Source: Thermopolyspora flexuosa (GTDB taxonomy: Bacteria; Actinomycetota; Actinomycetes; Streptosporangiales; Streptosporangiaceae). From it: 64,000 nt of DNA. The DNA lies in contig NZ_VFPQ01000001.1 of NCBI RefSeq assembly GCF_006716785.1, positions 2,542,001 through 2,606,000 on the forward strand, read 5' to 3'. Both the position numbers and the translations under genes were made by a program. Shown in pieces: positions 1 to 64,000 of this stretch (positions are counted from its first letter, which is position 1; each line of letters starts with the position of its first letter). The notes beneath the pieces were generated by a model, which had not been told where the DNA came from, did not search any database, and saw nothing but the letters and a program-made list of their open reading frames with translations.

Positions 1-2
1 GC

Positions 3-89
3 ACGCTCAAGGACGAGGACGTCGCCCGCGGCCTGAACTTCCTCATCCACGTCGCCCGGGCGTTCGGCCGGGAGCTCAAGGAGTCCTGA
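3..89 (+). CDS. C-terminal end of a DUF1641 / HucM-like protein (partial)
   Basis: Only the last 28 codons are in the window, in the frame that ends with TGA at 87-89. The visible tail contains the run DEDVARGLNFLIHVARAFG. This resembles the C-terminus of DUF1641 proteins, which usually read like 'DPDVRRGLGFLL..RALG'. In mycobacterial huc operons the gene just before hucS encodes HucM, a membrane-associated subunit that delivers quinone to the hydrogenase. The position here fits, but the identification rests on a short tail plus context. The gap to hucS is 134 bases. Confidence 0.5.
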   Translation, partial: TLKDEDVARGLNFLIHVARAFGRELKES

Positions 90-223
90 GCCGCGCCCGC
101 CCGGAGGCGGACCCAACCACCGTCACCCCCACCCTCTCTCCCCCAACCGACCGTCCTTCGCCCACCTCGGCTCGAAAGCCGCCCACGGCAGCGGGCGCGG
201 CGATTCGCCGGCAAGGAGTACCC

Positions 224-1195
224 ATGTCATCAGTGCTGTGGTTGCAAGGCGGGGCCTGCAGCGGCAACACCATGTCGTTCCTCAACGCCGAGGAACCCAA
301 CGTCGTCGACCTGATCACCGACTTCGGTCTCGATCTGCTGTGGCATCCCTCCCTCGGCATGGAGCTCGGGGAGCACGCCCAGAAGATCTTCCGGGACTGC
401 GCCGAGGGCCGCCGCCCCCTCGACATCTTCGTGTTCGAGGGCACCGTCATCCAGGGCCCGGACGGCACCGGCCGCTACGACATGTTCGCCGAGCGGCCGA
501 TGAAGGACTGGGTCGCCGACCTGGCCAAGGCCGCCCAGATCGTCGTGGCGATCGGCGACTGCGCCTGCTGGGGCGGCATCCCCGCCACCGACCCCAACCC
601 GTCCGGCTCCACCGGCCTGCAGTTCCACAAGCGGGAGCGCGGCGGCTTCCTCGGCCCCGACTTCCGCTCCAAGATGGGCCTGCCCGTGATCAACATCCCG
701 GGCTGCCCGGCGCACCCGGACTGGATCACCCAGGTGATCGTGGCCCTCGCCACCGGCCGCGCCGGCGACATCGCCCTCGACGAGCTGCACCGGCCGCAGA
801 CGTTCTTCAAGACCTTCACCCAGACCGGCTGCACCCGGGTGCAGTTCTTCGAGTACAAGCAGGCCACCCCGTCGTTCGGCGACGGCACCCGTACCGGCTG
901 CCTGTTCTACGAGTTCGGCTGCCGCGGCCCGATGACCCACTCGCCGTGCAACCGCATCCTGTGGAACCGGCAGTCGTCCAAGACCCGCGCGGGCATGCCG
1001 TGCATCGGCTGCACCGAGCCGGAGTTCCCGTTCTTCGACCTCGCCCCCGGCACGGTGTTCAAGACGCAGAAGGTCAGCGGCACCATCCCCAAGGAGATCC
1101 CCGAGGGCACCGACCACCTCACCTACATGGCCCACGCCGCCGCGGCGCAGATCGCCGCACCCCAGTGGTCCAAGGAGGACATGTTCGTCGTCTAG
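224..1195 (+). CDS. hucS: [NiFe]-hydrogenase small subunit, group 2a (Huc type)
   Basis: This 323-aa protein carries the electron-relay FeS clusters that take electrons from the NiFe site. It opens with VLWLQGGACSGNTMSF, the form typical of group 2a uptake hydrogenases of cyanobacteria and mycobacteria. The usual second Cys of the proximal CxxC is Asn here (C12-x-x-N15). Later cluster motifs are visible: GDCACWGG, NIPGCPAHPDW, CRGPMTHSPCN and GMPCIGCTEPEFPFFD. There is no Tat signal peptide, so it should act on the cytoplasmic side, as known for Huc. An AAGGAG lies 6 bases before the ATG. hucL follows after 102 bases. Confidence 0.95.
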   Translation: MSSVLWLQGGACSGNTMSFLNAEEPNVVDLITDFGLDLLWHPSLGMELGEHAQKIFRDCAEGRRPLDIFVFEGTVIQGPDGTGRYDMFAERPMKDWVADLAKAAQIVVAIGDCACWGGIPATDPNPSGSTGLQFHKRERGGFLGPDFRSKMGLPVINIPGCPAHPDWITQVIVALATGRAGDIALDELHRPQTFFKTFTQTGCTRVQFFEYKQATPSFGDGTRTGCLFYEFGCRGPMTHSPCNRILWNRQSSKTRAGMPCIGCTEPEFPFFDLAPGTVFKTQKVSGTIPKEIPEGTDHLTYMAHAAAAQIAAPQWSKEDMFVV

Positions 1196-1297
1196 GCCGC
1201 GCCCGGCCGCGGCCCCGCGCCGCGGCGCGATGCGACCGCGAGACGGTATGCGGCGCGCCTCCCGCGACGCGCCGGTTGAGAAAGGACTGATCGGCGA

Positions 1298-2905
1298 ATG
1301 ACAGCGATCGACCTGTTCGTCAGCCCGCTGGGCCGGGTCGAGGGCGACCTCGACGTGCGGGTGACGATCGAAGACGGCGTGGTCACCTCGGCCTGGACGG
1401 AGGCCGCGATGTTCCGCGGCTTCGAGATCATCCTGCGCGGCAAGGACCCGCAGGCCGGGCTGATCGTCACCCCGCGCATCTGCGGCATCTGCGGCGGCAG
1501 CCACCTGTACAAGTCCGCCTACGCCCTCGATGTGGCGTGGCGCACCCACCTGCCGCCGAACGCCACCCTGATCCGCAACATCTGCCAGGCCTGCGAGACC
1601 CTGCAGAGCATCCCGCGCTACTTCTACGCGCTCTTCGCGATCGATTTGACCAACAAGAACTACGCCAAGTCGCCGCTGTACGAGGAGGCGGTACGCCGCT
1701 TCGCCCCGTACACCGGCGAAAGCTACGGCCGCGGCGTGGTGCTGTCGAACAAGCCCGTCGAGGTGTACGCGATCTTCGGCGGGCAGTGGCCGCACTCCAG
1801 CTTCATGGTCCCCGGCGGCGTCATGTGCGCCCCGACCCTGTCGGACGTCACCCGGTCGATCGCGATCCTGGAGCACTGGAAGAACGAGTGGCTCGAGAAG
1901 CAGTGGCTCGGCTGCTCGATCGAACGCTGGCTGGAGAACCGCACCTGGGAGGACGTGCTCGCCTGGGTCGACGAGAACGAGTCCCAGCACAACAGCGACC
2001 TCGGGTTCTTCATCCGGTACGCCCTCGACATCGGCCTCGACAAGTACGGCGCCGGCGTGGGCAACTACATCGCCAGCGGCACCTACTTCGAGCCGACCAA
2101 GTACGAGAACCCCACGATCGAGGGCCGCAACGCCGCCCTGATCGGCCGCTCCGGCGTCTACGCCGGCGGGCAGTGGTTCGAGTTCGACCAGTCCCGCATC
2201 CGCGAGGACGTCACCCACTCCTTCTACGAGGGGGACAAGCCGCTGCACCCGTTCGAGGGCGAGACCCGGCCGATCGACCCCGAGCGCGGCCGGGCCCAGG
2301 GCAAGTACAGCTGGGCGAAGGCGCCCCGCTACGACGTGCCGGGCATGGGCTACATCCCGCTGGAGACCGGCCCGCTCGCCCGCCGCATCGCCGCCGGCGC
2401 GCCGGGCGCCGAGCCGCACCAGGACCAGGACCCGCTGTTCGTCGACATCCTCAACAAGATCGGCCCGTCGGTGCTGGTCCGCCAGCTCGCACGGGTGCAC
2501 GAGGCGCCCAAGTACTACCAGTGGGTGCGCGGCTGGCTCGACCAGCTCGACCTGCACGAGCCGTTCTACACCAAGCCGGTCGAGCACCCCTCCGGCAAGG
2601 GCTTCGGCTCCACCGAGGCGGCCCGCGGCGCGCTGTCCGACTGGATCGTCATCGAGGACGGCAAGATCGCCAACTACCAGGTGATCACGCCGACCGCGTG
2701 GAACATCGGCCCGCGCGACCGCGACGAGGTGCCCGGCCCGATCGAGAAGGCGATGGTCGGCACCCCGATCAAGGACCCGGAGGACCCGGTCGAGCTCGGC
2801 CACGTCGCCCGCAGCTTCGACTCCTGCCTGGTGTGCACCGTGCACGCCTACGACGGCAAGACCGGGCGCGAGCTGAGCAGCTTCGTCATCAACGGCATGG
2901 TCTGA
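1298..2905 (+). CDS. hucL: [NiFe]-hydrogenase large subunit, group 2a (Huc type)
   Basis: This 535-aa catalytic subunit splits H2 at a Ni-Fe(CN)2CO site. The four cysteine ligands are visible: the N-terminal pair in RICGICGGSH (C62, C65) and the C-terminal pair in DSCLVCTVH (C510, C513). After His516 there is a 19-residue tail that the maturation protease should remove once nickel is inserted; that protease is the next gene. Both C-terminal ligands are TGC cysteine codons, so this is not a selenocysteine enzyme despite the nearby Sec genes. The sequence keeps the MFRGFE motif near residue 38. Identification as Huc-like rests on the whole sequence pattern together with its small-subunit partner. 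Confidence 0.95.
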   Translation: MTAIDLFVSPLGRVEGDLDVRVTIEDGVVTSAWTEAAMFRGFEIILRGKDPQAGLIVTPRICGICGGSHLYKSAYALDVAWRTHLPPNATLIRNICQACETLQSIPRYFYALFAIDLTNKNYAKSPLYEEAVRRFAPYTGESYGRGVVLSNKPVEVYAIFGGQWPHSSFMVPGGVMCAPTLSDVTRSIAILEHWKNEWLEKQWLGCSIERWLENRTWEDVLAWVDENESQHNSDLGFFIRYALDIGLDKYGAGVGNYIASGTYFEPTKYENPTIEGRNAALIGRSGVYAGGQWFEFDQSRIREDVTHSFYEGDKPLHPFEGETRPIDPERGRAQGKYSWAKAPRYDVPGMGYIPLETGPLARRIAAGAPGAEPHQDQDPLFVDILNKIGPSVLVRQLARVHEAPKYYQWVRGWLDQLDLHEPFYTKPVEHPSGKGFGSTEAARGALSDWIVIEDGKIANYQVITPTAWNIGPRDRDEVPGPIEKAMVGTPIKDPEDPVELGHVARSFDSCLVCTVHAYDGKTGRELSSFVINGMV

Positions 2906-2928
2906 CGCGAGGAGACGGGGGCGAGGGC

Positions 2929-3741
2929 ATGGCGAGCGACGGCGGAGAGACCGGCCCTCGGGTGCTGGTGATCGGGTGCGGCAACCTGCTCCGCGGCGAC
3001 GACGGGGTGGGCCCGATCCTCGTGCGGCACCTGTGGGAGCGGGGCATCCCGCCCGGCGCGCAGATCGTCGACGGCGGCACCGCCGGCATGGACGTCGCGT
3101 TCCGCATGCGCGGCGCCCGCCGCGTGGTGCTCGTCGACGCCGCCCGCACCGGCGCCGAGCCCGGGACCGTCTACCGGGTCCCGGGCCCGGCCGTCGCCGA
3201 GCTGCCGCCGCTGGCCGGGATGAACGCCCACAGCTTCCGCTGGGACCATGCCCTCGCCTTCGCCCACTGGCTGCTCAAGGACGACTACCCGGACGACGTG
3301 ACGATCTTCCTGATCGAGGCCGCGTGCCTCGATCCGGGCGCCGAGCTGTCCGCCCCGGTACGGCGCGGCATGGAGCGGGTGATCGGCATCCTCGAGGCCG
3401 AGTTCCTCGCCCCGCTCGGCGGCCCCGAGCCGGACCGCCGGGTGGAGTTCACCGCCGACGGCCACCTGCACCTGGCCCCCCGCCTGGTCGCCCGGCACTT
3501 CCCCTCGGGCGCCGCCGCCGCGATCCGCCGGGGCGGCGAGCTGTGGCTCATCCCCCGCCCCGACGGGCCCGCCCGGCCCGGCGAGCTGCCGCTGCACCCC
3601 GGCACCCCGGACGGCGGGCACCGCATCGCCGTACGGGACGCGCTCGACGGCCTCGTCCCCACCGGGGCGCGCACCGCGATCTGGGACGACGCCCACGGCG
3701 CCCTGCGCATCCCCCTCACCCCGGAGGGGCGGCCCGCATGA
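2929..3741 (+). CDS. Hydrogenase maturation protease (HyaD/HupD/HycI family) with C-terminal extension
   Basis: This is the endopeptidase that trims the C-terminal tail of HucL after nickel insertion. The N-terminal ~160 residues follow the family: VIGCGNLLRGDDGVGP near the start with the acidic metal-binding residue, then IVDGGTAGMDV, then NAHSFRWDH. The protein is 270 aa, whereas family members are usually 150-170 aa. The extra ~100 residues (from about VEFTADGHLHL on) match nothing I recognise and are rich in Pro, Gly and Arg. The start at 2929 follows GGAGACGGGGGCGAG. The gene overlaps the next one by ATGA. Confidence 0.88.
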   Translation: MASDGGETGPRVLVIGCGNLLRGDDGVGPILVRHLWERGIPPGAQIVDGGTAGMDVAFRMRGARRVVLVDAARTGAEPGTVYRVPGPAVAELPPLAGMNAHSFRWDHALAFAHWLLKDDYPDDVTIFLIEAACLDPGAELSAPVRRGMERVIGILEAEFLAPLGGPEPDRRVEFTADGHLHLAPRLVARHFPSGAAAAIRRGGELWLIPRPDGPARPGELPLHPGTPDGGHRIAVRDALDGLVPTGARTAIWDDAHGALRIPLTPEGRPA

Positions 3742-5066
3742 CCGAGACCACCCAGGCGGACGCCGCGGATCACGTGAAAGGGCGTGGCATGGCTGAGCGA
3801 ACCACCACCGGACAGGCCCCGGACCGCACCGCGACCGGGATCACCACCGAGCCGCCCGCCCGGCCGCAGCCGATCGGGGCGTTCCCGCTCCCGGCCGGGT
3901 TCCTGCTCGTGCCCGCCGGGCCGGAGACCGAGCCCGCCCGGCGCGACCTCGTCGCCGGCAAACTGCCCCACACCTGGCCTGAGGCGCTGCGCGCGCACGA
4001 GCTCGCCTTCGCCGGCGACACCGACGGCGCGCTCGCCCACCTCGCCGGCGACGACCCGGTCACCCGGTACAACCGCTTCGTCATCGACCCCGACGCCGAC
4101 GACCCCGCCGCGCTGCGGCAGGCGCTCGGCGAGCCGTACGGGGTGCTCGCCGACGTGGTCGCCTTCACCGTCGGCCGCGCCCCCGAGCCGCCCGCGCTCG
4201 GCGACGCCGACGGCGAGGTGGCCGCGCTCGTGCTCGCCGCCCAGGCGAGCCACGCCCTCGGCCGCGGCGAGCCCGCCCGCGCCGCCGAGCTGCTCGAGGA
4301 GGCCGCCGGGCGCGTGCCGCAGGAGGCCGCCCCGCTCGCCGGGGTGCTGCTCGGCTCCGCCGCGACCATCCGCAAGGACACCGAGGGCGCCACACCCGAG
4401 GTGATCGCCGCGCTGGAGCGGGCGCTTGGCCTGGTCGACGGCACCGACCTGCGGGTCGGCCGGGCCGAGCTGCACCTGGCGCTCGGGCTCGCCCTGCACG
4501 ACCGGGCCGCCGAGGACGTCGGCGCCGCCGGCCGTGCCGTACCGCACTACCACGCCGCGCTGCAGCTCGTCACCTCCGCCGAGGCCCCGCAGGTGTGGGC
4601 CGCGGCGCACGCCAACCTCGGCGCCGCCTACCTCACCATGCCGATGCGGCAGGCCTCCGACCGGCTGCGGGTGGCGGTCGCGATGCGGTCGCTGCGCGCC
4701 GCGCTCACCGTCTACACCCGCGAGACCCACCCGGCCGAGTGGGCGAGCACCCAGCTCAACCTCGCCAACGCCCTCGTCTACGCCCCCTCGTCGCACCAGG
4801 CCGACAACCTCGTCGAGGCGGTCGAGCTGTACGAGGAGGTGCTCGCGGTGCGCGACCGCGAGGCCGACCCGCTCGGCCGGGCCCGGGTGCTGGCCAACCA
4901 GGGCAACGCGCTCGCCCACCTCGGCATGTTCGAACCGGCCGCGGAGAAGCTGGCCGAGGCCGAGGCGCTGTTCACCGAGGCCGGCGACGCCGAGGCGGCG
5001 CGCACCGTGCGCGACCTGCTCGACGGCGTGACCCGGCAGGCCGCCGTCGCCAAGGCGGGCGGATAG
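3738..5066 (+). CDS. TPR-like repeat protein of the hydrogenase operon
   Basis: This 442-aa, Ala-rich helical protein starts at an ATG overlapping the stop of the protease gene. An alternative ATG at 3789 has an AAAGGG upstream and could be the true start. Residues ~85-440 are built of helix pairs with TPR-like spacing, for example AHANLGAAYLTMP, TQLNLANALVYAP and RVLANQGNALAHLGMFEPA. No signal peptide or membrane span is visible. Proteins like this accompany group 2a hydrogenase genes in other actinobacteria. A scaffold or assembly role is inferred from position only. Confidence 0.7.
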   Translation: MTETTQADAADHVKGRGMAERTTTGQAPDRTATGITTEPPARPQPIGAFPLPAGFLLVPAGPETEPARRDLVAGKLPHTWPEALRAHELAFAGDTDGALAHLAGDDPVTRYNRFVIDPDADDPAALRQALGEPYGVLADVVAFTVGRAPEPPALGDADGEVAALVLAAQASHALGRGEPARAAELLEEAAGRVPQEAAPLAGVLLGSAATIRKDTEGATPEVIAALERALGLVDGTDLRVGRAELHLALGLALHDRAAEDVGAAGRAVPHYHAALQLVTSAEAPQVWAAAHANLGAAYLTMPMRQASDRLRVAVAMRSLRAALTVYTRETHPAEWASTQLNLANALVYAPSSHQADNLVEAVELYEEVLAVRDREADPLGRARVLANQGNALAHLGMFEPAAEKLAEAEALFTEAGDAEAARTVRDLLDGVTRQAAVAKAGG

Positions 5067-5068
5067 CC

Positions 5069-5428
5069 GTGGACCTCTACCAGCGCCAGCAGTTCGACAT
5101 GCTGCTGCTCACCGCCGCCGACCGCCTCGCCGAACGCGCCGTGCAGCGGTGCGGCGGCCACGCCGAGGCGCTGCGGCGGCTGCGCGAGAACCCCGACGGC
5201 GAGGGCGTGTGGCTCACCGACTACGTGGACGCGCTGTTCGCCGAGTTCTGCCTCGACGACGCCGACGGCGCCGCGTTCGTGCTGCGCGCCCTGCGCACCC
5301 GCAAGGTCGCCGTCTCGGCCGAGGGCACCGTCACCGACGTGCTGGTACGGCTCGCCAAGGCGGCCTTCGCCGACCTGCTCGCCGCCAAGGTGATCGAGGC
5401 CCTCGACCGGGCCGAGCGCTACGGATGA
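5069..5428 (+). CDS. Conserved hydrogenase-operon protein of unknown function (119 aa)
   Basis: This small soluble protein starts with GTG two bases after the preceding stop. It begins MDLYQRQQFDMLLLTAADRL and continues as mostly helical sequence with two Cys residues (in QRCGGH and EFCLDD). I do not recognise a domain. It sits between the TPR protein and the Rieske fusion and overlaps the latter by ATGA, so it is translated with the hydrogenase accessory set. A role in assembling or docking the hydrogenase is an inference from this coupling. Confidence 0.65.
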   Translation: MDLYQRQQFDMLLLTAADRLAERAVQRCGGHAEALRRLRENPDGEGVWLTDYVDALFAEFCLDDADGAAFVLRALRTRKVAVSAEGTVTDVLVRLAKAAFADLLAAKVIEALDRAERYG

Positions 5429-6387
5429 CCGATGAGGACGACCCGATGACCACGACCCCGCACGCCGGACCGGCCACCAAGCCCGACACCACCGGGCCGG
5501 ACATCACCGAGCTCGCCGCGCGGGTCGACGAGGCCGCGCGCCGCGTCGCCGAACTCGACGAGCCCGCGCGCAAGGCGGCCGAGGAGCTCCGGCAGGCGGT
5601 CGAGGCGGTGCACCGCGCCGGACTCGTCACCATCGTGCGCCGCATGCGCGCCGACGAGCACGCCCGCGAGCTGCTGTTCGCGCTCGTCGACGAGCCCGAG
5701 GTGCGCATGCTGCTCATGCTCCACGGGATCATCCGCCCCGACCCGGCCACCGAGGCGGCCCGCGTCCTCGCCGGGCTGCGGCCCTGGCTGCGCGAGCAGG
5801 GCGCCGACGCCGAGCTGGTCGCGGTCGAGGACGGCGTCGCCCACGTCCGCCTCGACGGCGGCGGCCCGGCCTGCTCGGGCACCACCGCGGTGCTGCGCGA
5901 CACGGTGGAGCGGGCGATCGTCGACGCCGTGCCCGCCATCCACCGGGTCGAGTACGCCCCGTCCCGGCCCGCGGCCACGTTCATCCCGCTCACCGCGATC
6001 CGGGTCGGCCGCCCCGACGCCGCCGACACGCCCCCCGCCGCCGAGGGGTGGGTGCGGACCATGCCGGTCGACCAGGTGCCGCAGGGCGTAGTCACCCCCA
6101 TGCGGCTCGCCGCCGGCGGCCGGGAGGTGGAGGTGATCGTGGTCCGCCTCGCCGACCGGATCACCGCCTACGTCAACGCCTGCGCCCACCAGGGCCTGCC
6201 GCTCGACGCCGCGCTCGTCGACGCCGAGGACGGCACCCTCACCTGCCCCTGGCACGGCCTGTGCTACGACGCCCGCAGCGGCGAGTGCCTCAGCCTCCCC
6301 GGCGCCGCGCTGCGCCCGCTGCCGGTGCGCGTCGCAGGCGGCGAGGTGTGGATCCAAGCGACGGCCGCGGAAGGGGAGGCCGGATGA
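5425..6387 (+). CDS. NifU-like domain / Rieske [2Fe-2S] fusion protein
   Basis: This 320-aa protein has three parts. A helical N-terminus (~1-115) has heptad-like Ala/Glu/Arg runs. A NifU C-terminal-like domain follows (~115-175, LRPWLREQGADAELVAVEDG then GGPACSGTT). A Rieske ferredoxin domain (~210-310) carries both ligand pairs, CAHQGLPL and CPWHGLCYD. The NifU-like part keeps only one Cys where the family has CxxC, so classical scaffold cluster binding there is doubtful. The Rieske domain could pass electrons from HucS or take part in assembly; homologous Rieske genes occur in other Huc operons. It overlaps both neighbours by 4 bases. Confidence 0.85.
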   Translation: MTDEDDPMTTTPHAGPATKPDTTGPDITELAARVDEAARRVAELDEPARKAAEELRQAVEAVHRAGLVTIVRRMRADEHARELLFALVDEPEVRMLLMLHGIIRPDPATEAARVLAGLRPWLREQGADAELVAVEDGVAHVRLDGGGPACSGTTAVLRDTVERAIVDAVPAIHRVEYAPSRPAATFIPLTAIRVGRPDAADTPPAAEGWVRTMPVDQVPQGVVTPMRLAAGGREVEVIVVRLADRITAYVNACAHQGLPLDAALVDAEDGTLTCPWHGLCYDARSGECLSLPGAALRPLPVRVAGGEVWIQATAAEGEAG

Positions 6388-7577
6388 GGACGGTGCGCGT
6401 CTCGGTCTCCACCGCCGCCCGCCCCGGCCCCGGCGCGCGGGACGGGGCCGACCTGTCCGGCGGCTGGCGGCCGCACACCTGGATCGGCGCCCCCGCCCCC
6501 GGCGGCCTCGCCCTGCCCCCGGCCCACCCCACCATGGCCTGGCTGTACGCGCCGCGCGGCGTCTACCTCGACGACCGGTACCTGGTCGTCGCCGACTCCG
6601 GCAACCACCGGGTGCTCGTCTGGCACGGCGTGCCCGACCGCGACGGCACGCCCGCCGACGTGGTGCTCGGCCAGCCGGACGGCGAGAGCGAGGGCCCGGC
6701 CGCGGGCGGGCGCGGCCCCGAGCACGGCCTGCACCTGCCCACCGGGGTCCTCGTGCACGACGGCCGGCTCGTGGTCGCCGACGCCTGGCACCACCGCGTG
6801 CTCGTCTGGGACCGGGTGCCGGAGGACTCGGGGCGGCCGCCCGACCTCGTGCTCGGCCAGCCGGATCCTTCCGCCGCCGAGCCGAACCGCGGCGGGGAAT
6901 GCTCGGCCACCACCATGTACTGGCCGTACGGCGTCGCCGTGGTCGGCGGCCGGTTCTACGTCGCCGACACCGGCAACCGGCGCGTGCTCGGCTGGTCGGG
7001 CGGCATCCCCGACTCGCCGGACCGGCCCGCCGACCTCGTGCTCGGCCAGCCCGGCCCGCAGGCCCGCGAGGAGAACCGCGGCGAGGGCGCCGGGCCGCGC
7101 AGCTTCCGCTGGCCGCACGACATCGCCGGGACCGACACGACCCTGCTCGTCGCCGACGCCGGCGACCACCGCGTGCTCGGCTGGCGGCCCCACCCGCAGG
7201 CCGACCGCGACGCCGACCTCGTGCTCGGCCAGCCGGACTTCCACAGCACCGCCGAGTTCCCCTACGGCCCGCAGCGCCCCGACCGGCTGCGCTTCCCCTA
7301 CGCCATCTCCACCGGCCCCGACGGGGACGGGCTGCGGCTGGCGGTCGCCGACACCGCCAACAACCGCATCCTGCTCTGGCACGACCTGCGGCCCGGGACC
7401 GCGGGCCCGGCCGACGCGGTGCTCGGCCAGCCCACCTTCGCCGAAGGCGGCGAGAACCGCTGGGCGGCGGTCGCCCCCGACACGCTCTGCTGGCCGTACG
7501 GCATCTGCCTGCACGGCGACCTGCTCGCCGTGGCCGACTCGGGCAACAACCGCGTCATGATCTGGAGGCGCGGATGA
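6384..7577 (+). CDS. NHL-repeat beta-propeller protein
   Basis: This 397-aa protein has six NHL repeats, each with a core such as VVADSGNHRVLVW, YVADTGNRRVLGW or AVADTANNRILLW. Most are preceded by the phrase VLGQPD. Six such units would close a propeller. No signal peptide is convincing (the start is MRTVRVSVSTAARPG), so it is probably cytoplasmic. It is the last gene of the tightly overlapping accessory block; hypF follows 172 bases later. NHL proteins recur in group 2a hydrogenase loci. A protein-docking role is inferred, not shown. Confidence 0.85.
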   Translation: MRTVRVSVSTAARPGPGARDGADLSGGWRPHTWIGAPAPGGLALPPAHPTMAWLYAPRGVYLDDRYLVVADSGNHRVLVWHGVPDRDGTPADVVLGQPDGESEGPAAGGRGPEHGLHLPTGVLVHDGRLVVADAWHHRVLVWDRVPEDSGRPPDLVLGQPDPSAAEPNRGGECSATTMYWPYGVAVVGGRFYVADTGNRRVLGWSGGIPDSPDRPADLVLGQPGPQAREENRGEGAGPRSFRWPHDIAGTDTTLLVADAGDHRVLGWRPHPQADRDADLVLGQPDFHSTAEFPYGPQRPDRLRFPYAISTGPDGDGLRLAVADTANNRILLWHDLRPGTAGPADAVLGQPTFAEGGENRWAAVAPDTLCWPYGICLHGDLLAVADSGNNRVMIWRRG

Positions 7578-7749
7578 GCGCGACGAATCGCCGGATGTCC
7601 GGCGCGCGTCGATACGCCGGGACGGCACGGATGCGGGTTAGGGTCGGTAGGACCGGCCCGGGACCCGCAACGCCGCAGGTCAGATACCCTGCAAGGGCCT
7701 CCGGGCGGTCCGGATGCGGCACACATCGCGAGGCGCCCGGGAGGCGAGC

Positions 7750-10125
7750 ATGAGCGGAACACGGACGCCTTCGGCGTTCGAGCGCCCGCCCGCCGCGCTC
7801 ACCCGGCGGCGGATCACGGTCGAGGGCGTGGTGCAGGGGGTCGGGTTCCGGCCGTTCGTCTACCGCCTCGCCGCCGAGCTCGGCCTGGCCGGGTTCGTCG
7901 GCAACGACTCCCGCTCGGTGTTCATCGAGGCCCAAGGGCCTGAGGAGGACATCGAGACGCTGCTGTGGCGGCTGCGCGCCGAGGCGCCCCCGCTCGCCCG
8001 CATCACCGCGGTGCACGAGCGGGAGCTGCCCGTCGACCCGGCCGACCGCGCCTTCCGCATCGCCGAAAGCCGCGAGGCCGCCGGAGCGCGCACCCTCGTC
8101 TCCCCGGACGTGGCGCCGTGCGACGACTGCGTGCGCGAGCTGTTCGACCCGGCCGACCGCCGCTACCGGCACCCGTTCATCACCTGCACCAACTGCGGCC
8201 CCCGCTTCTCCATCATCCGCGAGCTGCCCTACGACCGGGCCGCCACCACGATGGCCGCCTTCCCGATGTGCGAGGCGTGCGCCGCCGAGTACCACGACCC
8301 GCGCGACCGGCGGTTCCACGCCCAGCCGCTGTGCTGCCACGACTGCGGGCCGCGGCTGGCGTTCCACGCCGCGCCGTACCGCGGGGAGGCGGTGACCGGC
8401 ACCGACGCCGCGCTCGCCGCCGCCCACCGGGCGCTCGCCGCCGAGCGGATCGTGGCGGTGAAGGGCATCGGCGGCTACCACCTCGCCTGCCTGCCGCACA
8501 GCGACCGCGCGGTCGGGCTGCTGCGCGAGCGCAAGAACCGGTCCGGCAAGGCGTTCGCGGTCATGGCCCGGGACCTGGCGGCGGCCCGCCGCCTCGCCGA
8601 GATCGGCCCCGCCGAGGAGGCCGCGCTCACCGGCCCGGCCCGGCCGATCGTGCTGCTGCGCCGCCGCCCCGACGCGCCGGTCTCCCCGCTGGTGGCCCCG
8701 GGCAACCCGCTGATCGGCGTGATGCTGCCGAACTCGCCGCTGCACCACCTGCTGTTCGCCCCGGTGCCCGGCCACGACACCCCCGTGCCGGACGTGCTCG
8801 TGCTCACCAGCGCGAACGTCTCCGACGAGCCGATCTGCTTCGACGATGAGGACGCCCGCACCCGGCTGCCCCGCCTGGCCGACGCGGTGCTCACCCACGA
8901 CCGGCCCATCCACGTGCCGTGCGACGACTCGGTGGTGCGCGTCGTCGACGACCACGAGCTGCCGATCCGCCGCTCCCGCGGCTACGCCCCGCTCCCGGTA
9001 CGGCTCGGCCGCCCGGTCCCGCCGATCCTCGCCGTCGGCGGCGAGCTGAAGAACACCTTCTGCGTCACCTCCGGCGAGCACGCCTTCGCCTCCGCGCACG
9101 TCGGCGACATGGGCAGCCTGGAGACGCTGCGCGCCTTCGAACGCGCCACCGGTCAGCTCACCGCCCTCTACGGCGTGACCCCCGGGCACCTGGCCGCCGA
9201 CACCCACCCCGGCTACCTCACCCGCACCTGGGCCGAGCGCAACGCGGACGGCCGCCCGGTCCACCTCGTCCAGCACCACCACGCCCACGCCGTCTCCCTG
9301 CTCGCCGAGCACGGCAGGCTCGGCGAGCCGTGCGTCGCGGTCACCTTCGACGGCACCGGCCACGGCCTCGACGGCCAGGTGTGGGGCGGCGAGATCCTGC
9401 TGGTCGAGGCCGACGCCCACCGCTTCACCCGGGCCGCCCACCTGCGCGCCGTACCGCTGCCGGGCGGCGACGCCGGGGTGCGCAACCCCTGCCGCATGGC
9501 GCTGTCCCACCTGGACGCGGCCGGCATCCCGTGGGAGGCGGACCTGCCGTGCGTGGCCGCCTGCACCCCGGCCGAGCTGAAGGTGGTCCGCGCCCAGCTC
9601 GACCGCGGCATCGGCTGCGCGGACTGCACGAGCATGGGGCGGCTGTTCGACGCGGTGTCCTCCCTGCTCGGGGTACGGCACCGCATCGGCTACGAAGGGC
9701 AGGCCGCGCTCGAGCTGGAGGCGCTCGCCGCCACCGCCACCGGCGACGACGCCGACGGGGTGCCGCCGCTGCGCATCGCGGTCGGCGACGACGGCGTGCT
9801 CGACCCGGCCCCGCTGCTGCACGGCCTGGTCGCCGGGCTACGCGCCGGCGTGCCGACGGCGGCGCTCGCGGCCGGCTTCCACCGCGCGGTCGCCGACGCG
9901 GTCACCGAGGCCGTGGCCGCGATCGGCCGCGCCCACGGCGTCCGGCTCGCGGGGCTCACCGGCGGCGTGTTCCAGAACGTGCTGCTGCTGCGCGCCTGCC
10001 GCGACCGGCTGCGCGCGGCGGGCTTCGAGGTGCTCACCCACCGCGTCGTGCCCCCCAACGACGGCGGCCTCGCCCTCGGCCAGGCGGCCGTGGCGGCCCT
10101 GCGCGTGAACGCGAAGGAGGAATGA
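7750..10125 (+). CDS. hypF: Carbamoyltransferase HypF
   Basis: HypF makes the thiocarbamate on HypE that becomes the cyanide ligand of the NiFe site. Domains in order over 791 aa: acylphosphatase ([18 protein letters not shown], ~28-45); two zinc-finger-like segments (CDDC...CTNCGP and CEAC...CCHDCGP); a YrdC-like domain ([10 protein letters not shown]...[11 protein letters not shown]); and a Kae1-like C-terminal half with [14 protein letters not shown] and TFDGTGHG. Length is normal for HypF. The ATG at 7750 follows GGAGGCGAG; an upstream in-frame ATG at 7714 has no ribosome site. A weak -10-like TACCCT at 7685 may give hypF its own promoter. Confidence 0.95.
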
Positions 10126-10127
10126 CG

Positions 10128-10397
10128 ATGTGTCTCGGCATCCCCGGAAGGATCGTCGAGGTGTGGGAGGAGAACGGCACACGGATGGCCCGCGCCGACT
10201 TCGCCGGTGAGCTACGCAAGGTGTGCCTCGCCTACCTCCCCGACCTGGCCGTCGGCGACCACATCCTCGCCCACGCCGGGTTCGCCCTCACCCGCCTCGA
10301 CGAGCAGGAGGCCAAGGCCACCCTCGAGCTGATGCGCGAGTACGCCATCATCGACGCCCCGGCCGCCGATCCCACCACGACGGGGGTGACCAAGTGA
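10128..10397 (+). CDS. hypC: Hydrogenase maturation chaperone HypC
   Basis: This 89-aa chaperone starts MCLGIPG, with the essential Cys2 exposed after Met removal. HypC binds HypD and carries the Fe(CN)2CO unit to the large subunit. I chose the ATG at 10128, not the in-frame ATG at 10122, because Cys must be residue 2. A good AAGGAGG lies 7 bases upstream, inside the end of hypF. It is the first of three HypC-type domains in the operon and overlaps the next gene by GTGA. Confidence 0.93.
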   Translation: MCLGIPGRIVEVWEENGTRMARADFAGELRKVCLAYLPDLAVGDHILAHAGFALTRLDEQEAKATLELMREYAIIDAPAADPTTTGVTK

Positions 10398-11146
10398 CCA
10401 CAAACACCGCGGTCCCCGAGCGGGACGAGGTCCTGCTCGACGAGACCGGCGCCAGGGACCTCGCCGCCGCCGCGCTCACCCTCGCCCGCCGGTTTGCCGC
10501 CGGGGCCACGCTGTGGTGCGTCGCCCCCTCCTGGGAGCCGCACGCCCACCACGTCGCCGTCGAGTTCGTCCACCCGGTCATCGTCGGCAAGCGGGCCCTG
10601 CCCGCGGTCGCGCTCACCGGCCCCGACCTGGTCGACCAGGCCCGCCTCGCGGTACGGCCCGGCGACGTGATCGTCGCCATCGCCGCCGCCGACGACCCGC
10701 AGGTGCGGTCGATCATGCGCCGCGCCCCCGCCTGGGGCGCCACCACGCTGTGGATCGGCAACGGCCCCCGGCCCCCGGCCGGCGCCGCCGACCACGTGCT
10801 GTGGGTCGACGAGCCCGACCCGCTCACCCCCGCCACCGGCCGGTTCGTGCTCCGCTACCACCTGCTGTGGGAGCTCACCCACGTCTGCTTCGAGCACCCC
10901 GGCCTGCTCACCCCCGACACCGGCGGCGACTGCGCCGGCGAGGTCTGCGTCACCTGCTCCGACGAGGGCCGCCTCGCCGAGGTGATCGGCCCGGCCGGCG
11001 ACCTCGGCGGCACCCTGGTGCGCACCGCCACCGGCGAGGAGCAGGTCGACACCACCCTCGTCGGCCCGGTCGCCCCCGGCGACCTGCTGCTCGTGCACGC
11101 CGGCGCGGCGATCACCCGCCTCGACGACGAGGAGGCCACCCGATGA
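10394..11146 (+). CDS. SIS-like domain fused to a HypC-type domain
   Basis: This 250-aa protein has two parts. Residues ~20-165 look like a sugar-isomerase (SIS) Rossmann fold: VRPGDVIVAIAAADDP, APAWGATTLWIGNG and ADHVLWVDEPD. Residues ~180-250 are HypC-like: VCVTCSDEGRLAEV...VGPVAPGDLLLVHAGAAITRLDDEEA. The Cys that starts a normal HypC is internal here, in CVTCS, and not at the N-terminus. It is flanked by hypC and a stand-alone SIS gene and overlaps both. It probably acts in ligand assembly, but the ligand of the SIS part is unknown. Confidence 0.8.
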   Translation: MTTNTAVPERDEVLLDETGARDLAAAALTLARRFAAGATLWCVAPSWEPHAHHVAVEFVHPVIVGKRALPAVALTGPDLVDQARLAVRPGDVIVAIAAADDPQVRSIMRRAPAWGATTLWIGNGPRPPAGAADHVLWVDEPDPLTPATGRFVLRYHLLWELTHVCFEHPGLLTPDTGGDCAGEVCVTCSDEGRLAEVIGPAGDLGGTLVRTATGEEQVDTTLVGPVAPGDLLLVHAGAAITRLDDEEATR

Positions 11147-11814
11147 GCTCGGACACCGGATTCCTCTATCCCTTCCTCGAGGCCGAGGAGCGCGACGCCG
11201 ACCGGCTCCTCGCCGACCTCGCCGAGTCGGCCCGGGCGAAGGCCGCCGAGAGCGCCGCGCTGCGGCGCCGTACCCTCGCCGAGTGCGCCGGCCTGATCGA
11301 GACCGCCGCCGCCGAGCTGGCCCGCCGGTTCGCCGCGGGCGGCCGCATGTACGTGTTCGGCAACGGCGGCAGCGCCACCGACGCGGCCACCCTCGCCGCC
11401 CTGTTCGCCCGGCCGCCCGCCGCCGAGGGGGTGCGGCCGCTGCCCGCCTGGTCGCTCGCCGCCGACGAGGCCGTGGTCACCGCCCTCGGCAACGACGTCG
11501 GCTTCGACCTGATCTTCTCCCGGCAGCTGATCGCCCGGGCCCGGGAAGGCGACATCGCCGTGGCGCTGTCCACCAGCGGCAACTCCGCCGACCTGACCAC
11601 GGCGCTCGCCGAGGCGCGCCGCCGCGGCCTGTACACGATCGGGTTCGCCGGGTACGACGGCGGCGCTTTCGCCGCCGAGGGCACGGTCGACGCCTGCTTC
11701 GTGGTGCGCTCCCAGAGCGTGCACCGCATCCAGGAGTCCCAGGCCCTGCTCGGCCACCGGCTGTGGGCCGCGGTGCAGCGCCACCTCGCCGCCCACGGGG
11801 GAGGGCCGCGATGA
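11143..11814 (+). CDS. SIS-domain protein (GmhA-like phosphosugar isomerase fold)
   Basis: This 223-aa protein resembles sedoheptulose-7-phosphate isomerase: an N-terminal helical segment, MYVFGNGGSATDAATLAALF at ~66-85, then LSTSGNSADLTTAL and HRIQESQALLGHRLW near the end. These are the phosphosugar-binding loops and the conserved C-terminal helix of GmhA. Its position between the SIS-HypC fusion and hypE, with 4-base overlaps on both sides, argues against heptose synthesis and for a part in hydrogenase maturation. Actinobacterial hyp operons commonly carry such a gene. The substrate is unknown. Confidence 0.82.
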   Translation: MSSDTGFLYPFLEAEERDADRLLADLAESARAKAAESAALRRRTLAECAGLIETAAAELARRFAAGGRMYVFGNGGSATDAATLAALFARPPAAEGVRPLPAWSLAADEAVVTALGNDVGFDLIFSRQLIARAREGDIAVALSTSGNSADLTTALAEARRRGLYTIGFAGYDGGAFAAEGTVDACFVVRSQSVHRIQESQALLGHRLWAAVQRHLAAHGGGPR

Positions 11815-12998
11815 CCACGACGGGCGCAGGCGAAGGCAACGGAACGACGGTGAGGCAGGACGTGGACGACAAGCACGCGAGCGGCACGAGCACGACGGGC
11901 GCCGCGAACGGGCGGCGCGGGCCGAGGTTCAGCGAGGACCAGGTGCTGGAGCGCATCGACGCCTTCCGGCGCCGCCGCCCCCGGCTGCACGAGGAGGTGG
12001 TCACCCTCGCCCACGGCGCGGGCGGCAAGGCCTCGGCCGCGCTCGTCGACGCGGTGTTCCTCGAGGCCTTCAGGGACGAGGAGCTGGACCGGCGCGGCGA
12101 CGGCGCCGTGCTCGAGCTGCCCACCGGCGAACGCCTCGCGTTCAGCACCGACTCGTTCGTGGTGCACCCGCTGCGCTTCCCCGGCGGCTCCATCGGCCAT
12201 CTCGCCGTGCACGGCACCGTCAACGACCTGACCATGATGGGCGCCCGCCCGCAGTGGATCTCCGCCGCGTTCGTCATCGAGGAGGGCCTGCCCGTCACCG
12301 ACCTGCAGCGGATCGCCGCCGACATGGCCGAGGCGGCCCGCGCCGCCGGGGTGCGCATCGTCACCGGCGACACCAAGGTGGTCGCCTCCGGCGCCGCCGA
12401 CGGCCTGTTCATCACCACCGCCGGCGTCGGCGTCATCCCGGCCGGCCGTACCCTCGCCGCCGACCGGGTACGGCCCGGTGACCGCGTGCTGCTGTCCGGC
12501 ACCATGGGCGACCACGGCATGGCCGTGCTGCTCGCCCGCGGCGACCTGGGCATCGAGAGCGACATCGTCTCCGACACCGCCCCGGTCAACCACCTCGCCG
12601 AGGCCCTGCTCGAGGCCGCCCCGAACACCCGGTGGCTGCGCGACCCCACCCGCGGCGGCGTCGGCACCGTGTGCAACGAGCTCGCCCGCGACACCGGCCT
12701 GGGGGTGGTGCTCGAGGAGTCCCGGCTGCCCATCGCCCCCGACGTGGCGGGCGCCTGCGAGATGCTCGGCATCGACCCGCTCTACGTCGCCTGCGAGGGC
12801 CGCTTCCTCGCCGTCGTGCCCGCCGACGAGGCCGACGCCGCGCTCGCCGCGCTGCGCGCCCACCCGCTCGGCGCCGGGGCCGCGATCATCGGCGAGATCA
12901 CCGAGCAGCCCGCCGCCACGGTGGCGCTGCGCACCGACTTCGGCGGCACCCGCATCGTGGACATGCTCGTCGGCGATCCGCTGCCGCGCATCTGCTAG
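11811..12998 (+). CDS. hypE: Hydrogenase maturation protein HypE
   Basis: HypE is an AIR-synthase-like ATPase that dehydrates the carbamoyl group from HypF to thiocyanate on its C-terminal Cys. The protein is 395 aa and ends PLPRIC, so the catalytic Cys is the last residue as required. Core motifs include LAHGAGGKASAALVD at ~65, FSTDSFVVHPLRFPGG, HGTVNDLTMMGA and RDPTRGGVGTVCNELA. The first ~45 residues are a Gly/Thr-rich extension not usual for HypE. The ATG overlaps the preceding stop (ATGA). The true start could lie further in. Confidence 0.95.
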   Translation: MTTTGAGEGNGTTVRQDVDDKHASGTSTTGAANGRRGPRFSEDQVLERIDAFRRRRPRLHEEVVTLAHGAGGKASAALVDAVFLEAFRDEELDRRGDGAVLELPTGERLAFSTDSFVVHPLRFPGGSIGHLAVHGTVNDLTMMGARPQWISAAFVIEEGLPVTDLQRIAADMAEAARAAGVRIVTGDTKVVASGAADGLFITTAGVGVIPAGRTLAADRVRPGDRVLLSGTMGDHGMAVLLARGDLGIESDIVSDTAPVNHLAEALLEAAPNTRWLRDPTRGGVGTVCNELARDTGLGVVLEESRLPIAPDVAGACEMLGIDPLYVACEGRFLAVVPADEADAALAALRAHPLGAGAAIIGEITEQPAATVALRTDFGGTRIVDMLVGDPLPRIC

Positions 12999-13025
12999 CC
13001 GTACGCGAACACAAGGGGGCGTCAC

Positions 13026-13298
13026 ATGTGTCTGGGCATTCCCGGCCAGGTCGTCGAGATCGTCGACCCCGAGCAGCACCTGGCCAAGGTCGAGGTGAGC
13101 GGCGTGCGCCGCACGATCAGCGTGCGGCTCCTCGCCGACCAAGGGCTCGGCCCCGGCGACTGGGTGCTGGTGCACGTCGGCTTCGCCATGGCCAAGATCG
13201 ATGAGGAGGAGGCCGCGCTCACCCTCGACGCCATGCGCAAACTCGGCCAGGCCTACCAGGACGAACTCGAGGCGTTCGACTCCACGGCGATCGTCTAG
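13026..13298 (+). CDS. hypC: Second hydrogenase maturation chaperone HypC
   Basis: This 90-aa protein starts MCLGIPGQVVEIVD and has the family's VSGVRRTISVRLL, GDWVLVHVGFAMAKID and EEEAALTL segments. An AAGGGGG ribosome site precedes the ATG. Together with the copy at 10128 and the fused domain at 10394 it gives three HypC-type domains in one operon. One may serve HypD as scaffold and another may act as chaperone for HucL. That division is an inference. Confidence 0.92.
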   Translation: MCLGIPGQVVEIVDPEQHLAKVEVSGVRRTISVRLLADQGLGPGDWVLVHVGFAMAKIDEEEAALTLDAMRKLGQAYQDELEAFDSTAIV

Positions 13299-13390
13299 CG
13301 GCGACCCGAGGCCCGCGCCACCGCACCCCCCGACACCCGACCACCGCCCGGAGCCGATCCGCGGCGAACCCACGCACAAAGGAGATGCCG

Positions 13391-14524
13391 ATGCGCTTCG
13401 TGGACGAGTTCCGCGACCCCGCGGCCGCGCGCGCCCTGGTGGCCGCCATCGCCGAGCTTGCGGGATCGGACCACTTCAAGTTCATGGAGGTGTGCGGCGG
13501 CCACACCCACACCATCTACCGGCACGGCATCGAGCACCTGCTGCCCGAGAACGTCGAGCTGGTGCACGGCCCCGGCTGCCCGGTCTGCGTCATCCCGATG
13601 GGCCGGGTCGACGACGCGCTGTGGCTCGCCGAACAGCCCGACGTCATCTTCACCACGTTCGGCGACATGATGCGCGTGCCCGGCAGCCGCGGCAGCCTGC
13701 TCGAGGCCAAGGCCCGCGGTGCCGACGTCCGCTTCGTCTACTCACCGCTCGACGCGCTGCGCATCGCCGTCGACAACCCCGGCAAGCAGGTGGTGTTCTT
13801 CGCCGTCGGGTTCGAGACCACCGCCCCGTCCACCGCCGTCACCCTGGTGCGCGCCCGCGACCTCGGGGTGAGGAACTTCTCGGTCTTCTGCAACCACGTC
13901 ACGATCGTCCCGCCGATCAAGGCGATCCTCGAGTCGCCCGACCTGCGCCTGTCCGGCTTCCTCGGCCCCGGCCACGTCTCCACCGTCGTCGGCACCCGCC
14001 CCTACGAGTTCGTGCCCAAGGTGTACGGCAAGCCGCTCGTGGTCGCCGGGTTCGAGCCGCTCGACATCCTCGCCGCCGTCGCCATGCTGCTGCGGCAGAT
14101 CCGCGAGGGACGCTGCGAGGTGGAGAACCAGTACGCGCGGGTGGTGCGCGACGAGGGCAACCCGCAGGCGCTGCGGCTGATGGCCGAGACCTTCGCGCTG
14201 CGGCCCCACTTCGAGTGGCGCGGCCTGGGGTTCATCTCGCAGAGCGCGCTCAGGCTCGCCCCCGCGTTCGCCGAGTTCGACGCCGAGCAGCGGTTCGACA
14301 TGCCGGGCGTGCGGGTCGCCGACCCCAAGGCCTGCCAGTGCGGCGAGGTGCTCAAGGGCGTCATCAAGCCGTGGGAGTGCAAGGTGTTCGGCACCGCCTG
14401 CACCCCCGAGACCCCGATCGGCACCTGCATGGTCTCCCCGGAGGGCGCCTGCGCCGCCTACTACAACTACGGCCGCATGCACCGGGAGGCCGCCCAGCTC
14501 GTCGGGCGGGGCGGCGGGCGATGA
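13391..14524 (+). CDS. hypD: Hydrogenase maturation protein HypD
   Basis: HypD is the FeS scaffold on which the Fe(CN)2CO unit is assembled with HypC. The 377-aa protein shows KFMEVCGGHTHTIYRHG near residue 31, VHGPGCPVCVIPMG, FFAVGFETTAPSTA and FCNHVTIVPPI. The C-terminal [4Fe-4S] cysteines are in CQCGEVLKG, ECKVFGTACTPETPIGTC and EGACAAYY. I place the start at 13391 because AAAGGAG ends 6 bases before it; the in-frame ATG at 13385 directly abuts that site. The stop overlaps the next gene by ATGA. Confidence 0.95.
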   Translation: MRFVDEFRDPAAARALVAAIAELAGSDHFKFMEVCGGHTHTIYRHGIEHLLPENVELVHGPGCPVCVIPMGRVDDALWLAEQPDVIFTTFGDMMRVPGSRGSLLEAKARGADVRFVYSPLDALRIAVDNPGKQVVFFAVGFETTAPSTAVTLVRARDLGVRNFSVFCNHVTIVPPIKAILESPDLRLSGFLGPGHVSTVVGTRPYEFVPKVYGKPLVVAGFEPLDILAAVAMLLRQIREGRCEVENQYARVVRDEGNPQALRLMAETFALRPHFEWRGLGFISQSALRLAPAFAEFDAEQRFDMPGVRVADPKACQCGEVLKGVIKPWECKVFGTACTPETPIGTCMVSPEGACAAYYNYGRMHREAAQLVGRGGGR

Positions 14525-15294
14525 CCGCCGCCACCGGCTTCGCCGGGGAGCGGCTGTTCGCCCGCTACGCCTACGCCCCCAACGACCTGGGCTACTGCGG
14601 GCCCGCGCAGTCGCGCATCCTGCTCGAGTGCGGCGCGGGCGGCGGCGACCCGGCCCGGGTGCGCGAGGTCGCCCGCGCCTTCACCGGCGCCTGGCCGTAC
14701 CTGCGGATCCTCGCCCGCCTGGCCGGGGCCGCCGACCCGCTCGACCCGCGCGTGGTCGACGCCTACTGGATCGGCGGCGGCCTCGGCGACCAGGTCGACG
14801 GGCGGGCGTTCGGCAAGGAGCTGCTCGCCGAGATCGGCGCCCAGGCCGGGCACTACTGGCGGCACCTCACCCCCGAGCTGGTGGAGGAGGCCGCGCCCAA
14901 CCACTGCTTCCACGTGTTCGGCGTCTACCCCTGGTCGCGGCTGCTCGGCGCGGGCGCCGGCGACCACCCGCTGCGGGTGCTCGACGGCTGCCGCATCAAC
15001 TGGGGCACCGTGCTGGAGCGGCCGGACGCCGGGCGGGTGAAGGTGCGCAGCCGCCGCCTGCTGTGGGACGGTACGCGGCTGTCGCTGTCCGAGCCGCGCG
15101 ACGGCGAGGCCACCCTCGCCGTCGACGGGCACGCCTTCGTCCCCGACGTGCGGCCGGGGGACCGGGTCGCGCTGCACTGGGGCCTGGTCTCCGACCGGCT
15201 CACCGAGGAGCAGGCCGAGCGGCTGCGCCGTACCACGCTCGCCCAGCTCGAGGCCACCAACCGCCGCCTCGCCCGGGCCGCCGCCACCCCCTGA
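14521..15294 (+). CDS. DUF6390-like protein at the end of the hydrogenase operon
   Basis: This 257-aa soluble protein has the opening RYAYAPNDLGYCGPAQS and conserved-looking segments YWIGGGLGDQVDG, NHCFHVFGVYPWSRLL and VLDGCRINWGTV. I associate this pattern with DUF6390, a family seen beside actinobacterial hydrogenase genes. No biochemical role is known to me. The overlap with hypD makes it part of the same transcript. The C-terminal ~90 residues (from RVKVRSRRLLWDG) have a beta-rich look, ending in PGDRVALHWGLVSDRL, faintly like the end of HypC. A maturation role is inferred from context. Confidence 0.7.
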   Translation: MTAATGFAGERLFARYAYAPNDLGYCGPAQSRILLECGAGGGDPARVREVARAFTGAWPYLRILARLAGAADPLDPRVVDAYWIGGGLGDQVDGRAFGKELLAEIGAQAGHYWRHLTPELVEEAAPNHCFHVFGVYPWSRLLGAGAGDHPLRVLDGCRINWGTVLERPDAGRVKVRSRRLLWDGTRLSLSEPRDGEATLAVDGHAFVPDVRPGDRVALHWGLVSDRLTEEQAERLRRTTLAQLEATNRRLARAAATP

Positions 15295-15343
15295 ATCCCG
15301 CCGGCCGGGGTTTGATCCGCGCCCTCGGGAAAGAAGCGGGCCC

Positions 15344-15439
15344 GGAGGCGTCAGGGTTCCTGGTGGTCCCCTTGGTCTTCAAAACCAATGGGCGGCGCAC
15401 CGCGTCGCCGGCGGGTTCGATTCCCGTACGCCTCCGCCA
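15344..15439 (+). tRNA. selC: tRNA-Sec (selenocysteine), anticodon UCA
   Basis: The acceptor strands GGAGGCG (15344-15350) and CGCCTCC (15429-15435) pair fully and are followed by G and an encoded CCA. The anticodon stem TTGGT/ACCAA encloses the loop CTTCAAA with anticodon TCA at 15379-15381. A long extra arm follows (about GGGCGGCGCACCGCGTCGCC), and the T loop is GGGTTCGATTCCC. The 96-base length and the long variable arm are as expected for tRNA-Sec. It lies 32 bases before selB. Confidence 0.95.
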
Positions 15440-15471
15440 CCGCACCACAGCGACCGGGGCCGGGGGCAGGC

Positions 15472-17304
15472 ATGCAGGTGATCGCCACCGCGGGACACGT
15501 CGACCACGGCAAGTCCACGCTCGTGCGCGCGCTCACCGGCGTCGACCCGGACCGGTGGGCCGAGGAGCGGCGCCGGGGCATGACGATCGACCTCGGGTTC
15601 GCCTGGACCGGCCTGCCGTCGGGGGAGCGGGTGGCGTTCGTCGACGTGCCGGGGCACGTGCGGTTCGTCGGCAACATGCTCGCCGGGGTCGGGCCGGTGC
15701 CCGCGGTGATGTTCGTGCTCGCCGCCGACCAGGGCTGGCAGGCCCAGTCCCAGGAGCACTGGGAGGCGATCGAGGCGTTCGGGGTGAGGCACGGGCTGCT
15801 CGTGGTCACCCGCACCGACCTGATGGACCCCGAACCCGCCCTCGCCGAGGCCCGCGAGCACACCACCTGGCCCGCGGTCACCGTCAGCGGCCGCACCGGC
15901 GAGGGGCTGGACCGGCTGCGGCACGCGCTCGACCGGCTCGTCGCCGGCCTGCCGCCGCCGGACGTGCACGCCCCGGTGCGGCTGTGGATCGACCGGGCGT
16001 TCACCATCACCGGCGCGGGAACCGTCGTCACCGGCACCCTCGCCGCGGGCACGCTGCGCGCCGGTGACGTGCTCGACCTCGGCGGCGAGCGGGTGCGGGT
16101 CAAGGCGCTGCAGACCCTCGGCGAGCCGGCCGGCCGGGTCGAGGCGACCGCGCGCGTCGCGGTCAACCTGCGCGGCGTCGACCGCGACCGGGTGGCCCGC
16201 GGCATGACCCTGCTCACCCCCGGCGCCTGGGTGGAGACCGGCACCGTCGACGTACGGCACGGCGCGGGGGAGCGGCCGCCGCGCGAGGCGGTGCTGCACA
16301 TCGGCTCGGCCGCGGTGCCGGTCCGCATCCGGCCGTTCGCGCCGGGCACCGCCCGGCTCACGCTCGCCCGGCCACTGCCGCTGCGGATCGGCGACCGGGC
16401 CCTGCTGCGCTGCCCGGGCCGCCCCATCGCCGGGGTGGTCGTGCTCGACGTGCACCCGCCCGTGCTGCGGCGCGGCGGGGCCGGGCGGCGGCGCGCCGCG
16501 CAGCTCGCCCCCTACGCGGCCGACCCGGACGGGCCGGGCGGGCCGCGGCTGCCGGACGCCGCCACGGTCCTGTCCTGGCGCGGGGTGGCGCGCCGCGCCG
16601 AGCTCGCCGCGAGCGGCTGCGACCTTGCCGGCCTGCAGGCGCCGGGCGCGGACGGCTGGCTCGCCGACCCGGAGCTGTGGGCGTGCCTCGCCGGGAGGCT
16701 CGGCGAGCTCGCCGCGGCCGAGCCCGGGCTGCCGGTCGACGCGGCGCGCGCCGCCCTCGGCCTGCCCTGCCGTGGGCTGGTCGAGGCGCTGGTGCGGGCC
16801 CGGCCGCCGCTGCGCGTGGAGGGCGGCCGCATCGTCGGCACCGGACTGCCCGCGCCGGTCGCCGCCGCGGTCGAGCGGCTGCGCCGCGAGCTCGCCGCCG
16901 CGCCGTACCGGGCGCCGGAGGCGGACGATCTGGCCCGGCTCGGCCTCGACGCCCGGGCGATCGCGCTCGCCGCCCGGGCCGGGCTGCTGCTGCGCCTGCG
17001 CGACGGGGTGGTGCTGCCCGCGGGCGCCGACACCGCGGCCGCGCGGCTGCTGGCCCGGCTGCCCCAGCCGTTCACCGCCGCCGAGGCCCGCACCGCGCTC
17101 GGCACCAGCCGCCGCGTGGTGATCCCGCTGCTGGAGCACCTCGACACCCTCGGCCTCACCCGCCGCCTCGACGACCGCCTCCGCGTCGTCGCCACCCCGG
17201 ACACCTCCGCCGGGGACACGGCCCGGGACCCGGCCGCGGCCGGCGCCGCATCCCGGCGCGGTGCCCCAACGGCTTCCGGGACTGCCCGGCGAAGCCTGCC
17301 CTAG
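15472..17304 (+). CDS. selB: Selenocysteine-specific elongation factor SelB
   Basis: SelB brings Sec-tRNA to UGA codons marked by a SECIS hairpin. The 610-aa protein has the GTPase motifs G1 GHVDHGKST, G3 DVPGHVRFVGNML and the G4-like TRTDLMD. It then has EF-Tu-like barrel domains (ITGAGTVVTGTLAAG) and a C-terminal region (~340-590) of winged-helix character that binds SECIS RNA. The ATG at 15472 directly precedes the GTPase domain. It is probably co-transcribed with selC. selA, selD and any selenoprotein gene are not in the window. Confidence 0.93.
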   Translation: MQVIATAGHVDHGKSTLVRALTGVDPDRWAEERRRGMTIDLGFAWTGLPSGERVAFVDVPGHVRFVGNMLAGVGPVPAVMFVLAADQGWQAQSQEHWEAIEAFGVRHGLLVVTRTDLMDPEPALAEAREHTTWPAVTVSGRTGEGLDRLRHALDRLVAGLPPPDVHAPVRLWIDRAFTITGAGTVVTGTLAAGTLRAGDVLDLGGERVRVKALQTLGEPAGRVEATARVAVNLRGVDRDRVARGMTLLTPGAWVETGTVDVRHGAGERPPREAVLHIGSAAVPVRIRPFAPGTARLTLARPLPLRIGDRALLRCPGRPIAGVVVLDVHPPVLRRGGAGRRRAAQLAPYAADPDGPGGPRLPDAATVLSWRGVARRAELAASGCDLAGLQAPGADGWLADPELWACLAGRLGELAAAEPGLPVDAARAALGLPCRGLVEALVRARPPLRVEGGRIVGTGLPAPVAAAVERLRRELAAAPYRAPEADDLARLGLDARAIALAARAGLLLRLRDGVVLPAGADTAAARLLARLPQPFTAAEARTALGTSRRVVIPLLEHLDTLGLTRRLDDRLRVVATPDTSAGDTARDPAAAGAASRRGAPTASGTARRSLP

Positions 17305-17926
17305 TGCTTGTGTCCGCACGTCAACACGCTCAGAGCGCGCCTTTTCCCAGGGGGCGGCTGGTTTCCCGTGGACAGGACGGCGAGCACCTTACGCGCGAGC
17401 GGGAGAACCGTTTCGAAACCAGCGGCGCTGGGATGCCCCATCGCCGACGGGCCCGGTCACCCCTGACGGTGAGCCGCCCCGGCAGACGTCCATCGGGGCC
17501 AGATCACGGAGCCGGGCGGCGGTCCGGCGACGACGGTACATCCGCGCATCTCCGTGCAGCGGACCGTGGCGAAGGTATACGGCGCGGCGAGCACGCTCTC
17601 TTGGTGTTCACATCCAGCCGGTGGGCCGGCCAGAAGGGAACAGCACTCGTTCGCCCACCGCAGCGACGTCACACGGGGACGCCGAGGACGGGGAGTCCGG
17701 ATGCTCCGGCGGGTAGCACGGCAACCCGGGGTTCTCCGGGTTCAGCCCCGCCGAGCAACGTCTCGACCGTAGGGCCTGCCGGAGCAGGGCAAGGCGAACC
17801 GGAAGCATCGCGCCCGTGCCGGCGCGTCGTTCTCGGAGATCCCGTCGGCTTGCCGGCCTCCGACCGGATGGTCACCGGTGATGCGGCGGTCCCGGTGCTC
17901 CCCGCCGGCGGGCGTGGCCGGGGCCG
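17305..17926. other. Gene-free stretch downstream of selB
   Basis: About 620 bases separate selB from the convergent rraA-like gene. I see no reading frame with a credible ribosome site or family match. A partial copy of the dispersed ~80-bp repeat lies at 17663-17705. Base composition is lower in GC than the flanking genes. Confidence 0.6.
17663..17705 (+). repeat. Partial copy of a dispersed intergenic repeat (copy C)
   Basis: The left part reads GCGACGTCACACGGGGACG and the right part ACGGGGAGTCCGGATGC. These match the two ends of the copy at 24796-24876 (GCGACATGACACGGGGCCG and CGGGGGGCTCCGGATGC) with the middle missing. Confidence 0.4.
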
Positions 17927-18397
17927 TCAGGGGCGGCCGACGAGGATGCCGTCGTCGTCGCTGAACAGCTCCGCGCCGGGATGGAAGGTGACGCCGCCGA
18001 AGGTGACCGGCACGTCGCGTTCCCCGGCGCCGGTCTTGGCGCTCTTGCGCGGGTTGGAGCCGAGCGCCTTGATGCCGAGGTCGAGCCTGCGCAGCGCGGC
18101 CACGTCCCGCACCGCGCCGTTGATCACCACACCGGACCAGCCGTTCGCCACCGCCATGCCGGCGATCACGTCGCCCATGAGCGCGGTGTGCAGCGACCCG
18201 CCGCCGTCGACGACCAGCACCCGGCCCTCGCCCGGCTCCGACAGCACCGACCTGACCAGGGCGTTGTCCTGGAAGCAGCGCACCGTGACGATCCGGCCGC
18301 TGAACGCCGACCGCCCGCCGTACTGGCGCAGCTGCAGGTCACAGGAGTCGAGTTCGTCGCCGCGCTCGTCGTACAGGTCCGCCGTGGAAACGGTCAT
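17927..18397 (-). CDS. RraA-like protein (HMG aldolase / RNase E inhibitor family)
   Basis: This 156-aa protein follows the RraA/MenG-like fold. It has the start [14 protein letters not shown], the loop [23 protein letters not shown], then [36 protein letters not shown]-x(n)-DLGIKALG is the family's signature region. Members are either RNase E regulators or 4-hydroxy-4-methyl-2-oxoglutarate aldolases. The conserved R and D of the aldolase site are both present in the INGAVRDV loop, so either function is possible. The catabolic genes downstream give slight support to an aldolase. Confidence 0.85.
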
Positions 18398-18510
18398 CTC
18401 CGGCCTCCCGTCGACCTCGTCCGTACCACCGCATCATAGGGACGGCGATCACCGGCGGCGTGGAGGGGTGGCCCGGCGGCCTCGCGGTACCGCCGGGCCG
18501 GGACACAGGG

Positions 18511-19434
18511 TCAGCGGTAGCCGGTGACGTCGGCGGGCTTGCCGGCCTGCTCCACCTCCACGATGTACCGCCAGGCGTCGGGACGGCTGCCGTCGAGGTC
18601 GGTGAAGCCGTACACCTGGGCGAGGCCGCCGCTGGAGAGCGACCTGCCGTTCCACCGGTGAACGTCGGGGTCGGCGGCGAGCGCGGCCACGGCGCGGCCG
18701 ACGAAGCGGGGCGTCTCGGAGATGGCGAAGTGGGGCTCGCGCTCCAGGGCGTCCCGCCGGTTGTCCTCGGTGACGCCGACGTGCTCGAGCATGATCTCCG
18801 AGCGCAGCCGGCCCGGGGTGAGGCCCACCGCGGTCGCCCCGTGCTCGGCGACCTCCTTCGACAGGGCGAAGGCCATGCGGTTCACCGACACCTTCGCCAG
18901 GTCGTAGAAGAAGGAGTGCCGGTAGTTCTCCCGGTTGAACTCGGCGGTGCCGTCGGTGACCTCGACCACCAGCCCGCCCGGCCGCCTCAGCAGCAGCGGC
19001 AGCGCGACGTGGTTGGTGATGATGTGGGTGTCGATCGCCGGCCGCAGGATGCGCAGCCCGTTCTCCAGCGAGTGCTCCCACAGCTTCGAGTGCCACTCCC
19101 ACAGCAGCTCGCCGCCCCAGATGTCGTTGACGAGCACGTCGAGCCGCCCCTGCTCCCGCTCGATGCGGTCCACCAGCGCCCGCACCTGGTCCGGCTCGAG
19201 GTGGTCGACCCGGACCGGGATCGCCTCGCCGCCGGCCGCGGCGACCAGCTCGGCGGTCTCCTCGATCGTCTCGGGCCGGTTCATCTCCGAGCGCCCGCCG
19301 CGCCAGGACCGGCCCGTGACGTAGACGGTCGCCCCCGCCGCCCCCAGCTCGATCGCGACGACCCGCCCCGCGCCGCGCGTGGCCCCCGCGACCAGCGCGA
19401 CCCTACCCGCCGGCGGCCTGCCCGAAATCGCCAT
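18511..19434 (-). CDS. Short-chain dehydrogenase/reductase
   Basis: This 307-aa NAD(P)-dependent oxidoreductase has the classical cofactor loop VALVAGATRGAGRVVAIELG (~12-31) and DVLVNDIWGGE in place of the usual NNAG. The active-site segment around SFFYDLAKVSVNRMAF keeps a Tyr-x3-Lys (YDLAK). The C-terminus is longer than in classical SDRs. It is transcribed divergently from the PaaX-type regulator across 140 bases, so the two may share control. The substrate cannot be read from the sequence. Confidence 0.85.
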   Translation of the reverse strand: MAISGRPPAGRVALVAGATRGAGRVVAIELGAAGATVYVTGRSWRGGRSEMNRPETIEETAELVAAAGGEAIPVRVDHLEPDQVRALVDRIEREQGRLDVLVNDIWGGELLWEWHSKLWEHSLENGLRILRPAIDTHIITNHVALPLLLRRPGGLVVEVTDGTAEFNRENYRHSFFYDLAKVSVNRMAFALSKEVAEHGATAVGLTPGRLRSEIMLEHVGVTEDNRRDALEREPHFAISETPRFVGRAVAALAADPDVHRWNGRSLSSGGLAQVYGFTDLDGSRPDAWRYIVEVEQAGKPADVTGYR

Positions 19435-19527
19435 GCGGCGATCCTGGCAGGCGGCACCGACAATTCCGGCCCGCGGCCGCCGCGCCCTGCCGTACCGTCT
19501 CGAACTGGGATATTCGTTGATGTTCTA

Positions 19528-19547
19528 CTAAAATGCGACGGCCGTTA
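19528..19547 (+). promoter_or_regulatory. Probable -10 element and operator ahead of the PaaX-type gene
   Basis: TAAAAT at 19528-19533 is a good -10 hexamer and sits in a locally AT-rich stretch. It is followed at once by CGACGGCCGTTA, whose core GACGGCCGT also occurs at the promoter of the facing operon (24706-24717). A site just downstream of -10 suits autorepression. Confidence 0.5.
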
Positions 19548-19574
19548 GGAAACCGCACAAGGACAGGGGGCCGG

Positions 19575-20489
19575 GTGAGCGAGCGTGGCAGCGGCGCGCC
19601 ACCGCGGGACGCCACCGACCAGGGCGCGCACGCCGCCGCGAACGCCGCATCGGCCGTCGGCGCCGCCGGTGCCGCACCGGCCCCGGCGCCCGCGCTGCGC
19701 CCGCAGGCGCTCATGCTCACCTTCTGCGCCCTCTACATGCTCGACCGATGCCACGCCGTCTACTCCGGCAGCCTCATCGAGGTGCTCGGCCGGGTGGGGG
19801 TGGGCGAGCACACCGCCCGATCCACCCTGTCCCGGATGAGCGCCCGCGGCCTGCTCGAACGGCACCGCTCGGGCAAACGGGTCTACTTCGCGCTCACCGA
19901 CCAGGCCGTCGCCGTGCTGCAGGAGGGCGGCCGCCGGCTCGGCCGGGTGGTGAACCGGGAGTGGGACGGCGCCTGGACGCTGCTCGGCTTCTCGCTGCCC
20001 GAGTCCCGCCGCGCCGACCGGCACCTGTTGCGCAGCCGCCTCGCCTGGGCGGGCTTCGGCCCGCTGCAGAGCGGGCTGTGGATCGCCCCGCACCCGGTGG
20101 ACGTGACCGAGCTGCTCGCCGGGCTCGACGTCGTCGACCACGTCAAGGCGTTCCGCGCGCACACGCTGCCGCCCACCGTGATCGACGAGATGATCAACGA
20201 CGCCTGGGACCTGGAGCGGATCGGCGCCGGGTACCGGGCGTTCCTCGACCGCTGGGCGGCGGCCGGGACCGAGGCGGGCGGCGGCGACCCGCTGTCGGAG
20301 CTGCTGCTGATGTCCGCCGAGTGGCTGCTGCTCATCCGCCAGGACCCCCGCCTGCCGCTGCGGCACCTGCCGCCGGACTGGCCCGCCGTACCGGCCGAGC
20401 GCATGTTCCTCGCCCGCCGCGCGACCCTGATGGAGCGGGCCCGCCCCGTCGTCGACGCGCTGCTCGACCGGCTCCCGCTCGACCACTGA
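19575..20489 (+). CDS. PaaX-family transcriptional regulator
   Basis: This 304-aa protein (GTG start, AGGGGG 4 bases upstream; an in-frame ATG at 19533 lies inside the operator and lacks a ribosome site) has a ~45-residue Ala/Pro-rich leader. A winged-helix domain follows (LIEVLGRVGVGEHTARSTLSRM...GLLERHRSGKRVYFAL), then the PaaX-type central and C-terminal domains (WTLLGFSLPESRRADRHLLR and FGPLQSGLWIAP). PaaX proteins repress aromatic catabolic genes and are released by aryl-CoA thioesters. Its facing operon makes and breaks aryl-CoA-like thioesters, so that operon is the likely target. Confidence 0.88.
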   Translation: MSERGSGAPPRDATDQGAHAAANAASAVGAAGAAPAPAPALRPQALMLTFCALYMLDRCHAVYSGSLIEVLGRVGVGEHTARSTLSRMSARGLLERHRSGKRVYFALTDQAVAVLQEGGRRLGRVVNREWDGAWTLLGFSLPESRRADRHLLRSRLAWAGFGPLQSGLWIAPHPVDVTELLAGLDVVDHVKAFRAHTLPPTVIDEMINDAWDLERIGAGYRAFLDRWAAAGTEAGGGDPLSELLLMSAEWLLLIRQDPRLPLRHLPPDWPAVPAERMFLARRATLMERARPVVDALLDRLPLDH

Positions 20490-20533
20490 CATCGCCCCCG
20501 ACGGGTACGGTGACCCGCGTTCGGGCATGAAAA

Positions 20534-20579
20534 GGCCCCGGCCGCGACCACCCTCCGGGAGACGGTCGCGACCGGGGCC
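20534..20579. terminator. Bidirectional hairpin between convergent genes
   Basis: GGCCCCGGcCGCGACC (20534-20549) pairs with GGTCGCGaCCGGGGCC (20564-20579) around a 14-base loop, with AAAA just before it. It lies between the ends of the PaaX-type gene and the minus-strand MaoC gene and would serve both. Confidence 0.8.
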
Positions 20580-20654
20580 CGGCCCAGGCGAGACGGCTCG
20601 GCGAACCGAGCCCCCGCGGCGCCCCGGCACGGGCGGGACGCCGCGGGCCGCCGC

Positions 20655-21113
20655 TCAGAGGTAGTGCCGGACGATGATCGTGGCCACGCAGGCCGGCTTC
20701 TCGCTGCCCTCCACCTCGAAGGTGAGGGTCAGCTTCATCTGCACGCCGCCGGCGATCTCGGTGACCTCGTCGACCTGGGCGCCGCAGCGCAGCTTGCTGC
20801 CCACCGGCACGGGAGAGGGGAAACGCACCCGGTCGGTGCCGTAGTTGACCCCCATCGAGAAGCCCTCGATCTTGAGGATCTGGGGCAGGAAGTAGGGGGT
20901 CAGCGACAGGGTGAGGTACCCGTGCGCGATCGGGCCGCCGAACGGGCTCTGCTTGGCCCGCTCGGGGTCGACGTGGATCCACTGGTGGTCGCCGGTGGCG
21001 TCGGCGAAGAGGTTCACCCGCTCCTGGGTGATCTCCAGCCACTCGCTGTAGCCGACGTGCTTGCCGGCGAGCTCCTTGACGCCCTCAACGCCGACCGCGG
21101 TGGTGGCTGCCAT
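20655..21113 (-). CDS. MaoC-family (R)-enoyl-CoA hydratase
   Basis: This 152-aa hotdog-fold protein has the MaoC hydratase signature, the catalytic Asp and His, in FADATGDHQWIHVDPERA, followed by SPFGGPIAHGYLTLSL. It would add water to an enoyl-CoA. It is the last gene of a minus-strand operon, 36 bases after the ligase gene. With the ligase, SDR and amidohydrolase it completes a side-chain beta-oxidation set, where its role would be hydration of the cinnamoyl-CoA-like double bond (CouM-like). That substrate is an inference. Confidence 0.9.
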   Translation of the reverse strand: MAATTAVGVEGVKELAGKHVGYSEWLEITQERVNLFADATGDHQWIHVDPERAKQSPFGGPIAHGYLTLSLTPYFLPQILKIEGFSMGVNYGTDRVRFPSPVPVGSKLRCGAQVDEVTEIAGGVQMKLTLTFEVEGSEKPACVATIIVRHYL

Positions 21114-21149
21114 GAACGTTCCTTTCCTTTCCGGGGGACACCTGGACGG

Positions 21150-22823
21150 TCAGCCCGCCTGGGAGCTCTTGGCGCGGTACTCCTCGACGGCCTTGCGCGC
21201 CCAGGTCAGATCGGACTTGCCGGAGGGGCTGCGCCGGATCTCCGGCACGAACACCACCTCGCGGGGCTTCTTGTAGTCGGCGAGGTTTTCGCCGACGTGC
21301 GCACGGATGTCGTCGGCGGTGAGCGTGGCGCCGGGCTTGAGCGCGACCACGGCGACGATCCGCTGCCCGAACCGCTCGTCGGGCATGCCCACCACGTTGG
21401 CGTCGGCGACGTCCGGGTGGGTGACGATGACGTTCTCCACCTCCTCGGCGAAGACCTTCTCGCCACCGGTGTTGATCACCCGGCCCTCCCGGCCGAGCAG
21501 GGTGAGCGTCCCGTCGGCCTCGAGGATCGCCATGTCGCCCGGCACGCAGTACCGCTTGCCGTCGATGTACTTGTAGACCTCGGCGGTCTTGGCCGGGTCA
21601 CCCAGGTAGCCGGAGCCCTCCTGGGCGGGCGCGGCGAGGTAGCCGATCTCGCCGGAGCCGGGCACCACGTCCTTGCCGTCCTTGGTGACCACCCGCGCGC
21701 CGGGGAACAGCACGAACTTGGAGCTCATCTGCTCCTGGCCGCGCCGGGTGAACCCGATGGCGAACGGGCCGCCCTCCGAGGCCGCGATCGTGTCCTGCAG
21801 CACGATGTCCATGTGGTGCAGCAGGCGCTTCTTGACCTCGGGGGTCCAGGCGACACCCACGCTGAAGATCCGCAGCATCGAGCTCATGTCGGCCGGGCTG
21901 CCGGAGGCCTCCGCCGCGTCGAGCGCGTCGGCCAGCGGGCGGGCGAACGCGTCGCCGACCAGGCAGATGTCGGTCACCCGGTACTTGGGGACGAGCTCGA
22001 GGATGTGCTTGGGGTCGTAGGACCGGCTCGGCAGGAAGACCACCGTACCGGAGGCGAGCATCGCGCCGAACGCGCTGTACAGGCCGGCGGCGTGCATGAG
22101 CGGGGGAGCCACCAGCATGATCGGACGGCGCGGGTGCTCGAGGTTCTCGCGCGCGAGCTTGGGCATCTCCGCGAGGTCCTCGGGGACCTCCCGGTCGAGC
22201 AGCTTGAGACCGTTGGTCTCCACCACACCGATCAGCCACTGGTGGTTGTTCCGCACGCCCTTGGGGCGACCGGTGGTGCCGCCGGTGTACAGCAGCCACT
22301 CGTCCTCGCCCGAGCGCTCGATGCGCGGCATCGGCTCGGCCGACGCCACCGCCTCGTGGTAGTCGCGGACGTCGACGCCCTCCCAGCGGGACGGGTCGTC
22401 GCCGGTCACCCCGGACTGGTCGGTGACGAGGCGCAGCATGCGGAGCCCGGGCAGCTCCTTGGCGACCGCGCTCATCCGGTCGTCGAGGGCGGCGTCGAAG
22501 ATCACACCGTCGGCCTTCGCGTCGGTGAGGATCTCCAGCAGCTCACGCTCGCGGTAGCGGTAGTTGAGGTTCACGGGGACGGCCCGCAGCTTCATCAGCG
22601 CGTAGACCGCCTCCATGTACTCGAACCCGTTGTAGAGCGCGATGCACACGCGCGAACCCTGGCCGATGCCGCGATCCGCGAGGTGCTGGGCGAGCCGGGC
22701 CGAGCGCTCGTCGTACTCCTTCCAGGTGAGCGTCCGGTCACGGTGCGCGATCGCGGGCTTGTCGGCCATAACGTCGGCCACGATCTCGAGGAGCGTGGCG
22801 AGGTTCTCGTTGGGGGACGCCAT
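21150..22823 (-). CDS. Acyl-/aryl-CoA synthetase (AMP-binding, ANL family)
   Basis: This 557-aa ligase activates a carboxylic acid through an acyl-adenylate. Motifs visible are the P-loop LLYTGGTTGRPKGV (~170), the A5-like region LQDTIAASEGGP, and INTGGEKVFAEEVENVI with PDERFGQRIVAVVAL. The C-terminal catalytic Lys is in RSPSGKSDLTWARK. The length and the long spacer are like the FadD/CouL class. It lies one base after the amidohydrolase gene. A hydroxycinnamate-type acid is the likely substrate by context; fatty acids cannot be ruled out. Confidence 0.9.
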   Translation of the reverse strand: MASPNENLATLLEIVADVMADKPAIAHRDRTLTWKEYDERSARLAQHLADRGIGQGSRVCIALYNGFEYMEAVYALMKLRAVPVNLNYRYRERELLEILTDAKADGVIFDAALDDRMSAVAKELPGLRMLRLVTDQSGVTGDDPSRWEGVDVRDYHEAVASAEPMPRIERSGEDEWLLYTGGTTGRPKGVRNNHQWLIGVVETNGLKLLDREVPEDLAEMPKLARENLEHPRRPIMLVAPPLMHAAGLYSAFGAMLASGTVVFLPSRSYDPKHILELVPKYRVTDICLVGDAFARPLADALDAAEASGSPADMSSMLRIFSVGVAWTPEVKKRLLHHMDIVLQDTIAASEGGPFAIGFTRRGQEQMSSKFVLFPGARVVTKDGKDVVPGSGEIGYLAAPAQEGSGYLGDPAKTAEVYKYIDGKRYCVPGDMAILEADGTLTLLGREGRVINTGGEKVFAEEVENVIVTHPDVADANVVGMPDERFGQRIVAVVALKPGATLTADDIRAHVGENLADYKKPREVVFVPEIRRSPSGKSDLTWARKAVEEYRAKSSQAG

Positions 22824-22824
22824 C

Positions 22825-23736
22825 TCAGCCCTCTCCTGTCAGGCCGAACAGCCGGGCGGCGTTCTCCTTCAGGATGAGCGGCCGTACGTCGGGCCGAATG
22901 TCGATCTTCTCGAAGTCCGCCAACCAGCGGTCCGGCGTGATCACGGGGTAGTCCGAACCGAACAGTACCTTGCGCTTGAGCAAGGTGTTGGCGTATTGGA
23001 CAAGCAGTGGCGAGAAGTACTTCGGGGACCAACCGGACAGGTCGATGTAGACCTGCGGCTTGTGCAGCGCCACCGACAGCGCCTCCTCCTGCCAGGGGAA
23101 GGAGGGGTGCGCCATGATGATCGGCATGTCGGGGAAGTCGACCGCGACGTCGTCGAGGTACATCGGGTTGGAGTACTTCAGGCGGATGCCGCCCCCGCCC
23201 CGGGTACCGGCGCCCACCCCGGTGTGGCCGGTGTGGAACAGCGCGACGCAGCCGTGCTCGGCGATCACCTCGTACAGCGGGTAGGCCGCGCGGTCGTTGG
23301 GGTAGAACTCCTGCGCGTTCGGGTGGAACTTGAAGCCGCGCACGCCGTACTCGGTGATGAGGCGGCGGGCCCACTCCACGCCGGCCCTGCCGCGCGCCGG
23401 GTCGACGCTGGCGAACGGGATGAGCACGTCGGGGTGCTCGGCCGCGAGCTCGGCGATCTCCTCGTTGCTCGGCTGGTGGTCGTTGTTCGGGTCGCGGATG
23501 TTGTCCACGCCGAACACCACGGCGGCCATCTTCCGCTCACGGTAGTACGCCGCGACCTCGTGGACGGTGGACGCCATGCTCTCGGTCTTGAAGTAGGCGG
23601 CCATGTCCTTGAGGCGCTCCTCGACCTCCGCCTTGCCGCGGCGCACCGAGGCGTGCACGTGGACGTGCACGTCGATCGCGGTGAGCTCCTCGGCGTTCAT
23701 GCGGGCGGCCGTGGTGCCCTTCTCCTCGCCGCTCAC
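22825..23736 (-). CDS. Amidohydrolase-family beta-ketoacyl-CoA (retro-Claisen) hydrolase candidate
   Basis: This 303-aa protein has the metal-dependent amidohydrolase plan: DVHVHVHASV near the N-terminus (HxH), GVRGFKFHPNAQ, ALFHTGHTG, IIMAHPSFPW and the late Asp in LFGSDYPV. This is the ACMSD/TIM-barrel subgroup. In Rhodococcus jostii a homologous enzyme (CouO) splits 4-hydroxyphenyl-beta-ketoacyl-CoA hydrolytically. Here the gene lies between an SDR (4-base overlap) and an acyl-CoA ligase, as that pathway requires. A plain decarboxylase is the main alternative. Confidence 0.85.
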   Translation of the reverse strand: MSGEEKGTTAARMNAEELTAIDVHVHVHASVRRGKAEVEERLKDMAAYFKTESMASTVHEVAAYYRERKMAAVVFGVDNIRDPNNDHQPSNEEIAELAAEHPDVLIPFASVDPARGRAGVEWARRLITEYGVRGFKFHPNAQEFYPNDRAAYPLYEVIAEHGCVALFHTGHTGVGAGTRGGGGIRLKYSNPMYLDDVAVDFPDMPIIMAHPSFPWQEEALSVALHKPQVYIDLSGWSPKYFSPLLVQYANTLLKRKVLFGSDYPVITPDRWLADFEKIDIRPDVRPLILKENAARLFGLTGEG

Positions 23737-24653
23737 TTACCCGCCCCCGGCTTCTGCCCCGGGACCTCCAGCGGCTCGGGACGGTACTCCTGGAGCCGCG
23801 GCGTGAACACCGAGGGGAAGATCTCGGCGATCGCCTCGGCGCTCCAGCCGCCCTCGCGGACGGCGCTGACCACCTCGGACGGGTGGGACCACAGCGCGAT
23901 GCGGTCACCGCCGACGCCGATCGCCTGGCCGGTGACGTGCGCGGCGGCGTCGGAGGCGAGGTAGACGACGAGGCCGGCCGCGTCCTCCGGGGTGCCCAGG
24001 CCGCGGAGCCGGACGTCGCGCGGCACCGGGGCGCCCTTCTCGACCTCCTCGACGAGCTGGCCGAGGCCGGGGATGGTGGCGACCATCCGGGTCAGCGCGG
24101 TGGGGATGATCGCGTTGACCGTGACGTTGGCCTTGGCGCACTCGACCGCCCAGGTACGCGCCATGCCGACGATCGCGGCCTTCGCCGCGGAGTAGGCGGT
24201 CTGGCCGAAGCTGGCCCGCTGGCCCGCGGGGGAGCCGACGAGGATGAGCCGGCCGCCCTCACCCTGCTCGCGGAAGCGGAGGAACGCCGCCCGGCCGCAG
24301 GTGAACGTGCCGCGCAGGTGGGTGCGCAGCACCAGGTCGAAGTCCTCGTCGGTGACGTTGCGCAGCGTGCGGTCGCGCAGCACGCCGGCGTTGGTGACCA
24401 TGATGTCGAGCCGGCCGAACTCGTTCACCGCCCGGTCGACGAGGGCCTGCGCGGTCTCGGTCTCACCGACCGGGCCCACCTCGGCGACGGCCTTGCCGCC
24501 GTTCTTGGTGATCTCAGCGACGGTCTCCTCGGCGACGTCCGCGTCGATGTCGTTCACCACCACGGCCGCACCCGCGGCGGCAAGCGCCTTGGCGTACGCG
24601 CGTCCCAGGCCCCGTCCGGCCCCGGTGACGACCGCCACCTTGTTCTCGAGCAT
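23733..24653 (-). CDS. 3-hydroxyacyl-CoA-type short-chain dehydrogenase
   Basis: This 306-aa SDR is first in the operon. It has VAVVTGAGRGLGRAYAKALA (~6-25), DIMVTNAGVLRD and the catalytic Ser plus Tyr-x3-Lys in LVGSPAGQRASFGQTAYSAAK. The sequence resembles the dehydrogenase domain of multifunctional enzyme type 2, which oxidises (R)-3-hydroxyacyl-CoA made by MaoC hydratases, and that fits the operon. A ~45-residue tail with APREF-like Pro-rich sequence follows the fold. A strong promoter with -35 TTGACG and -10 TAACTT lies just upstream. Confidence 0.9.
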   Translation of the reverse strand: MLENKVAVVTGAGRGLGRAYAKALAAAGAAVVVNDIDADVAEETVAEITKNGGKAVAEVGPVGETETAQALVDRAVNEFGRLDIMVTNAGVLRDRTLRNVTDEDFDLVLRTHLRGTFTCGRAAFLRFREQGEGGRLILVGSPAGQRASFGQTAYSAAKAAIVGMARTWAVECAKANVTVNAIIPTALTRMVATIPGLGQLVEEVEKGAPVPRDVRLRGLGTPEDAAGLVVYLASDAAAHVTGQAIGVGGDRIALWSHPSEVVSAVREGGWSAEAIAEIFPSVFTPRLQEYRPEPLEVPGQKPGAGK

Positions 24654-24689
24654 GCGTCCTTACACCCTTCACTCTCTCGGCTGTCGGCA

Positions 24690-24725
24690 AAGTTAGCCAC
24701 ATTCATGACGGCCGTCAACATTTTG
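24690..24725 (-). promoter_or_regulatory. Promoter and overlapping palindromic operator of the catabolic operon
   Basis: On the minus strand TTGACG (24718-24713), a 17-base spacer and TAACTT (24695-24690) make a near-consensus vegetative promoter 37 bases before the SDR start. The -35 lies within the perfect 12-bp palindrome TGACGGCCGTCA (24706-24717), preceded by CAAAATG. The same AAAATG-GACGGCCGT arrangement occurs at the PaaX-type gene. Confidence 0.65.
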
Positions 24726-24795
24726 CTTCATGACTTCGCCTGGGCCGGAGCCGGGTTCGGCCGGCGTGCGACGGCCCGGTGACCGGCGGAAACGC

Positions 24796-24876
24796 GACAT
24801 GACACGGGGCCGTGGTACGGCGGGCCGGGCGCGGCGGCGCCACGGGGGGCTCCGGATGCCCGGTGCGCGAGGCGAA
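24796..24876 (+). repeat. Dispersed intergenic repeat, copy A
   Basis: This 81-base sequence starts GACATGACACGGGGCCGTGG and ends TCCGGATGCCCGGTGCGCGA followed by GGCGAA. It matches 32873-32952 over its whole length in the same orientation, with the best conservation at the two ends. The segment CACGGGGCCGTG within it can form a hairpin. Confidence 0.6.
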
Positions 24877-25288
24877 CGGGCATGCACATGCCGGCGGCGT
24901 CTGCGGCGGTGACGGCGGCGCACCCGGCGCGGCCGGTCGTGCGCATGCCGCGCGGGGCGGTGCGGGCCCGGGCCGGGCGGCGTGGGGTGTGGCGGGGAGT
25001 TCACCGCCTGCCGGACGGGCGGCGACGGCCCCGGCGGGCGCCGGGATGCGGAACGTGTGACAGGCGCGCGTCGGCCGCGGGGAACCCGTGCGCCGGCGCG
25101 GGAGGGGCGGGGTGGGGGAGTGGAAGGAGAAGAAGAGGAGGAGCGGCGATCCGCGGGCGTGGGACGGCGTCGGAGGGCGGTCCCGGCGGGCGGGGCCGGT
25201 CGGGGAGGAGGAAGGGGGCGGCCGGCGGGCCGGAGGGCAAAGGCGCGGGTGGCCGGGGTGGCGGGCCGATCTCGCTACGGGGTCGTCG

Positions 25289-25307
25289 CCGTTTGTTCAC
25301 CAAACGG
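25289..25307. repeat. Short inverted repeat upstream of the small ORF
   Basis: CCGTTTG (25289-25295) and CAAACGG (25301-25307) flank TTCAC. It lies ~80 bases before the GTG at 25388 and could be an operator for that transcript. Confidence 0.4.
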
Positions 25308-25387
25308 ACACCTTCTCGCGCCCTGCGCCTCACCCAGACGGACAAACATGTACATAACACTCATTCGGTTCGTTCTGTGAGGTTTCA

Positions 25388-25534
25388 GTGCCAGCTTTCC
25401 TTGGATCCCTCCTCGCCAAGGTGGCCGTGATGCTGCTGGAGGCGCTTCTCGCGGAGCTCGTCAAGGCGATGCTGAGCGGTGTGTTCCGCAACGCCGGCGC
25501 CCGCCTGGCGATGGCGGCCGCGGCGAACGGCTGA
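25388..25534 (+). CDS. Candidate small amphipathic protein (48 aa)
   Basis: The GTG at 25388 has GTGAGG 5 bases upstream, in a locally AT-rich stretch unlike the surrounding G-rich DNA. The product, beginning MPAFLGSLLAKVAVMLLEAL, has Leu/Val/Ala on one face with Lys, Glu and Arg spaced for an amphipathic or membrane-surface helix, and ends AMAAAANG. I know no family for it. Support comes from the ribosome site, the change in composition and the non-random residue pattern. It could still be chance. Confidence 0.4.
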   Translation: MPAFLGSLLAKVAVMLLEALLAELVKAMLSGVFRNAGARLAMAAAANG

Positions 25535-25660
25535 TCGGCGTTACCTGACCGGCGCGACCGAGGACGCATGACCGCGGCGCAGGCCGCGCCACCGGCCGGC
25601 ACGGCATGACGAGGGCGGCGCGGGGCGCCGGCCCGGCCGCCGTCGCCCCTTGGCCGCCCG

Positions 25661-26149
25661 TCAGCTCGGCTCCTCCTCGTCGCCGCCCTTGCCGGTCCTC
25701 CGCCGCTTCGGGGTCACCCCCGGTTGCGGCCCGGCGGTGGGGTCCGCGGGCGGGGGCGCCGACCGCTCCGCGGTCCGCTGGGTACGCTCACCGCCGCGGC
25801 GCATGCGCTGGCCGATCGCGGTTCCGACGCCGATGGCGACCGCCACCGGCCACTCGATCGCGCCGAGCGCCGCCGCCGCGCCGAGGCCCCCGTAGTAGGC
25901 CAGCCGGGCGGGCGGGGGCAGCGCGGACCGCGCGGCCCGGGCGGCGCGCTCGGCCGGCTCGGTGCTCACCCGCGGCAGGCGCAGGTGCGGGCGGTGGATG
26001 CGCAGGCTCATCACCGGGGTGTCGAGCGCGAGCAGGTCGCGGTCGTGCGCGGCGCGCTCGGGCCGGTCCTCCCGGGTGACCTGCGCCCTCTCCTCGGCCG
26101 TCGTGGTCGCGCCCTTGCCGGACGCCTGCTTGGTTCCGGCCACGGTCAT
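25661..26149 (-). CDS. Small membrane protein of unknown function
   Basis: This 162-aa protein starts at an ATG with GGGAGGA about 7 bases upstream. The N-terminal ~75 residues are charged (TREDRPERAAHDRDL). A hydrophobic stretch at ~85-120 (LAYYGGLGAAAALGAIEWPVA) would cross the membrane once or make a hairpin. The C-terminus is basic and disordered (PKRRRTGKGGDEEEPS). I do not recognise the family. The gene stands alone between long intergenic stretches. Confidence 0.65.
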   Translation of the reverse strand: MTVAGTKQASGKGATTTAEERAQVTREDRPERAAHDRDLLALDTPVMSLRIHRPHLRLPRVSTEPAERAARAARSALPPPARLAYYGGLGAAAALGAIEWPVAVAIGVGTAIGQRMRRGGERTQRTAERSAPPPADPTAGPQPGVTPKRRRTGKGGDEEEPS

Positions 26150-26297
26150 GGATCGTCCTCCCCACGGCGAGACGGTCAATCCGGAACGGTTGCCGGGACA
26201 CGGCCGGTTATGCGCTGCTTTCCGCCTGCTACCCGATCCTTTGAGCCGGTTTGACGCGGCACGTCCGGCTCGCTCGCGGCCCGTGCACGGATGTACT

Positions 26298-26314
26298 TGA
26301 TCTACAAAGTAAAG
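26298..26314 (+). repeat. Dispersed TGATCTAC-NNN-GTAAAG element, copy 1
   Basis: TGATCTAC-AAA-GTAAAG lies between two divergent genes, 120 bases before the Lrp/AsnC start and 149 bases before the minus-strand membrane protein. The core TACNNNGTA is palindromic. The same element occurs at 33171, 42521 and 49347. Confidence 0.6.
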
Positions 26315-26420
26315 GGCGCCGGTTCGGTACGGCACCGCCCGCACCCCGGCGGACGCCCCAGGAAAACGGTCGCGTCCAGGCCGTAATCCACAAGCGGCCG
26401 AAAACCGTCCCCGGCGGCGA

Positions 26421-26433
26421 TACCTTTGGTCGG
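26421..26433 (+). promoter_or_regulatory. -10 hexamer for a probably leaderless message
   Basis: TACCTT (26421-26426) ends 7 bases before the GTG of the Lrp/AsnC gene and fits the actinobacterial TANNNT. No ribosome site is present, so transcription probably starts at the GTG itself. Confidence 0.55.
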
Positions 26434-26895
26434 GTGGAGGAGATCGATCGCCGCATCATCACACTGCTGGCCAGGGACGGCCGCATGAGCTTCACCGACC
26501 TCGCCCGCGAGACCGGCCTATCGGTGTCCGCGGTGCACCAGCGGGTGCGCCGCCTGGAGAAACGCGGCGTGATCCGCGGCTACGCGGCCCTGATCGACTA
26601 CGACGCGATCGGCCTCCCGCTCACCGCCTTCATCTCGATCAAACCGATCGACCCCGCCGCGCCCGACGACGCGCCGCAACGCCTTGAGCACCTGACCGCG
26701 GTGGAGGCCTGCCACAGCGTGGCCGGCGACGAAAGCTACATCCTCAAGGTGCGCGTCGCCTCACCCCAGGCCCTCGAGGACCTGCTCCAGCGCATCCGCG
26801 CCGCCGCCAACGTCTCCACCCGCACCACCGTCGTGCTCAGCACGCCGTACGAGCACCGCCCACCGGACCTGTCGGCCCTCGACGGCACCGACTGA
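26434..26895 (+). CDS. Lrp/AsnC-family transcriptional regulator
   Basis: This 153-aa protein has an N-terminal HTH (IDRRIITLLARDGRMSFTDLARETGLSVSAVHQRVRRLEKRGVIRGY, written here as the family's usual AsnC-type pattern) and a C-terminal RAM-type sensor domain with AVEACHSVAGDESYILKVRV. Such proteins sense amino acids and often control transport or catabolism. Both flanking genes are unrelated, so the target is unclear. The GTG start is chosen by domain position and the -10 just upstream; a longer frame exists upstream but has no family match. Confidence 0.9.
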   Translation: MEEIDRRIITLLARDGRMSFTDLARETGLSVSAVHQRVRRLEKRGVIRGYAALIDYDAIGLPLTAFISIKPIDPAAPDDAPQRLEHLTAVEACHSVAGDESYILKVRVASPQALEDLLQRIRAAANVSTRTTVVLSTPYEHRPPDLSALDGTD

Positions 26896-26920
26896 CCGCC
26901 GCCCGCGCCGCGCCCCGACC

Positions 26921-26952
26921 CGCCCCCGTCTCGCCGTACCGTGACGGGGGCG
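26921..26952. terminator. Perfect hairpin after the Lrp/AsnC gene
   Basis: CGCCCCCGTC (26921-26930) and GACGGGGGCG (26943-26952) are fully complementary around a 12-base loop. It lies between the Lrp/AsnC stop and the start of the helicase gene. No T-run follows, as is common in actinobacterial terminators. Confidence 0.6.
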
Positions 26953-26972
26953 AACAGGCGGTAATCTCCGTG

Positions 26973-29453
26973 GTGACCGCCGGGGCCGCGCCGCGCGCCC
27001 CGACACGCCCCACATCCCCGCGCCGCGCCCCGGCCGCGGGCACCAGCACAGGCCCGGAGTACCCGATTTCCAGAGAAGCCGGAGACCGGCCCACCGCCCG
27101 ACAACGCGAGCTGGCCAGGGAACAGCGCTACGTCTCCACCCTGTACGCCCGCCTCGACGAGCTGCGCGAGCGGACGCAGCGGCGCCTCGACGAGGTGCTG
27201 GCCCAGGGCGCCACCGGCACCCACCAGAACCGCTCCGAGCGCGACACGTTCGCCGCCATGTACGCCGGGCGGCTGGCGAGCCTGTGGGCCGTGGAGAACG
27301 GCCTGTGCTTCGGCCGGATCGACCTCGCCCCCGACGAGCACGACACGGCCACCGGCGAGAGGAACGGGACGGGCACACCCGGCGCCGGCCGGGAGCGCAC
27401 CCTCTACATCGGCCGCATCGGCCTGTCCGACGACGACCAGCGGCGGCTGCTCGTCGACTGGCGCGCCCCCGCCGCCCAGCCGTTCTACCGCGCCACCCCG
27501 GCCGCCCCCATGGGCCTGCGGCGCCGCCGCCACCTGCGCACCAGGGGCCGCCGCGTGGTCGGCATCGACGACGACCTGCTCGACCCCGACACCCTCACCG
27601 ACGCCGACCACGCCACGCTCAGCGGCGAGGCCGCCCTGCTCGCCTCCCTCGCCGCCAGGCGCACCGGCCGCATGCGCGACATCGTCGCCACCATCCAGGC
27701 CGAGCAGGACCGCATCATCCGCGACGACCTGAACGGCGTGCTCGTCGTCGAGGGCGGCCCCGGCACCGGCAAGACCGTGGTCGCCCTGCACCGCGCCGCC
27801 TACCTGCTCTACACCCACCGGGAGCGGCTGGAACGCCGCGGCGTGCTCATCGTCGGCCCCAACCCCACCTTCCTCCGCTACATCGAGCAGGTGCTGCCCT
27901 CGCTCGGGGAGACCGACGTGCTGCTGTCCACGATCGGCGAGCTGTACCCGGGGGTGCGCGCCGAGGCCGCCGAGGAACCGCGGGCGGCCGCGCTCAAGGG
28001 CGAGGCGCGGATGGCCGAGGTGATCGCCGCCGCCGTACGGGACTGGCAGCGCATGCCCGACGGCCCGGTCGAGATCCCCCTCGGCCGCCACACCCTCCGG
28101 CTCGACCGCCGCAGCCTCGAGGCCGCGCGGCAGCGCGCGCTCCGCTCCCGCCGCCCGCACAACCAGGCCCGCGCGGTCCTGGTACGGCACCTGCTCACCG
28201 TGCTGGCCCGCCAGGCCGCCCGCCGCCTCGGCAAAGGACTCATCGACGAGACCGAGCTGGAGGACCTGCGCGAGGAGCTGCGCACCGAGCCCGCCGTACG
28301 CGCCGCGCTCAACCGCCTGTGGCCCTACCTCACCCCGCAGCGGCTGCTCATCTCCCTCTACACCAGCCCCGAGCGCATGGCACGCGCCGGGCTCGCCCCC
28401 GCCGAGCGCGACCTCCTGCTGCGCGACCGGCCCCGCCCCGGCGAGCCGTACTGGACCGAGGCCGACGTGCCGCTCCTCGACGAGGCCGCCGAGCTGCTCG
28501 GCGAGATCGACGAGGCGGTGCTGCGCGCCACCGCCCTGGCCGAGGAGGAGGCCGCCGCGGCCCGCGCCGCGCGCGACGAGGACGAGCGGCAGCGCCTCGC
28601 CTACGCCCAGGAGGTGCTCGAGCTCACCGGCATGGCCGAGATGATCGACGCCGGACGCTTCGCCGCCCGCCACCAGGGCGACGAGCCGTACCTCACCACG
28701 GCCGAGCGCGCCGCCGCCGACCGCACCTGGGCGTTCGGGCACGTCATCGTCGACGAGGCGCAGGAGCTGTCGGAGATGGCCTGGCGCATGGTGATGCGGC
28801 GCTGCCCCACCCGCTCGATGACGATCGTCGGCGACCTGGCGCAGACCGGCTCGAGCGCCGGAGCCCGCTCCTGGGCGGACGTCCTCGACCCCTACACCGC
28901 CGGGCGCCGCCGCGAACGCAGGCTCACCCTCAACTACCGCACCCCCGCCGAGATCATGGCCGTCGCCGCGGACGTGCTCGCGCTCGTCGGCCCCGGCCTG
29001 CGCGCCCCCGAGTCGGTGCGGGAGACCGGCGCGGTGCCGTGGGCGGTACGGCTCGACGACCTGTCCGGCCTGCCGGAGATCGTCAACGCGGAGATCGTGA
29101 CGGACGGCCGCCTCGGGGTGATCGTGCCGCACTCCCGCGCCGCCGAGATCGGCGCGCTCGTGGCCGCCAAGGTCGAGGGCGCGGTCGCCGGGCCCGGCGC
29201 GGAGGCGCTGGACGCCCCCGTGGCCGTGCTCACCGTCACCGCCGCCAAGGGCCTGGAGTTCGACGTCGTCATCGTGGTCGAGCCCGGCCTGATCCTCACC
29301 GAGTCCCCGCGCGGCCCCAGCGACCTGTACGTCGCGCTCACCCGCGCCACCGGCGGCCTCGGCGTCGTCCACACCGGCCCGCTGCCCCCGGCGCTGGCCC
29401 GCCTGCGGCCCCGCGAGGCTCCCGCGGGCCGAAGCGGCCCCGCCCGGCGCTGA
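26973..29453 (+). CDS. helR: HelR/HelD-type superfamily 1 helicase (RNA polymerase recycling ATPase)
   Basis: This protein of ~826 aa has an N-terminal coiled region (AREQRYVSTLYARLDELRER), then LYIGRIGL and VDWRAPAAQPFYRATP, which are hallmarks of HelD-like proteins. Helicase motifs follow: Walker A VEGGPGTGKTVVALHRAAYL, HVIVDEAQELS, MTIVGDLAQTG, LTLNYRTPAEIM and VTAAKGLEFDVVIV. HelR/HelD bind RNA polymerase, displace stalled or rifampicin-bound enzyme and can give rifamycin tolerance. A TAATCT -10 at 26962-26967 lies only 5 bases before the GTG at 26973 (2 before the one at 26970), suggesting a leaderless start. I see no palindromic rifamycin-associated element upstream. Confidence 0.88.
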   Translation: MTAGAAPRAPTRPTSPRRAPAAGTSTGPEYPISREAGDRPTARQRELAREQRYVSTLYARLDELRERTQRRLDEVLAQGATGTHQNRSERDTFAAMYAGRLASLWAVENGLCFGRIDLAPDEHDTATGERNGTGTPGAGRERTLYIGRIGLSDDDQRRLLVDWRAPAAQPFYRATPAAPMGLRRRRHLRTRGRRVVGIDDDLLDPDTLTDADHATLSGEAALLASLAARRTGRMRDIVATIQAEQDRIIRDDLNGVLVVEGGPGTGKTVVALHRAAYLLYTHRERLERRGVLIVGPNPTFLRYIEQVLPSLGETDVLLSTIGELYPGVRAEAAEEPRAAALKGEARMAEVIAAAVRDWQRMPDGPVEIPLGRHTLRLDRRSLEAARQRALRSRRPHNQARAVLVRHLLTVLARQAARRLGKGLIDETELEDLREELRTEPAVRAALNRLWPYLTPQRLLISLYTSPERMARAGLAPAERDLLLRDRPRPGEPYWTEADVPLLDEAAELLGEIDEAVLRATALAEEEAAAARAARDEDERQRLAYAQEVLELTGMAEMIDAGRFAARHQGDEPYLTTAERAAADRTWAFGHVIVDEAQELSEMAWRMVMRRCPTRSMTIVGDLAQTGSSAGARSWADVLDPYTAGRRRERRLTLNYRTPAEIMAVAADVLALVGPGLRAPESVRETGAVPWAVRLDDLSGLPEIVNAEIVTDGRLGVIVPHSRAAEIGALVAAKVEGAVAGPGAEALDAPVAVLTVTAAKGLEFDVVIVVEPGLILTESPRGPSDLYVALTRATGGLGVVHTGPLPPALARLRPREAPAGRSGPARR

Positions 29454-29469
29454 GAACGCCCGCGCGCCG

Positions 29470-29514
29470 GGGACGGAAAAGGGCCCGGAAGACCCTTCGG
29501 ACCGGACCCGTCCC
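29470..29514 (+). terminator. Hairpin after the HelR gene
   Basis: GGGACGG (29470-29476) pairs with CCGTCCC (29508-29514), and within it AAGGG (29479-29483) pairs with CCCTT (29493-29497). The nested structure starts 17 bases after the helR stop. Confidence 0.6.
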
Positions 29515-30120
29515 GTCGGCGGCGAGCTCGGAATCCGTTGTCTACTGGGTATCCGGGCCCCTCCCGGGTCCAACCCCCCGATCCGGCTGGGGTGCCCCGA
29601 CTCGACGGAACGCCAGCACTGCGCCTGGCTGTGCTGACGGAGTTTCCCTCCGTCATGGACGCAGAGTCCGACGATGTCAGAAGACGGCCAACCGGTCAGT
29701 CCCGTGCTGGACTGGCAGCAAACTACCGACCTCAGCTCAGATGTCAACCGCGTCCCGATCAGCGGCGATCCAAGTTTTCCCAGTTGGTGCGCAATCCTTG
29801 TGATACCGCTGACCTGCGATGACCCGGCCGGGCACGGCGTGGCGGCCACCCGGCGGGGCCGCGGCGGCCGCCGGGCATCGTTATCGGACCGCGAGACGAC
29901 GGCCCGGCATCCGGACGCCCGCGGCGGCACTCACAGCGATCTTGAAGGTTTCCCCGCGGCGGTGGCGGCGAGGATGAGGGGTACGCGCGGTGTCCGTCCG
30001 CGGCGCGCCCCGGTGGTTTTCCACAGGCGGCGGGCGGGCGGGACCGGGTGGCCGCGGAACACGGTAGCGTGCAGTGCAGTCGGGACCCCGTCGGTGACCG
30101 CAAGGAGATCGACCTCCGCC
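29515..30120. other. Gene-free stretch with AT-richer core and a hairpin
   Basis: No gene with a credible start or family match is visible. Bases ~29600-29820 are less GC-rich than the genes around them and hold a perfect 8-bp stem, TGACGGAG (29635-29642) and CTCCGTCA (29648-29655), with loop TTTCC. This could be the remnant of a lost gene or a small RNA. The rest leads up to the lnt gene. Confidence 0.5.
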
Positions 30121-31854
30121 GTGGCAGCCACAACCGCCAACACGACCGGCGGGCGGGCGGATCGGCCCGCCCCCGCCGCCCCGTCACGCCTGTGGGCACG
30201 CATCGCCGCGGGCATCCTGGGCGGCGCGGCGCTGTTCCTCGCCTTCCCGCCGATCGGCTGGTGGTACCTGGCCCCCGTCGGCGTGGCGCTCATGACGCTC
30301 CAGGTGTACGGCGTGCGCGCCCGCCGGGCCGCCTGGCTGGGCTTCGTGGCCGGGGCCGCGTTCCTGCTGCCCACGCTCGCCTGGGTGCGCCCGATCGGGC
30401 ACGACGCCTGGCTGGGCCTGGTGGCGGTGGAGAGCCTGTTCTGGGCCGCGATGGGCGCCGGGGTCGCCGTGGTCACCCGGGCGCGCGGCTGGCCGGTGTG
30501 GACGGCCTGCATGTGGGTGGCCCAGGAGTGGCTGCGCGGCAACCTGCCCGTGGTCGCCTTCCCGTGGGCGCGGCTCGCCTTCAGCCAGGGGGAGTCGGCG
30601 TTCACCCCGTTCGCCGCGCTCGGCGGCGCTCCGCTGGTCACCTTCTGCGTGGCGCTGTGCGGCGGCCTGCTCGCCTTCGCCGGGCACGCCGCCGCCCGCG
30701 CGCGGGCGCAGCGGCGGCAGCGGCCCGGGCCCGGGCGGGAGGAGGCCGCGGACGGCGCCGGGACGGGCCCTCTGGGGCGCGTCCGGGCGAGCGTGCGGGG
30801 GAGCGCCGCCCGCTCGGCCGTCGCGGCCTTCGCGGGGGTTGTCGCCGTGCCGCTGGCCGCGTTCGCCGTGCCGCGGCCGGGCGACGAGGGACGCACCGTG
30901 CGCATCGGCATCGTGCAGGGCAACGTGCCCGGCCGGGGCATGTACTTCCTCGGCGACGAACCCGCCGTGGTGCTGCGCAACCACGCCAACGTCACCCATC
31001 AGATGGCCCGGGCGGTGCGCGAGGGCAGGCTGCCCAGGCCCGACCTGGTGATCTGGCCGGAGAACTCCACCGACATCGACCCCTACCGCAGCGCCTTCGC
31101 CCGCGACACCATCCACGCCGCGGTGCGCGACATCGGCGTTCCGGTGCTGGTCGGCGCGGTGGTGTACACGCCCGACCGGCGCAACCGCTACACCCGCAGC
31201 CTGGTGTGGGACCCGGAGACCGGGGCCGGCGCCTACTACGACAAGCAGAAGCTCGTGCTGTTCGGCGAGTACATCCCGTTCCGGGACCTGCTGACCCGGT
31301 TCATCGGCCGGCTGCGCCTGTCCGGGGTGTCGGCGCTGCCCGGCGACCGGGACGGCGACCTGGTCATGGGCCCGGTCACGATCGGCGCGATCAACTGCTA
31401 CGAGGTCGCGTTCGACTCGGTGGTGCGCGGCACGATACGGGCCGGCGGCACGCCGCTGGCGGTGCAGACCAACAACGCCACCTACGCGCTGAGCAACCTG
31501 CCCGCCCAGCAGCTCGCCATGTCCCAGGTCCGCGCGGTCGAGCACAACCGCGCCGTGGTCGCCGCGGCCACCACGGGGATCTCGGCCTACGTCGACCCCG
31601 ACGGGCGGGTGCGGTGGCGCACCGACGAGCTCGTCGCCGACATGACCGTTGTGGAGGTGCCGGTGCGCACCGAGCCGACGATCGCCACGCGGCTTGGCGC
31701 GTGGCCGGAGTGGATATTCATAGTGGTGGGTATGGGCGTTTTGGGAGCCGTGGTGCTTCGGCAGCGGCGGACAAACCGGGCACGGAGGGCAGAGGCGATG
31801 ACCGGCATACGAGACGAGGCGGAGTCCGCCCTGGCCGCCACCGGGGACCGGTGA
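30121..31854 (+). CDS. lnt: Apolipoprotein N-acyltransferase
   Basis: Lnt adds the third acyl chain to lipoproteins at the outer face of the membrane. The protein (~577 aa) has about seven hydrophobic segments in residues ~25-260 (e.g. [20 protein letters not shown]) and a nitrilase-like domain (~280-500). The catalytic triad is visible: Glu in [11 protein letters not shown], Lys in [16 protein letters not shown] and Cys in [12 protein letters not shown] last membrane span ([16 protein letters not shown]) is near the C-terminus. The start is uncertain: GTG at 30121 or GTG at 30094. It overlaps the Ppm gene. In mycobacteria the two activities are one fused protein. Confidence 0.9.
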
Positions 31855-32606
31855 TGGAGCCGTCGCTGGGACGCGTCCTGGTCATCGTCCCCACCTACAA
31901 CGAGCGCGAGAACCTGCCCATGATCACCGGCAGGCTGCGCGCCGCCGTACCGGACGCGCACATCCTCATCGCGGACGACGCCAGCCCGGACGGGACCGGC
32001 GAGGCCGCCGACGCGCTCGCCGCCGCCGACGACCACATCCACGTCCTGCACCGGCCCGGCAAGCAGGGCCTCGGCGCCGCCTACATCGCCGGCTTCCGCT
32101 GGGGCCTCGCCCAGGGCTACGACGTGCTCGTGGAGATCGACGCGGACGGCTCGCACCAGCCCGAGGAACTGCCGCGCCTGCTGGAGGTCCTCGCCCGCGG
32201 CGCCGACCTGGTGATCGGCTCCCGCTGGGTCCCCGGCGGCAAGGTGGTGAACTGGCCGTGGACCCGCGAGCTGCTCTCCCGCGGCGCCAACACCTACGCC
32301 CGCATCGTGCTCGGCATCCCGGTGCGGGACTCCACCGCGGGCTTCCGGGCCTACCGCGCCGCCACCCTCGAGAAGATCGGCCTCGACGACGTGCAGTCCC
32401 AGGGCTACTGCTTCCAGGTCGACCTCACCCTGCGCACCATCCGCAGCGGCCTGCGGGTCCGGGAGGTCCCCATCACGTTCGTCGAGCGCACCGCGGGCGC
32501 GAGCAAGATGAGCCGCACGATCGTCTTCGAGGCGCTGTGGCGCATCGCCGCCTGGGGCATCGCCGGGCTCCCCGACCGCCTGCGACGCCGCCGCCACCGC
32601 CGCTGA
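31854..32606 (+). CDS. ppm1: Polyprenol-phosphate mannosyltransferase (GT2, DPM1/Ppm1 type)
   Basis: This 250-aa glycosyltransferase moves mannose from GDP-mannose to polyprenyl phosphate, giving the donor for lipoglycans and protein mannosylation. Motifs: [13 protein letters not shown] near the start, [28 protein letters not shown] (the DxD site), IGSRWVPGG and a C-terminal basic patch RLRRRRHRR. There is no membrane domain, as in DPM1-type enzymes. It shares one base with the lnt stop (TGATG), so both are made from one message. Confidence 0.92.
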
Positions 32607-32872
32607 CCGCGCCGGGCTCCCGCAGCCTGGCCGGGCCGTGCCGCTGTGGCGTCCGGGGCCGTCGCCTGCACCGGGAGCGCCGAGGCGCCGGGAACTGCGA
32701 TGTGCCGGGACGGCATGCTGATCCCGCGGTCGGCTCGCCGTGCGTGACCAGGGAGGGTGGCCGCCCCCTGGCCCCGCCGTGCCGCCTCGCCGTCTTCCAC
32801 CTCGGGGGCGGCACGGGATCCTGCTCCGGCACGGCGGCCAGGTCACACTCCACGACGAGCGGTCGGCCTCGA

Positions 32873-32952
32873 GACGTGACACAGGGTCGCGGCACCGCCG
32901 GCCGGGCGGCGGCGGACGGGAAGGCTCCTGGATGCCCGGTGCGCGGGTCGAA
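32873..32952 (+). repeat. Dispersed intergenic repeat, copy B
   Basis: This 80-base sequence starts GACGTGACACAGGGTCGCGG and ends CTGGATGCCCGGTGCGCGGG followed by TCGAA. It aligns end to end with 24796-24876 and shares its ends with 17663-17705. All three copies are in the plus orientation and in gene-free DNA. Confidence 0.6.
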
Positions 32953-33054
32953 AGTGCGCGTCGCGCTCAGGGCGGGCCGGGCCGCCGGAAGAGGCTTTCG
33001 TCGCCCCACCGGCCACTGGCGCGGCGGAGGCGGCGGGCGTGGCCGGAATCAGGG

Positions 33055-33150
33055 ATGGTCGCAGGCCTCTGGAGCCGCTTGGCCGTCACCGGGTCGGCCG
33101 AGGCGGCCAAGGTGGCCAAGGTGGCCAAGGTGGCGGCGAGCGCCGCTTAG
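33055..33150 (+). CDS. Doubtful 31-aa ORF with VAK tandem repeat
   Basis: ATG at 33055 opens a short frame ending in TAG at 33148-33150. Its second half repeats Val-Ala-Lys three times (9-bp units at 33106, 33115 and 33124) and ends AASAA. The upstream CAGGG is too close to the ATG to be a good ribosome site. The frame lies directly before the TGATCTAC element. I would not rely on it without expression data. Confidence 0.2.
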   Translation: MVAGLWSRLAVTGSAEAAKVAKVAKVAASAA

Positions 33151-33170
33151 ACGAATGCCTCGAACCGGTT

Positions 33171-33187
33171 TGATCTACAAAGTAAAG
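33171..33187 (+). repeat. Dispersed TGATCTAC-NNN-GTAAAG element, copy 2
   Basis: TGATCTAC-AAA-GTAAAG is identical to copy 1 at 26298, including the spacer and one further base on either side (T before, G after). It lies 317 bases before fxsA. Confidence 0.6.
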
Positions 33188-33503
33188 GTCAGCGCTTGAG
33201 TTCATCCACGCCCCGGTGTCGGCGGAGGTGCCGCACCCATCCTCGCTGTATACGGCCGACACAGGCGCGACGAGCCGAGCGCCGCCGCCATCCCGCCGCT
33301 CGCGGCGCGTCGGCCCCCGCGGCGTCCGGCAGTGCCATCGGCGCAGGCGGCATTCCGCGGAACTTCCGCGGGCGGCCCGCCCGTTGCCCGGATGAACGTG
33401 GCAGTGTGGTCCGGGCCTCGCGGGCACCGGGGAACAACGGGGTCACATCCCCCGTTGCCTCCAGTACTGGTCGGGGACGGTCTAGTCGGGTGAAGTAGGA
33501 GTC

Positions 33504-34073
33504 ATGCTGCGTCTGCTGTTGTTCATCGCCTTCCTGGTCGTGCCGATCGCCGAGATCTGGCTGCTGATCCAGGTGGGCCAGACCATCGGCGGGTGGCAGA
33601 CGGTCGGGCTGCTGGTCCTCGCCGGCATGTTCGGCACCTGGCTCATACGCCGCGAGGGCCGGCGGACCTGGCTCGCCGTTCAGGAGGCGCTCGCCGCGGG
33701 CCGCATCCCCGACCGCGAGCTCGTCGACGGCGCCCTCGTGGTGGCCGGCGGCACCCTGCTGCTCACCCCCGGCTTCCTGTCGGACCTGCTAGGGGTGTTC
33801 TTCGTCCTCCCGGTCACGCGCCCGATCGCCCGCCGCGCGGTGGCCTGGTTCTTCGCCCGTCGCGTGCGGCTGCTCACCGCGGGCACGCCGTACGGCCCGC
33901 TGTTCGGCACCGGCCCCGGCGCCGCCCACACCCGGCCCGGCGGCGACGCCCCGTACGACGGGGCGCGGCCCCGCCACCGGGTGGTGCCCGGCGAGGTGAT
34001 CCGCGACGACACGGGCGACACCGGCACCCCGCCGCCGTACCCGGCGGCCCCCGCCCAGGACGGCCGCCCCTGA
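33504..34073 (+). CDS. fxsA: FxsA-family cytoplasmic membrane protein
   Basis: This 189-aa protein has the FxsA core: LLLFIAFLVVPIAEIWLLI at the start, VGQTIGGWQTVGLLVLAGM, then LLLTPGFLSDLLGVFFVLP. This gives about four membrane segments within residues 5-115. The C-terminal ~70 residues are a Pro/Gly-rich cytoplasmic tail. FxsA relieves F-exclusion of phage T7 in E. coli; its normal role is unclear. AGGAG precedes the ATG. Its place near ppm1 and rbpA is conserved in actinobacteria. Confidence 0.9.
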   Translation: MLRLLLFIAFLVVPIAEIWLLIQVGQTIGGWQTVGLLVLAGMFGTWLIRREGRRTWLAVQEALAAGRIPDRELVDGALVVAGGTLLLTPGFLSDLLGVFFVLPVTRPIARRAVAWFFARRVRLLTAGTPYGPLFGTGPGAAHTRPGGDAPYDGARPRHRVVPGEVIRDDTGDTGTPPPYPAAPAQDGRP

Positions 34074-34297
34074 AGCCTGTCGCCGGCCGGAACGGCCCGC
34101 AGCAGCGGCGACCACGCCGCGGCGTACCGCAAGGCCGATGATCCTGCTGCAGCGGCGGCCAAGGGACCGCGTGAGCGGTTGAAAACAGCGTCTTCAGCCC
34201 GTTTCGACCCCGTCGCAATGCCACGACGGCAAGGCCGATACCGCCAGGCGGGGCCGTACCCGCGCTCAGCACGCCATCGGGACGCGTGGACGTGAAA

Positions 34298-34325
34298 GAC
34301 CCCCGGCCCTGCGGGGCCGAGGGTC
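34298..34325. terminator. Hairpin terminator between fxsA and rbpA
   Basis: GACCCcCGGCCC (from 34298) pairs with GGGCCGaGGGTC (to 34325) around a tight loop. It lies downstream of the minus-strand rbpA gene and about 220 bases past fxsA, so it could serve both. Confidence 0.7.
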
Positions 34326-34416
34326 CTCGGTCGGCTATCGGGTCTGACGGTCTTCCGTGGTTGCGCGCCCGGCGGCGGACGCGGGCCGGTACCGCCCGGT
34401 CACCGGCCCGGCACCG

Positions 34417-34761
34417 TCACGCGCTGCGGCGCCGCTGTGCCCTCAGGATCGCCAGGCGCTCGTTCAGCACTTCCTCCAGATCCTGGATCGTACGGCGCTC
34501 CAGCAGCATGTCCCAGTGCGTCCGCGGCGGCTTCGACTTCTTCTGCTCCGGCTGCCGGGCATTCACCTGCAACGCCATGCTCCCGCAGTTACGACACTCC
34601 CAGGTCGCCGGGACCTCCGCCTCGGCGGCCAGAGGCACGACGAACTTGTGGCCCTTCGGGCAGTTGTAGGCAACCTCCTTGCGCGGCGCCAGGTCGGTGT
34701 TGCGGTCGTTCTCATAGCTGGTTGCCCCGAGCCGGGTACCGCGAAGTGCACGCTCGCCCAT
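34417..34761 (-). CDS. rbpA: RNA polymerase-binding protein RbpA
   Basis: RbpA binds group 1/2 sigma factors and stabilises the open complex; it is essential or important in actinobacteria. The 114-aa protein has the basic N-terminal tail, the zinc-binding core YNCPKGHKFVVPL...WECRNCG, the basic linker QPEQKKSKPPRTHWDML and the sigma-interacting C-terminal helix RRTIQDLEEVLNERLAILRA. The ATG at 34761 is 8 bases after AGGAGG; an upstream TTG is too close to that site. A sigma-R type promoter lies upstream. Confidence 0.96.
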   Translation of the reverse strand: MGERALRGTRLGATSYENDRNTDLAPRKEVAYNCPKGHKFVVPLAAEAEVPATWECRNCGSMALQVNARQPEQKKSKPPRTHWDMLLERRTIQDLEEVLNERLAILRAQRRRSA

Positions 34762-34814
34762 GTTCAATGCCTCCTGAGGGCCCCGATAATGAGGGGTTGG
34801 TCTCCACGGCTTAC

Positions 34815-34841
34815 AACGCTTGGTACCGTGGATGGATTCCC
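34815..34841 (-). promoter_or_regulatory. Sigma-R (SigH/SigR) type promoter of rbpA
   Basis: On the minus strand GGGAAT (34841-34836) is followed, after 17 bases, by CGTT (34818-34815), that is GGAAT-N18-GTT, the thiol-oxidative-stress sigma consensus. It is ~55 bases before the rbpA start codon. Streptomyces rbpA is a known sigma-R target. Confidence 0.7.
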
Positions 34842-34890
34842 GCGCAGGAGGTGATCCAATCGCGCTCTTTCGCCGCGAACGGCGGAGCGC

Positions 34891-36237
34891 TCAGATGTGG
34901 GCGGGCACCTCGTTGCCGGCCTCCCGGATCGCCCGCGGCAGGTTCGCCACCGCGAGCAGCACGAACCCCAGCACGAAGAACACCACCAGCGACAGGATCG
35001 CGGTCCGGTAGCTGTCGGTGAGCTGCAGCGCCAGGGTGAGCGTCAGCGAGCCGATGAACGCCGACCCCTTGTCGCTCACCTCGAACAGGCTGAAGTACTC
35101 GGCCTCCTTCCCCTGCGGGATCACCAGCGAGTACAGCGACCGCGACAGCGCCTGGGTGCCGCCCATCACGATCGCGATCAGGAACGCCAGCGCGTAGAAC
35201 TGCAGCTCCGCACCCGCCTCCAGGAAGTACGCCACGCCGAGCACGCCGGTCCAGACCACCAGGGCGCCGAGCACGGTGCGCTTGGTGCCGAACACCAGCG
35301 CCAGCCTGCCCAGCAGCAGCGCCCCGCCGAACGCCACGAACTGCACCATGAGGATCGCGCTGATCTGCACCTCGGTGCCGAGGCCGAGCGCCTGGTCGGC
35401 GTAGACCGCCGAGAACGAGATCACGGTCTGCACCCCGTCGTTGTAGACGAGGTAGGCCAGCAGCACCAGCAGGCTGCGCGGGTAGCGCCGCAGCTCCAGC
35501 ACGGTGTGCCACAGCTGGCGCAGGCTGCCGGCCATCGCGTGCGCCACGCTCGGCTCGCGCCGCTCGGGCAGCCGGTTGCGCAGCCGCAGCATCGGGATGA
35601 CGGTGAAGGCCCCCCACCACAGCCCGGCCGAGGCGAGGCAGATCCGCACCGCCAGGCCCTCCTCCAGGCCGAGCGGCTCCCGCCCCAGGTAGAGCACGAG
35701 GTTGATGGCGAGCAGCAGCCCGCCGCCCAGGTAGCCGAACGCCCAGCCGCGCGAGGACACCGTGTCGCGGGTCTCGGCCGAGGAGATCTGCGGCAGGAAC
35801 GAGTTGTAGACGACCGTGGCCGCGCCGAAGCACACGTTCGCGATCACGAACAGCACGCCGCCGAGCAGGTAGGCGTCGCCGGAGACGAAGTAGAACCCGA
35901 GCGTGGCGATCGCCCCCACGTAGGCGAAGGCGCCGAGCAGCTCCCGTTTGCGCCCGGTGTGGTCGGCGATCGCCCCGGCCAGCGGCATGATCACGATCTG
36001 CAGCAGCACCGAGATCGTCACGATGCCGCTGAAGTACGCCTTGGCCCGCAGGTCGAGCCCGAAGAAGCCGACGAACCCGTCGGGCCCGGCCGCCGTCTCG
36101 GCCACGTTCGTCAGGTACGGGCCGAGGAAGACGGTGATGACCGTGGTGTTGAACGCCGAGGTCGCCCAGTCGTACCAGTACCAGCCGCGCTGCTCGCGCC
36201 GCAGTTGCGGGTCGACCGGGGGTGTCTTGACCTTCAC
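34891..36237 (-). CDS. MFS transporter of the UMF1/Atg22 type
   Basis: This 448-aa membrane protein has about twelve hydrophobic segments. It opens with REQRGWYWYDWATSAFNTTVITVFLGPYL, whose YDWATSAFxTxV core is diagnostic for the Atg22-like branch of the major facilitator superfamily. Other marks are IADHTGRKRELLG in the first half and GLGTEVQISAILMVQF in the second. Family members are linked to export of amino acids or unknown small molecules. The GTG start overlaps the stop of the phosphodiesterase gene (GTGA), so the two are co-translated. Confidence 0.9.
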   Translation of the reverse strand: MKVKTPPVDPQLRREQRGWYWYDWATSAFNTTVITVFLGPYLTNVAETAAGPDGFVGFFGLDLRAKAYFSGIVTISVLLQIVIMPLAGAIADHTGRKRELLGAFAYVGAIATLGFYFVSGDAYLLGGVLFVIANVCFGAATVVYNSFLPQISSAETRDTVSSRGWAFGYLGGGLLLAINLVLYLGREPLGLEEGLAVRICLASAGLWWGAFTVIPMLRLRNRLPERREPSVAHAMAGSLRQLWHTVLELRRYPRSLLVLLAYLVYNDGVQTVISFSAVYADQALGLGTEVQISAILMVQFVAFGGALLLGRLALVFGTKRTVLGALVVWTGVLGVAYFLEAGAELQFYALAFLIAIVMGGTQALSRSLYSLVIPQGKEAEYFSLFEVSDKGSAFIGSLTLTLALQLTDSYRTAILSLVVFFVLGFVLLAVANLPRAIREAGNEVPAHI

Positions 36238-37037
36238 GCCGCCGCCGCCGTCCGCACAGGGTGCCACTGGCCGCGCTCCTCGAGCACCTTGCGCAGGCCG
36301 CCGATGTTGTCGGTCATGATCCCGTCCACTCCCAGGTCGAGCAGCTCGTGCATGCGTTCGGGGTCGTCGATCGTCCACACGTGCACCTGCAGGCCGATCG
36401 CGTGCGCGGTGCGCACGAACGACCGGGTGGGCAGCCGCAGCCAGGGGATGCCGAGCGGCACCTGGGCGCAGGCGGCGCCGGACCGGGCCAGGCCGCTCAG
36501 CAGCCGGCCGTACCCGGCGCTGGCGGAGGCGGTGCGCAGCGCGGCCACCCCGCGCGGGCCGAGCGAGTGGCACACCGGCCGCCCGATCGCGCGCAGCGTG
36601 GCCGCCAGGCGCGCGTCGGAGAACGAGGTGAGGCACACCCGGTCGTAGGCGTTGGTGCGCTGGATCGCCTCGGCGAGCGGCCAGATCGCCGGGGCCTCCT
36701 TCACGTCGATGTTGAACCGCACGTCGGGCCAGGCGGTGAGCAGATCCTCCATGCGGGGGATCTCCTCCACGCCGCCGACCTTGGCCCGCCGTACCTCCCG
36801 GTAGGGGAGCTCCGACACCCGCCCGCGCCGGTCGGTCACCCGGTCGAGCGTGTGGTCGTGGAAGGCGAGCAGGACCCCGTCGGCGGTGGCGTGGGCGTCG
36901 GTCTCCAGGTACCGGTAGCCGAGCTCCACCGCGCGGGCGAAGGCGGGGTAGGTGTTCTCGAGGTTCTCCTTCGCCCCGCCGCGGTGCGCGAACGCGAGCG
37001 GCCCGGGGTGGTCGAGGAAGGCGAATCGGCGGTGCAC
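36234..37037 (-). CDS. Glycerophosphodiester phosphodiesterase
   Basis: This 267-aa TIM-barrel enzyme hydrolyses glycerophosphodiesters to glycerol-3-phosphate and an alcohol. Metal and catalytic residues are visible: AFAHRGGAKENLENT (HR and E), YLETDAHATADG and LLAFHDHTLDRVTD. The end of the barrel shows VHVWTIDDPERM and DGIMTDN. There is no signal peptide, so it acts in the cytoplasm, probably on recycled lipid head groups. It is followed by an MFS transporter in the same operon. Confidence 0.93.
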   Translation of the reverse strand: MHRRFAFLDHPGPLAFAHRGGAKENLENTYPAFARAVELGYRYLETDAHATADGVLLAFHDHTLDRVTDRRGRVSELPYREVRRAKVGGVEEIPRMEDLLTAWPDVRFNIDVKEAPAIWPLAEAIQRTNAYDRVCLTSFSDARLAATLRAIGRPVCHSLGPRGVAALRTASASAGYGRLLSGLARSGAACAQVPLGIPWLRLPTRSFVRTAHAIGLQVHVWTIDDPERMHELLDLGVDGIMTDNIGGLRKVLEERGQWHPVRTAAAA

Positions 37038-37043
37038 GTCCGA

Positions 37044-37049
37044 AGAGTA
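37044..37049 (-). promoter_or_regulatory. -10 hexamer for a leaderless message
   Basis: TACTCT (minus strand, 37049-37044) ends 6 bases before the GTG of the phosphodiesterase gene. No ribosome site is present. Confidence 0.5.
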
Positions 37050-37203
37050 TGCCGGTTGCGGCCGTGGTACGGCAGAGCGCCGCCGGTGAACGTTCCGTCA
37101 CGAATTCGGCGGGCCGGCCGGCGGGCCGCCCGGTGATCGCCGACCGCCGCGGCGCGGCTCCGCAGGGTGACCGCCAGAGCCGCGGGACGGGCGGGGGTGG
37201 CGG

Positions 37204-37815
37204 TCAGGCGCCGCCGGGCACGACGCCGGGGCGGGCGGCCCACTCGCGGCGGCGGACCTCGGCGAGGGCGATCGCGGCGGCGACGGCGACGTTGAGCGAG
37301 CCGACCCGGCCGGTCTGCGGGATGTAGCAGACCGCGTCGACGGCCTCCAGCAGGGCGGGGGAGCAGCCGTGGTCCTCCCCGCCGACGGCCAGGCACACGT
37401 CGCCCTCCAGCTCGGCCTCGTGCAGCGGGACGGCGTCGCCGGTGAGCTCGACCGCGACGACCCGGTAGCCGTCCTCGCGGGCCTGCCGTACCGCCTCGCG
37501 GGGGGCGACCCCCTCCTCCCAGGCCACGAACCGGTCGCAGCCGAGCGCGGTCTTCTGCACCTTGGCGTTGCCCGGCCCGATGGAGTTGCCCGCGAGCCAG
37601 ACGCGGTCCACGCCGAAGGCGGCGGCGGTGCGGAAGATCGAGCCGACGTTGAACGGGCCGGTCACCGACTCCACGATCAGCGCCAGGCGGCCGTGGGTCT
37701 CGCGCCGCCAGGCCCGGTTGAGCCGCTTGACGTCGGTGGGGCGAAGCTGCCTGCGCAGGCCTCCGGGGCGCGCGGCGCCGCGCCGCCCGCCGCCGGTGTT
37801 GCCGAGATCGTTCAT
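37204..37815 (-). CDS. TrmH/SpoU-family RNA 2'-O-methyltransferase
   Basis: This 203-aa SPOUT enzyme has motif 1 ESVTGPFNVGSIFRTAAAFGV, motif 2 LAVGGEDHGCSP and motif 3 CYIPQTGRVGSLNVAVAAAIAL, which form the knotted SAM site. The conserved Arg (FNVGSIFRT) and Asn (SLNVAVA) are present. The N-terminal ~35 residues are basic and would help bind tRNA. It probably methylates tRNA position 18 or a similar ribose. Standing between two unrelated genes, it gives no context clue. Confidence 0.9.
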   Translation of the reverse strand: MNDLGNTGGGRRGAARPGGLRRQLRPTDVKRLNRAWRRETHGRLALIVESVTGPFNVGSIFRTAAAFGVDRVWLAGNSIGPGNAKVQKTALGCDRFVAWEEGVAPREAVRQAREDGYRVVAVELTGDAVPLHEAELEGDVCLAVGGEDHGCSPALLEAVDAVCYIPQTGRVGSLNVAVAAAIALAEVRRREWAARPGVVPGGA

Positions 37816-37883
37816 GTCACCGTTTCCGGGTCGAGGTTTCCGGTCGAGACGCTCGCCCGGCCGCGCGCACGGCCGGGCGGTGG

Positions 37884-38480
37884 TCAGGTGCGGGCCGCCA
37901 CCCGCAGCACCCGGTAGGCCGAGCGGGAGGTGACGCGGGTGGTGGCAAACCCCTGGCCGTCGAGCCAGCGGTGCAGCGAGTCCGAGCCGAGGTGCCTCTG
38001 CACCACCAGGTGGGCCTCCCCGCCGGGGGCGAGCCGCCCCAGCCAGGTGGACAGCAGCGCGTGCAGGGCCTGCTTGCCGATGCGGATCGGCGGGTTGGAC
38101 CAGATGGCGGCGAACCGCACCTCGGGCGGGACCTCGTCCACATGCACCGACCTTACTTTGTCAAGGCCGGCGCGTTGCGCGTTCCGCGCACACAGCTCCA
38201 GCGCCCGCCGGTTGACGTCCACGGCCCAGACGGTCGCCCGCGGCGCCCGCGTGGCCATGGCCAGGGCGATCGGGCCGTACCCGCAGCCCAGGTCGAGCAG
38301 GTCGCCCTCCTGCGGCGGCGGGGGCACGGTCTCCAGCAGCACCCGCGTGCCCGGGTCGATCCGGGTGGGGGAGAACACCCCGCTGTCGGTCTCCAGCCGC
38401 AGGTGCAGGTCGGGCAGGACCAGGTCGACCGTGCCGGGCCGCTGCGCCGCCTCCGGCCGCTCGGCGAAGTAGTGCGTCAC
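37884..38480 (-). CDS. RsmC-like class I methyltransferase
   Basis: This 198-aa protein has the SAM-binding LLDLGCGYGPIALAMA, the ribose-binding acid in VWAVDVNRRALEL, and the catalytic WSNPPIRIGK (NPP[FY]-type motif). That motif marks exocyclic amino N-methyltransferases such as RsmC and RlmG. It is about half the length of E. coli RsmC and equals its catalytic domain only, which is usual in actinobacteria. The GTG start matches the family's typical opening THYFAERP. Confidence 0.9.
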   Translation of the reverse strand: MTHYFAERPEAAQRPGTVDLVLPDLHLRLETDSGVFSPTRIDPGTRVLLETVPPPPQEGDLLDLGCGYGPIALAMATRAPRATVWAVDVNRRALELCARNAQRAGLDKVRSVHVDEVPPEVRFAAIWSNPPIRIGKQALHALLSTWLGRLAPGGEAHLVVQRHLGSDSLHRWLDGQGFATTRVTSRSAYRVLRVAART

Positions 38481-38560
38481 CCGCAGAGGTATATCCCATC
38501 CGGCGGCCTGCCGTGTCCCGCCGGGCAGCCGGTACGGCCCGGCCGCGGCAGGGGAGCGGG

Positions 38561-39508
38561 TCAGGGGATGCGCGAGCCGAGCGCCATCGCGGTCCCGGCG
38601 AGCACCACCCCGGTGAGCACGGCGGCGATCACGAACCGGTGGGTGATCTCCTGGTGCTCGATGCGGTACCCGAGCGAGGTCCCGATCTGGCTGTAGACCT
38701 CGCGCAGCTCGGCCCCGGACTCGGCGGTGTAGGCCCGGCCGCCGGTGCCGTCCGACAGCGCCTGCAGCGCCGCCTTGTTCACCGGCACGTTCACCGGGCG
38801 GCCGTCGATGTCCACGGTGCCGTCGGGCGTGCCGTACGCGATCGTGGAGACCGGAACCCGGGCCGCCACCGCCGCCTCGATCGCCTCGTTGATCGACCGG
38901 CCGGAGGTGTTGTCCCCGTCCGACAGCAGCACGATCGCCGACGGCGGCGGGTCGGTGACCGCCTGCTGGTCGAACGACCGGATCGCGTCCAGCGAGTTGA
39001 ACACCGCCTCGCCGATCGCGGTGCCCGGCCGGGTGGTGAGGTTCTGGATCGCGGTGATCACCGCGTGGTGGTCGGTGGTGGGGGAGACCACCACCGCGGC
39101 CGACCGGGCGAACGACACCAGCCCCACGTTGAACCGCTCGGGCAGGTCGCTGACGAACTGCTCGGCCGCCTGCCGGGCGGCGATCAGCCGGCTCGGCGCC
39201 ACGTCCCGCGCCTCCATCGACAGCGAGACGTCCACCGCGACGATGATCGTGGCCCGGTCGCGCGGCACCCGCACCGCGTCCGCCGGCCGCGCCGCCGCGA
39301 AGATCAGCAGGCCCATCATGACGAGGAACAGCGCCGGCGGCAGGTGGCGCCGCCACCCCGGCCGGGACGGCGCGACCAGCGACAGCAGCGCCAGGTTGGT
39401 GAACCGCACCGTGTAGCGCCGCCGGGCGAACTGGAGCGCGACGTACGCCACGACCAGCACCGCCAGCAGGGCGAACAGCCACAGCCAACCCGCGGAAAGG
39501 AAGATCAC
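38561..39508 (-). CDS. VWA-domain membrane protein (BatA-like)
   Basis: This 315-aa protein has two N-terminal membrane segments ([18 protein letters not shown] and [14 protein letters not shown]), a von Willebrand A domain (~90-280) and a final span ([17 protein letters not shown]). The MIDAS metal site is complete: [16 protein letters not shown] and LLSDGDN. It is the third gene of a MoxR-DUF58-VWA operon. In such operons the AAA+ protein and VWA protein act together as a chaperone-like pair on a membrane or cell-envelope target, which is not known here. Confidence 0.92.
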
Positions 39509-40467
39509 CTGCTCGGCCTCCCTGCTCCCCCGGCCGCAGGCGCCCGGCGCAGCAGGTGCGCGGTCCGCCGCTGCCGGAGCACGAACTGGGCGATGTCGTA
39601 GATCCAGTCCCGGTCGGTGCGCAGCACCAGGTGCGCCACGCCGCAGCGGCGCAGCGCCCGCCGGGTCGACTCGCGCTGCAGCAGCGCCGCCTCGGCGTAC
39701 GCCTCGCGGACCCTGCGGGTGAGGTGGACCGTGGCGGCGCGGCCGGTCTCGGGGTCGGTGAACGTCACCATGCCCACGTCCGGCAGCTCCAGCTCGCGCG
39801 GGTCGATCACCTCGATCGCGAGCACCTGGTGCCGGGCCGCCAGCCGCCGCATCGGCCGCTCCCAGGGCCGCTCGGCGTACGGGTCGCGCGGGTCGACCGG
39901 GTCGAGGAAGTCGGACACCACCACCCGCATGCCGCGCCGCCGCCGGGCCCGGGACAGCAGCTCGATGCCGTCGGCGAGGGTGGTGGCCGCGTCCGCGCCC
40001 ACCTCGCCGCGCGGCGCGGCCACCAGCGTCTGCAGCAGCGCGTACAGGCCGGGCCGCCCGGTGCGGGCGGGGAAGCGGTGCACCCGCCCCCCGTGGATCA
40101 CATAGGCGCCGAACCGGTCGCCGACCCGGCTCGACAGGAACCCGATCGCCCCGACCCCGGCGATCACCAGGTCGCGCTTGTCCATGTCGGCGGTGCCGAA
40201 GTCCATGCTCGCCGACAGGTCGGCCAGCGCCCAGGTCTCCAGCTCCCGGTCGGCGACCAGGTCCCGCACGTGCGGCACGGTGGTGCGGGCGGTGACCGCC
40301 CAGTCCATGCGGCGCACGTCGTCCTCGCCCGGCACGTACGGGCGCGAGTCGCCCAGCTCGCTGCCGGGCCCGGGCAGCAGCCCCTGGTGGGCCCCCTGCA
40401 GCAGCCCGTCGAGCCGGCGCACCACGGTGAGCTCCAGCCGGCGCAGCACGTACTCGGGCGAGGTCAT
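39505..40467 (-). CDS. DUF58 protein
   Basis: This 320-aa protein carries the DUF58 signature [33 protein letters not shown] near residue 30 (only the core PYxPGDDxRxxDW is diagnostic). A VWA-like fold follows, with [28 protein letters not shown] and [13 protein letters not shown]. It overlaps the VWA gene by 4 bases and follows moxR by 4 bases. It is presumed to bridge MoxR and its client. No membrane span is obvious. Confidence 0.92.
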
Positions 40468-40471
40468 CGGC

Positions 40472-41611
40472 TCACCCCTGGCCCTGGTTCCACACCACCA
40501 GCGGCGGGGGCACGGCCGCCAGGATCCGCCGCACCACGTCCTCGGGGTCGACGCCGTCGGCGAGCGCGTCGAAGGTGAGCATGAGCCGGTGGGCCATCAC
40601 GTCGACCGCGACGTCCCGCACGTCGTCGGGCAGCAGGTAGTCGCGGCCGCGCAGCAGCGCCAGGGCGCGCCCGGCCGCGACCAGGCCCAGGGTGGCGCGC
40701 GGGCTCACCCCGATCTCGATCACGTCCTCCAGGTCGCGCAGGCCGTACTCGGCCGGGGCGCGGGTCGCCATCACCAGCCGCACCACGTAGTCGGCGACCA
40801 GGTGGTGCACCGAGACCCGCTCGGCGGCGTCCTGCAGCGCGAGCAGCCGCGGCGGGTCGAGCACGGTGGCCGGCCTGGGCGGGGTGACGCTCATCCGGTG
40901 CAGGATCTCCAGCTCCTCCTGCGCGGTCGGGTGGTGCACCCGCACCCGGAACAGGAACCGGTCCCGCTGCACCTCCGGCAGCGGGTAGACGCCCTCGGAC
41001 TCGATCGGGTTCTGGGTGGCCAGGACGATGAACGGCCTGGGCAGCGGGTGGGTACGGCCGGCCAGCGTCACCTGCCGCTCGGCCATGACCTCCAGCAGCG
41101 CCGACTGCACCTTCGCCGGGGCCCGGTTGATCTCGTCGGCGAGCAGGAAGTTGACGAACACCGGCCCCAGCTCGATGTCGAAGCTCTCGGAGGAGGGGTG
41201 GTAGACGCGGGTGCCGACGATGTCGCTCGGCACCAGGTCGGGGGTGAACTGGACGCGGGCGAACGTGCCGCCGACCACGGTCGCCAGCGTGGAGGCGGCG
41301 AGCGTCTTGGCCACGCCCGGCACGCCCTCCAGCAGGCAGTGCCCGCGGGCCAGCAGCGCCACCAGCAGCCGCTCGACCATGTGCTCCTGGCCGACGATGA
41401 CCCGGCGCACCTCGGCGAGGGCCTGCCGCAGCAGGTTGGCGTCGGCGGCGACCGCGACCTGGTCGCCGGGGCGGGACGGTTCGGCGGGCACCGCGGGCGG
41501 GCCCTGAGCCGGGGTGGCCTGCTGTCTGTCGGGTCCGGGCTGGTGTCCCGCGCCCGCGGCGGCGGCGCCGTGCCCGGCGCCCTCCGGGACCGGTTCTTCG
41601 GCAACGGTCAT
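40472..41611 (-). CDS. MoxR-family AAA+ ATPase
   Basis: This 379-aa ATPase has a ~55-residue Gly/Pro/Ala-rich N-terminal extension, then VIVGQEHMVERLL, Walker A LLEGVPGVAKT, FTPDLVPSDIVGT, Walker B LLADEINRAPAK and sensor 1 VLATQNPIESEG. The arginine finger region follows in PEVQRDRFLF, and a lid domain ends in GVSPRATLGLV and LPDDVRDVA. It leads the MoxR-DUF58-VWA operon and faces away from the gene at 41712. Confidence 0.95.
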   Translation of the reverse strand: MTVAEEPVPEGAGHGAAAAGAGHQPGPDRQQATPAQGPPAVPAEPSRPGDQVAVAADANLLRQALAEVRRVIVGQEHMVERLLVALLARGHCLLEGVPGVAKTLAASTLATVVGGTFARVQFTPDLVPSDIVGTRVYHPSSESFDIELGPVFVNFLLADEINRAPAKVQSALLEVMAERQVTLAGRTHPLPRPFIVLATQNPIESEGVYPLPEVQRDRFLFRVRVHHPTAQEELEILHRMSVTPPRPATVLDPPRLLALQDAAERVSVHHLVADYVVRLVMATRAPAEYGLRDLEDVIEIGVSPRATLGLVAAGRALALLRGRDYLLPDDVRDVAVDVMAHRLMLTFDALADGVDPEDVVRRILAAVPPPLVVWNQGQG

Positions 41612-41711
41612 GTTGTCATTCCATCAAAGTCGCGGCGAACTCGCACGGCCGTGCGACGGCGGGCGGCCTGGCAGCAGGACCCCTACCCGGCCGGTGTGCT
41701 TTCATGGCAGC

Positions 41712-42449
41712 GTGCCCACTCCGCTGCAGTACGGTGATCCCCCGCGCCTGGGGCCGTTCACCATCCAGGCCCGGCTGCAGACCATGCCGGCCGGGTTCGT
41801 CTACCTGGGGCAGGCCGCCGACGGCCGGGTGGTGTCGATCGCCGTGCTCACCCGCGGCGCGGCGCTGGACGCGGCCGCCCGCGACCGGTTCGTCACCGCG
41901 ATCCGCGAGGCGATGCCCGGCGGGGTGCGCGGCCGGCTCGCCCGCGCCCGGGGGAGGGCGGCGGTGGCGAGCCCGCAGGTGGTCGCCTCCGACCTGGGGA
42001 GGGCGCCGTGGGTGGCCGTGCCGTTCCGGCCGGGCGGGCCGGGGGCCGAGCGGTTCCTGGAGCCGGTGTACGTGACCGGCATGCTGATCGGCGAGGCGCA
42101 CGGGCCGGACTTCGTGCCGTACTGGATGGGGGACCGGGCCCCGGCGCTGCCCGCGCCGCCCGGGCCGCGGCCGCCCGCGACCGAGCCGCGGCGGTCGGTG
42201 GTGCTGGCGAGCGTGGCGCTCGCCCTGCTCGTGCTCATCCTGATCCTGCTCGCCTGGCTGCTGCTCGCCCGGGACGACGAGCCCGTGGCGCCCGCCCAGC
42301 CGCTGCCGGCCACGCTGTTCGTGCCGACGCCGCCCCCGGTGCCGACCAGCGAGCCGCCGAGCCGGCCGTCGCCGTCGCCCACGCCGGGGGAGACCCGCAG
42401 CGGCAGCCCCGGACCGGAGGAGGGCGACGACGCCGAGGGCGCGATCTGA
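41712..42449 (+). CDS. Membrane protein with degenerate kinase-like N-terminus
   Basis: This 245-aa protein starts with GTG. Residues 12-55 (RLGPFTIQARLQTMPAGFVYLG then ADGRVVSIAVL) look like the N-lobe of an actinobacterial Ser/Thr kinase. The glycine loop is replaced by TMPAG, and no catalytic lobe follows (no HRD or DFG). A transmembrane helix is at ~162-186 and a Pro/Ser/Thr-rich outer tail follows (PTPPPVPTSEPPSRPSPSP). Such proteins occur in Streptosporangiales; their role is unknown to me. It starts 100 bases from the divergent moxR gene. Confidence 0.7.
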   Translation: MPTPLQYGDPPRLGPFTIQARLQTMPAGFVYLGQAADGRVVSIAVLTRGAALDAAARDRFVTAIREAMPGGVRGRLARARGRAAVASPQVVASDLGRAPWVAVPFRPGGPGAERFLEPVYVTGMLIGEAHGPDFVPYWMGDRAPALPAPPGPRPPATEPRRSVVLASVALALLVLILILLAWLLLARDDEPVAPAQPLPATLFVPTPPPVPTSEPPSRPSPSPTPGETRSGSPGPEEGDDAEGAI

Positions 42450-42922
42450 CGCCCGCGCGCCCCGGGCGCCGATCTTTTCCCCCGCCCCTTCTCGCAGACG
42501 GGGGACTCACACCATCTATGTGATCTACGTTGTAAAGCCGCGGGCTGGACGCACTTCCCCCGTATCACGCATACCGCCCACACAAAAGGGAAAAGAAGCC
42601 CCAACCCGCAACCCGCCAGCGCGATCCGCCGCCCCACCTCGTCCCGGGGCATGACAGGCCGTGTACGGGGGAGCACTCCCTCCGTGACACCGCGGCCCGG
42701 CCTCGCGTGCCCGGCGGACGCCGTACCGGGCACGCGGGCGACAGTTCCGCGAGCGACGCGTCCCGAGGACCGGAAACAGGCGAAGGTGAGTCAGACAACG
42801 CGCGACCCGGCCGCAGCCCCGCCCTCCCCGTGCGGCCGCCCCGCCGGGCGCGCCCGGCCCACCCGGGCCCCGGGCGCCACATGCCCGTCCCGAGCGGGCC
42901 CGCGACGGGCGGAGGGCCGCCC
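42450..42922. other. Gene-free stretch before the mrp operon
   Basis: About 470 bases hold copy 3 of the TGATCTAC element (42521-42537) and presumably the mrp promoter. I see no separate gene. An open frame runs into mrpA from upstream, but the ribosome site favours the ATG at 42923. Confidence 0.55.
42521..42537 (+). repeat. Dispersed TGATCTAC-NNN-GTAAAG element, copy 3
   Basis: TGATCTAC-GTT-GTAAAG keeps both half-sites with a different spacer from copies 1 and 2. It is preceded by ATCTATG, a partial echo of the left half. It lies 72 bases after the kinase-like membrane protein and 386 before mrpA. Confidence 0.6.
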
Positions 42923-45802
42923 ATGACCGCGGCCCGCGCCGACGCGGTGCTCGTCCTGCTCGCGGCGCACGCGCTCGCCGCCGCGGCCGCCCCCGCCCTG
43001 GTACGCCTGCTCGGCCGCCGCGCCCTCTACGGCCTGGCCGCCGTCCCGGCCGCGGCCGGCGCCTGGGCGGCGGCGATCACCGGCCACATCGCCGCGGGCG
43101 GCGCCGTGTCCGGCGCCTGGCCGTGGGTGCCGCGGCTCGGCATGGAGATCGCGATCCACGTCGGCGCCCTCGGCTGGCTGATGGTGCTGCTCGTCGGCTG
43201 GATCGGCGCCCTCGTGCTCGCCTACAGCGCCCGCTACTTCACCCCCGGCGACCCGGGCCTGGGCCGTTTCGCCGGGGTGTTCGTCGCGTTCGCCGGGGCG
43301 ATGCTCGGCCTGGTCGCCTCCGACGACCTGCTCACCCTGTACGTGTTCTGGGAGCTCACCACCGTCTGCTCCTACCTGCTCATCGGCCACGACCCGATCC
43401 GGCGCGCCGGCCGCCGCGCGGCCATGCAGGCCCTGCTCGTCACCACCTTCGGCGGCCTGGCGATGCTCGGCGGGTTCGTCATGCTCGGCGCGCACGCCGG
43501 CACCTACCGCTGGACGCAGATCGCCACCACCCCGCCCGGCGGCGCCTACCTGACCGTCGCCCTGCTGCTCGTGCTGCTCGGCGCGCTGAGCAAGTCCGCG
43601 ATCTTCCCGTTCGGGTTCTGGCTGCCCGCCGCGATGGCCGCCCCCACCCCGGTGAGCGCCTACCTGCACGCGGCCGCCATGGTGAAGGCCGGGGTGTTCC
43701 TCGCCGCGCTGATGACCCCCGTCTTCGGCGGCGACGCCGCCTGGCGGTGGACGCTGCTCGCCGCCGGCGCGATCACCGTGCTGCTCGGCGGCTGGGCCGC
43801 GCTGCGGCAGAACGACCTCAAGCTCCTGCTCGCCTACGGCACGGTCAGCCAGCTCGGCCTGCTGATGGCCGCGTTCGGCGGCGGCACCCGCGACGCCGTG
43901 CTCGCCGGGGCCGCGATGCTGCTCGCCCACGCGCTGTTCAAGGCGTCGCTGTTCCTCGTCGTCGGCGTGATCGACACCGTCGCCGGCACCCGCGACCTGC
44001 GCCGCCTGAGCGGCCTCGGCCGCCGGGCCCCCGCCCTGCTCGTGATCGCCGCCCTCGCGGCCGCGTCGATGGCCGGGATCCCGCCCACCGCCGGGTTCGT
44101 CGCCAAGGAGGCGATCTTCGAGGCGCTGCTGCACGGCACCGCCGCCGACCGGGCCGTCCTCGCCTGCCTGGTGCTCGGCGCCGCGCTCACCGTCGCCTAC
44201 ACCCTCCGCCTGCTGTGGGGCGCCTTCGCCGCCAAACCCGGCGTGCCCGAGGCCAGGCCGCAGCCCGCCGGGTGGGTGTTCCTCGCCGCGCCCGCCCTGC
44301 TCGCCGCCGCGGGCCTCGCCGCCGGGGTGGCCGCCCCCGCGGCCGGGGCCGTCCTGGCCCGCTACGCCGACACCGCGCCCGGCCTCGGCCCCGGCTACCG
44401 GCTCGCGCTCTGGCACGGGCTCACCCCCGCGCTCGGGCTGTCCGTGCTCGGCCTGGCCGCCGGCGCGGGCCTGTTCGCGGTGTGGCTGCGCCGTACCCGC
44501 CCGGTCCGCCTCCGCCTGCCGGTCACCGGCGCCGACATGTTCGACCTGGTGGTGCGCTGGACGGGCCGCGCCGCCGTGGAGGTCACCGGCGCCACCCAGC
44601 GCGGCTCGCTGCCGTTCTACCTCGGCGTCATCCTCCTCGCGCTGGTGGCCGGCCCCGGCACGGCGCTGCTCACCGCCCTGCTCGACGGCCCACCGGCGCC
44701 GGTGCGCGTCTGGGACGTGCCGGTGCAGCCGCTCGTCGCCGTCATGGTGATCGCCGCCGCGGTGTTCGCCGCCCGCGCCAAGGTCCGGTTCACCGCGATG
44801 ATCCTCGTCGGGGTCTCCGGGTACGGCATCGCCGTGCTGTTCGTCCTGCACGGCGCCCCCGACCTGGCGCTGACCCAGTTCCTCGTGGAGACCGTCACGC
44901 TGGTGATGTTCGCCCTCGTGCTGCGCCACCTGCCCGCCCGGTTCTCCGAACGCCCCATCCCCGAGGTACGGCGGGCCCGGGTGGCGATCGGCGTCGCGGT
45001 CGGCGTGGTCGCGGCCGGCATGGCCTACGTGGCGGGCGGGGCACGGCGGGACCCGCCGGTGTCGGACGCCTACCCCGGCCCGGCGGTGACCTTCGGCGGC
45101 GGCGACAACATCGTCAACGTCACCCTCGTCGACATCCGCGCCTGGGACACGATGGGGGAGATCTCGGTGCTGGTCGTGGCCGCCACCGGCGTGGCGAGCC
45201 TCATCTACCGCCGGGCCGCCGCGCTGCGCCGCCGCGCCGCCGGGCCGGCCGCGCGGCTGCGGGAACAGGCGCCCGGGCAGTGGCTGCTCGCCGGCGCCAG
45301 CCCCGAGGCCCGCCGCCAGTCGATCATCCTGCAGGTGGTGACCCGGCTGCTGTTCCACACCATCGTGGTGTTCTCGGTCTTCCTGCTGTTCTCCGGCCAC
45401 GACGCGCCCGGCGGCGGCTTCGCCGCGGGCCTGGTGGCCGGGCTCGCCCTCGCCGTGCGCTACCTGGCCGGCGGGCGGACCGAGCTCAACCTCGCCGCCC
45501 CGGTCGGCGCGGGCGCGGTCCTCGGCGCCGGGCTGCTGGTCGCGGCCGGCACCGCGGTGGCGCCGATGGCGCTCGGCGGGCAGGTGCTGCAGAGCGCCGT
45601 GATCGACCTGCACCTGCCCGTGCTCGGCCAGGTCCACCTGGTCACCTCGACGTTCTTCGACGTCGGCGTCTACCTCATCGTCGTCGGGCTGATCCTCGAC
45701 ATCCTGCGCAGCCTCGGCGCCGAGATGGACCGCCTCGCCGACGAGACCCCCGGCGCCCCCTCGGGCACCGGCACCACCACCGGCGACCGGGAGGCGGCGT
45801 GA
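42923..45802 (+). CDS. mrpA: Na+/H+ antiporter subunit MrpA-MrpB fusion
   Basis: This 959-aa polytopic protein is the largest Mrp subunit, related to the NuoL/NuoM proton-pumping subunits of complex I. The antiporter-like part includes FWELTTVCSYLLIGHD, ALSKSAIFPFGFWLPAAM and NDLKLLLAYGTVSQLG. After an MnhA C-terminal part comes an MrpB domain (~800-935: FLLFSGHDAPGGGFAAGLVA and STFFDVGVYLIVVG). The length fits an A-B fusion, common in actinobacteria. GGAGGG lies 6 bases before the ATG. The complex exchanges Na+ for H+ and aids pH and salt tolerance. Confidence 0.95.
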   Translation: MTAARADAVLVLLAAHALAAAAAPALVRLLGRRALYGLAAVPAAAGAWAAAITGHIAAGGAVSGAWPWVPRLGMEIAIHVGALGWLMVLLVGWIGALVLAYSARYFTPGDPGLGRFAGVFVAFAGAMLGLVASDDLLTLYVFWELTTVCSYLLIGHDPIRRAGRRAAMQALLVTTFGGLAMLGGFVMLGAHAGTYRWTQIATTPPGGAYLTVALLLVLLGALSKSAIFPFGFWLPAAMAAPTPVSAYLHAAAMVKAGVFLAALMTPVFGGDAAWRWTLLAAGAITVLLGGWAALRQNDLKLLLAYGTVSQLGLLMAAFGGGTRDAVLAGAAMLLAHALFKASLFLVVGVIDTVAGTRDLRRLSGLGRRAPALLVIAALAAASMAGIPPTAGFVAKEAIFEALLHGTAADRAVLACLVLGAALTVAYTLRLLWGAFAAKPGVPEARPQPAGWVFLAAPALLAAAGLAAGVAAPAAGAVLARYADTAPGLGPGYRLALWHGLTPALGLSVLGLAAGAGLFAVWLRRTRPVRLRLPVTGADMFDLVVRWTGRAAVEVTGATQRGSLPFYLGVILLALVAGPGTALLTALLDGPPAPVRVWDVPVQPLVAVMVIAAAVFAARAKVRFTAMILVGVSGYGIAVLFVLHGAPDLALTQFLVETVTLVMFALVLRHLPARFSERPIPEVRRARVAIGVAVGVVAAGMAYVAGGARRDPPVSDAYPGPAVTFGGGDNIVNVTLVDIRAWDTMGEISVLVVAATGVASLIYRRAAALRRRAAGPAARLREQAPGQWLLAGASPEARRQSIILQVVTRLLFHTIVVFSVFLLFSGHDAPGGGFAAGLVAGLALAVRYLAGGRTELNLAAPVGAGAVLGAGLLVAAGTAVAPMALGGQVLQSAVIDLHLPVLGQVHLVTSTFFDVGVYLIVVGLILDILRSLGAEMDRLADETPGAPSGTGTTTGDREAA

Positions 45803-46251
45803 CGACCAACCTCGTGTACGTGATCACCGTCGGGGTGCTGATCGCCGCCGGGGTGACGATGCTGCTGGAACGCAGCCTCACCCGGGTGCTGATGGGCGTG
45901 ATCCTGTTCGGCAACGGCGTCAACCTGCTCATCCTCTCCGGCGGCCGCCTCGGCGCGCCCCCGATCGCCGGCAAGGACTCCGGCGAGCCGCTCGCCGACC
46001 CGCTGCCGCAGGCCATGATCCTCACCGCGATCGTGATCACGCTCGGGGTGAGCGCGTTCCTGCTCGCCATGGCCTACCGCAGCTGGCAGCTGGTCGGCCA
46101 CGACGAGGTCCGCGACGACGTCGAGGACCGCCGCATCGCCGGGCTCGCCGCCCGCGACCAGGGCCTCGACACCGGGGACGGCGACGTCCCGGCCGGCCGT
46201 ACCGGGGACGACCGCGACCGGGACGGCCGTGACGGGCCGGAGGCGCCATGA
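45799..46251 (+). CDS. mrpC: Na+/H+ antiporter subunit MrpC
   Basis: This 150-aa NuoK-like subunit has three membrane helices: LVYVITVGVLIAAGVTMLL, LMGVILFGNGVNLLIL and PLPQAMILTAIVITLGVSAFLL. The last two match the MnhC/NuoK signature. It carries a ~50-residue charged Asp/Arg-rich cytoplasmic tail. The GTG start overlaps the mrpA stop (GTGA). Confidence 0.94.
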   Translation: MTTNLVYVITVGVLIAAGVTMLLERSLTRVLMGVILFGNGVNLLILSGGRLGAPPIAGKDSGEPLADPLPQAMILTAIVITLGVSAFLLAMAYRSWQLVGHDEVRDDVEDRRIAGLAARDQGLDTGDGDVPAGRTGDDRDRDGRDGPEAP

Positions 46252-47822
46252 CCGCCCTGGTGCCGATGCCGGTGATCATGCCGCTGCTCGCGGCCGCGCT
46301 CGCCCTGCTGCTCGGCCGCCGCCCGCGGCTGCAGCGCGCGGTCAGCGTCGCCGTGCTCGGCGCCGTCCTGGCCGTCGCCGCCGCGCTGCTCGTGCTCACC
46401 TCCCGGCACGGGCCGCTCGTCGTCGAGGTCGGCGGCTGGGCGGCGCCGCTCGGCATCGTGCTCGTCGCCGACCGGCTCGCCGCGCTCATGCTCGTGGTCT
46501 CCGCCACGGTCACCCTCGCCGTGCTCGTCTACTCGATCGGGCAGGGCATGGCCGACGGCGAGGAGGAGGCCCCGCTGTCGGTGTACCACCCCACCTACCT
46601 GATCCTCGCCGCCGGGGTGGCGAACGCGTTCCTCGCCGGAGACCTGTTCAACCTCTACGTCGGCTTCGAGATCCTGCTGGTGGCGAGCTACGTGCTGCTC
46701 ACCCTCGGCGGCACCGAGACCCGCGTGCTGCTCGGCACCACCTACGTGGTGGTGAGCCTGCTCTCCTCGCTGGTCTTCCTCACCGGGCTCGGCCTGGTCT
46801 ACGCCGCCACCGGCACCCTCAACCTCGCCCAGCTCGCCGGCCGTCTCGACGCCCTGCCCGAGAACGTCCGGCTGATCCTGCAGGCCGTGCTGCTGCTCGC
46901 CTTCGGCATCAAGGCCGCGGTGTTCCCGCTGTCGGCATGGCTGCCCGACAGCTACCCCACCGCCCCCGCCCCGGTGACCGCGGTGTTCGCCGGGCTGCTC
47001 ACCAAGGTCGGCGTGTACGCGATCATCCGCGCCGAGACCCTGCTGTTCCCCGGCGGGCCGGTCACCGGGCTGCTGCTGGTGCTCGCGCTGCTCACCATGC
47101 TCGTCGGCATCCTCGGCGCGGTCGCCCAGTCCCGCATCAAGCGGCTGCTGTCGTTCACCCTGGTCAGCCACATCGGGTTCATGCTGTTCGGGATCGGCCT
47201 GGCCGGGCCGCCCGGCCTGTCGGCCGCGATCTTCTACGCGGTCCACCACATCGTCATCCAGACCACCCTCTTCCTCGCCGCCGGTCTCGTCGAGCGGCGC
47301 GGCGGCACCACCGACATGGACCGGCTGGGCGGGCTCGCCCGCATCTCGCCGCTGCTCGGGGTGGTGTTCCTGGTGCCCGCGCTCAACCTCGCCGGCATCC
47401 CGCCGTTCTCCGGCTTCCTCGGCAAGGTCGGGCTGCTGCAGGCCGGGGCCGCCGACGGCAGCCCGCTCGCCTGGACGCTCGTCGCCGGCGGACTGCTCAC
47501 CAGCCTGCTCACGCTGTACGCGGTGGCCCGGGTGTGGGACCGGGTGTTCTGGCGCGCCCCGCACGCGGAGATGCCCGGCCCGGACGACACCATGCACACC
47601 GTGCGGGCCCGGGCGGGGCGCGAGCCGTACCCGGACAGCGCCGGCCACGCGGGCGCCATGCTGCCCCGCCTGATGGTCGGGCCCACCGTCGCGCTCACCG
47701 TGCTCAGCGTGGCGCTCACCGCCGCGGCCGGGCCGCTGTTCGAGCTCAGCGGCGCCGCGGCCGCCGACCTGCTGGAACGCGTGCCGTACGTGCGCGCGGT
47801 CTTCCCCGAGGGGGTGCCGTGA
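46248..47822 (+). CDS. mrpD: Na+/H+ antiporter subunit MrpD
   Basis: This 524-aa NuoN-like subunit has about fourteen membrane helices. Family marks are LFNLYVGFEILLVASYVLL (with the key Glu), FGIKAAVFPLSAWLPDSYPTAP (with the key Lys) and SRIKRLLSFTLVSHIGFMLFG. The hydrophilic loop EMPGPDDTMHTVRARAG near the end is typical of MrpD. ATG overlaps the mrpC stop. Confidence 0.95.
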   Translation: MTALVPMPVIMPLLAAALALLLGRRPRLQRAVSVAVLGAVLAVAAALLVLTSRHGPLVVEVGGWAAPLGIVLVADRLAALMLVVSATVTLAVLVYSIGQGMADGEEEAPLSVYHPTYLILAAGVANAFLAGDLFNLYVGFEILLVASYVLLTLGGTETRVLLGTTYVVVSLLSSLVFLTGLGLVYAATGTLNLAQLAGRLDALPENVRLILQAVLLLAFGIKAAVFPLSAWLPDSYPTAPAPVTAVFAGLLTKVGVYAIIRAETLLFPGGPVTGLLLVLALLTMLVGILGAVAQSRIKRLLSFTLVSHIGFMLFGIGLAGPPGLSAAIFYAVHHIVIQTTLFLAAGLVERRGGTTDMDRLGGLARISPLLGVVFLVPALNLAGIPPFSGFLGKVGLLQAGAADGSPLAWTLVAGGLLTSLLTLYAVARVWDRVFWRAPHAEMPGPDDTMHTVRARAGREPYPDSAGHAGAMLPRLMVGPTVALTVLSVALTAAAGPLFELSGAAAADLLERVPYVRAVFPEGVP

Positions 47823-48505
47823 CCGGAAACGCGCACACGCCGAACGGGCCCCCGCCGCCCGGCGGCCGGATGCCGGCGACCGGGCCGGAGGGGGAGCGGC
47901 CGCCGCTGACCCGGCGCGACCGGCGCCGCAACCGGATCATCGCGCTCACCGCCCTGGTGCTGGTGTGGTGCCTGCTGTGGGGACAGTTCTCCTGGGCGAA
48001 CATCATCGGCGGCCTGGCGCTCGCGCTCGCCGTGCTCGCCGTGTTCCCGCTGCCGCCGGTCACCTTCGCCGGGCGCATCCACCCGCTGGGGCTGGCCCGG
48101 TTCACGCTGCGGTTCCTGCGCGACCTGGTCGTCTCCAGCGTCCAGGTCGCGGTGCTGGCGTTCCGGTTCGGGCACCTGCCGCGCAGCGCGATCATCGCCG
48201 TCGCCCCCCGGATCCGGTCCGACCTCAACCTCACCCTCACCGGGATCGCGCTGTCGCTGATCCCCGGCAGCCTCGTCATCGAGGTCGACCGGCGCGCGGG
48301 CGTGCTCTACGTCCACGCCCTCGGGCTGCGCGACGCCGACGAGGTCGAGCGGTTCCGCCGCAGCGTGCTCGACCTGGAGGCCCGGATCATCGGCGCCGTC
48401 GGCTCGACGGAGGAGCGGCGCGTCATCGCCGCGGCGCGGGGCACCTACCCACCGCCGCCGCTCCCGCCGACACCACCCGCCGCCGGAAAGGACCCAACGG
48501 CATGA
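47819..48505 (+). CDS. mrpE: Na+/H+ antiporter subunit MrpE
   Basis: This 228-aa protein has a hydrophilic N-terminal ~40 residues (Pro/Gly/Arg-rich), then two close membrane helices (IALTALVLVWCLLWG and IIGGLALALAVLAVFPLP). The conserved MnhE domain follows: FLRDLVVSSVQVAVLAF, LTLTGIALSLIPGSLVIEVDR and LYVHALG. It overlaps both neighbours. MrpE is needed for full complex assembly. Confidence 0.93.
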   Translation: MTGNAHTPNGPPPPGGRMPATGPEGERPPLTRRDRRRNRIIALTALVLVWCLLWGQFSWANIIGGLALALAVLAVFPLPPVTFAGRIHPLGLARFTLRFLRDLVVSSVQVAVLAFRFGHLPRSAIIAVAPRIRSDLNLTLTGIALSLIPGSLVIEVDRRAGVLYVHALGLRDADEVERFRRSVLDLEARIIGAVGSTEERRVIAAARGTYPPPPLPPTPPAAGKDPTA

Positions 48506-48813
48506 CCGTCGTCATCATCGCCGTCACCGTGCTGTTCGCCGCCGCCGGGATCCTCGCGCTGACCCGGATCATCCGCGGCCCCTCGGTGCTCGACCGGATC
48601 GTCGCCACCGACGTGCTGCTCGCTACCATCGTCGCCGCGATCGCCGCCGAGGCCGCCTACACCGGCGACGCCACCGCGCTGCCGGTGCTGGTGGTGCTGT
48701 CCATCCTCGGCTTCACCGGGTCGGTGAGCGTGTCCCGGTTCGCCACCCGCCGCCGCGGGGACGGCGACGCGCCACGCCCGCCGCTGCGCAGGGGAGGCAC
48801 CGATGAGCGTTGA
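48502..48813 (+). CDS. mrpF: Na+/H+ antiporter subunit MrpF
   Basis: This 103-aa subunit has three helices: VVIIAVTVLFAAAGILALTRI, VATDVLLATIVAAIAAEA and LPVLVVLSILGFTGSVSVSRF. The RGPSVLDRIVATD loop between helices 1 and 2 is the MnhF signature. It overlaps mrpG by 11 bases. Confidence 0.93.
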   Translation: MTVVIIAVTVLFAAAGILALTRIIRGPSVLDRIVATDVLLATIVAAIAAEAAYTGDATALPVLVVLSILGFTGSVSVSRFATRRRGDGDAPRPPLRRGGTDER

Positions 48814-49183
48814 GGCGATCATCGACGTCGTCGTCGGGGTCTGCCTGATCGGCGGCGCGCTGCTGTGCCTGTCGGCCGGGGTCGCCCTGCTGCGGTTCCC
48901 CGACCTGATGTCGCGGATGCACGCGGCGACCAAGCCGCAGACGCTCGGGCTGCTGCTGGTGCTGCTCGGCTGCGCGCTGCGGCTGCGCACCCGGGAGGAC
49001 GTCACCACGCTGGTGCTGATCGCGCTGTTCCAGCTCGGCACCTCGCCGGTGGCGGCGCACATGGTGGGCCGGGCCGGTTATCGCGGCCGCCTGGTGCGCA
49101 CCGATCTGCTGGTCACCGACGAGCTGAAGGCCGAGGCCGACCGCGTGGGCCGGGAGAACGGGGAACGCGACCCGGCCACCTGA
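48803..49183 (+). CDS. mrpG: Na+/H+ antiporter subunit MrpG
   Basis: This 126-aa last subunit has three helices and the PhaG/MnhG motif LLRFPDLMSRMHAATKPQTLG. A cytoplasmic tail (DELKAEADRVGRENGERDPAT) follows. It completes an operon in the order AB-C-D-E-F-G with overlapping joints, so all Mrp activities are present. Confidence 0.94.
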   Translation: MSVEAIIDVVVGVCLIGGALLCLSAGVALLRFPDLMSRMHAATKPQTLGLLLVLLGCALRLRTREDVTTLVLIALFQLGTSPVAAHMVGRAGYRGRLVRTDLLVTDELKAEADRVGRENGERDPAT

Positions 49184-49511
49184 CCCCGGGCGGTGCGGTC
49201 GGATCGCGCAGCGGGGCAGGGGAGTGCGCTCCCGGAGGAATGCGGACGAGGGGATTGCCCGGGGTGCGTGATGCCGCGGCGAGGTGAGCGCGGACGGCGG
49301 GTGACGTGCGGTGACCGGTTCTGTTGTCGGGGGTTTGGACATCTAGTGATCTACGCTGTAAAGGTCGCCGGTTGTGTGTTCCGAACACCCGGCTCTCACC
49401 CCACCGAACCATCCCCTCCATCGCCCACAGGGTGACCGCCGACACCCGCACCGTCGCCGTCCTTTTCCGCATCCGCTGACGCCTGACGGCGCGAGCGCGC
49501 GGCGATGCCGG
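49184..49511. other. Gene-free stretch between mrpG and the DeoR-type gene
   Basis: About 330 bases between convergent gene ends contain copy 4 of the TGATCTAC element. No gene or clear terminator is visible. Because both neighbours end here, the element cannot be their promoter. Confidence 0.55.
49347..49363 (+). repeat. Dispersed TGATCTAC-NNN-GTAAAG element, copy 4
   Basis: TGATCTAC-GCT-GTAAAG is preceded by ATCTAG, again echoing the left half, and followed by GTCGCCGGTT; copy 1 is followed by a similar CGCCGGTT. Confidence 0.6.
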
Positions 49512-50261
49512 TCAGACGACGTGGACGCTCACGTCCGCATCGGTCAGGGCTTCGTGTTCCTCTTTGGGGATGCCCTCGTCGGTGACCACGACGTCGAGCC
49601 GGTCGATCGGGCAGACCGCGCCGAACGCGGTACGGGTGAACTTCGCCGAGTCGGTCGCGGCCACCACCCGCCGGGCGGAGTCGATCGCGGCCTGTTTGAT
49701 CGCGACCTCCGACAGGTCGTGAGCGGTCAGGCCGTGCGCCGACGACAGGGCGCAACAGCCGATCACCGCGGTGTCGAACCGCAGGGACCGGATCGTCTTC
49801 TCGGTCAGCGGGCCGACGAAGTCGAGCTCGCCGGGCCGTACCTCGCCGCCGGGCAGCACGAGGCGGATCCGTGGCGCGCCGGCCAGCTCGCGCGCGGCGT
49901 GCAGGGACAGCGGGACCACGGTGAGCCTCCGGTCGCGCAGCGCGCGGGCGACCTCCAGGGCCGTGGTGCCGCTGTCGAGCAGCACCGCCTCGCCGTCGGC
50001 GATCAGGTCGGCGACCTCGGCGGCGATACGGCGTTTCTCCTCCACCGCCTGCAGCTCGCGCACGGTGAACGGCGGCTCCTCGCCGCGCAGCAGCAGGCTG
50101 AGCGCCCCGCCGCGGATGCGCCGCACCACGCCCTGCCGGGCCAGGTCGTCCAGGTCGCGCCGGATCGTCATCTCGGACACGCCGTACCGCGCGGCCAGCT
50201 CGGCGACCGACACCTGGTCGCGGGTGCGCAGCGTGTCCATGATGGCCCGCAATCGATCCAT
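49512..50261 (-). CDS. DeoR-family transcriptional regulator
   Basis: This 249-aa repressor has the DeoR HTH (VSVAELAARYGVSEMTIRRDLDDLARQGVVRRIRGG, the family pattern over ~17-52). The sugar-phosphate sensor domain follows, with LLDSGTTALEVARAL and FDTAVIGCCALSSAHGLTAHDL. Such proteins respond to phosphorylated sugars or polyols. No sugar genes adjoin, so the effector is unknown. A perfect palindrome abuts the ATG. No ribosome site precedes this ATG; an upstream in-frame TTG also lacks one. Confidence 0.92.
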   Translation of the reverse strand: MDRLRAIMDTLRTRDQVSVAELAARYGVSEMTIRRDLDDLARQGVVRRIRGGALSLLLRGEEPPFTVRELQAVEEKRRIAAEVADLIADGEAVLLDSGTTALEVARALRDRRLTVVPLSLHAARELAGAPRIRLVLPGGEVRPGELDFVGPLTEKTIRSLRFDTAVIGCCALSSAHGLTAHDLSEVAIKQAAIDSARRVVAATDSAKFTRTAFGAVCPIDRLDVVVTDEGIPKEEHEALTDADVSVHVV

Positions 50262-50278
50262 GTGTTCATATGAACACA
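50261..50278. promoter_or_regulatory. Perfect 18-bp palindrome at the deoR-type start (operator)
   Basis: TGTGTTCATATGAACACA reads the same on both strands and includes the first base of the DeoR-type gene's ATG. It also lies 55 bases before the divergent WYL gene, so one bound repressor could affect both. Confidence 0.7.
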
Positions 50279-50332
50279 CGTCATGTTCGCTCGGCAAGGT
50301 CCGTGGCGGGCGGCGGGGGCGAGAATGAGGGT

Positions 50333-51379
50333 ATGCGCGCGAGCCGGTTGCTCTCCCTGTTGCTGCTGCTCCAGTCCCGGGGGCGGATGACCGCCGGCGA
50401 GCTCGCCGAGGAGCTCGAGGTGTCGGTGCGCACCGTGTACCGGGACGTGGAGGCGCTGTCGGCGGCAGGGGTGCCGGTGTACGCCGAACGCGGCCCGGCC
50501 GGCGGGTACCGGCTGCTCGACGGCTACCGCACCCGGCTCACCGGGCTGACCGCCGAGGAGGCGGCGTCGCTGTTCCTCGCCGGGCTGCCCGGACCGGCCG
50601 CCGAGCTGGGCCGCAGCGAGGTCGCCGCGGCCGCGGAGCTGAAGCTGCTCGCCGCCCTGCCACCCGAGCCGCGATCCCAGGCGCGGCGCATGCGCGAACG
50701 GCTCCACTTCGACGTGCACGGCTGGTACCAGGCGGGCGGCTCGCGGTTCCTCGGGGAGGTGGCCGACGCGGTCTGGGAGCAGCGGCCGCTGCACATCACC
50801 TACCGGCGGTGGGGGCCCGCCATCGTCGAGCGGGTGATCCACCCGCACGGGCTCGTGCTGAAGGCCGGGACCTGGTATCTGGTCGCGTGCGCCGTACCCG
50901 AGGCCGGCGGCGGGCAGGGCGAGGAGGTGTCCGGCCCGGACGGCGGGGGAGCGGACGATGCCGGCCGGGCGGGCGGCATGCGCACCTACCGGGTGGACCG
51001 CATCGACGCGCTGAAGGTGCTCGACGGCCACTTCGAGCGGGTCCCGGGGTTCGATCTGGCCGCGTACTGGCGGGACTGGTCGGCGGACTTCCTCGAGCGC
51101 TTGTACCGGGAGGAGGCGGTCATCCGCATCGCCCCCGACGGCGTTCCGCTGCTGCGGGTGACCATCGGGCCCGTGGCCACCGACGCCGCGCTCGCCACGG
51201 CCGAACCGCCGGACGCCGACGGCTGGATCCGGATGCGGCTGCCGGTGGAGTCGCTGCGGCATGCCTGCTGGCAGCTCATGCGCCTGGGCGCCTCGGTCGA
51301 GGTGCTGGAGCCGCCCGAGCTGCGCGCCACGATGATCCGGACGCTCCGCGAGATGTCCGCGCTGTACGGCCGGTCCTGA
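50333..51379 (+). CDS. WYL-domain transcriptional regulator
   Basis: This 348-aa protein has an N-terminal HTH_11/DeoR-like domain (RLLSLLLLLQSRGRMTAGELAEELEVSVRTVYRDVEAL, over ~5-42) with YAERGPAGGYRLL. The WYL domain follows (~135-250; the motif reads LKAGTWYLVACAV), then a WCX-type C-terminal part. WYL proteins bind nucleic acids or nucleotides and control stress or DNA-damage genes. It is divergent from the DeoR-type gene. Confidence 0.93.
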   Translation: MRASRLLSLLLLLQSRGRMTAGELAEELEVSVRTVYRDVEALSAAGVPVYAERGPAGGYRLLDGYRTRLTGLTAEEAASLFLAGLPGPAAELGRSEVAAAAELKLLAALPPEPRSQARRMRERLHFDVHGWYQAGGSRFLGEVADAVWEQRPLHITYRRWGPAIVERVIHPHGLVLKAGTWYLVACAVPEAGGGQGEEVSGPDGGGADDAGRAGGMRTYRVDRIDALKVLDGHFERVPGFDLAAYWRDWSADFLERLYREEAVIRIAPDGVPLLRVTIGPVATDAALATAEPPDADGWIRMRLPVESLRHACWQLMRLGASVEVLEPPELRATMIRTLREMSALYGRS

Positions 51380-51612
51380 TCGCCTCCATGCCGCCGGGCG
51401 CGGCGGGTACCCGCGCAGCCACCGTGCCCGGCCACGTTGCCGCGCGGCCGGTGACCGGTTCGTGCGGGTATGTGGGCGTGAGGCCACCGGTGACGGCTTC
51501 GGGTTCGGCCGGGGCGTGGCCGCCGACCGGGTACGGCACACGCGCCCCAGGCCGGCCGGGGCGGCGAATAAATCCGTTGCCGCCGGGAGCGGGCGGGGGC
51601 GAGTATGCGCAG

Positions 51613-52245
51613 ATGCATGTGCTTTTCTTCATCGGATCGTGTCTGCTGCTCGCCATGATCCCCGGGGTCAGCTCGGCGGTGATCCTGCGGCAGACACTGC
51701 GCGGCGGACGGTCGCAGGGGATCGCGGCCACGCTCGGCAACGAGACCGGGGTGCTGCTGTGGGCGCTGGCCGCGGTCTTCGGGCTGTCGGCGCTGGTCAT
51801 CGCCTCGCAGATCGCCTACGACGTGATGCGCATCGTGGGCGCGGTGGTGCTGGTGGTCATCGGGGTGCAGTCGCTGTGGCAGTCCCGGCGGGGCCGTACC
51901 GGCCCGTCCCGGCAGGAGGCGGCCGAGGAGCGGGCACCGGTCCACGGGTGGCGGCGCTCGTACCTGCTGGGCCTGGCCACGATCCTGGCCAACCCGAAGG
52001 CGGCCGTGTTCGCGGTCTCCTTCCTGCCCCAGTTCGTGCCCGCCGGGGCCAACGTGCCGCTCACGCTGACCCTGCTCGCGCTGATCTGGGTCACCGTGGA
52101 CACCCTGTGGTACCTGGCGTTCGTCTGGTTCGTCGGCCGGCTGCGGCTGGTGTTCGACCGCCCCGCCGTACGGCGCCGCATGGAGCAGATCTCCGGCGTG
52201 GTGCTGATCGGGCTGGGCGTACGGCTCGCGGCGGACGCCCCCTGA
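51613..52245 (+). CDS. LysE/RhtB-family exporter
   Basis: This 210-aa protein has about six membrane helices. It shows the LysE family's start FFIGSCLLLAMIPGVSSAVILRQTL with the proline-glycine turn, SQGIAATLGNETGVLLWALAAVFGL, and FLLGL-like YLLGLATILANPKAAVFAVSFLPQFV. It probably exports amino acids or related molecules. The 230-base gap before it includes AATAAATC near 51565, a possible -10. Confidence 0.9.
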   Translation: MHVLFFIGSCLLLAMIPGVSSAVILRQTLRGGRSQGIAATLGNETGVLLWALAAVFGLSALVIASQIAYDVMRIVGAVVLVVIGVQSLWQSRRGRTGPSRQEAAEERAPVHGWRRSYLLGLATILANPKAAVFAVSFLPQFVPAGANVPLTLTLLALIWVTVDTLWYLAFVWFVGRLRLVFDRPAVRRRMEQISGVVLIGLGVRLAADAP

Positions 52246-52326
52246 CCTCCCGCCGGACGGGCCGGCCGCGCACCGGGTGCCCGCGCGCCAGATGGTCGGC
52301 CGCCCGGTGCGGTCCCGCCCCGGTGA

Positions 52327-52839
52327 TCAGCGGCCCGCGCGGGACGGCGCGGGGGAGGAGGCCTTTCCGGCGGCCTCGCGGGCGCGGTCGGCGCACATCC
52401 GGGCGGCCGCCTGCCGGATGCGGTGCATGATCGTCTCGAGGGTGCGCAGCGTGTCCAGGTCGAGATAGGACAGCAGGGCGCGGAAGTGCTCGTTGCCGGC
52501 GTCGATGAGCCGGTCGGCGAGCGCCCGGCCCTCGGCGGTGAGGCGCACGCGGCGCACCCGCCGGTCGGCGGGGTCCTCGTGGCGCTCCACCAGGCGGTGG
52601 TTGACCAGGCGGTCGACGATCCCGGTGACGGTCGCGAGCCCGACGCCGAGGCTGCGGGCCAGATCCTGGCCGGACTGCGAGCCGTGGAACGCCAGGATCA
52701 TGATCACTTTCAGCTGGCGTATCGTCAGATTCGAGTCGAGCAGCGGCGACGACCGGTCGTGGGCCAGCGCCCGGGCCAGGTCGCGCTGGACCTCGATGAT
52801 CCGGCCGATCACCCTGCTGCGTTCGTCACCGTCGTCCAC
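52327..52839 (-). CDS. MarR-family transcriptional regulator
   Basis: This 170-aa winged-helix protein has LTIRQLKVIMILAFHGSQSGQDLARSLGVGLATVTGIVDRLVNHRLVERHEDPADRRVRRVRLTAEG as its DNA-binding region (only the core DPADRRVRRVRLT is diagnostic, ~95-115). GTG is the start. It is transcribed divergently from the RND pump, the classical layout for a MarR repressor of an efflux gene that is released by the pump's substrates. Confidence 0.92.
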   Translation of the reverse strand: MDDGDERSRVIGRIIEVQRDLARALAHDRSSPLLDSNLTIRQLKVIMILAFHGSQSGQDLARSLGVGLATVTGIVDRLVNHRLVERHEDPADRRVRRVRLTAEGRALADRLIDAGNEHFRALLSYLDLDTLRTLETIMHRIRQAAARMCADRAREAAGKASSPAPSRAGR

Positions 52840-52870
52840 GTCAATCCTTTCCCGCGCGGCCAGGCTACCA

Positions 52871-52916
52871 GCAGTTCAACACCGCGCTAAATATTCGCCT
52901 CGCGCAAAGTGTTAGG
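52871..52916. promoter_or_regulatory. Divergent promoter/operator region between marR-type gene and pump
   Basis: This AT-rich segment holds an imperfect inverted repeat: AACAC-x-GCGC (from 52878) and GCGC-AAA-GTGTT (to 52913) around TAAATATT. It is the only AT-rich stretch between the divergent genes and is the likely MarR site. Exact -35 and -10 boxes are unclear. Confidence 0.4.
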
Positions 52917-52983
52917 GTGGGTCGAAAGAATCGCCGGAGAACACGGCCCACACGGCCGCACGACTCTTGAGAAGGAGACCCCA

Positions 52984-53046
52984 GTGAGCGAGCAGAGCGA
53001 GGCCCCGGCCGCCGCGGCCTCCGGCCCGGCGGGAGGCCGGGCATGA
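52984..53046 (+). CDS. 20-aa leader ORF coupled to the RND pump gene
   Basis: GTG at 52984 has a strong AAGGAG ending 6 bases upstream, better than any site near the pump's own ATG. The frame encodes MSEQSEAPAAAASGPAGGRA and stops with a TGA that overlaps the pump's ATG (ATGA). It is in a different frame from the pump. It probably serves to load ribosomes onto the pump gene by translational coupling. Confidence 0.5.
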   Translation: MSEQSEAPAAAASGPAGGRA

Positions 53047-56000
53047 CCGGCCTGGCACGGCTGAGCCTCACCAACCGGGCGCTGATCATCCTGATCGCGG
53101 TACTGCTCGGCGGATTCGGCCTGTACGCGATCCCCTCGCTCAAACAGCAGCTGCTGCCCTCGCTGTCCTACCCGGCAGCGTTCATCGTGGCCCCGTACCA
53201 GGGTGCCTCCCCGCAGATCGTCGAGGAGCAGGTCACCCAGCCGATCGAGGACGCCGTCAAGGGCATCGCCGGGGTCACCGCGATCAACTCCACCTCCCGC
53301 GACGGCGCCGCCCAGATCCAGGTCGAGTTCGAGTACGGCACCGACGTCGACAACGCCGTCGCCCAGCTCCAGCAGGCCGTCGGCCGCGTGAGCTCCCGCC
53401 TGCCCGACGGCGTCGACCCCCGGGTGATCGCCGGCAGCACCGACGACCTGCCGGTCATGGTCCTCGCCGTCGGCGACGGCGGCGACCCCCGCGGCATGCT
53501 CGACAAGATCGAGCGCGTCATGGTGCCCGAGCTGCGCCGCATCGAGGGCGTGCGCGAGGTCACCGTCACCGGCGCCCGCGAGGAGACCCTCGTCATCCAC
53601 CCCGACCACGGCAAGCTGTTCCGGCTCGGCATCCCCGTCACCGCCATCGCCGACGCGCTGCGCGTCAACGGCACCCCGATCCCGGCGGGCACCGTCACCA
53701 CCGACGGGCGCAGCCTCACCGTCGAGGTCGGCAGCCGCGTCGAGACCATCGACCAGCTCAAGAACCTCTACCTCACCCCGAGCCCGCAGGCAGCCGCACC
53801 GGCCGCCGGCCAGAACCCCCTGGCCGGAGCCGGCGCCGCGACCGCCCGGCCCAAGCCGGTACGGCTCGGCGACGTCGCGATCTTCGAGCGCAAGCCCGCC
53901 GACACCACCACGCTCACCCGCACCGACGGCGCAAGCAGCCTCGGCGTCTCCATCACCATGACCCCCGACGGCAACGCCGTCGCCATCTCCCGCGCGGTCA
54001 ACGACAAGCTCGGCGACCTGGTGCGCGCGCTCGGCGACTCCGCCCCCATCACCGTCGTCTTCGACCAGGCCCCCTACGTCGAAAAGTCGATCAAGAACCT
54101 CACCACCGAGGGCCTGCTCGGCCTGGTGTTCGCGGTCGCCGTCATACTGGTGTTCCTGCTGTCGGTCCGCTCCACCCTGGTCACCGCGGTGTCGATCCCG
54201 CTGTCGGTGGTGATCGCGCTGCTCGCGCTGTGGATCGGCGACCACTCGCTCAACCTGCTCACCCTCGGCGGCCTCACCATCGCCATCGGCCGCGTCGTCG
54301 ACGACTCGATCGTGGTGCTGGAGAACATCAAGCGCCACCTGTCGTACGGCGAGCCGAAACAGCAGGCCATCATCACCGCCGTCCGCGAGGTCGCCGGCGC
54401 CGTCACCGCCTCCACCCTCACCACCGTCGCGGTGTTCGCCCCGATCGCGCTCGTCGGCGGCATGGTCGGCGAGCTGTTCGCCCCGTTCGGGATCACGGTC
54501 ACGGTGGCGCTGCTCGCCTCCCTGCTGGTGTCGCTCACCGTCATCCCCGTCCTCGCCTACTGGTTCCTGCCCGCCCCCAAGGTCACCGGCGAGCAGGCCC
54601 GCAAGGTACGCGAGGAGGCCGAGCGCAAGGAGCTGCGCAACCCGCTGCAGCGCGCCTACCTGCCGGTGCTGCGCTTCGCCACCCGCCGCCGCCTCACCAC
54701 CGTGGTGATCGGCCTGGTGGTGTTCGCCGGCACCATGGCCCTGCTGCCCGGGCTGAAGACCAACTTCATCGACTCCAGCGGCCAGGACACCTTCCAGATG
54801 AGCCAGCGCATGCCCACCGGCACCGACCTGGCCACCACCGACGAGGCCGCCAAGAAGGTCGAGAAGGTCCTGTCCGAGGTCGACGGCATCGCCTCGTACC
54901 AGGTCAGCGTCGGCACCGGCGGCACCTTCGCGTTCGGCGCGGGCAGCCCCGACCGCGCCGCCTACTCCGTCCGCCTCGAGGAAGACGCCGACGGCGCCGA
55001 GGTCCAGGAGACGCTCCGGCGGCGGCTCGCCGAGATCGACGGCATCGGCACCGTCACCGTCGGCGGCGCCGAGGAGGGCGGCTTCAACGTCAACCAGCTC
55101 GAGGTCGTGGTCAAGGGCCCCGACATGGACGCCCTCAAGACCGCCTCCGCCGCGGTCGCCGACGCCATGTCCCGCATCGACGGCGTACGCGACGTCAGCG
55201 ACAACCTCGAGGACAGCGGCGAACGCATCCAGGTGCAGGTGAACCGGCGCGAGGCCGCCCGCCACGGCCTCACCGAGGCCCAGATCGGCCAGATCGTCGC
55301 CCAGGCGTTCCGCGGCGCCACCATCGGCCGCATCGACCTCGACGGCCGCCCCGGCGACATCATCCTGCGCACCGGCGACGCCCCCAAGGACCTCAAGGAG
55401 ATCCGCGACCTGGCCCTGCCCGGCCAGGGCGGCGTCGTCAAGCTCTCCCAGGTCGCCGACGTCAAGCGGGTCGAAGGCCCCCAGCAGATCTCCCGCAGCG
55501 ACGGCGAGCGCACCGCCCGCGTCACCGGCACCGCCGAGGTCACCGACCTCGGCCGGGTCAGCGCCGAGCTGTCCGACGCGCTGGAGAGGCTCTCCCTGCC
55601 CGCCGGGGTCGGCTACGAGATCGCCGGTGTCAGCGCCGAGCAGGACGAGGCGTTCGAGCAGCTCGGCCTGGCCATGCTCGCCGCCACCGCCATCGTCTTC
55701 CTGATCATGGTGGCGACGTTCCGCAGCCTGATCCAGCCGCTGATCCTGCTGGTGTCGATCCCGTTCGCCGCCACCGGCGCGATCGGCCTGCTCCGGCTCA
55801 CCGACACCCCGATGGGCGTGCCCGCCCTCATCGGCATGCTCATGCTCATCGGCATCGTGGTCACCAACGCGATCGTGCTCATCGACCTGATCAACCAGTA
55901 CCGCCGCCAGGGCATGGGCATCACCGAGGCGGTGCTCGAGGGCGGCCGCCGCCGCCTGCGGCCCATCCTGATGACCGCCGTCGCCACCATCTGCGCCCTG

Positions 56001-56225
56001 ATCCCCATGGCGCTCGGCATCACCGGCGAGGGCGGGTTCATCTCCCAGCCGCTGGCGATCGTCGTCATCGGCGGCCTGGTCTCCTCCACCCTGCTCACGC
56101 TCGTGCTGGTCCCGACCCTCTACACGATGGTCGAGCGCACCCGCCGGCGGCTGCGCCGCGACGGCGACGCCGAGACGCCCAAGGTCGCCCCGGACCCCCA
56201 GCCGGAGCCCGCGCCCGCCGGCTGA
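53043..56225 (+). CDS. RND-family efflux permease (HAE1/SwrC-like)
   Basis: This 1060-aa pump has the AcrB plan: a first helix (RALIILIAVLLGGFGLYAI), a periplasmic-type loop, a TM bundle, then the repeat. TM4 carries the proton-relay Asp pair in GRVVDDSIVVLENIKRHL. The second half shows FRSLIQPLILLVSIPFA and MLIGIVVTNAIVLIDLINQYR. Gram-positive members lack outer-membrane partners and act alone, as SwrC does, on lipopeptides or drugs. A short Ala/Gly/Pro-rich insert lies near residue 250. MarR control is likely. Confidence 0.93.
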   Translation: MTGLARLSLTNRALIILIAVLLGGFGLYAIPSLKQQLLPSLSYPAAFIVAPYQGASPQIVEEQVTQPIEDAVKGIAGVTAINSTSRDGAAQIQVEFEYGTDVDNAVAQLQQAVGRVSSRLPDGVDPRVIAGSTDDLPVMVLAVGDGGDPRGMLDKIERVMVPELRRIEGVREVTVTGAREETLVIHPDHGKLFRLGIPVTAIADALRVNGTPIPAGTVTTDGRSLTVEVGSRVETIDQLKNLYLTPSPQAAAPAAGQNPLAGAGAATARPKPVRLGDVAIFERKPADTTTLTRTDGASSLGVSITMTPDGNAVAISRAVNDKLGDLVRALGDSAPITVVFDQAPYVEKSIKNLTTEGLLGLVFAVAVILVFLLSVRSTLVTAVSIPLSVVIALLALWIGDHSLNLLTLGGLTIAIGRVVDDSIVVLENIKRHLSYGEPKQQAIITAVREVAGAVTASTLTTVAVFAPIALVGGMVGELFAPFGITVTVALLASLLVSLTVIPVLAYWFLPAPKVTGEQARKVREEAERKELRNPLQRAYLPVLRFATRRRLTTVVIGLVVFAGTMALLPGLKTNFIDSSGQDTFQMSQRMPTGTDLATTDEAAKKVEKVLSEVDGIASYQVSVGTGGTFAFGAGSPDRAAYSVRLEEDADGAEVQETLRRRLAEIDGIGTVTVGGAEEGGFNVNQLEVVVKGPDMDALKTASAAVADAMSRIDGVRDVSDNLEDSGERIQVQVNRREAARHGLTEAQIGQIVAQAFRGATIGRIDLDGRPGDIILRTGDAPKDLKEIRDLALPGQGGVVKLSQVADVKRVEGPQQISRSDGERTARVTGTAEVTDLGRVSAELSDALERLSLPAGVGYEIAGVSAEQDEAFEQLGLAMLAATAIVFLIMVATFRSLIQPLILLVSIPFAATGAIGLLRLTDTPMGVPALIGMLMLIGIVVTNAIVLIDLINQYRRQGMGITEAVLEGGRRRLRPILMTAVATICALIPMALGITGEGGFISQPLAIVVIGGLVSSTLLTLVLVPTLYTMVERTRRRLRRDGDAETPKVAPDPQPEPAPAG

Positions 56226-56315
56226 CCGGCACGCCGTACCGGCACACCTGTCGATCAACACGCCCGCGCCCCGGCCACCGCGCACCCGGTGGCCGGGGCG
56301 CGGCCGCGCCCGCCC

Positions 56316-56321
56316 TAGACT
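56316..56321 (+). promoter_or_regulatory. -10 hexamer of leaderless purB
   Basis: TAGACT (56316-56321) ends 8 bases before the purB GTG, with no purine-rich ribosome site between. Confidence 0.5.
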
Positions 56322-56329
56322 GGGGCGGC

Positions 56330-57763
56330 GTGAGCACCGCCAAGCCGCGTATCCCGAACGTTCTCGCCACCCGTTACGCCTCCCCGGAGCTGGCCCGCCT
56401 GTGGTCGGCCGAACACAAGGTGGTGCTGGAGCGCCGCCTGTGGCTGGCCGTGCTCAAAGCCCAGGCCGACCTCGGCGTCCCCGTCGACCCGGGCGTGATC
56501 GCCGACTACGAGAAGGTGATCGACCAGGTCGACCTCGCCTCGATCGCCGAGCGGGAGCGCGTCACCCGCCACGACGTCAAGGCCCGCATCGAGGAGTTCA
56601 ACGCCCTCGCCGGGCACGAGGACGTGCACAAGGGCATGACCTCCCGCGACCTCACCGAGAACGTCGAGCAGCTGCAGATCCGCGACAGCCTGCTGCACGT
56701 GCGCGACCGCTGCGTGGCGATCCTCGCCCGCCTGGGCCGCCTCGCCGCCGAGCACGCCGGGTTGGTGATGGCCGGCCGCTCGCACAACGTCGCCGCCCAG
56801 GCCACCACCCTCGGCAAGCGGTTCGCCACCGCCGCCGAGGAGCTGCTCGTCGCCTACCGGCGGCTGGAGGAGCTCATCGAGCACCTGCCGCTGCGCGGCA
56901 TCAAGGGCCCGGTCGGCACCGCCCAGGACATGCTCGACCTGCTCGGCGGCGACCACGCCCGCCTCGCCGAGCTGGAGGACCGCGTCGCCGCCCACCTCGG
57001 CTTTGCCCGCCGGTTCACCAGCGTCGGCCAGGTGTATCCGCGGTCGCTCGACTACGAGGTGGTCACCACCCTGGTCCAGCTCGCCGCCGCGCCCTCCAGC
57101 CTCGCCAAGACCATCCGCCTGATGGCCGGGCACGAGCTGGTCACCGAGGGCTTCACCCCCGGCCAGGTCGGCTCCTCGGCGATGCCGCACAAGATGAACA
57201 CCCGCTCCTGCGAGCGGGTCAACGGCCTGGCGGTCATCCTGCGCGGGTACGCGTCCATGGTCGGCGAGCTCGCCGGCGACCAGTGGAACGAGGGCGACGT
57301 GTCCTGCTCGGTGGTGCGCCGCGTCGCGCTGCCCGACGCCTTCTTCGCCTTCGACGGCCTGGCCGAGACCATGCTCACCGTGCTCGACGAGTTCGGCGCG
57401 TTCCCCGCCGTCATCGCCGCCGAGCTCGAGCGGTACCTGCCGTTCCTCGCCACCACCAAGATGCTCATCGCCGCGGTACGGCACGGCGTCGGCCGGGAGA
57501 CCGCCCACGAGATCATCAAGGAGCACGCGGTCGCCTCCGCGCTGCACATGCGGGAGACCGGCGGCGCCAACCCGCTGCTCGACCGGCTCGCCGCCGACGA
57601 GCGCTTCCCGCTCGACCGGGCCGCGCTCGACGCGCTGCTCGCCGACCGCGCCGCGTTCACCGGCGCCGCCGCCCAGCAGGTCGCCGCGGTCACCGACCGC
57701 ATCGCCGAGATCACCGCCCGCCACCCGGAGGCCGCCGCCTACACCCCCGGGCCCATCCTGTGA
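56330..57763 (+). CDS. purB: Adenylosuccinate lyase
   Basis: PurB acts twice in purine synthesis, releasing fumarate from SAICAR and from adenylosuccinate. The 477-aa protein has RYASPELARLWS at the start, HKGMTSRDLTENVEQLQ, MAGRSHNVAAQATTLGKRFA and the flexible signature loop GSSAMPHKMNTRSCERVNGL with the catalytic Ser. The GTG start gives the family's usual N-terminus. It stands as a single gene. Confidence 0.95.
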   Translation: MSTAKPRIPNVLATRYASPELARLWSAEHKVVLERRLWLAVLKAQADLGVPVDPGVIADYEKVIDQVDLASIAERERVTRHDVKARIEEFNALAGHEDVHKGMTSRDLTENVEQLQIRDSLLHVRDRCVAILARLGRLAAEHAGLVMAGRSHNVAAQATTLGKRFATAAEELLVAYRRLEELIEHLPLRGIKGPVGTAQDMLDLLGGDHARLAELEDRVAAHLGFARRFTSVGQVYPRSLDYEVVTTLVQLAAAPSSLAKTIRLMAGHELVTEGFTPGQVGSSAMPHKMNTRSCERVNGLAVILRGYASMVGELAGDQWNEGDVSCSVVRRVALPDAFFAFDGLAETMLTVLDEFGAFPAVIAAELERYLPFLATTKMLIAAVRHGVGRETAHEIIKEHAVASALHMRETGGANPLLDRLAADERFPLDRAALDALLADRAAFTGAAAQQVAAVTDRIAEITARHPEAAAYTPGPIL

Positions 57764-58070
57764 CCGTGCCGCCCACCCGCCTGTAGCGGCCGCGACCCGG
57801 CTCGCCAGGCGGGTGGGGGAGAACGGCCGGGCGGCCCGAGGGCGGCAGCGGATCCCGGGCGGCACGCCCCGGGTGAAGGCCGCATCCGCACACGCCGCGG
57901 GACGGCGACGCCCCGGCCTGCCGTACCGTTCCCGCCCGCGGGCCCTTGGGAACGGCCCCGCCGGGATCCCACCCGGTACGGCCCGGCGGCCCCGGCAGCC
58001 TGCGCGCCCATCCGCACCCTCCCGCGGGTCCGCACGCTTCCGGCCCGGGAGCCGGCGGCCGGAAAACGGT
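57764..58070. other. Gene-free stretch between purB and the tipA-like gene
   Basis: About 300 GC-rich bases hold no credible gene. The promoter of the next gene begins at its end. Confidence 0.55.
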
Positions 58071-58101
58071 TTGACCCTCACGCTACGTGAGACTTCAAGG
58101 T
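58071..58101 (+). promoter_or_regulatory. MerR-type promoter with operator in a 19-bp spacer
   Basis: TTGACC (58071-58076) and CAAGGT (58096-58101) are 19 bases apart, the overlong spacer that MerR activators untwist. Within the spacer CTCACG-CTA-CGTGAG (58077-58091) is a perfect dyad, close to known tipA and related operators. It points to autoactivation of the gene at 58133. Confidence 0.8.
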
Positions 58102-58132
58102 AGGGCCCCGTAAGGAAACGAGGGGGAGAGGC

Positions 58133-58897
58133 GTGAGCGGGTACTCGGTCGGCCAGGTCGCCCGGCTGGCCGGAGTGACGGTGCGCACGCTGCACCACTA
58201 CGACGAGATCGGGCTGCTCAGCCCGAGCGAACGCACCGCCGCAGGCTACCGCCGCTACACCGAGGCGGACCTCGACCGGCTGCAGCGGGTGCTGTTCTAC
58301 CGGGAGCTGGGATTCCCCCTGGAGGAGATCGCGACCATCCTGGATCGGCCCGGCACCGACCCGCTCACCCACCTGCGGCGCCGACGCGAGCTGCTGTCCC
58401 GCGAGATACGGCGCCTGCAGCGCATGGTCGCGGCCATCGACAAGGCGATGGAGGCACACCGAATGGGCATCTCGCTCACGCCCGAGGAGCGGCGCGAGGT
58501 CTTCGGCGACTTCCGCCCCGAGGACTACGCCGACGAGGCCGAGCAACGCTGGGGCGGCTCCGACGCGTACGCCGAATCCCGCCGCCGCACCGCCGCCTAC
58601 GGCAAGCAGGACTGGCAGCGGATCAAGGCCGAGTGGGGCGAGCTGGTCAACGGCTTCGCCGCCGCGTTCACCGCGGGCGAGCCCGCCGACGGGGAGGTGG
58701 CGACCGGCCTGGCCGAGCGGCACCGCCGCCACATCAGCACGTGGTTCTACGAGTGCGGCTACCAGATGCACAAGGGCCTGGCGGACCTGTACGTCGCCGA
58801 CGAACGGTTCACCGTCCACTTCGACCGGCTCGCACCGGGCCTGGCCGCATACGTCCACGACGCGATCCACGCCAACGCCGCCCGCGCGGGCGCCTGA
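58133..58897 (+). CDS. TipA-like MerR-family regulator
   Basis: This 254-aa protein has a MerR HTH (YSVGQVARLAGVTVRTLHHYDEIGLLSPSERTAAGYRRY, residues ~4-42), a coiled dimer helix (~75-110) and a TipAS-type drug-sensing domain (~115-250), e.g. WFYECGYQMHKGLADLYVADERF. TipA proteins capture thiopeptides and other drugs. The Cys that bonds covalently to thiostrepton in Streptomyces may be the one in YECGYQM. AGGGGGAG precedes the GTG start. Confidence 0.92.
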   Translation: MSGYSVGQVARLAGVTVRTLHHYDEIGLLSPSERTAAGYRRYTEADLDRLQRVLFYRELGFPLEEIATILDRPGTDPLTHLRRRRELLSREIRRLQRMVAAIDKAMEAHRMGISLTPEERREVFGDFRPEDYADEAEQRWGGSDAYAESRRRTAAYGKQDWQRIKAEWGELVNGFAAAFTAGEPADGEVATGLAERHRRHISTWFYECGYQMHKGLADLYVADERFTVHFDRLAPGLAAYVHDAIHANAARAGA

Positions 58898-59022
58898 CAC
58901 GTCACCCGCGCCGGACCGCATCGATCCGGTCCGGCGCGGGACGTCCGGCGAGGGTGGCCGGCGGCCGGTTCAGGCGGCGGTCCGCCGGGCCGCGCGAGGG
59001 CCGGCCGTACCGGGCCCGCCGG

Positions 59023-60000
59023 TCACCAGCGGTGATGCACCTGCGGGCGGATCAGCTCGTCGTAGACCGCGCGCACCTGCTCGTGCACCGGCTCCGGCAG
59101 CGGGTCGAACGCGGCGGCGGCCGCGTTCGCGCGGGCCTGCTCCGGGTTGCGCGCCCCCGGGATCACCACGCTCACCCCCGGCTGGTCGATCACCCAGCGC
59201 AGCGCGAACTGCGCCATGGTCATGCCCTCCGGCACCAGCGGGGCCAGCCGCGCCACCGCCTCCAGCCCGCTCTCGAAGTCGACGCCGGAGAACGTCTCGC
59301 CCACGTCGAACGCCTCGCCGCGCCGGTTGAAGGTGCGGTGGTCGTTGGCGGGGAACACGGTGTCGCGGCCGTAGCGGCCGGACAGCAGGCCGCTGGCGAG
59401 CGGCACCCGCGCGATGATGCCCACCCCGGCCTCGGCGGCCGCGGGCAGCACCCGCTCCAGCGGCTTGAGCCGGAACGCGTTGAGGATGATCTGCACCGTC
59501 GCCACGCCCGGCCGGGCGATCGCGGTCAGCGCCTCCTCGCAGGTCTCCACGCTCACCCCGTAGGCGGCGATGCGGCCCTCCTCGACGAGCGTGTCGAGCG
59601 CGTCGAACACCGCGTCGGTCGAGTACACGGGGGTGGGCGGGCAGTGCAGCTGCACCAGGTCGATCGTGTCCACCCCCAGGTTCTTCCGCGACCGGTCGTT
59701 CCACGCGCGGAAGTTCTCCAGGGTGTACGCCGAGGGGTCCTGCGGCACCCGGCGGCCCATCTTGGTGGCCACCATCACCTCCGGGTGCTCCTTGAGCAGC
59801 CTGCCGACCAGCCGCTCGCTGCGGCCGTCCCCGTAGACGTCGGCGGTGTCGAAGAAGGTGATGCCGGATTCGACGGCGGCGCGCAGCGTCGCGAGGGCCT
59901 GCTCCTCGTCCACGTCGCCCCAGTCGGCGCCGAGCTGCCAGGTGCCCAGCCCGACGACGCCCACCTGCCTGCCGGTCCTGCCCAGCGTTCGCTGTTCCAT
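59023..60000 (-). CDS. Aldo/keto reductase
   Basis: This 325-aa NADPH-dependent oxidoreductase has the AKR tetrad: Asp in FFDTADVYGDGRSE, Tyr in the same motif, Lys in VMVATKMGRR and His in IDLVQLHCPP. The cofactor loop is present as SVVIPGARNPEQARANAAA. Members reduce aldehydes, ketones or sugars. The start at 60000 gives the usual MEQRTLGRTGRQV. No functional partner adjoins. Confidence 0.93.
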   Translation of the reverse strand: MEQRTLGRTGRQVGVVGLGTWQLGADWGDVDEEQALATLRAAVESGITFFDTADVYGDGRSERLVGRLLKEHPEVMVATKMGRRVPQDPSAYTLENFRAWNDRSRKNLGVDTIDLVQLHCPPTPVYSTDAVFDALDTLVEEGRIAAYGVSVETCEEALTAIARPGVATVQIILNAFRLKPLERVLPAAAEAGVGIIARVPLASGLLSGRYGRDTVFPANDHRTFNRRGEAFDVGETFSGVDFESGLEAVARLAPLVPEGMTMAQFALRWVIDQPGVSVVIPGARNPEQARANAAAAAFDPLPEPVHEQVRAVYDELIRPQVHHRW

Positions 60001-60055
60001 GGCCACCAGTATTCCGGAGCCCTCGCCCCGGCCGTTCACGTGGTCACGGGGCCGG

Positions 60056-60478
<423 letters not shown>

Positions 60479-60586
60479 CGGTAACCGGTCAGCCGCTCAG
60501 CGTCGATCACCGGCACCCGGCCCGTCCTCGGCGCTTCCACAGGACACATGTGATCGGCCGAATCCCGTGCGGGGACCTCGGCGAGC

Positions 60587-61672
60587 TCAGTTCCCCGCCG
60601 CCGTCGCGGACGGGCCGTCGCCCTTGAGCAGGGGATGGGAGCGCATCGCCACCTCCAGCTCGCCCGGCAGCTCATCGCGGTAGCGGCCCAGCGTCGACAG
60701 GTCACCGTGCCCCAGCACCCGCCGTACCACGTCCATGTCCACCGCGTCCGCGAGCAGATGCGTCGCGGTCGTGTGCCGCAGCCCGTGCGGCGTCACCGAA
60801 CGCCGCCGCGCCGGGTCCACGTGCCGCTGCACCCGGTCGATCACCGCCTGCACGTCGCCCCGGGCCAGCCGCCGCCCCCGCCACGACAACAGCAGCGCCT
60901 TCTCCTCGCTGCGCGGCCGCGCATGCTCGAGATAGGCGTCGAGCACCCGCGCCACATCGTGGGGGAGAGGCACGTCACGGGTGCGCCCGCCCTTGCCGAA
61001 GATCCGCCAGTACCGCACCCCGTCGTTGACGTAGAAGTCCTCCACGTTCGCCCGCACCAGCTCCGACACCCGCGGCCCGACCGTCGTCAGCAGCAGCACG
61101 ATCAGGGCGTCACGGACCTCCACCCGCTGGTCCCGCCGCGGCCGCCGCCCTCGAGGACCCTTCGCCCCGCCGGGGACCGGCCCGGCCGGGCCCGAGCCGT
61201 CGGCGGCCGCACCGGCGAGCGCCTTCGCCGCCCCGATCAGCCCGCGCGCCTGCTCACGCGTCAACGCCCGCCGCTCGGGTCGCAGACCCCCGCGTTCCCG
61301 GGCCGTCACCGTCGAGGCCGTCATCGGATTGATCTGCACCCAGCCCGCCAGCACCGCGTGCTTGAACAACGCCGACACCGATCGCCGGAACCGCGCCTGC
61401 GACGCCGCGCTCTGCACCCCCGGCACCGGCCGGGCGCGCCTGCCGTCCGGCTTTCGCGCGAACGCCAGCAGCACCGCGTCCACGTCCTCGCCCGTCAGAT
61501 CGTCGAGCACCCGGTCGGCCCCCGCCAGCTCGGCGAACGTGCGCACGTCACGCACGTACACCTCCGCGGTCGCCGGGGACAGACCTCCCGTCACCGTCCT
61601 GGCCCGGACCAGCTCCACGTAACGATCGACAGCCTCCTGCACGGTGAGGCGCTGCAGCTCCGCGGGACGCAT
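60587..61672 (-). CDS. Tyrosine recombinase / integrase
   Basis: This 361-aa protein has an N-terminal SAM-like core-binding domain (~10-120) and a catalytic domain with all key residues: Arg in TVGPRVSELVR, Lys in FGKGGRTRDVP, His-x2-Arg in TPHGLRHTTATHLL, His in LGHGDLSTL and the nucleophile Tyr in GRYRDELPGE. It is more like XerC/D-type enzymes than large phage integrases. A disordered Gly/Pro/Arg insert (~155-185) sits before the catalytic Arg. Its start lies at the far side from the map remnant. Confidence 0.92.
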   Translation of the reverse strand: MRPAELQRLTVQEAVDRYVELVRARTVTGGLSPATAEVYVRDVRTFAELAGADRVLDDLTGEDVDAVLLAFARKPDGRRARPVPGVQSAASQARFRRSVSALFKHAVLAGWVQINPMTASTVTARERGGLRPERRALTREQARGLIGAAKALAGAAADGSGPAGPVPGGAKGPRGRRPRRDQRVEVRDALIVLLLTTVGPRVSELVRANVEDFYVNDGVRYWRIFGKGGRTRDVPLPHDVARVLDAYLEHARPRSEEKALLLSWRGRRLARGDVQAVIDRVQRHVDPARRRSVTPHGLRHTTATHLLADAVDMDVVRRVLGHGDLSTLGRYRDELPGELEVAMRSHPLLKGDGPSATAAGN

Positions 61673-62007
61673 GATCCCTAACGCTACAGCTCCCCACCGA
61701 CACCGCGCGCCCCGCCCGACGGCGATGGGGGAGAGGGGGCCTTGAGCCCGCGCTCACGGCGTTCCGTGATCGCGTTGCCCGGCCCGGCTCGCGAGCATGA
61801 GGGCATGGGGCCGCAGGCGGTGATCGAGCGCCGTGACCGGCGCCACCGGCTTCGTATGCGGGGCCGGCGGAGGCAGGCGGAGGCACCAGGGCTTCCACGG
61901 GCGGCACCCGGTCATCGGGCGGCGACCGCTCCCGGCCTCGCCGGAGCCGGCGCTGATGCGGCGGCTGGGCAGGATCCCGCCCGGCCCACGGCCGTCCCGC
62001 TCGTCCG
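61673..62007. other. Gene-free stretch beside the recombinase gene
   Basis: About 335 bases between the recombinase start and the end of the next minus-strand gene. I see no gene and no clear attachment site. The recombinase promoter should lie at 61673-61760. Confidence 0.5.
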
Positions 62008-63288
62008 TCAAGCGGTGTCCGGCACCGTCCGTACCGCCGCCCGGCCTCGCGACCGGCGCCGCAGCATAGCGGGCACCCACGGCGCGGCACCGACGACGGC
62101 CAGGAGCACGAGCAGCGGCACCCGCCACCACGACGAGACCGCCTCCGGCGGCGAGGACGGCGCCTCGGCGACCCACGGGTGTGCCGTCTTCGACCACGCC
62201 AGGAACGCGTCGCCGATGGGCAGCAGGCCGAAGGCGTACCGCTTGGTCGACGGGGTGTCGACGGGCAGGCCCGCCAGCTCGCCGTAGTTGGCCAGGGCCG
62301 CGGCGAGCGAGTGGTCGCCGTGCGCCTGGGCGGCGCCGAGGGTGACCACGGTGGCCGACAGGCTCACGCCGAGCAGCAGCGGCCCGGAATCGACGTCGGC
62401 GGGGCCGTCGGTGCCGTGCGGATACTCGCGCACGGCGGGGCCGAGGCCGAGCGGGAAGGCGAGGAAACGGTCGCGGAACCGCAGGTACTGCTCGCGGGCG
62501 AAGGCCGGGTCGACGTCGATGAGGAACCGGTTGATCAGGGCCTGCGAGCTGCCCCGGGCGCCCTCGAGGGCCTCGCCGGTGGCGGCGTCGACCCGGTGGG
62601 GGATCAGCCCGGTGGCCGGGTCGAGCCCGCGCCGCACCTGGCCGAGCCAGCGGGCCACGGTGTCGCCGAAGCGCGGGGTGAGCAGGCTGTCGTGCAGCCG
62701 CAGCGACGCGATCGCCACGGTGGAGTCGACCGGCCAGGCCTGGCCCGGGTAGGCCTCCAGGTACGGCGTGGCCGAGGCGCGGAAGGCCTCGGCGATCTCG
62801 GCGGAGTCGGCGGCGAACCGCCGTACCTGGTCCGGGTCCCGTTCCTGTGGCTGCTGCAGCTTCAGCAGGCCGCCGCGCAGCCAGTTGATCCAGCCGCGGT
62901 AGAAGACGCCGTGGGCCGGGGTGAGGGCGGGGTCGAACGGCTCGCGCCCGGCCGGCGACTCCAGGCGGTCCAGCGCCCACCGGGCGGAGGCCGGCGCCTC
63001 GCGCCGGTGGCCGGGCTCGCGTTCGCCCAGCTCGATCCAGGCCAGGCCGTACAGGACGTGGGAGAAGAAGTAGCCCTCGGGGAACAGGCGCTGCGCCTCC
63101 TCGGCCGCGCCGTCCTCGAGCGCCGCGCGGATGAAGGCGAGCTGCCGGTACACGCCGGGTGGTTCGCCGGTGGCGGCCGTGGCGGGCAGCACCAGCCGCA
63201 GCATCCCCGTCAGCGCGCACAGGCTGATCAGTACGGCGAGCAGCCGGCGCACCCGGCGCAGGACCCGGCCCGGGGTCGGCTCTTTCAT
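62008..63288 (-). CDS. Membrane-anchored protein of unknown function (possible alpha/alpha-barrel)
   Basis: This 426-aa protein has an N-terminal membrane helix (~16-36, after a basic stretch) and a second at ~389-407, followed by a basic cytoplasmic tail. The ~340 residues between should be outside the cell. They are helical and rich in aromatic and acidic motifs such as YFFSHVLYGLAWIELG, HGVFYRGWINWLRGG, WPVDSTVAIASLRLHD and IPHRVDAATGE. The spacing recalls alpha/alpha-toroid enzymes acting on polysaccharides or terpenes, but I cannot assign it. It stands alone. Confidence 0.6.
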   Translation of the reverse strand: MKEPTPGRVLRRVRRLLAVLISLCALTGMLRLVLPATAATGEPPGVYRQLAFIRAALEDGAAEEAQRLFPEGYFFSHVLYGLAWIELGEREPGHRREAPASARWALDRLESPAGREPFDPALTPAHGVFYRGWINWLRGGLLKLQQPQERDPDQVRRFAADSAEIAEAFRASATPYLEAYPGQAWPVDSTVAIASLRLHDSLLTPRFGDTVARWLGQVRRGLDPATGLIPHRVDAATGEALEGARGSSQALINRFLIDVDPAFAREQYLRFRDRFLAFPLGLGPAVREYPHGTDGPADVDSGPLLLGVSLSATVVTLGAAQAHGDHSLAAALANYGELAGLPVDTPSTKRYAFGLLPIGDAFLAWSKTAHPWVAEAPSSPPEAVSSWWRVPLLVLLAVVGAAPWVPAMLRRRSRGRAAVRTVPDTA

Positions 63289-64000
63289 GATCGTTTGATC
63301 CTATCGGCGTGCGGGGGAGCGGTTGCCCGGCCTCGTGGGCCGCGGGACAGCGTTGTGCCGACGTGATTGACGCTCGGTCCGCGCTGATGGTTTCTCGGGC
63401 CGGAGGGGGAGAGGCACATGGGCCGCCGGGCGCGGTCATGGCGCCGGGACCGCCATATATAAGACGCATTCGTCCGTTAACCGTTAAACCAGACAGAATT
63501 CACCTTCTGTATGGTTTAACATGGCAGGGCCTCAATAACCGGACAAAATCTGCCCGGATACGCGTGCTGAGGCGGGGCCTGGACTTGGTGTCGCACTTGA
63601 CGCACATGACGCGCCACGCGAAACGGGGAGTCGCCGGATACCCGGCCCTCGCGGCCGCCGGTCACGGGGTGCCACGTCATCCGGCGCGCAGTCGCGGACA
63701 AGATCTCCCTGGCCGTCGCGCGAGACACCCGGCCGGACGCGGCGGGCATGAGTCACGCGTCGCGGCGCTCGGTCGCAGGCCCTCCAGGGCGCGCGAATGG
63801 AGGACGCCGTGCCCGGGCTTTCGATGCCCGCCTGTGGCGCGCGCCGCCTGGGCTGCCGGACGCGACTTCGCACGCGCGACACGCCGCGGTGCCGGTGCGA
63901 TCCGGCGCAGCGTGACGACGGCGCTCCTGCGTATCGAATCGCGAGCCGGCTCGGATGTTCCGCCTTGCGCGCAGCGGCCGAATCGAGATGTGCGTGGCTG
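63289..64000. other. Gene-free right end of the window
   Basis: No trustworthy gene in about 700 bases. Bases 63450-63550 are strikingly AT-rich for this genome (CCATATATAAG, CCGTTAACCGTTAAACC) and hold the inverted repeat at 63483-63520. The rest is GC-rich without a family match. Confidence 0.5.
63483..63520. repeat. Long AT-rich inverted repeat
   Basis: GTTAAACCAGACAGAA (63483-63498) and TTCTGTATGGTTTAAC (63505-63520) pair at 15 of 16 positions around TTCACC. A CCGTTAA repeat lies just upstream. It could be an operator, a hairpin in RNA or a recombination core site; the tyrosine recombinase gene is ~1.8 kb away. Confidence 0.6.

Follow-up and report, generated by a model that had tools for sequence, protein, structure and literature searches.

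GmhA, the sedoheptulose-7-phosphate isomerase of the SIS_2 family (PDB 2X3Y, 2XBL, 5I01), is the closest described relative in fold of the sugar-isomerase (SIS) proteins presented here, and its active sites sit at the interfaces of three chains (PMC5705639). In GmhA crystals one monomer contributes H61, E65 and H183 while its neighbour provides Q175 (PMC5387315), and in a model of the Mycobacterium tuberculosis enzyme the phosphate-binding Asn/Gly and Ser-Thr-Ser-Ser residues together with a Gln bind the substrate, with a Glu contributed by the other monomer (PMC7705670). SIS genes have also been encountered near hydrogenase genes, namely as a putative gmhA in acidobacterial group 1h loci (PMC5900883), as a SIS cluster in a survey of hydrogenase neighbourhoods (PMC12727194) and in a computed association of GmhA, HypD and HypE (PMC3231954). 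As far as we searched the literature, the hyp-linked SIS gene is named there but its function is not discussed (PMC5900883, PMC12727194), and a search that had subscription papers outside its scope returned no description of a split active site. Single SIS proteins adjoining hypC and hypD, each with the whole GmhA-type site in one chain as in proteobacterial single SIS proteins generally, are encoded in a group 1h cluster of Cupriavidus (C. necator pHG1, H16_RS31885), a 2a cluster of Bradyrhizobium (X268_RS39005) and a hyp set of Afipia (OCA5_RS17420). They share an N-terminal LYPF motif with one of the proteins described below, but are made from one gene, with no split and no fusion to a HypC-like domain. 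Two further systems serve for comparison, the chaperones HypC, HybG and HupF, and HypX, which makes CO from formyl-tetrahydrofolate and is likewise an accessory gene of hyp sets of aerobic hydrogenases.

The window, by which we mean the whole analysed stretch of 64,000 nucleotides from Thermopolyspora flexuosa, contains a compact hyp operon that includes two SIS genes. Upstream of it the window encodes the two subunits of a group 2a-type hydrogenase (224-2905), along with one NifU/Rieske and one NHL protein. The relevant features are the following.

224-1195: hydrogenase small subunit, upstream of the hyp genes
1298..2905, + strand: HucL, large subunit of the group 2a-type [NiFe]-hydrogenase
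7714..10125, + strand: HypF (TIGR00143, 728.8 bits)
10128..10397, + strand: HypC1, canonical (MCLGIPG), a type also present in SIS-less Huc operons
10394-11146, + strand: SIS-HypC' fusion gene, GTG start at 10394
10394..10918, + strand: SIS-A domain, residues 1-175 of the fusion, GmhA-like SIS fold
10946..11146, + strand: HypC' domain, residues 185-250 of the fusion, HypC-like barrel
11143..11814, + strand: SIS-B, GmhA-like protein (Pfam SIS_2 and GmhA models)
11811..12998, + strand: HypE (TIGR02124, 420.2 bits)
13026..13298, + strand: HypC2, canonical, partner HypC of the SIS-linked HypD lineage
13385..14524, + strand: HypD, SIS-linked lineage
14521..15294, + strand: DUF6390 protein, C-terminal part weakly HypC-like

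The junctions of the SIS genes overlap by 4 bp each (10394-10397, 11143-11146 and 11811-11814), and the first-pass annotation, which had described a SIS-HypC fusion followed by a GmhA-like protein with both overlapping hyp genes, gave coordinates and genes exactly. At the end of the operon, the DUF6390 protein is modelled by AlphaFold (pLDDT 90) with helices in its N-terminal part and a barrel at the C-terminus, for which HypC is the best, although weak, PDB match (E 0.015). Cys26, His128, His131, Cys157, His219 and Trp220 are invariant in this protein. If this barrel is added to HypC1, HypC' and HypC2, the number of HypC-like domains in the operon would come to four.

Pfam and NCBIfam models recognised only the HypC part of the fusion and gave no SIS match to it. 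The N-terminal part is a SIS fold, as seen from BLAST searches that joined SIS-A to SIS-B in relatives at ~40% identity, from a profile of 36 orthologues with GmhA as best, though weak, PDB match (E 0.024) and from an AlphaFold model (mean pLDDT 79, pTM 0.78) with GmhA crystal structures as its top PDB matches (E 5.6e-9). The fusion is far beyond chance, since it has 73 relatives in other genomes, nearly all of them in the same hyp neighbourhood. Its residues His53, Glu57 and His156 correspond to H64, E68 and H183 of GmhA; H163 as the counterpart of H183 was ruled out, as a wider alignment places H156 there. SIS-A of the window and of its close relatives has lost one substrate-binding segment of GmhA, and the ligand therefore need not be a heptose phosphate.

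SIS-B clearly belongs to the SIS_2 family (60.6 bits, cut-off 27, E 2e-16) and has intact GNGGS and STSGNS phosphate loops as well as Gln197 at the position of GmhA Q175, with T83 and L87 instead of the His64 and Glu68 of GmhA. Its N-terminal LYPF motif recurs as LYP in all 44 SIS-B domains compared and is common to the single SIS proteins, SIS-A being without it, which makes this segment a candidate for docking. Since GmhA models match SIS-B, one could think of ordinary heptose-biosynthesis genes that came into the operon by chance. This we regard as very improbable: SIS-B reaches 105.7 bits against the GmhA equivalog TIGR00441 with its cut-off of 209.45, the maturation SIS proteins form a clade of their own, the genome has another GmhA-like gene elsewhere (L092), which carries a site of its own, and the hyp neighbourhood is conserved across dozens of genomes.

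The HypC' domain scores above the cut-off of PF01455 (36.1 bits, cut-off 28.5, E 7e-9) and below that of NCBIfam TIGR00074 (34 bits, cut-off 48). It shares the barrel fold and the conserved His (His235) with HypC, HybG and HupF, but it is fused or internal and has no N-terminal Met-Cys, showing instead a CxTC(S/G)D motif in fused and stand-alone forms alike. In the window this motif is internal and reads C185-V-T-C188-S-D, and CxTC is retained in nearly all HypC' domains. The pairing of SIS with HypC pointed out in the first-pass annotation thus holds for a HypC-like domain, but not for a true HypC. In relatives, both within the family of the window and in many other families, HypC' has a small gene to itself that lies between those of SIS-A and SIS-B, and in operons of the same lineage with no SIS nearby it also adjoins HypD (L146-L148). 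HypC' thus belongs to that HypD set, and SIS is the addition.

In order to see how the GmhA site is distributed over the two proteins, 43 SIS-A and 44 SIS-B domains from many loci were aligned with GmhA (B. pseudomallei numbering). H64, E68 and H183 are kept in 43 of 43 SIS-A domains, which have lost the phosphate loops. All 44 SIS-B domains have the GNGGS and STSGxS loops, D61, D98, Q175 and E176, and neither H64 nor E68 occurs in any of them (0/44 each; H183 in 38/44). H64, E68, Q175, H183 and the phosphate loops, which GmhA combines in a single chain, are thus divided between SIS-A and SIS-B, and as a pair the two lack none of the GmhA residues checked for phosphate binding, metal binding and catalysis. 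The zinc, acid/base and phosphate site of GmhA is the union of A and B residues, lying here over two paralogues of which each chain is incomplete and whose genes stand in hyp operons. As GmhA takes these two residue sets from neighbouring monomers, A and B together should rebuild one complete site, where the assignment of phosphate loops and metal to different chains relies on the literature, which in one case describes a homology model. From the alignment we consider such a composite site probable, and together with the published structures it predicts an A-B heteromer with one full and one dead site. Alternatively the SIS pair could be a purely structural assembly factor on HypC2-HypD with its active site unused, much as DiaA acts on DnaA. 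In favour of this, the PDB matches include DiaA of E. coli, a SIS protein whose name marks it as a DnaA-associating factor, and a HypC-like domain fused to SIS suits docking. However, it is hard to explain for an unused site why every metal, acid/base and phosphate residue is retained in complementary fashion in diverse loci, and we consider a mere scaffold unlikely.

The two halves also evolve together. A and B lie in one reading frame in 23 loci that were examined, many bacteria encode them as one chain, and in Thermus thermophilus this is a single chain of 392 residues on a plasmid. In the SIS tree all A form one clade, all B another and the single type a third, with GmhA outside; the order of branching among these three is not settled, and the tree is consistent with an ancient duplication after which the copies lost complementary parts. 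Within-set distances of A and B correlate with a Mantel r of 0.90, a value reached in 0 of 2000 permutations. One Huc operon belongs to the SIS-linked type but is without SIS-B, and its SIS-A-HypC' fusion (L142 15900-16800, genome G382) is degenerate, with the His and Glu lost. On a plasmid of Sulfobacillus acidophilus an unannotated SIS-A-SIS-B fusion (L099 11430-12640) falls into two frames near the end, due to either a frameshift or a sequencing error. In Thermus (L014 14986-15246) and Sulfobacillus (L099 12622-12849) the gene after the SIS fusion encodes a small protein resembling glutaredoxin, and glutaredoxin 3 has been reported from acidobacterial loci (PMC5900883). On a plasmid of Mycobacterium intracellulare the same hyp operon lies beside the Calvin-cycle genes for rubisco, transketolase and phosphoribulokinase (L013), and sugar phosphates of this cycle are possible ligands.

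Among 246 Actinomycetota genomes SIS-B (threshold E < 1e-43) was found in 34, of which 32 have a HypD at least 65% identical to that of the window. Such a HypD is present in 40 genomes, the same 32 with SIS-B among them, and a further one (G149) turned out to have an A-B pair. SIS-B is missing from all 89 genomes whose HypDs are more distant throughout, and strong SIS-B matches are confined to genomes with a HypD of at least 65% identity or with none found. In the HypD tree, made by a quick method and with an unsure placement of the long C. necator HypD1 row, a long branch with full support sets the SIS-linked lineage apart from the canonical SIS-less HypDs. In a few cases HypDs of this lineage, broadly taken, occur in operons without SIS (L146-L149). 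The SIS module accompanies both group 2a (Huc) and group 1h (Hhy) hydrogenases, and the idea that it is bound to one hydrogenase type was rejected. The linkage with hyp genes and the co-inheritance expected of a maturation factor are both found, and a dedicated role of the SIS pair in hydrogenase maturation is very probable.

How general this role is can be judged from Huc loci without SIS. In a class sample of 198 Actinomycetes genomes, in which HucL was counted at 74% identity or more, HucL is present in 14, SIS-B in two of these 14 and HypX in none, leaving 12 with neither, in which the large subunit is mostly 74-86% identical. Within one genus (60 genomes, 23 with HucL) SIS-B is missing from 16 of the 23. 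Four SIS-less Huc loci that were examined in full (L138-L141) have HypF-HypC1-HypD-HypE with a HypD ~52-54% identical to that of the window, so two HypCDE sets, with or without SIS, apparently serve the same enzyme. Assuming an active hydrogenase, SIS-less genomes would apparently be the natural counterpart of a double SIS loss, yet with a different HypD. Across orthologous Huc loci (L136-L145) one of two gene orders is found downstream, HypC1-HypD-HypE in some and HypC1-SIS-HypE-HypC2-HypD-DUF6390 in others, a pattern that looks like an exchange of the HypDE block.

These sets also bear on a role in iron handling, in which the His-Glu-His-Gln site, together with the CxTC motif of HypC', would bind Fe(II) and pass it to HypC2-HypD, with a helper ligand in the phosphate pocket. 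A divalent metal is bound in sites of the GmhA type, the motif is there in nearly all HypC' domains and a recent study still regards the origin of the iron as an unsettled question (PMC10847431). But the metal of GmhA is zinc and HypCDE sets without SIS exist for the same hydrogenase, and we give this role a rather small chance.

Regarding the carbon ligand, HypX is built differently, from formyltransferase and enoyl-CoA hydratase domains, and is tied to another HypD lineage in Streptomyces-type loci. A search of the T. flexuosa genome for HypX was negative and its three formyltransferase frames are too short for HypX, from which we conclude that HypX is absent from this genome. HypX and SIS-B occur together in only one genome per sample (G124 among the 246, G004 in the class sample). 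Both observations would suit a SIS pair that takes the place of HypX by setting free CO or a formyl donor from a phosphosugar. Statistically, however, the low overlap carries no weight, because HypX is rare and comes from three genera only in the class sample, and we make no claim of an anti-correlation. C. necator encodes both, HypX in the hyp set of its MBH and SIS in a hyp set of actinobacterial type, and transposon data showed that its primary hyp genes are not rescued by the alternative ones (PMC11540253). A general substitute for HypX should be present wherever an aerobic hydrogenase lacks HypX, and the 12 HucL genomes with neither gene, together with C. necator, show that SIS is no simple stand-in; a general substitution was rejected. 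We know of no CO release in GmhA chemistry, which also counts against a supply of CO or C1 units by the pair, and we regard it as improbable. The suggestion of the first-pass annotation that the SIS proteins might bear on the source of CO in aerobic maturation is hence unsupported as a general rule, as the SIS module is not general among Huc genomes. A narrower variant, in which A, B and HypC' form a second, HypX-independent carbon-ligand supply within the SIS-carrying HypD lineage, with a sugar phosphate activated at the metal site and the HypC2-HypD-bound iron receiving a one-carbon unit from it, is just as doubtful.

Taken together we favour, with a probability of about one half, a split, GmhA-derived and metal-dependent A-B complex that sits on HypC2-HypD-HypE and binds a sugar phosphate, thereby gating or assisting Fe(CN)2CO assembly. 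SIS-A and SIS-B would be two halves of one enzyme-like complex descended from a GmhA-type sugar-phosphate isomerase, with metal ligands and acid/base residues (His, Glu, His) from SIS-A, the phosphate pocket and Gln from SIS-B, and each pair having one complete metal/phosphosugar site opposite a dead interface. Docking on the specific HypC2-HypD-HypE scaffold would probably occur via two elements, the HypC' fusion partner of SIS-A and, on SIS-B, the LYPF tail. The complex is expected to bind and probably isomerise a small sugar phosphate, and we infer that either this chemistry or the occupancy of the site gates or assists the assembly of Fe(CN)2CO on the scaffold. Of these elements the analysis itself establishes the fold, the partition of residues, the co-inheritance and the place in the operon; complex formation, docking, ligand, catalysis and gating are inferences. 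That the SIS pair uses a sugar-phosphate ligand or reaction at all seems somewhat better than an even bet. The proposal of a phosphosugar that takes part in or regulates the making of Fe(CN)2CO therefore stands in part: the site residues kept across the pair and the tie to one HypD lineage make a ligand of the phosphosugar type likely, and its action on the cofactor stays at the strength of the reading just given.

In summary, split GmhA-derived proteins have been recruited and wired to one HypCDE lineage. Among the kinds of hydrogenase that consume atmospheric H2, some are thus served by a HypCDE set with a split sugar-phosphate enzyme and others by one without. As an entry point for future work the system offers one composite site with defined residues on two proteins, natural single-chain versions and SIS-less controls within one genus. 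Should the assembly of the metal centre be under the control of a sugar phosphate, or be fed by one, a connection we met in no maturation scheme during our literature search, the carbon status of the cell would be linked to hydrogenase maturation.
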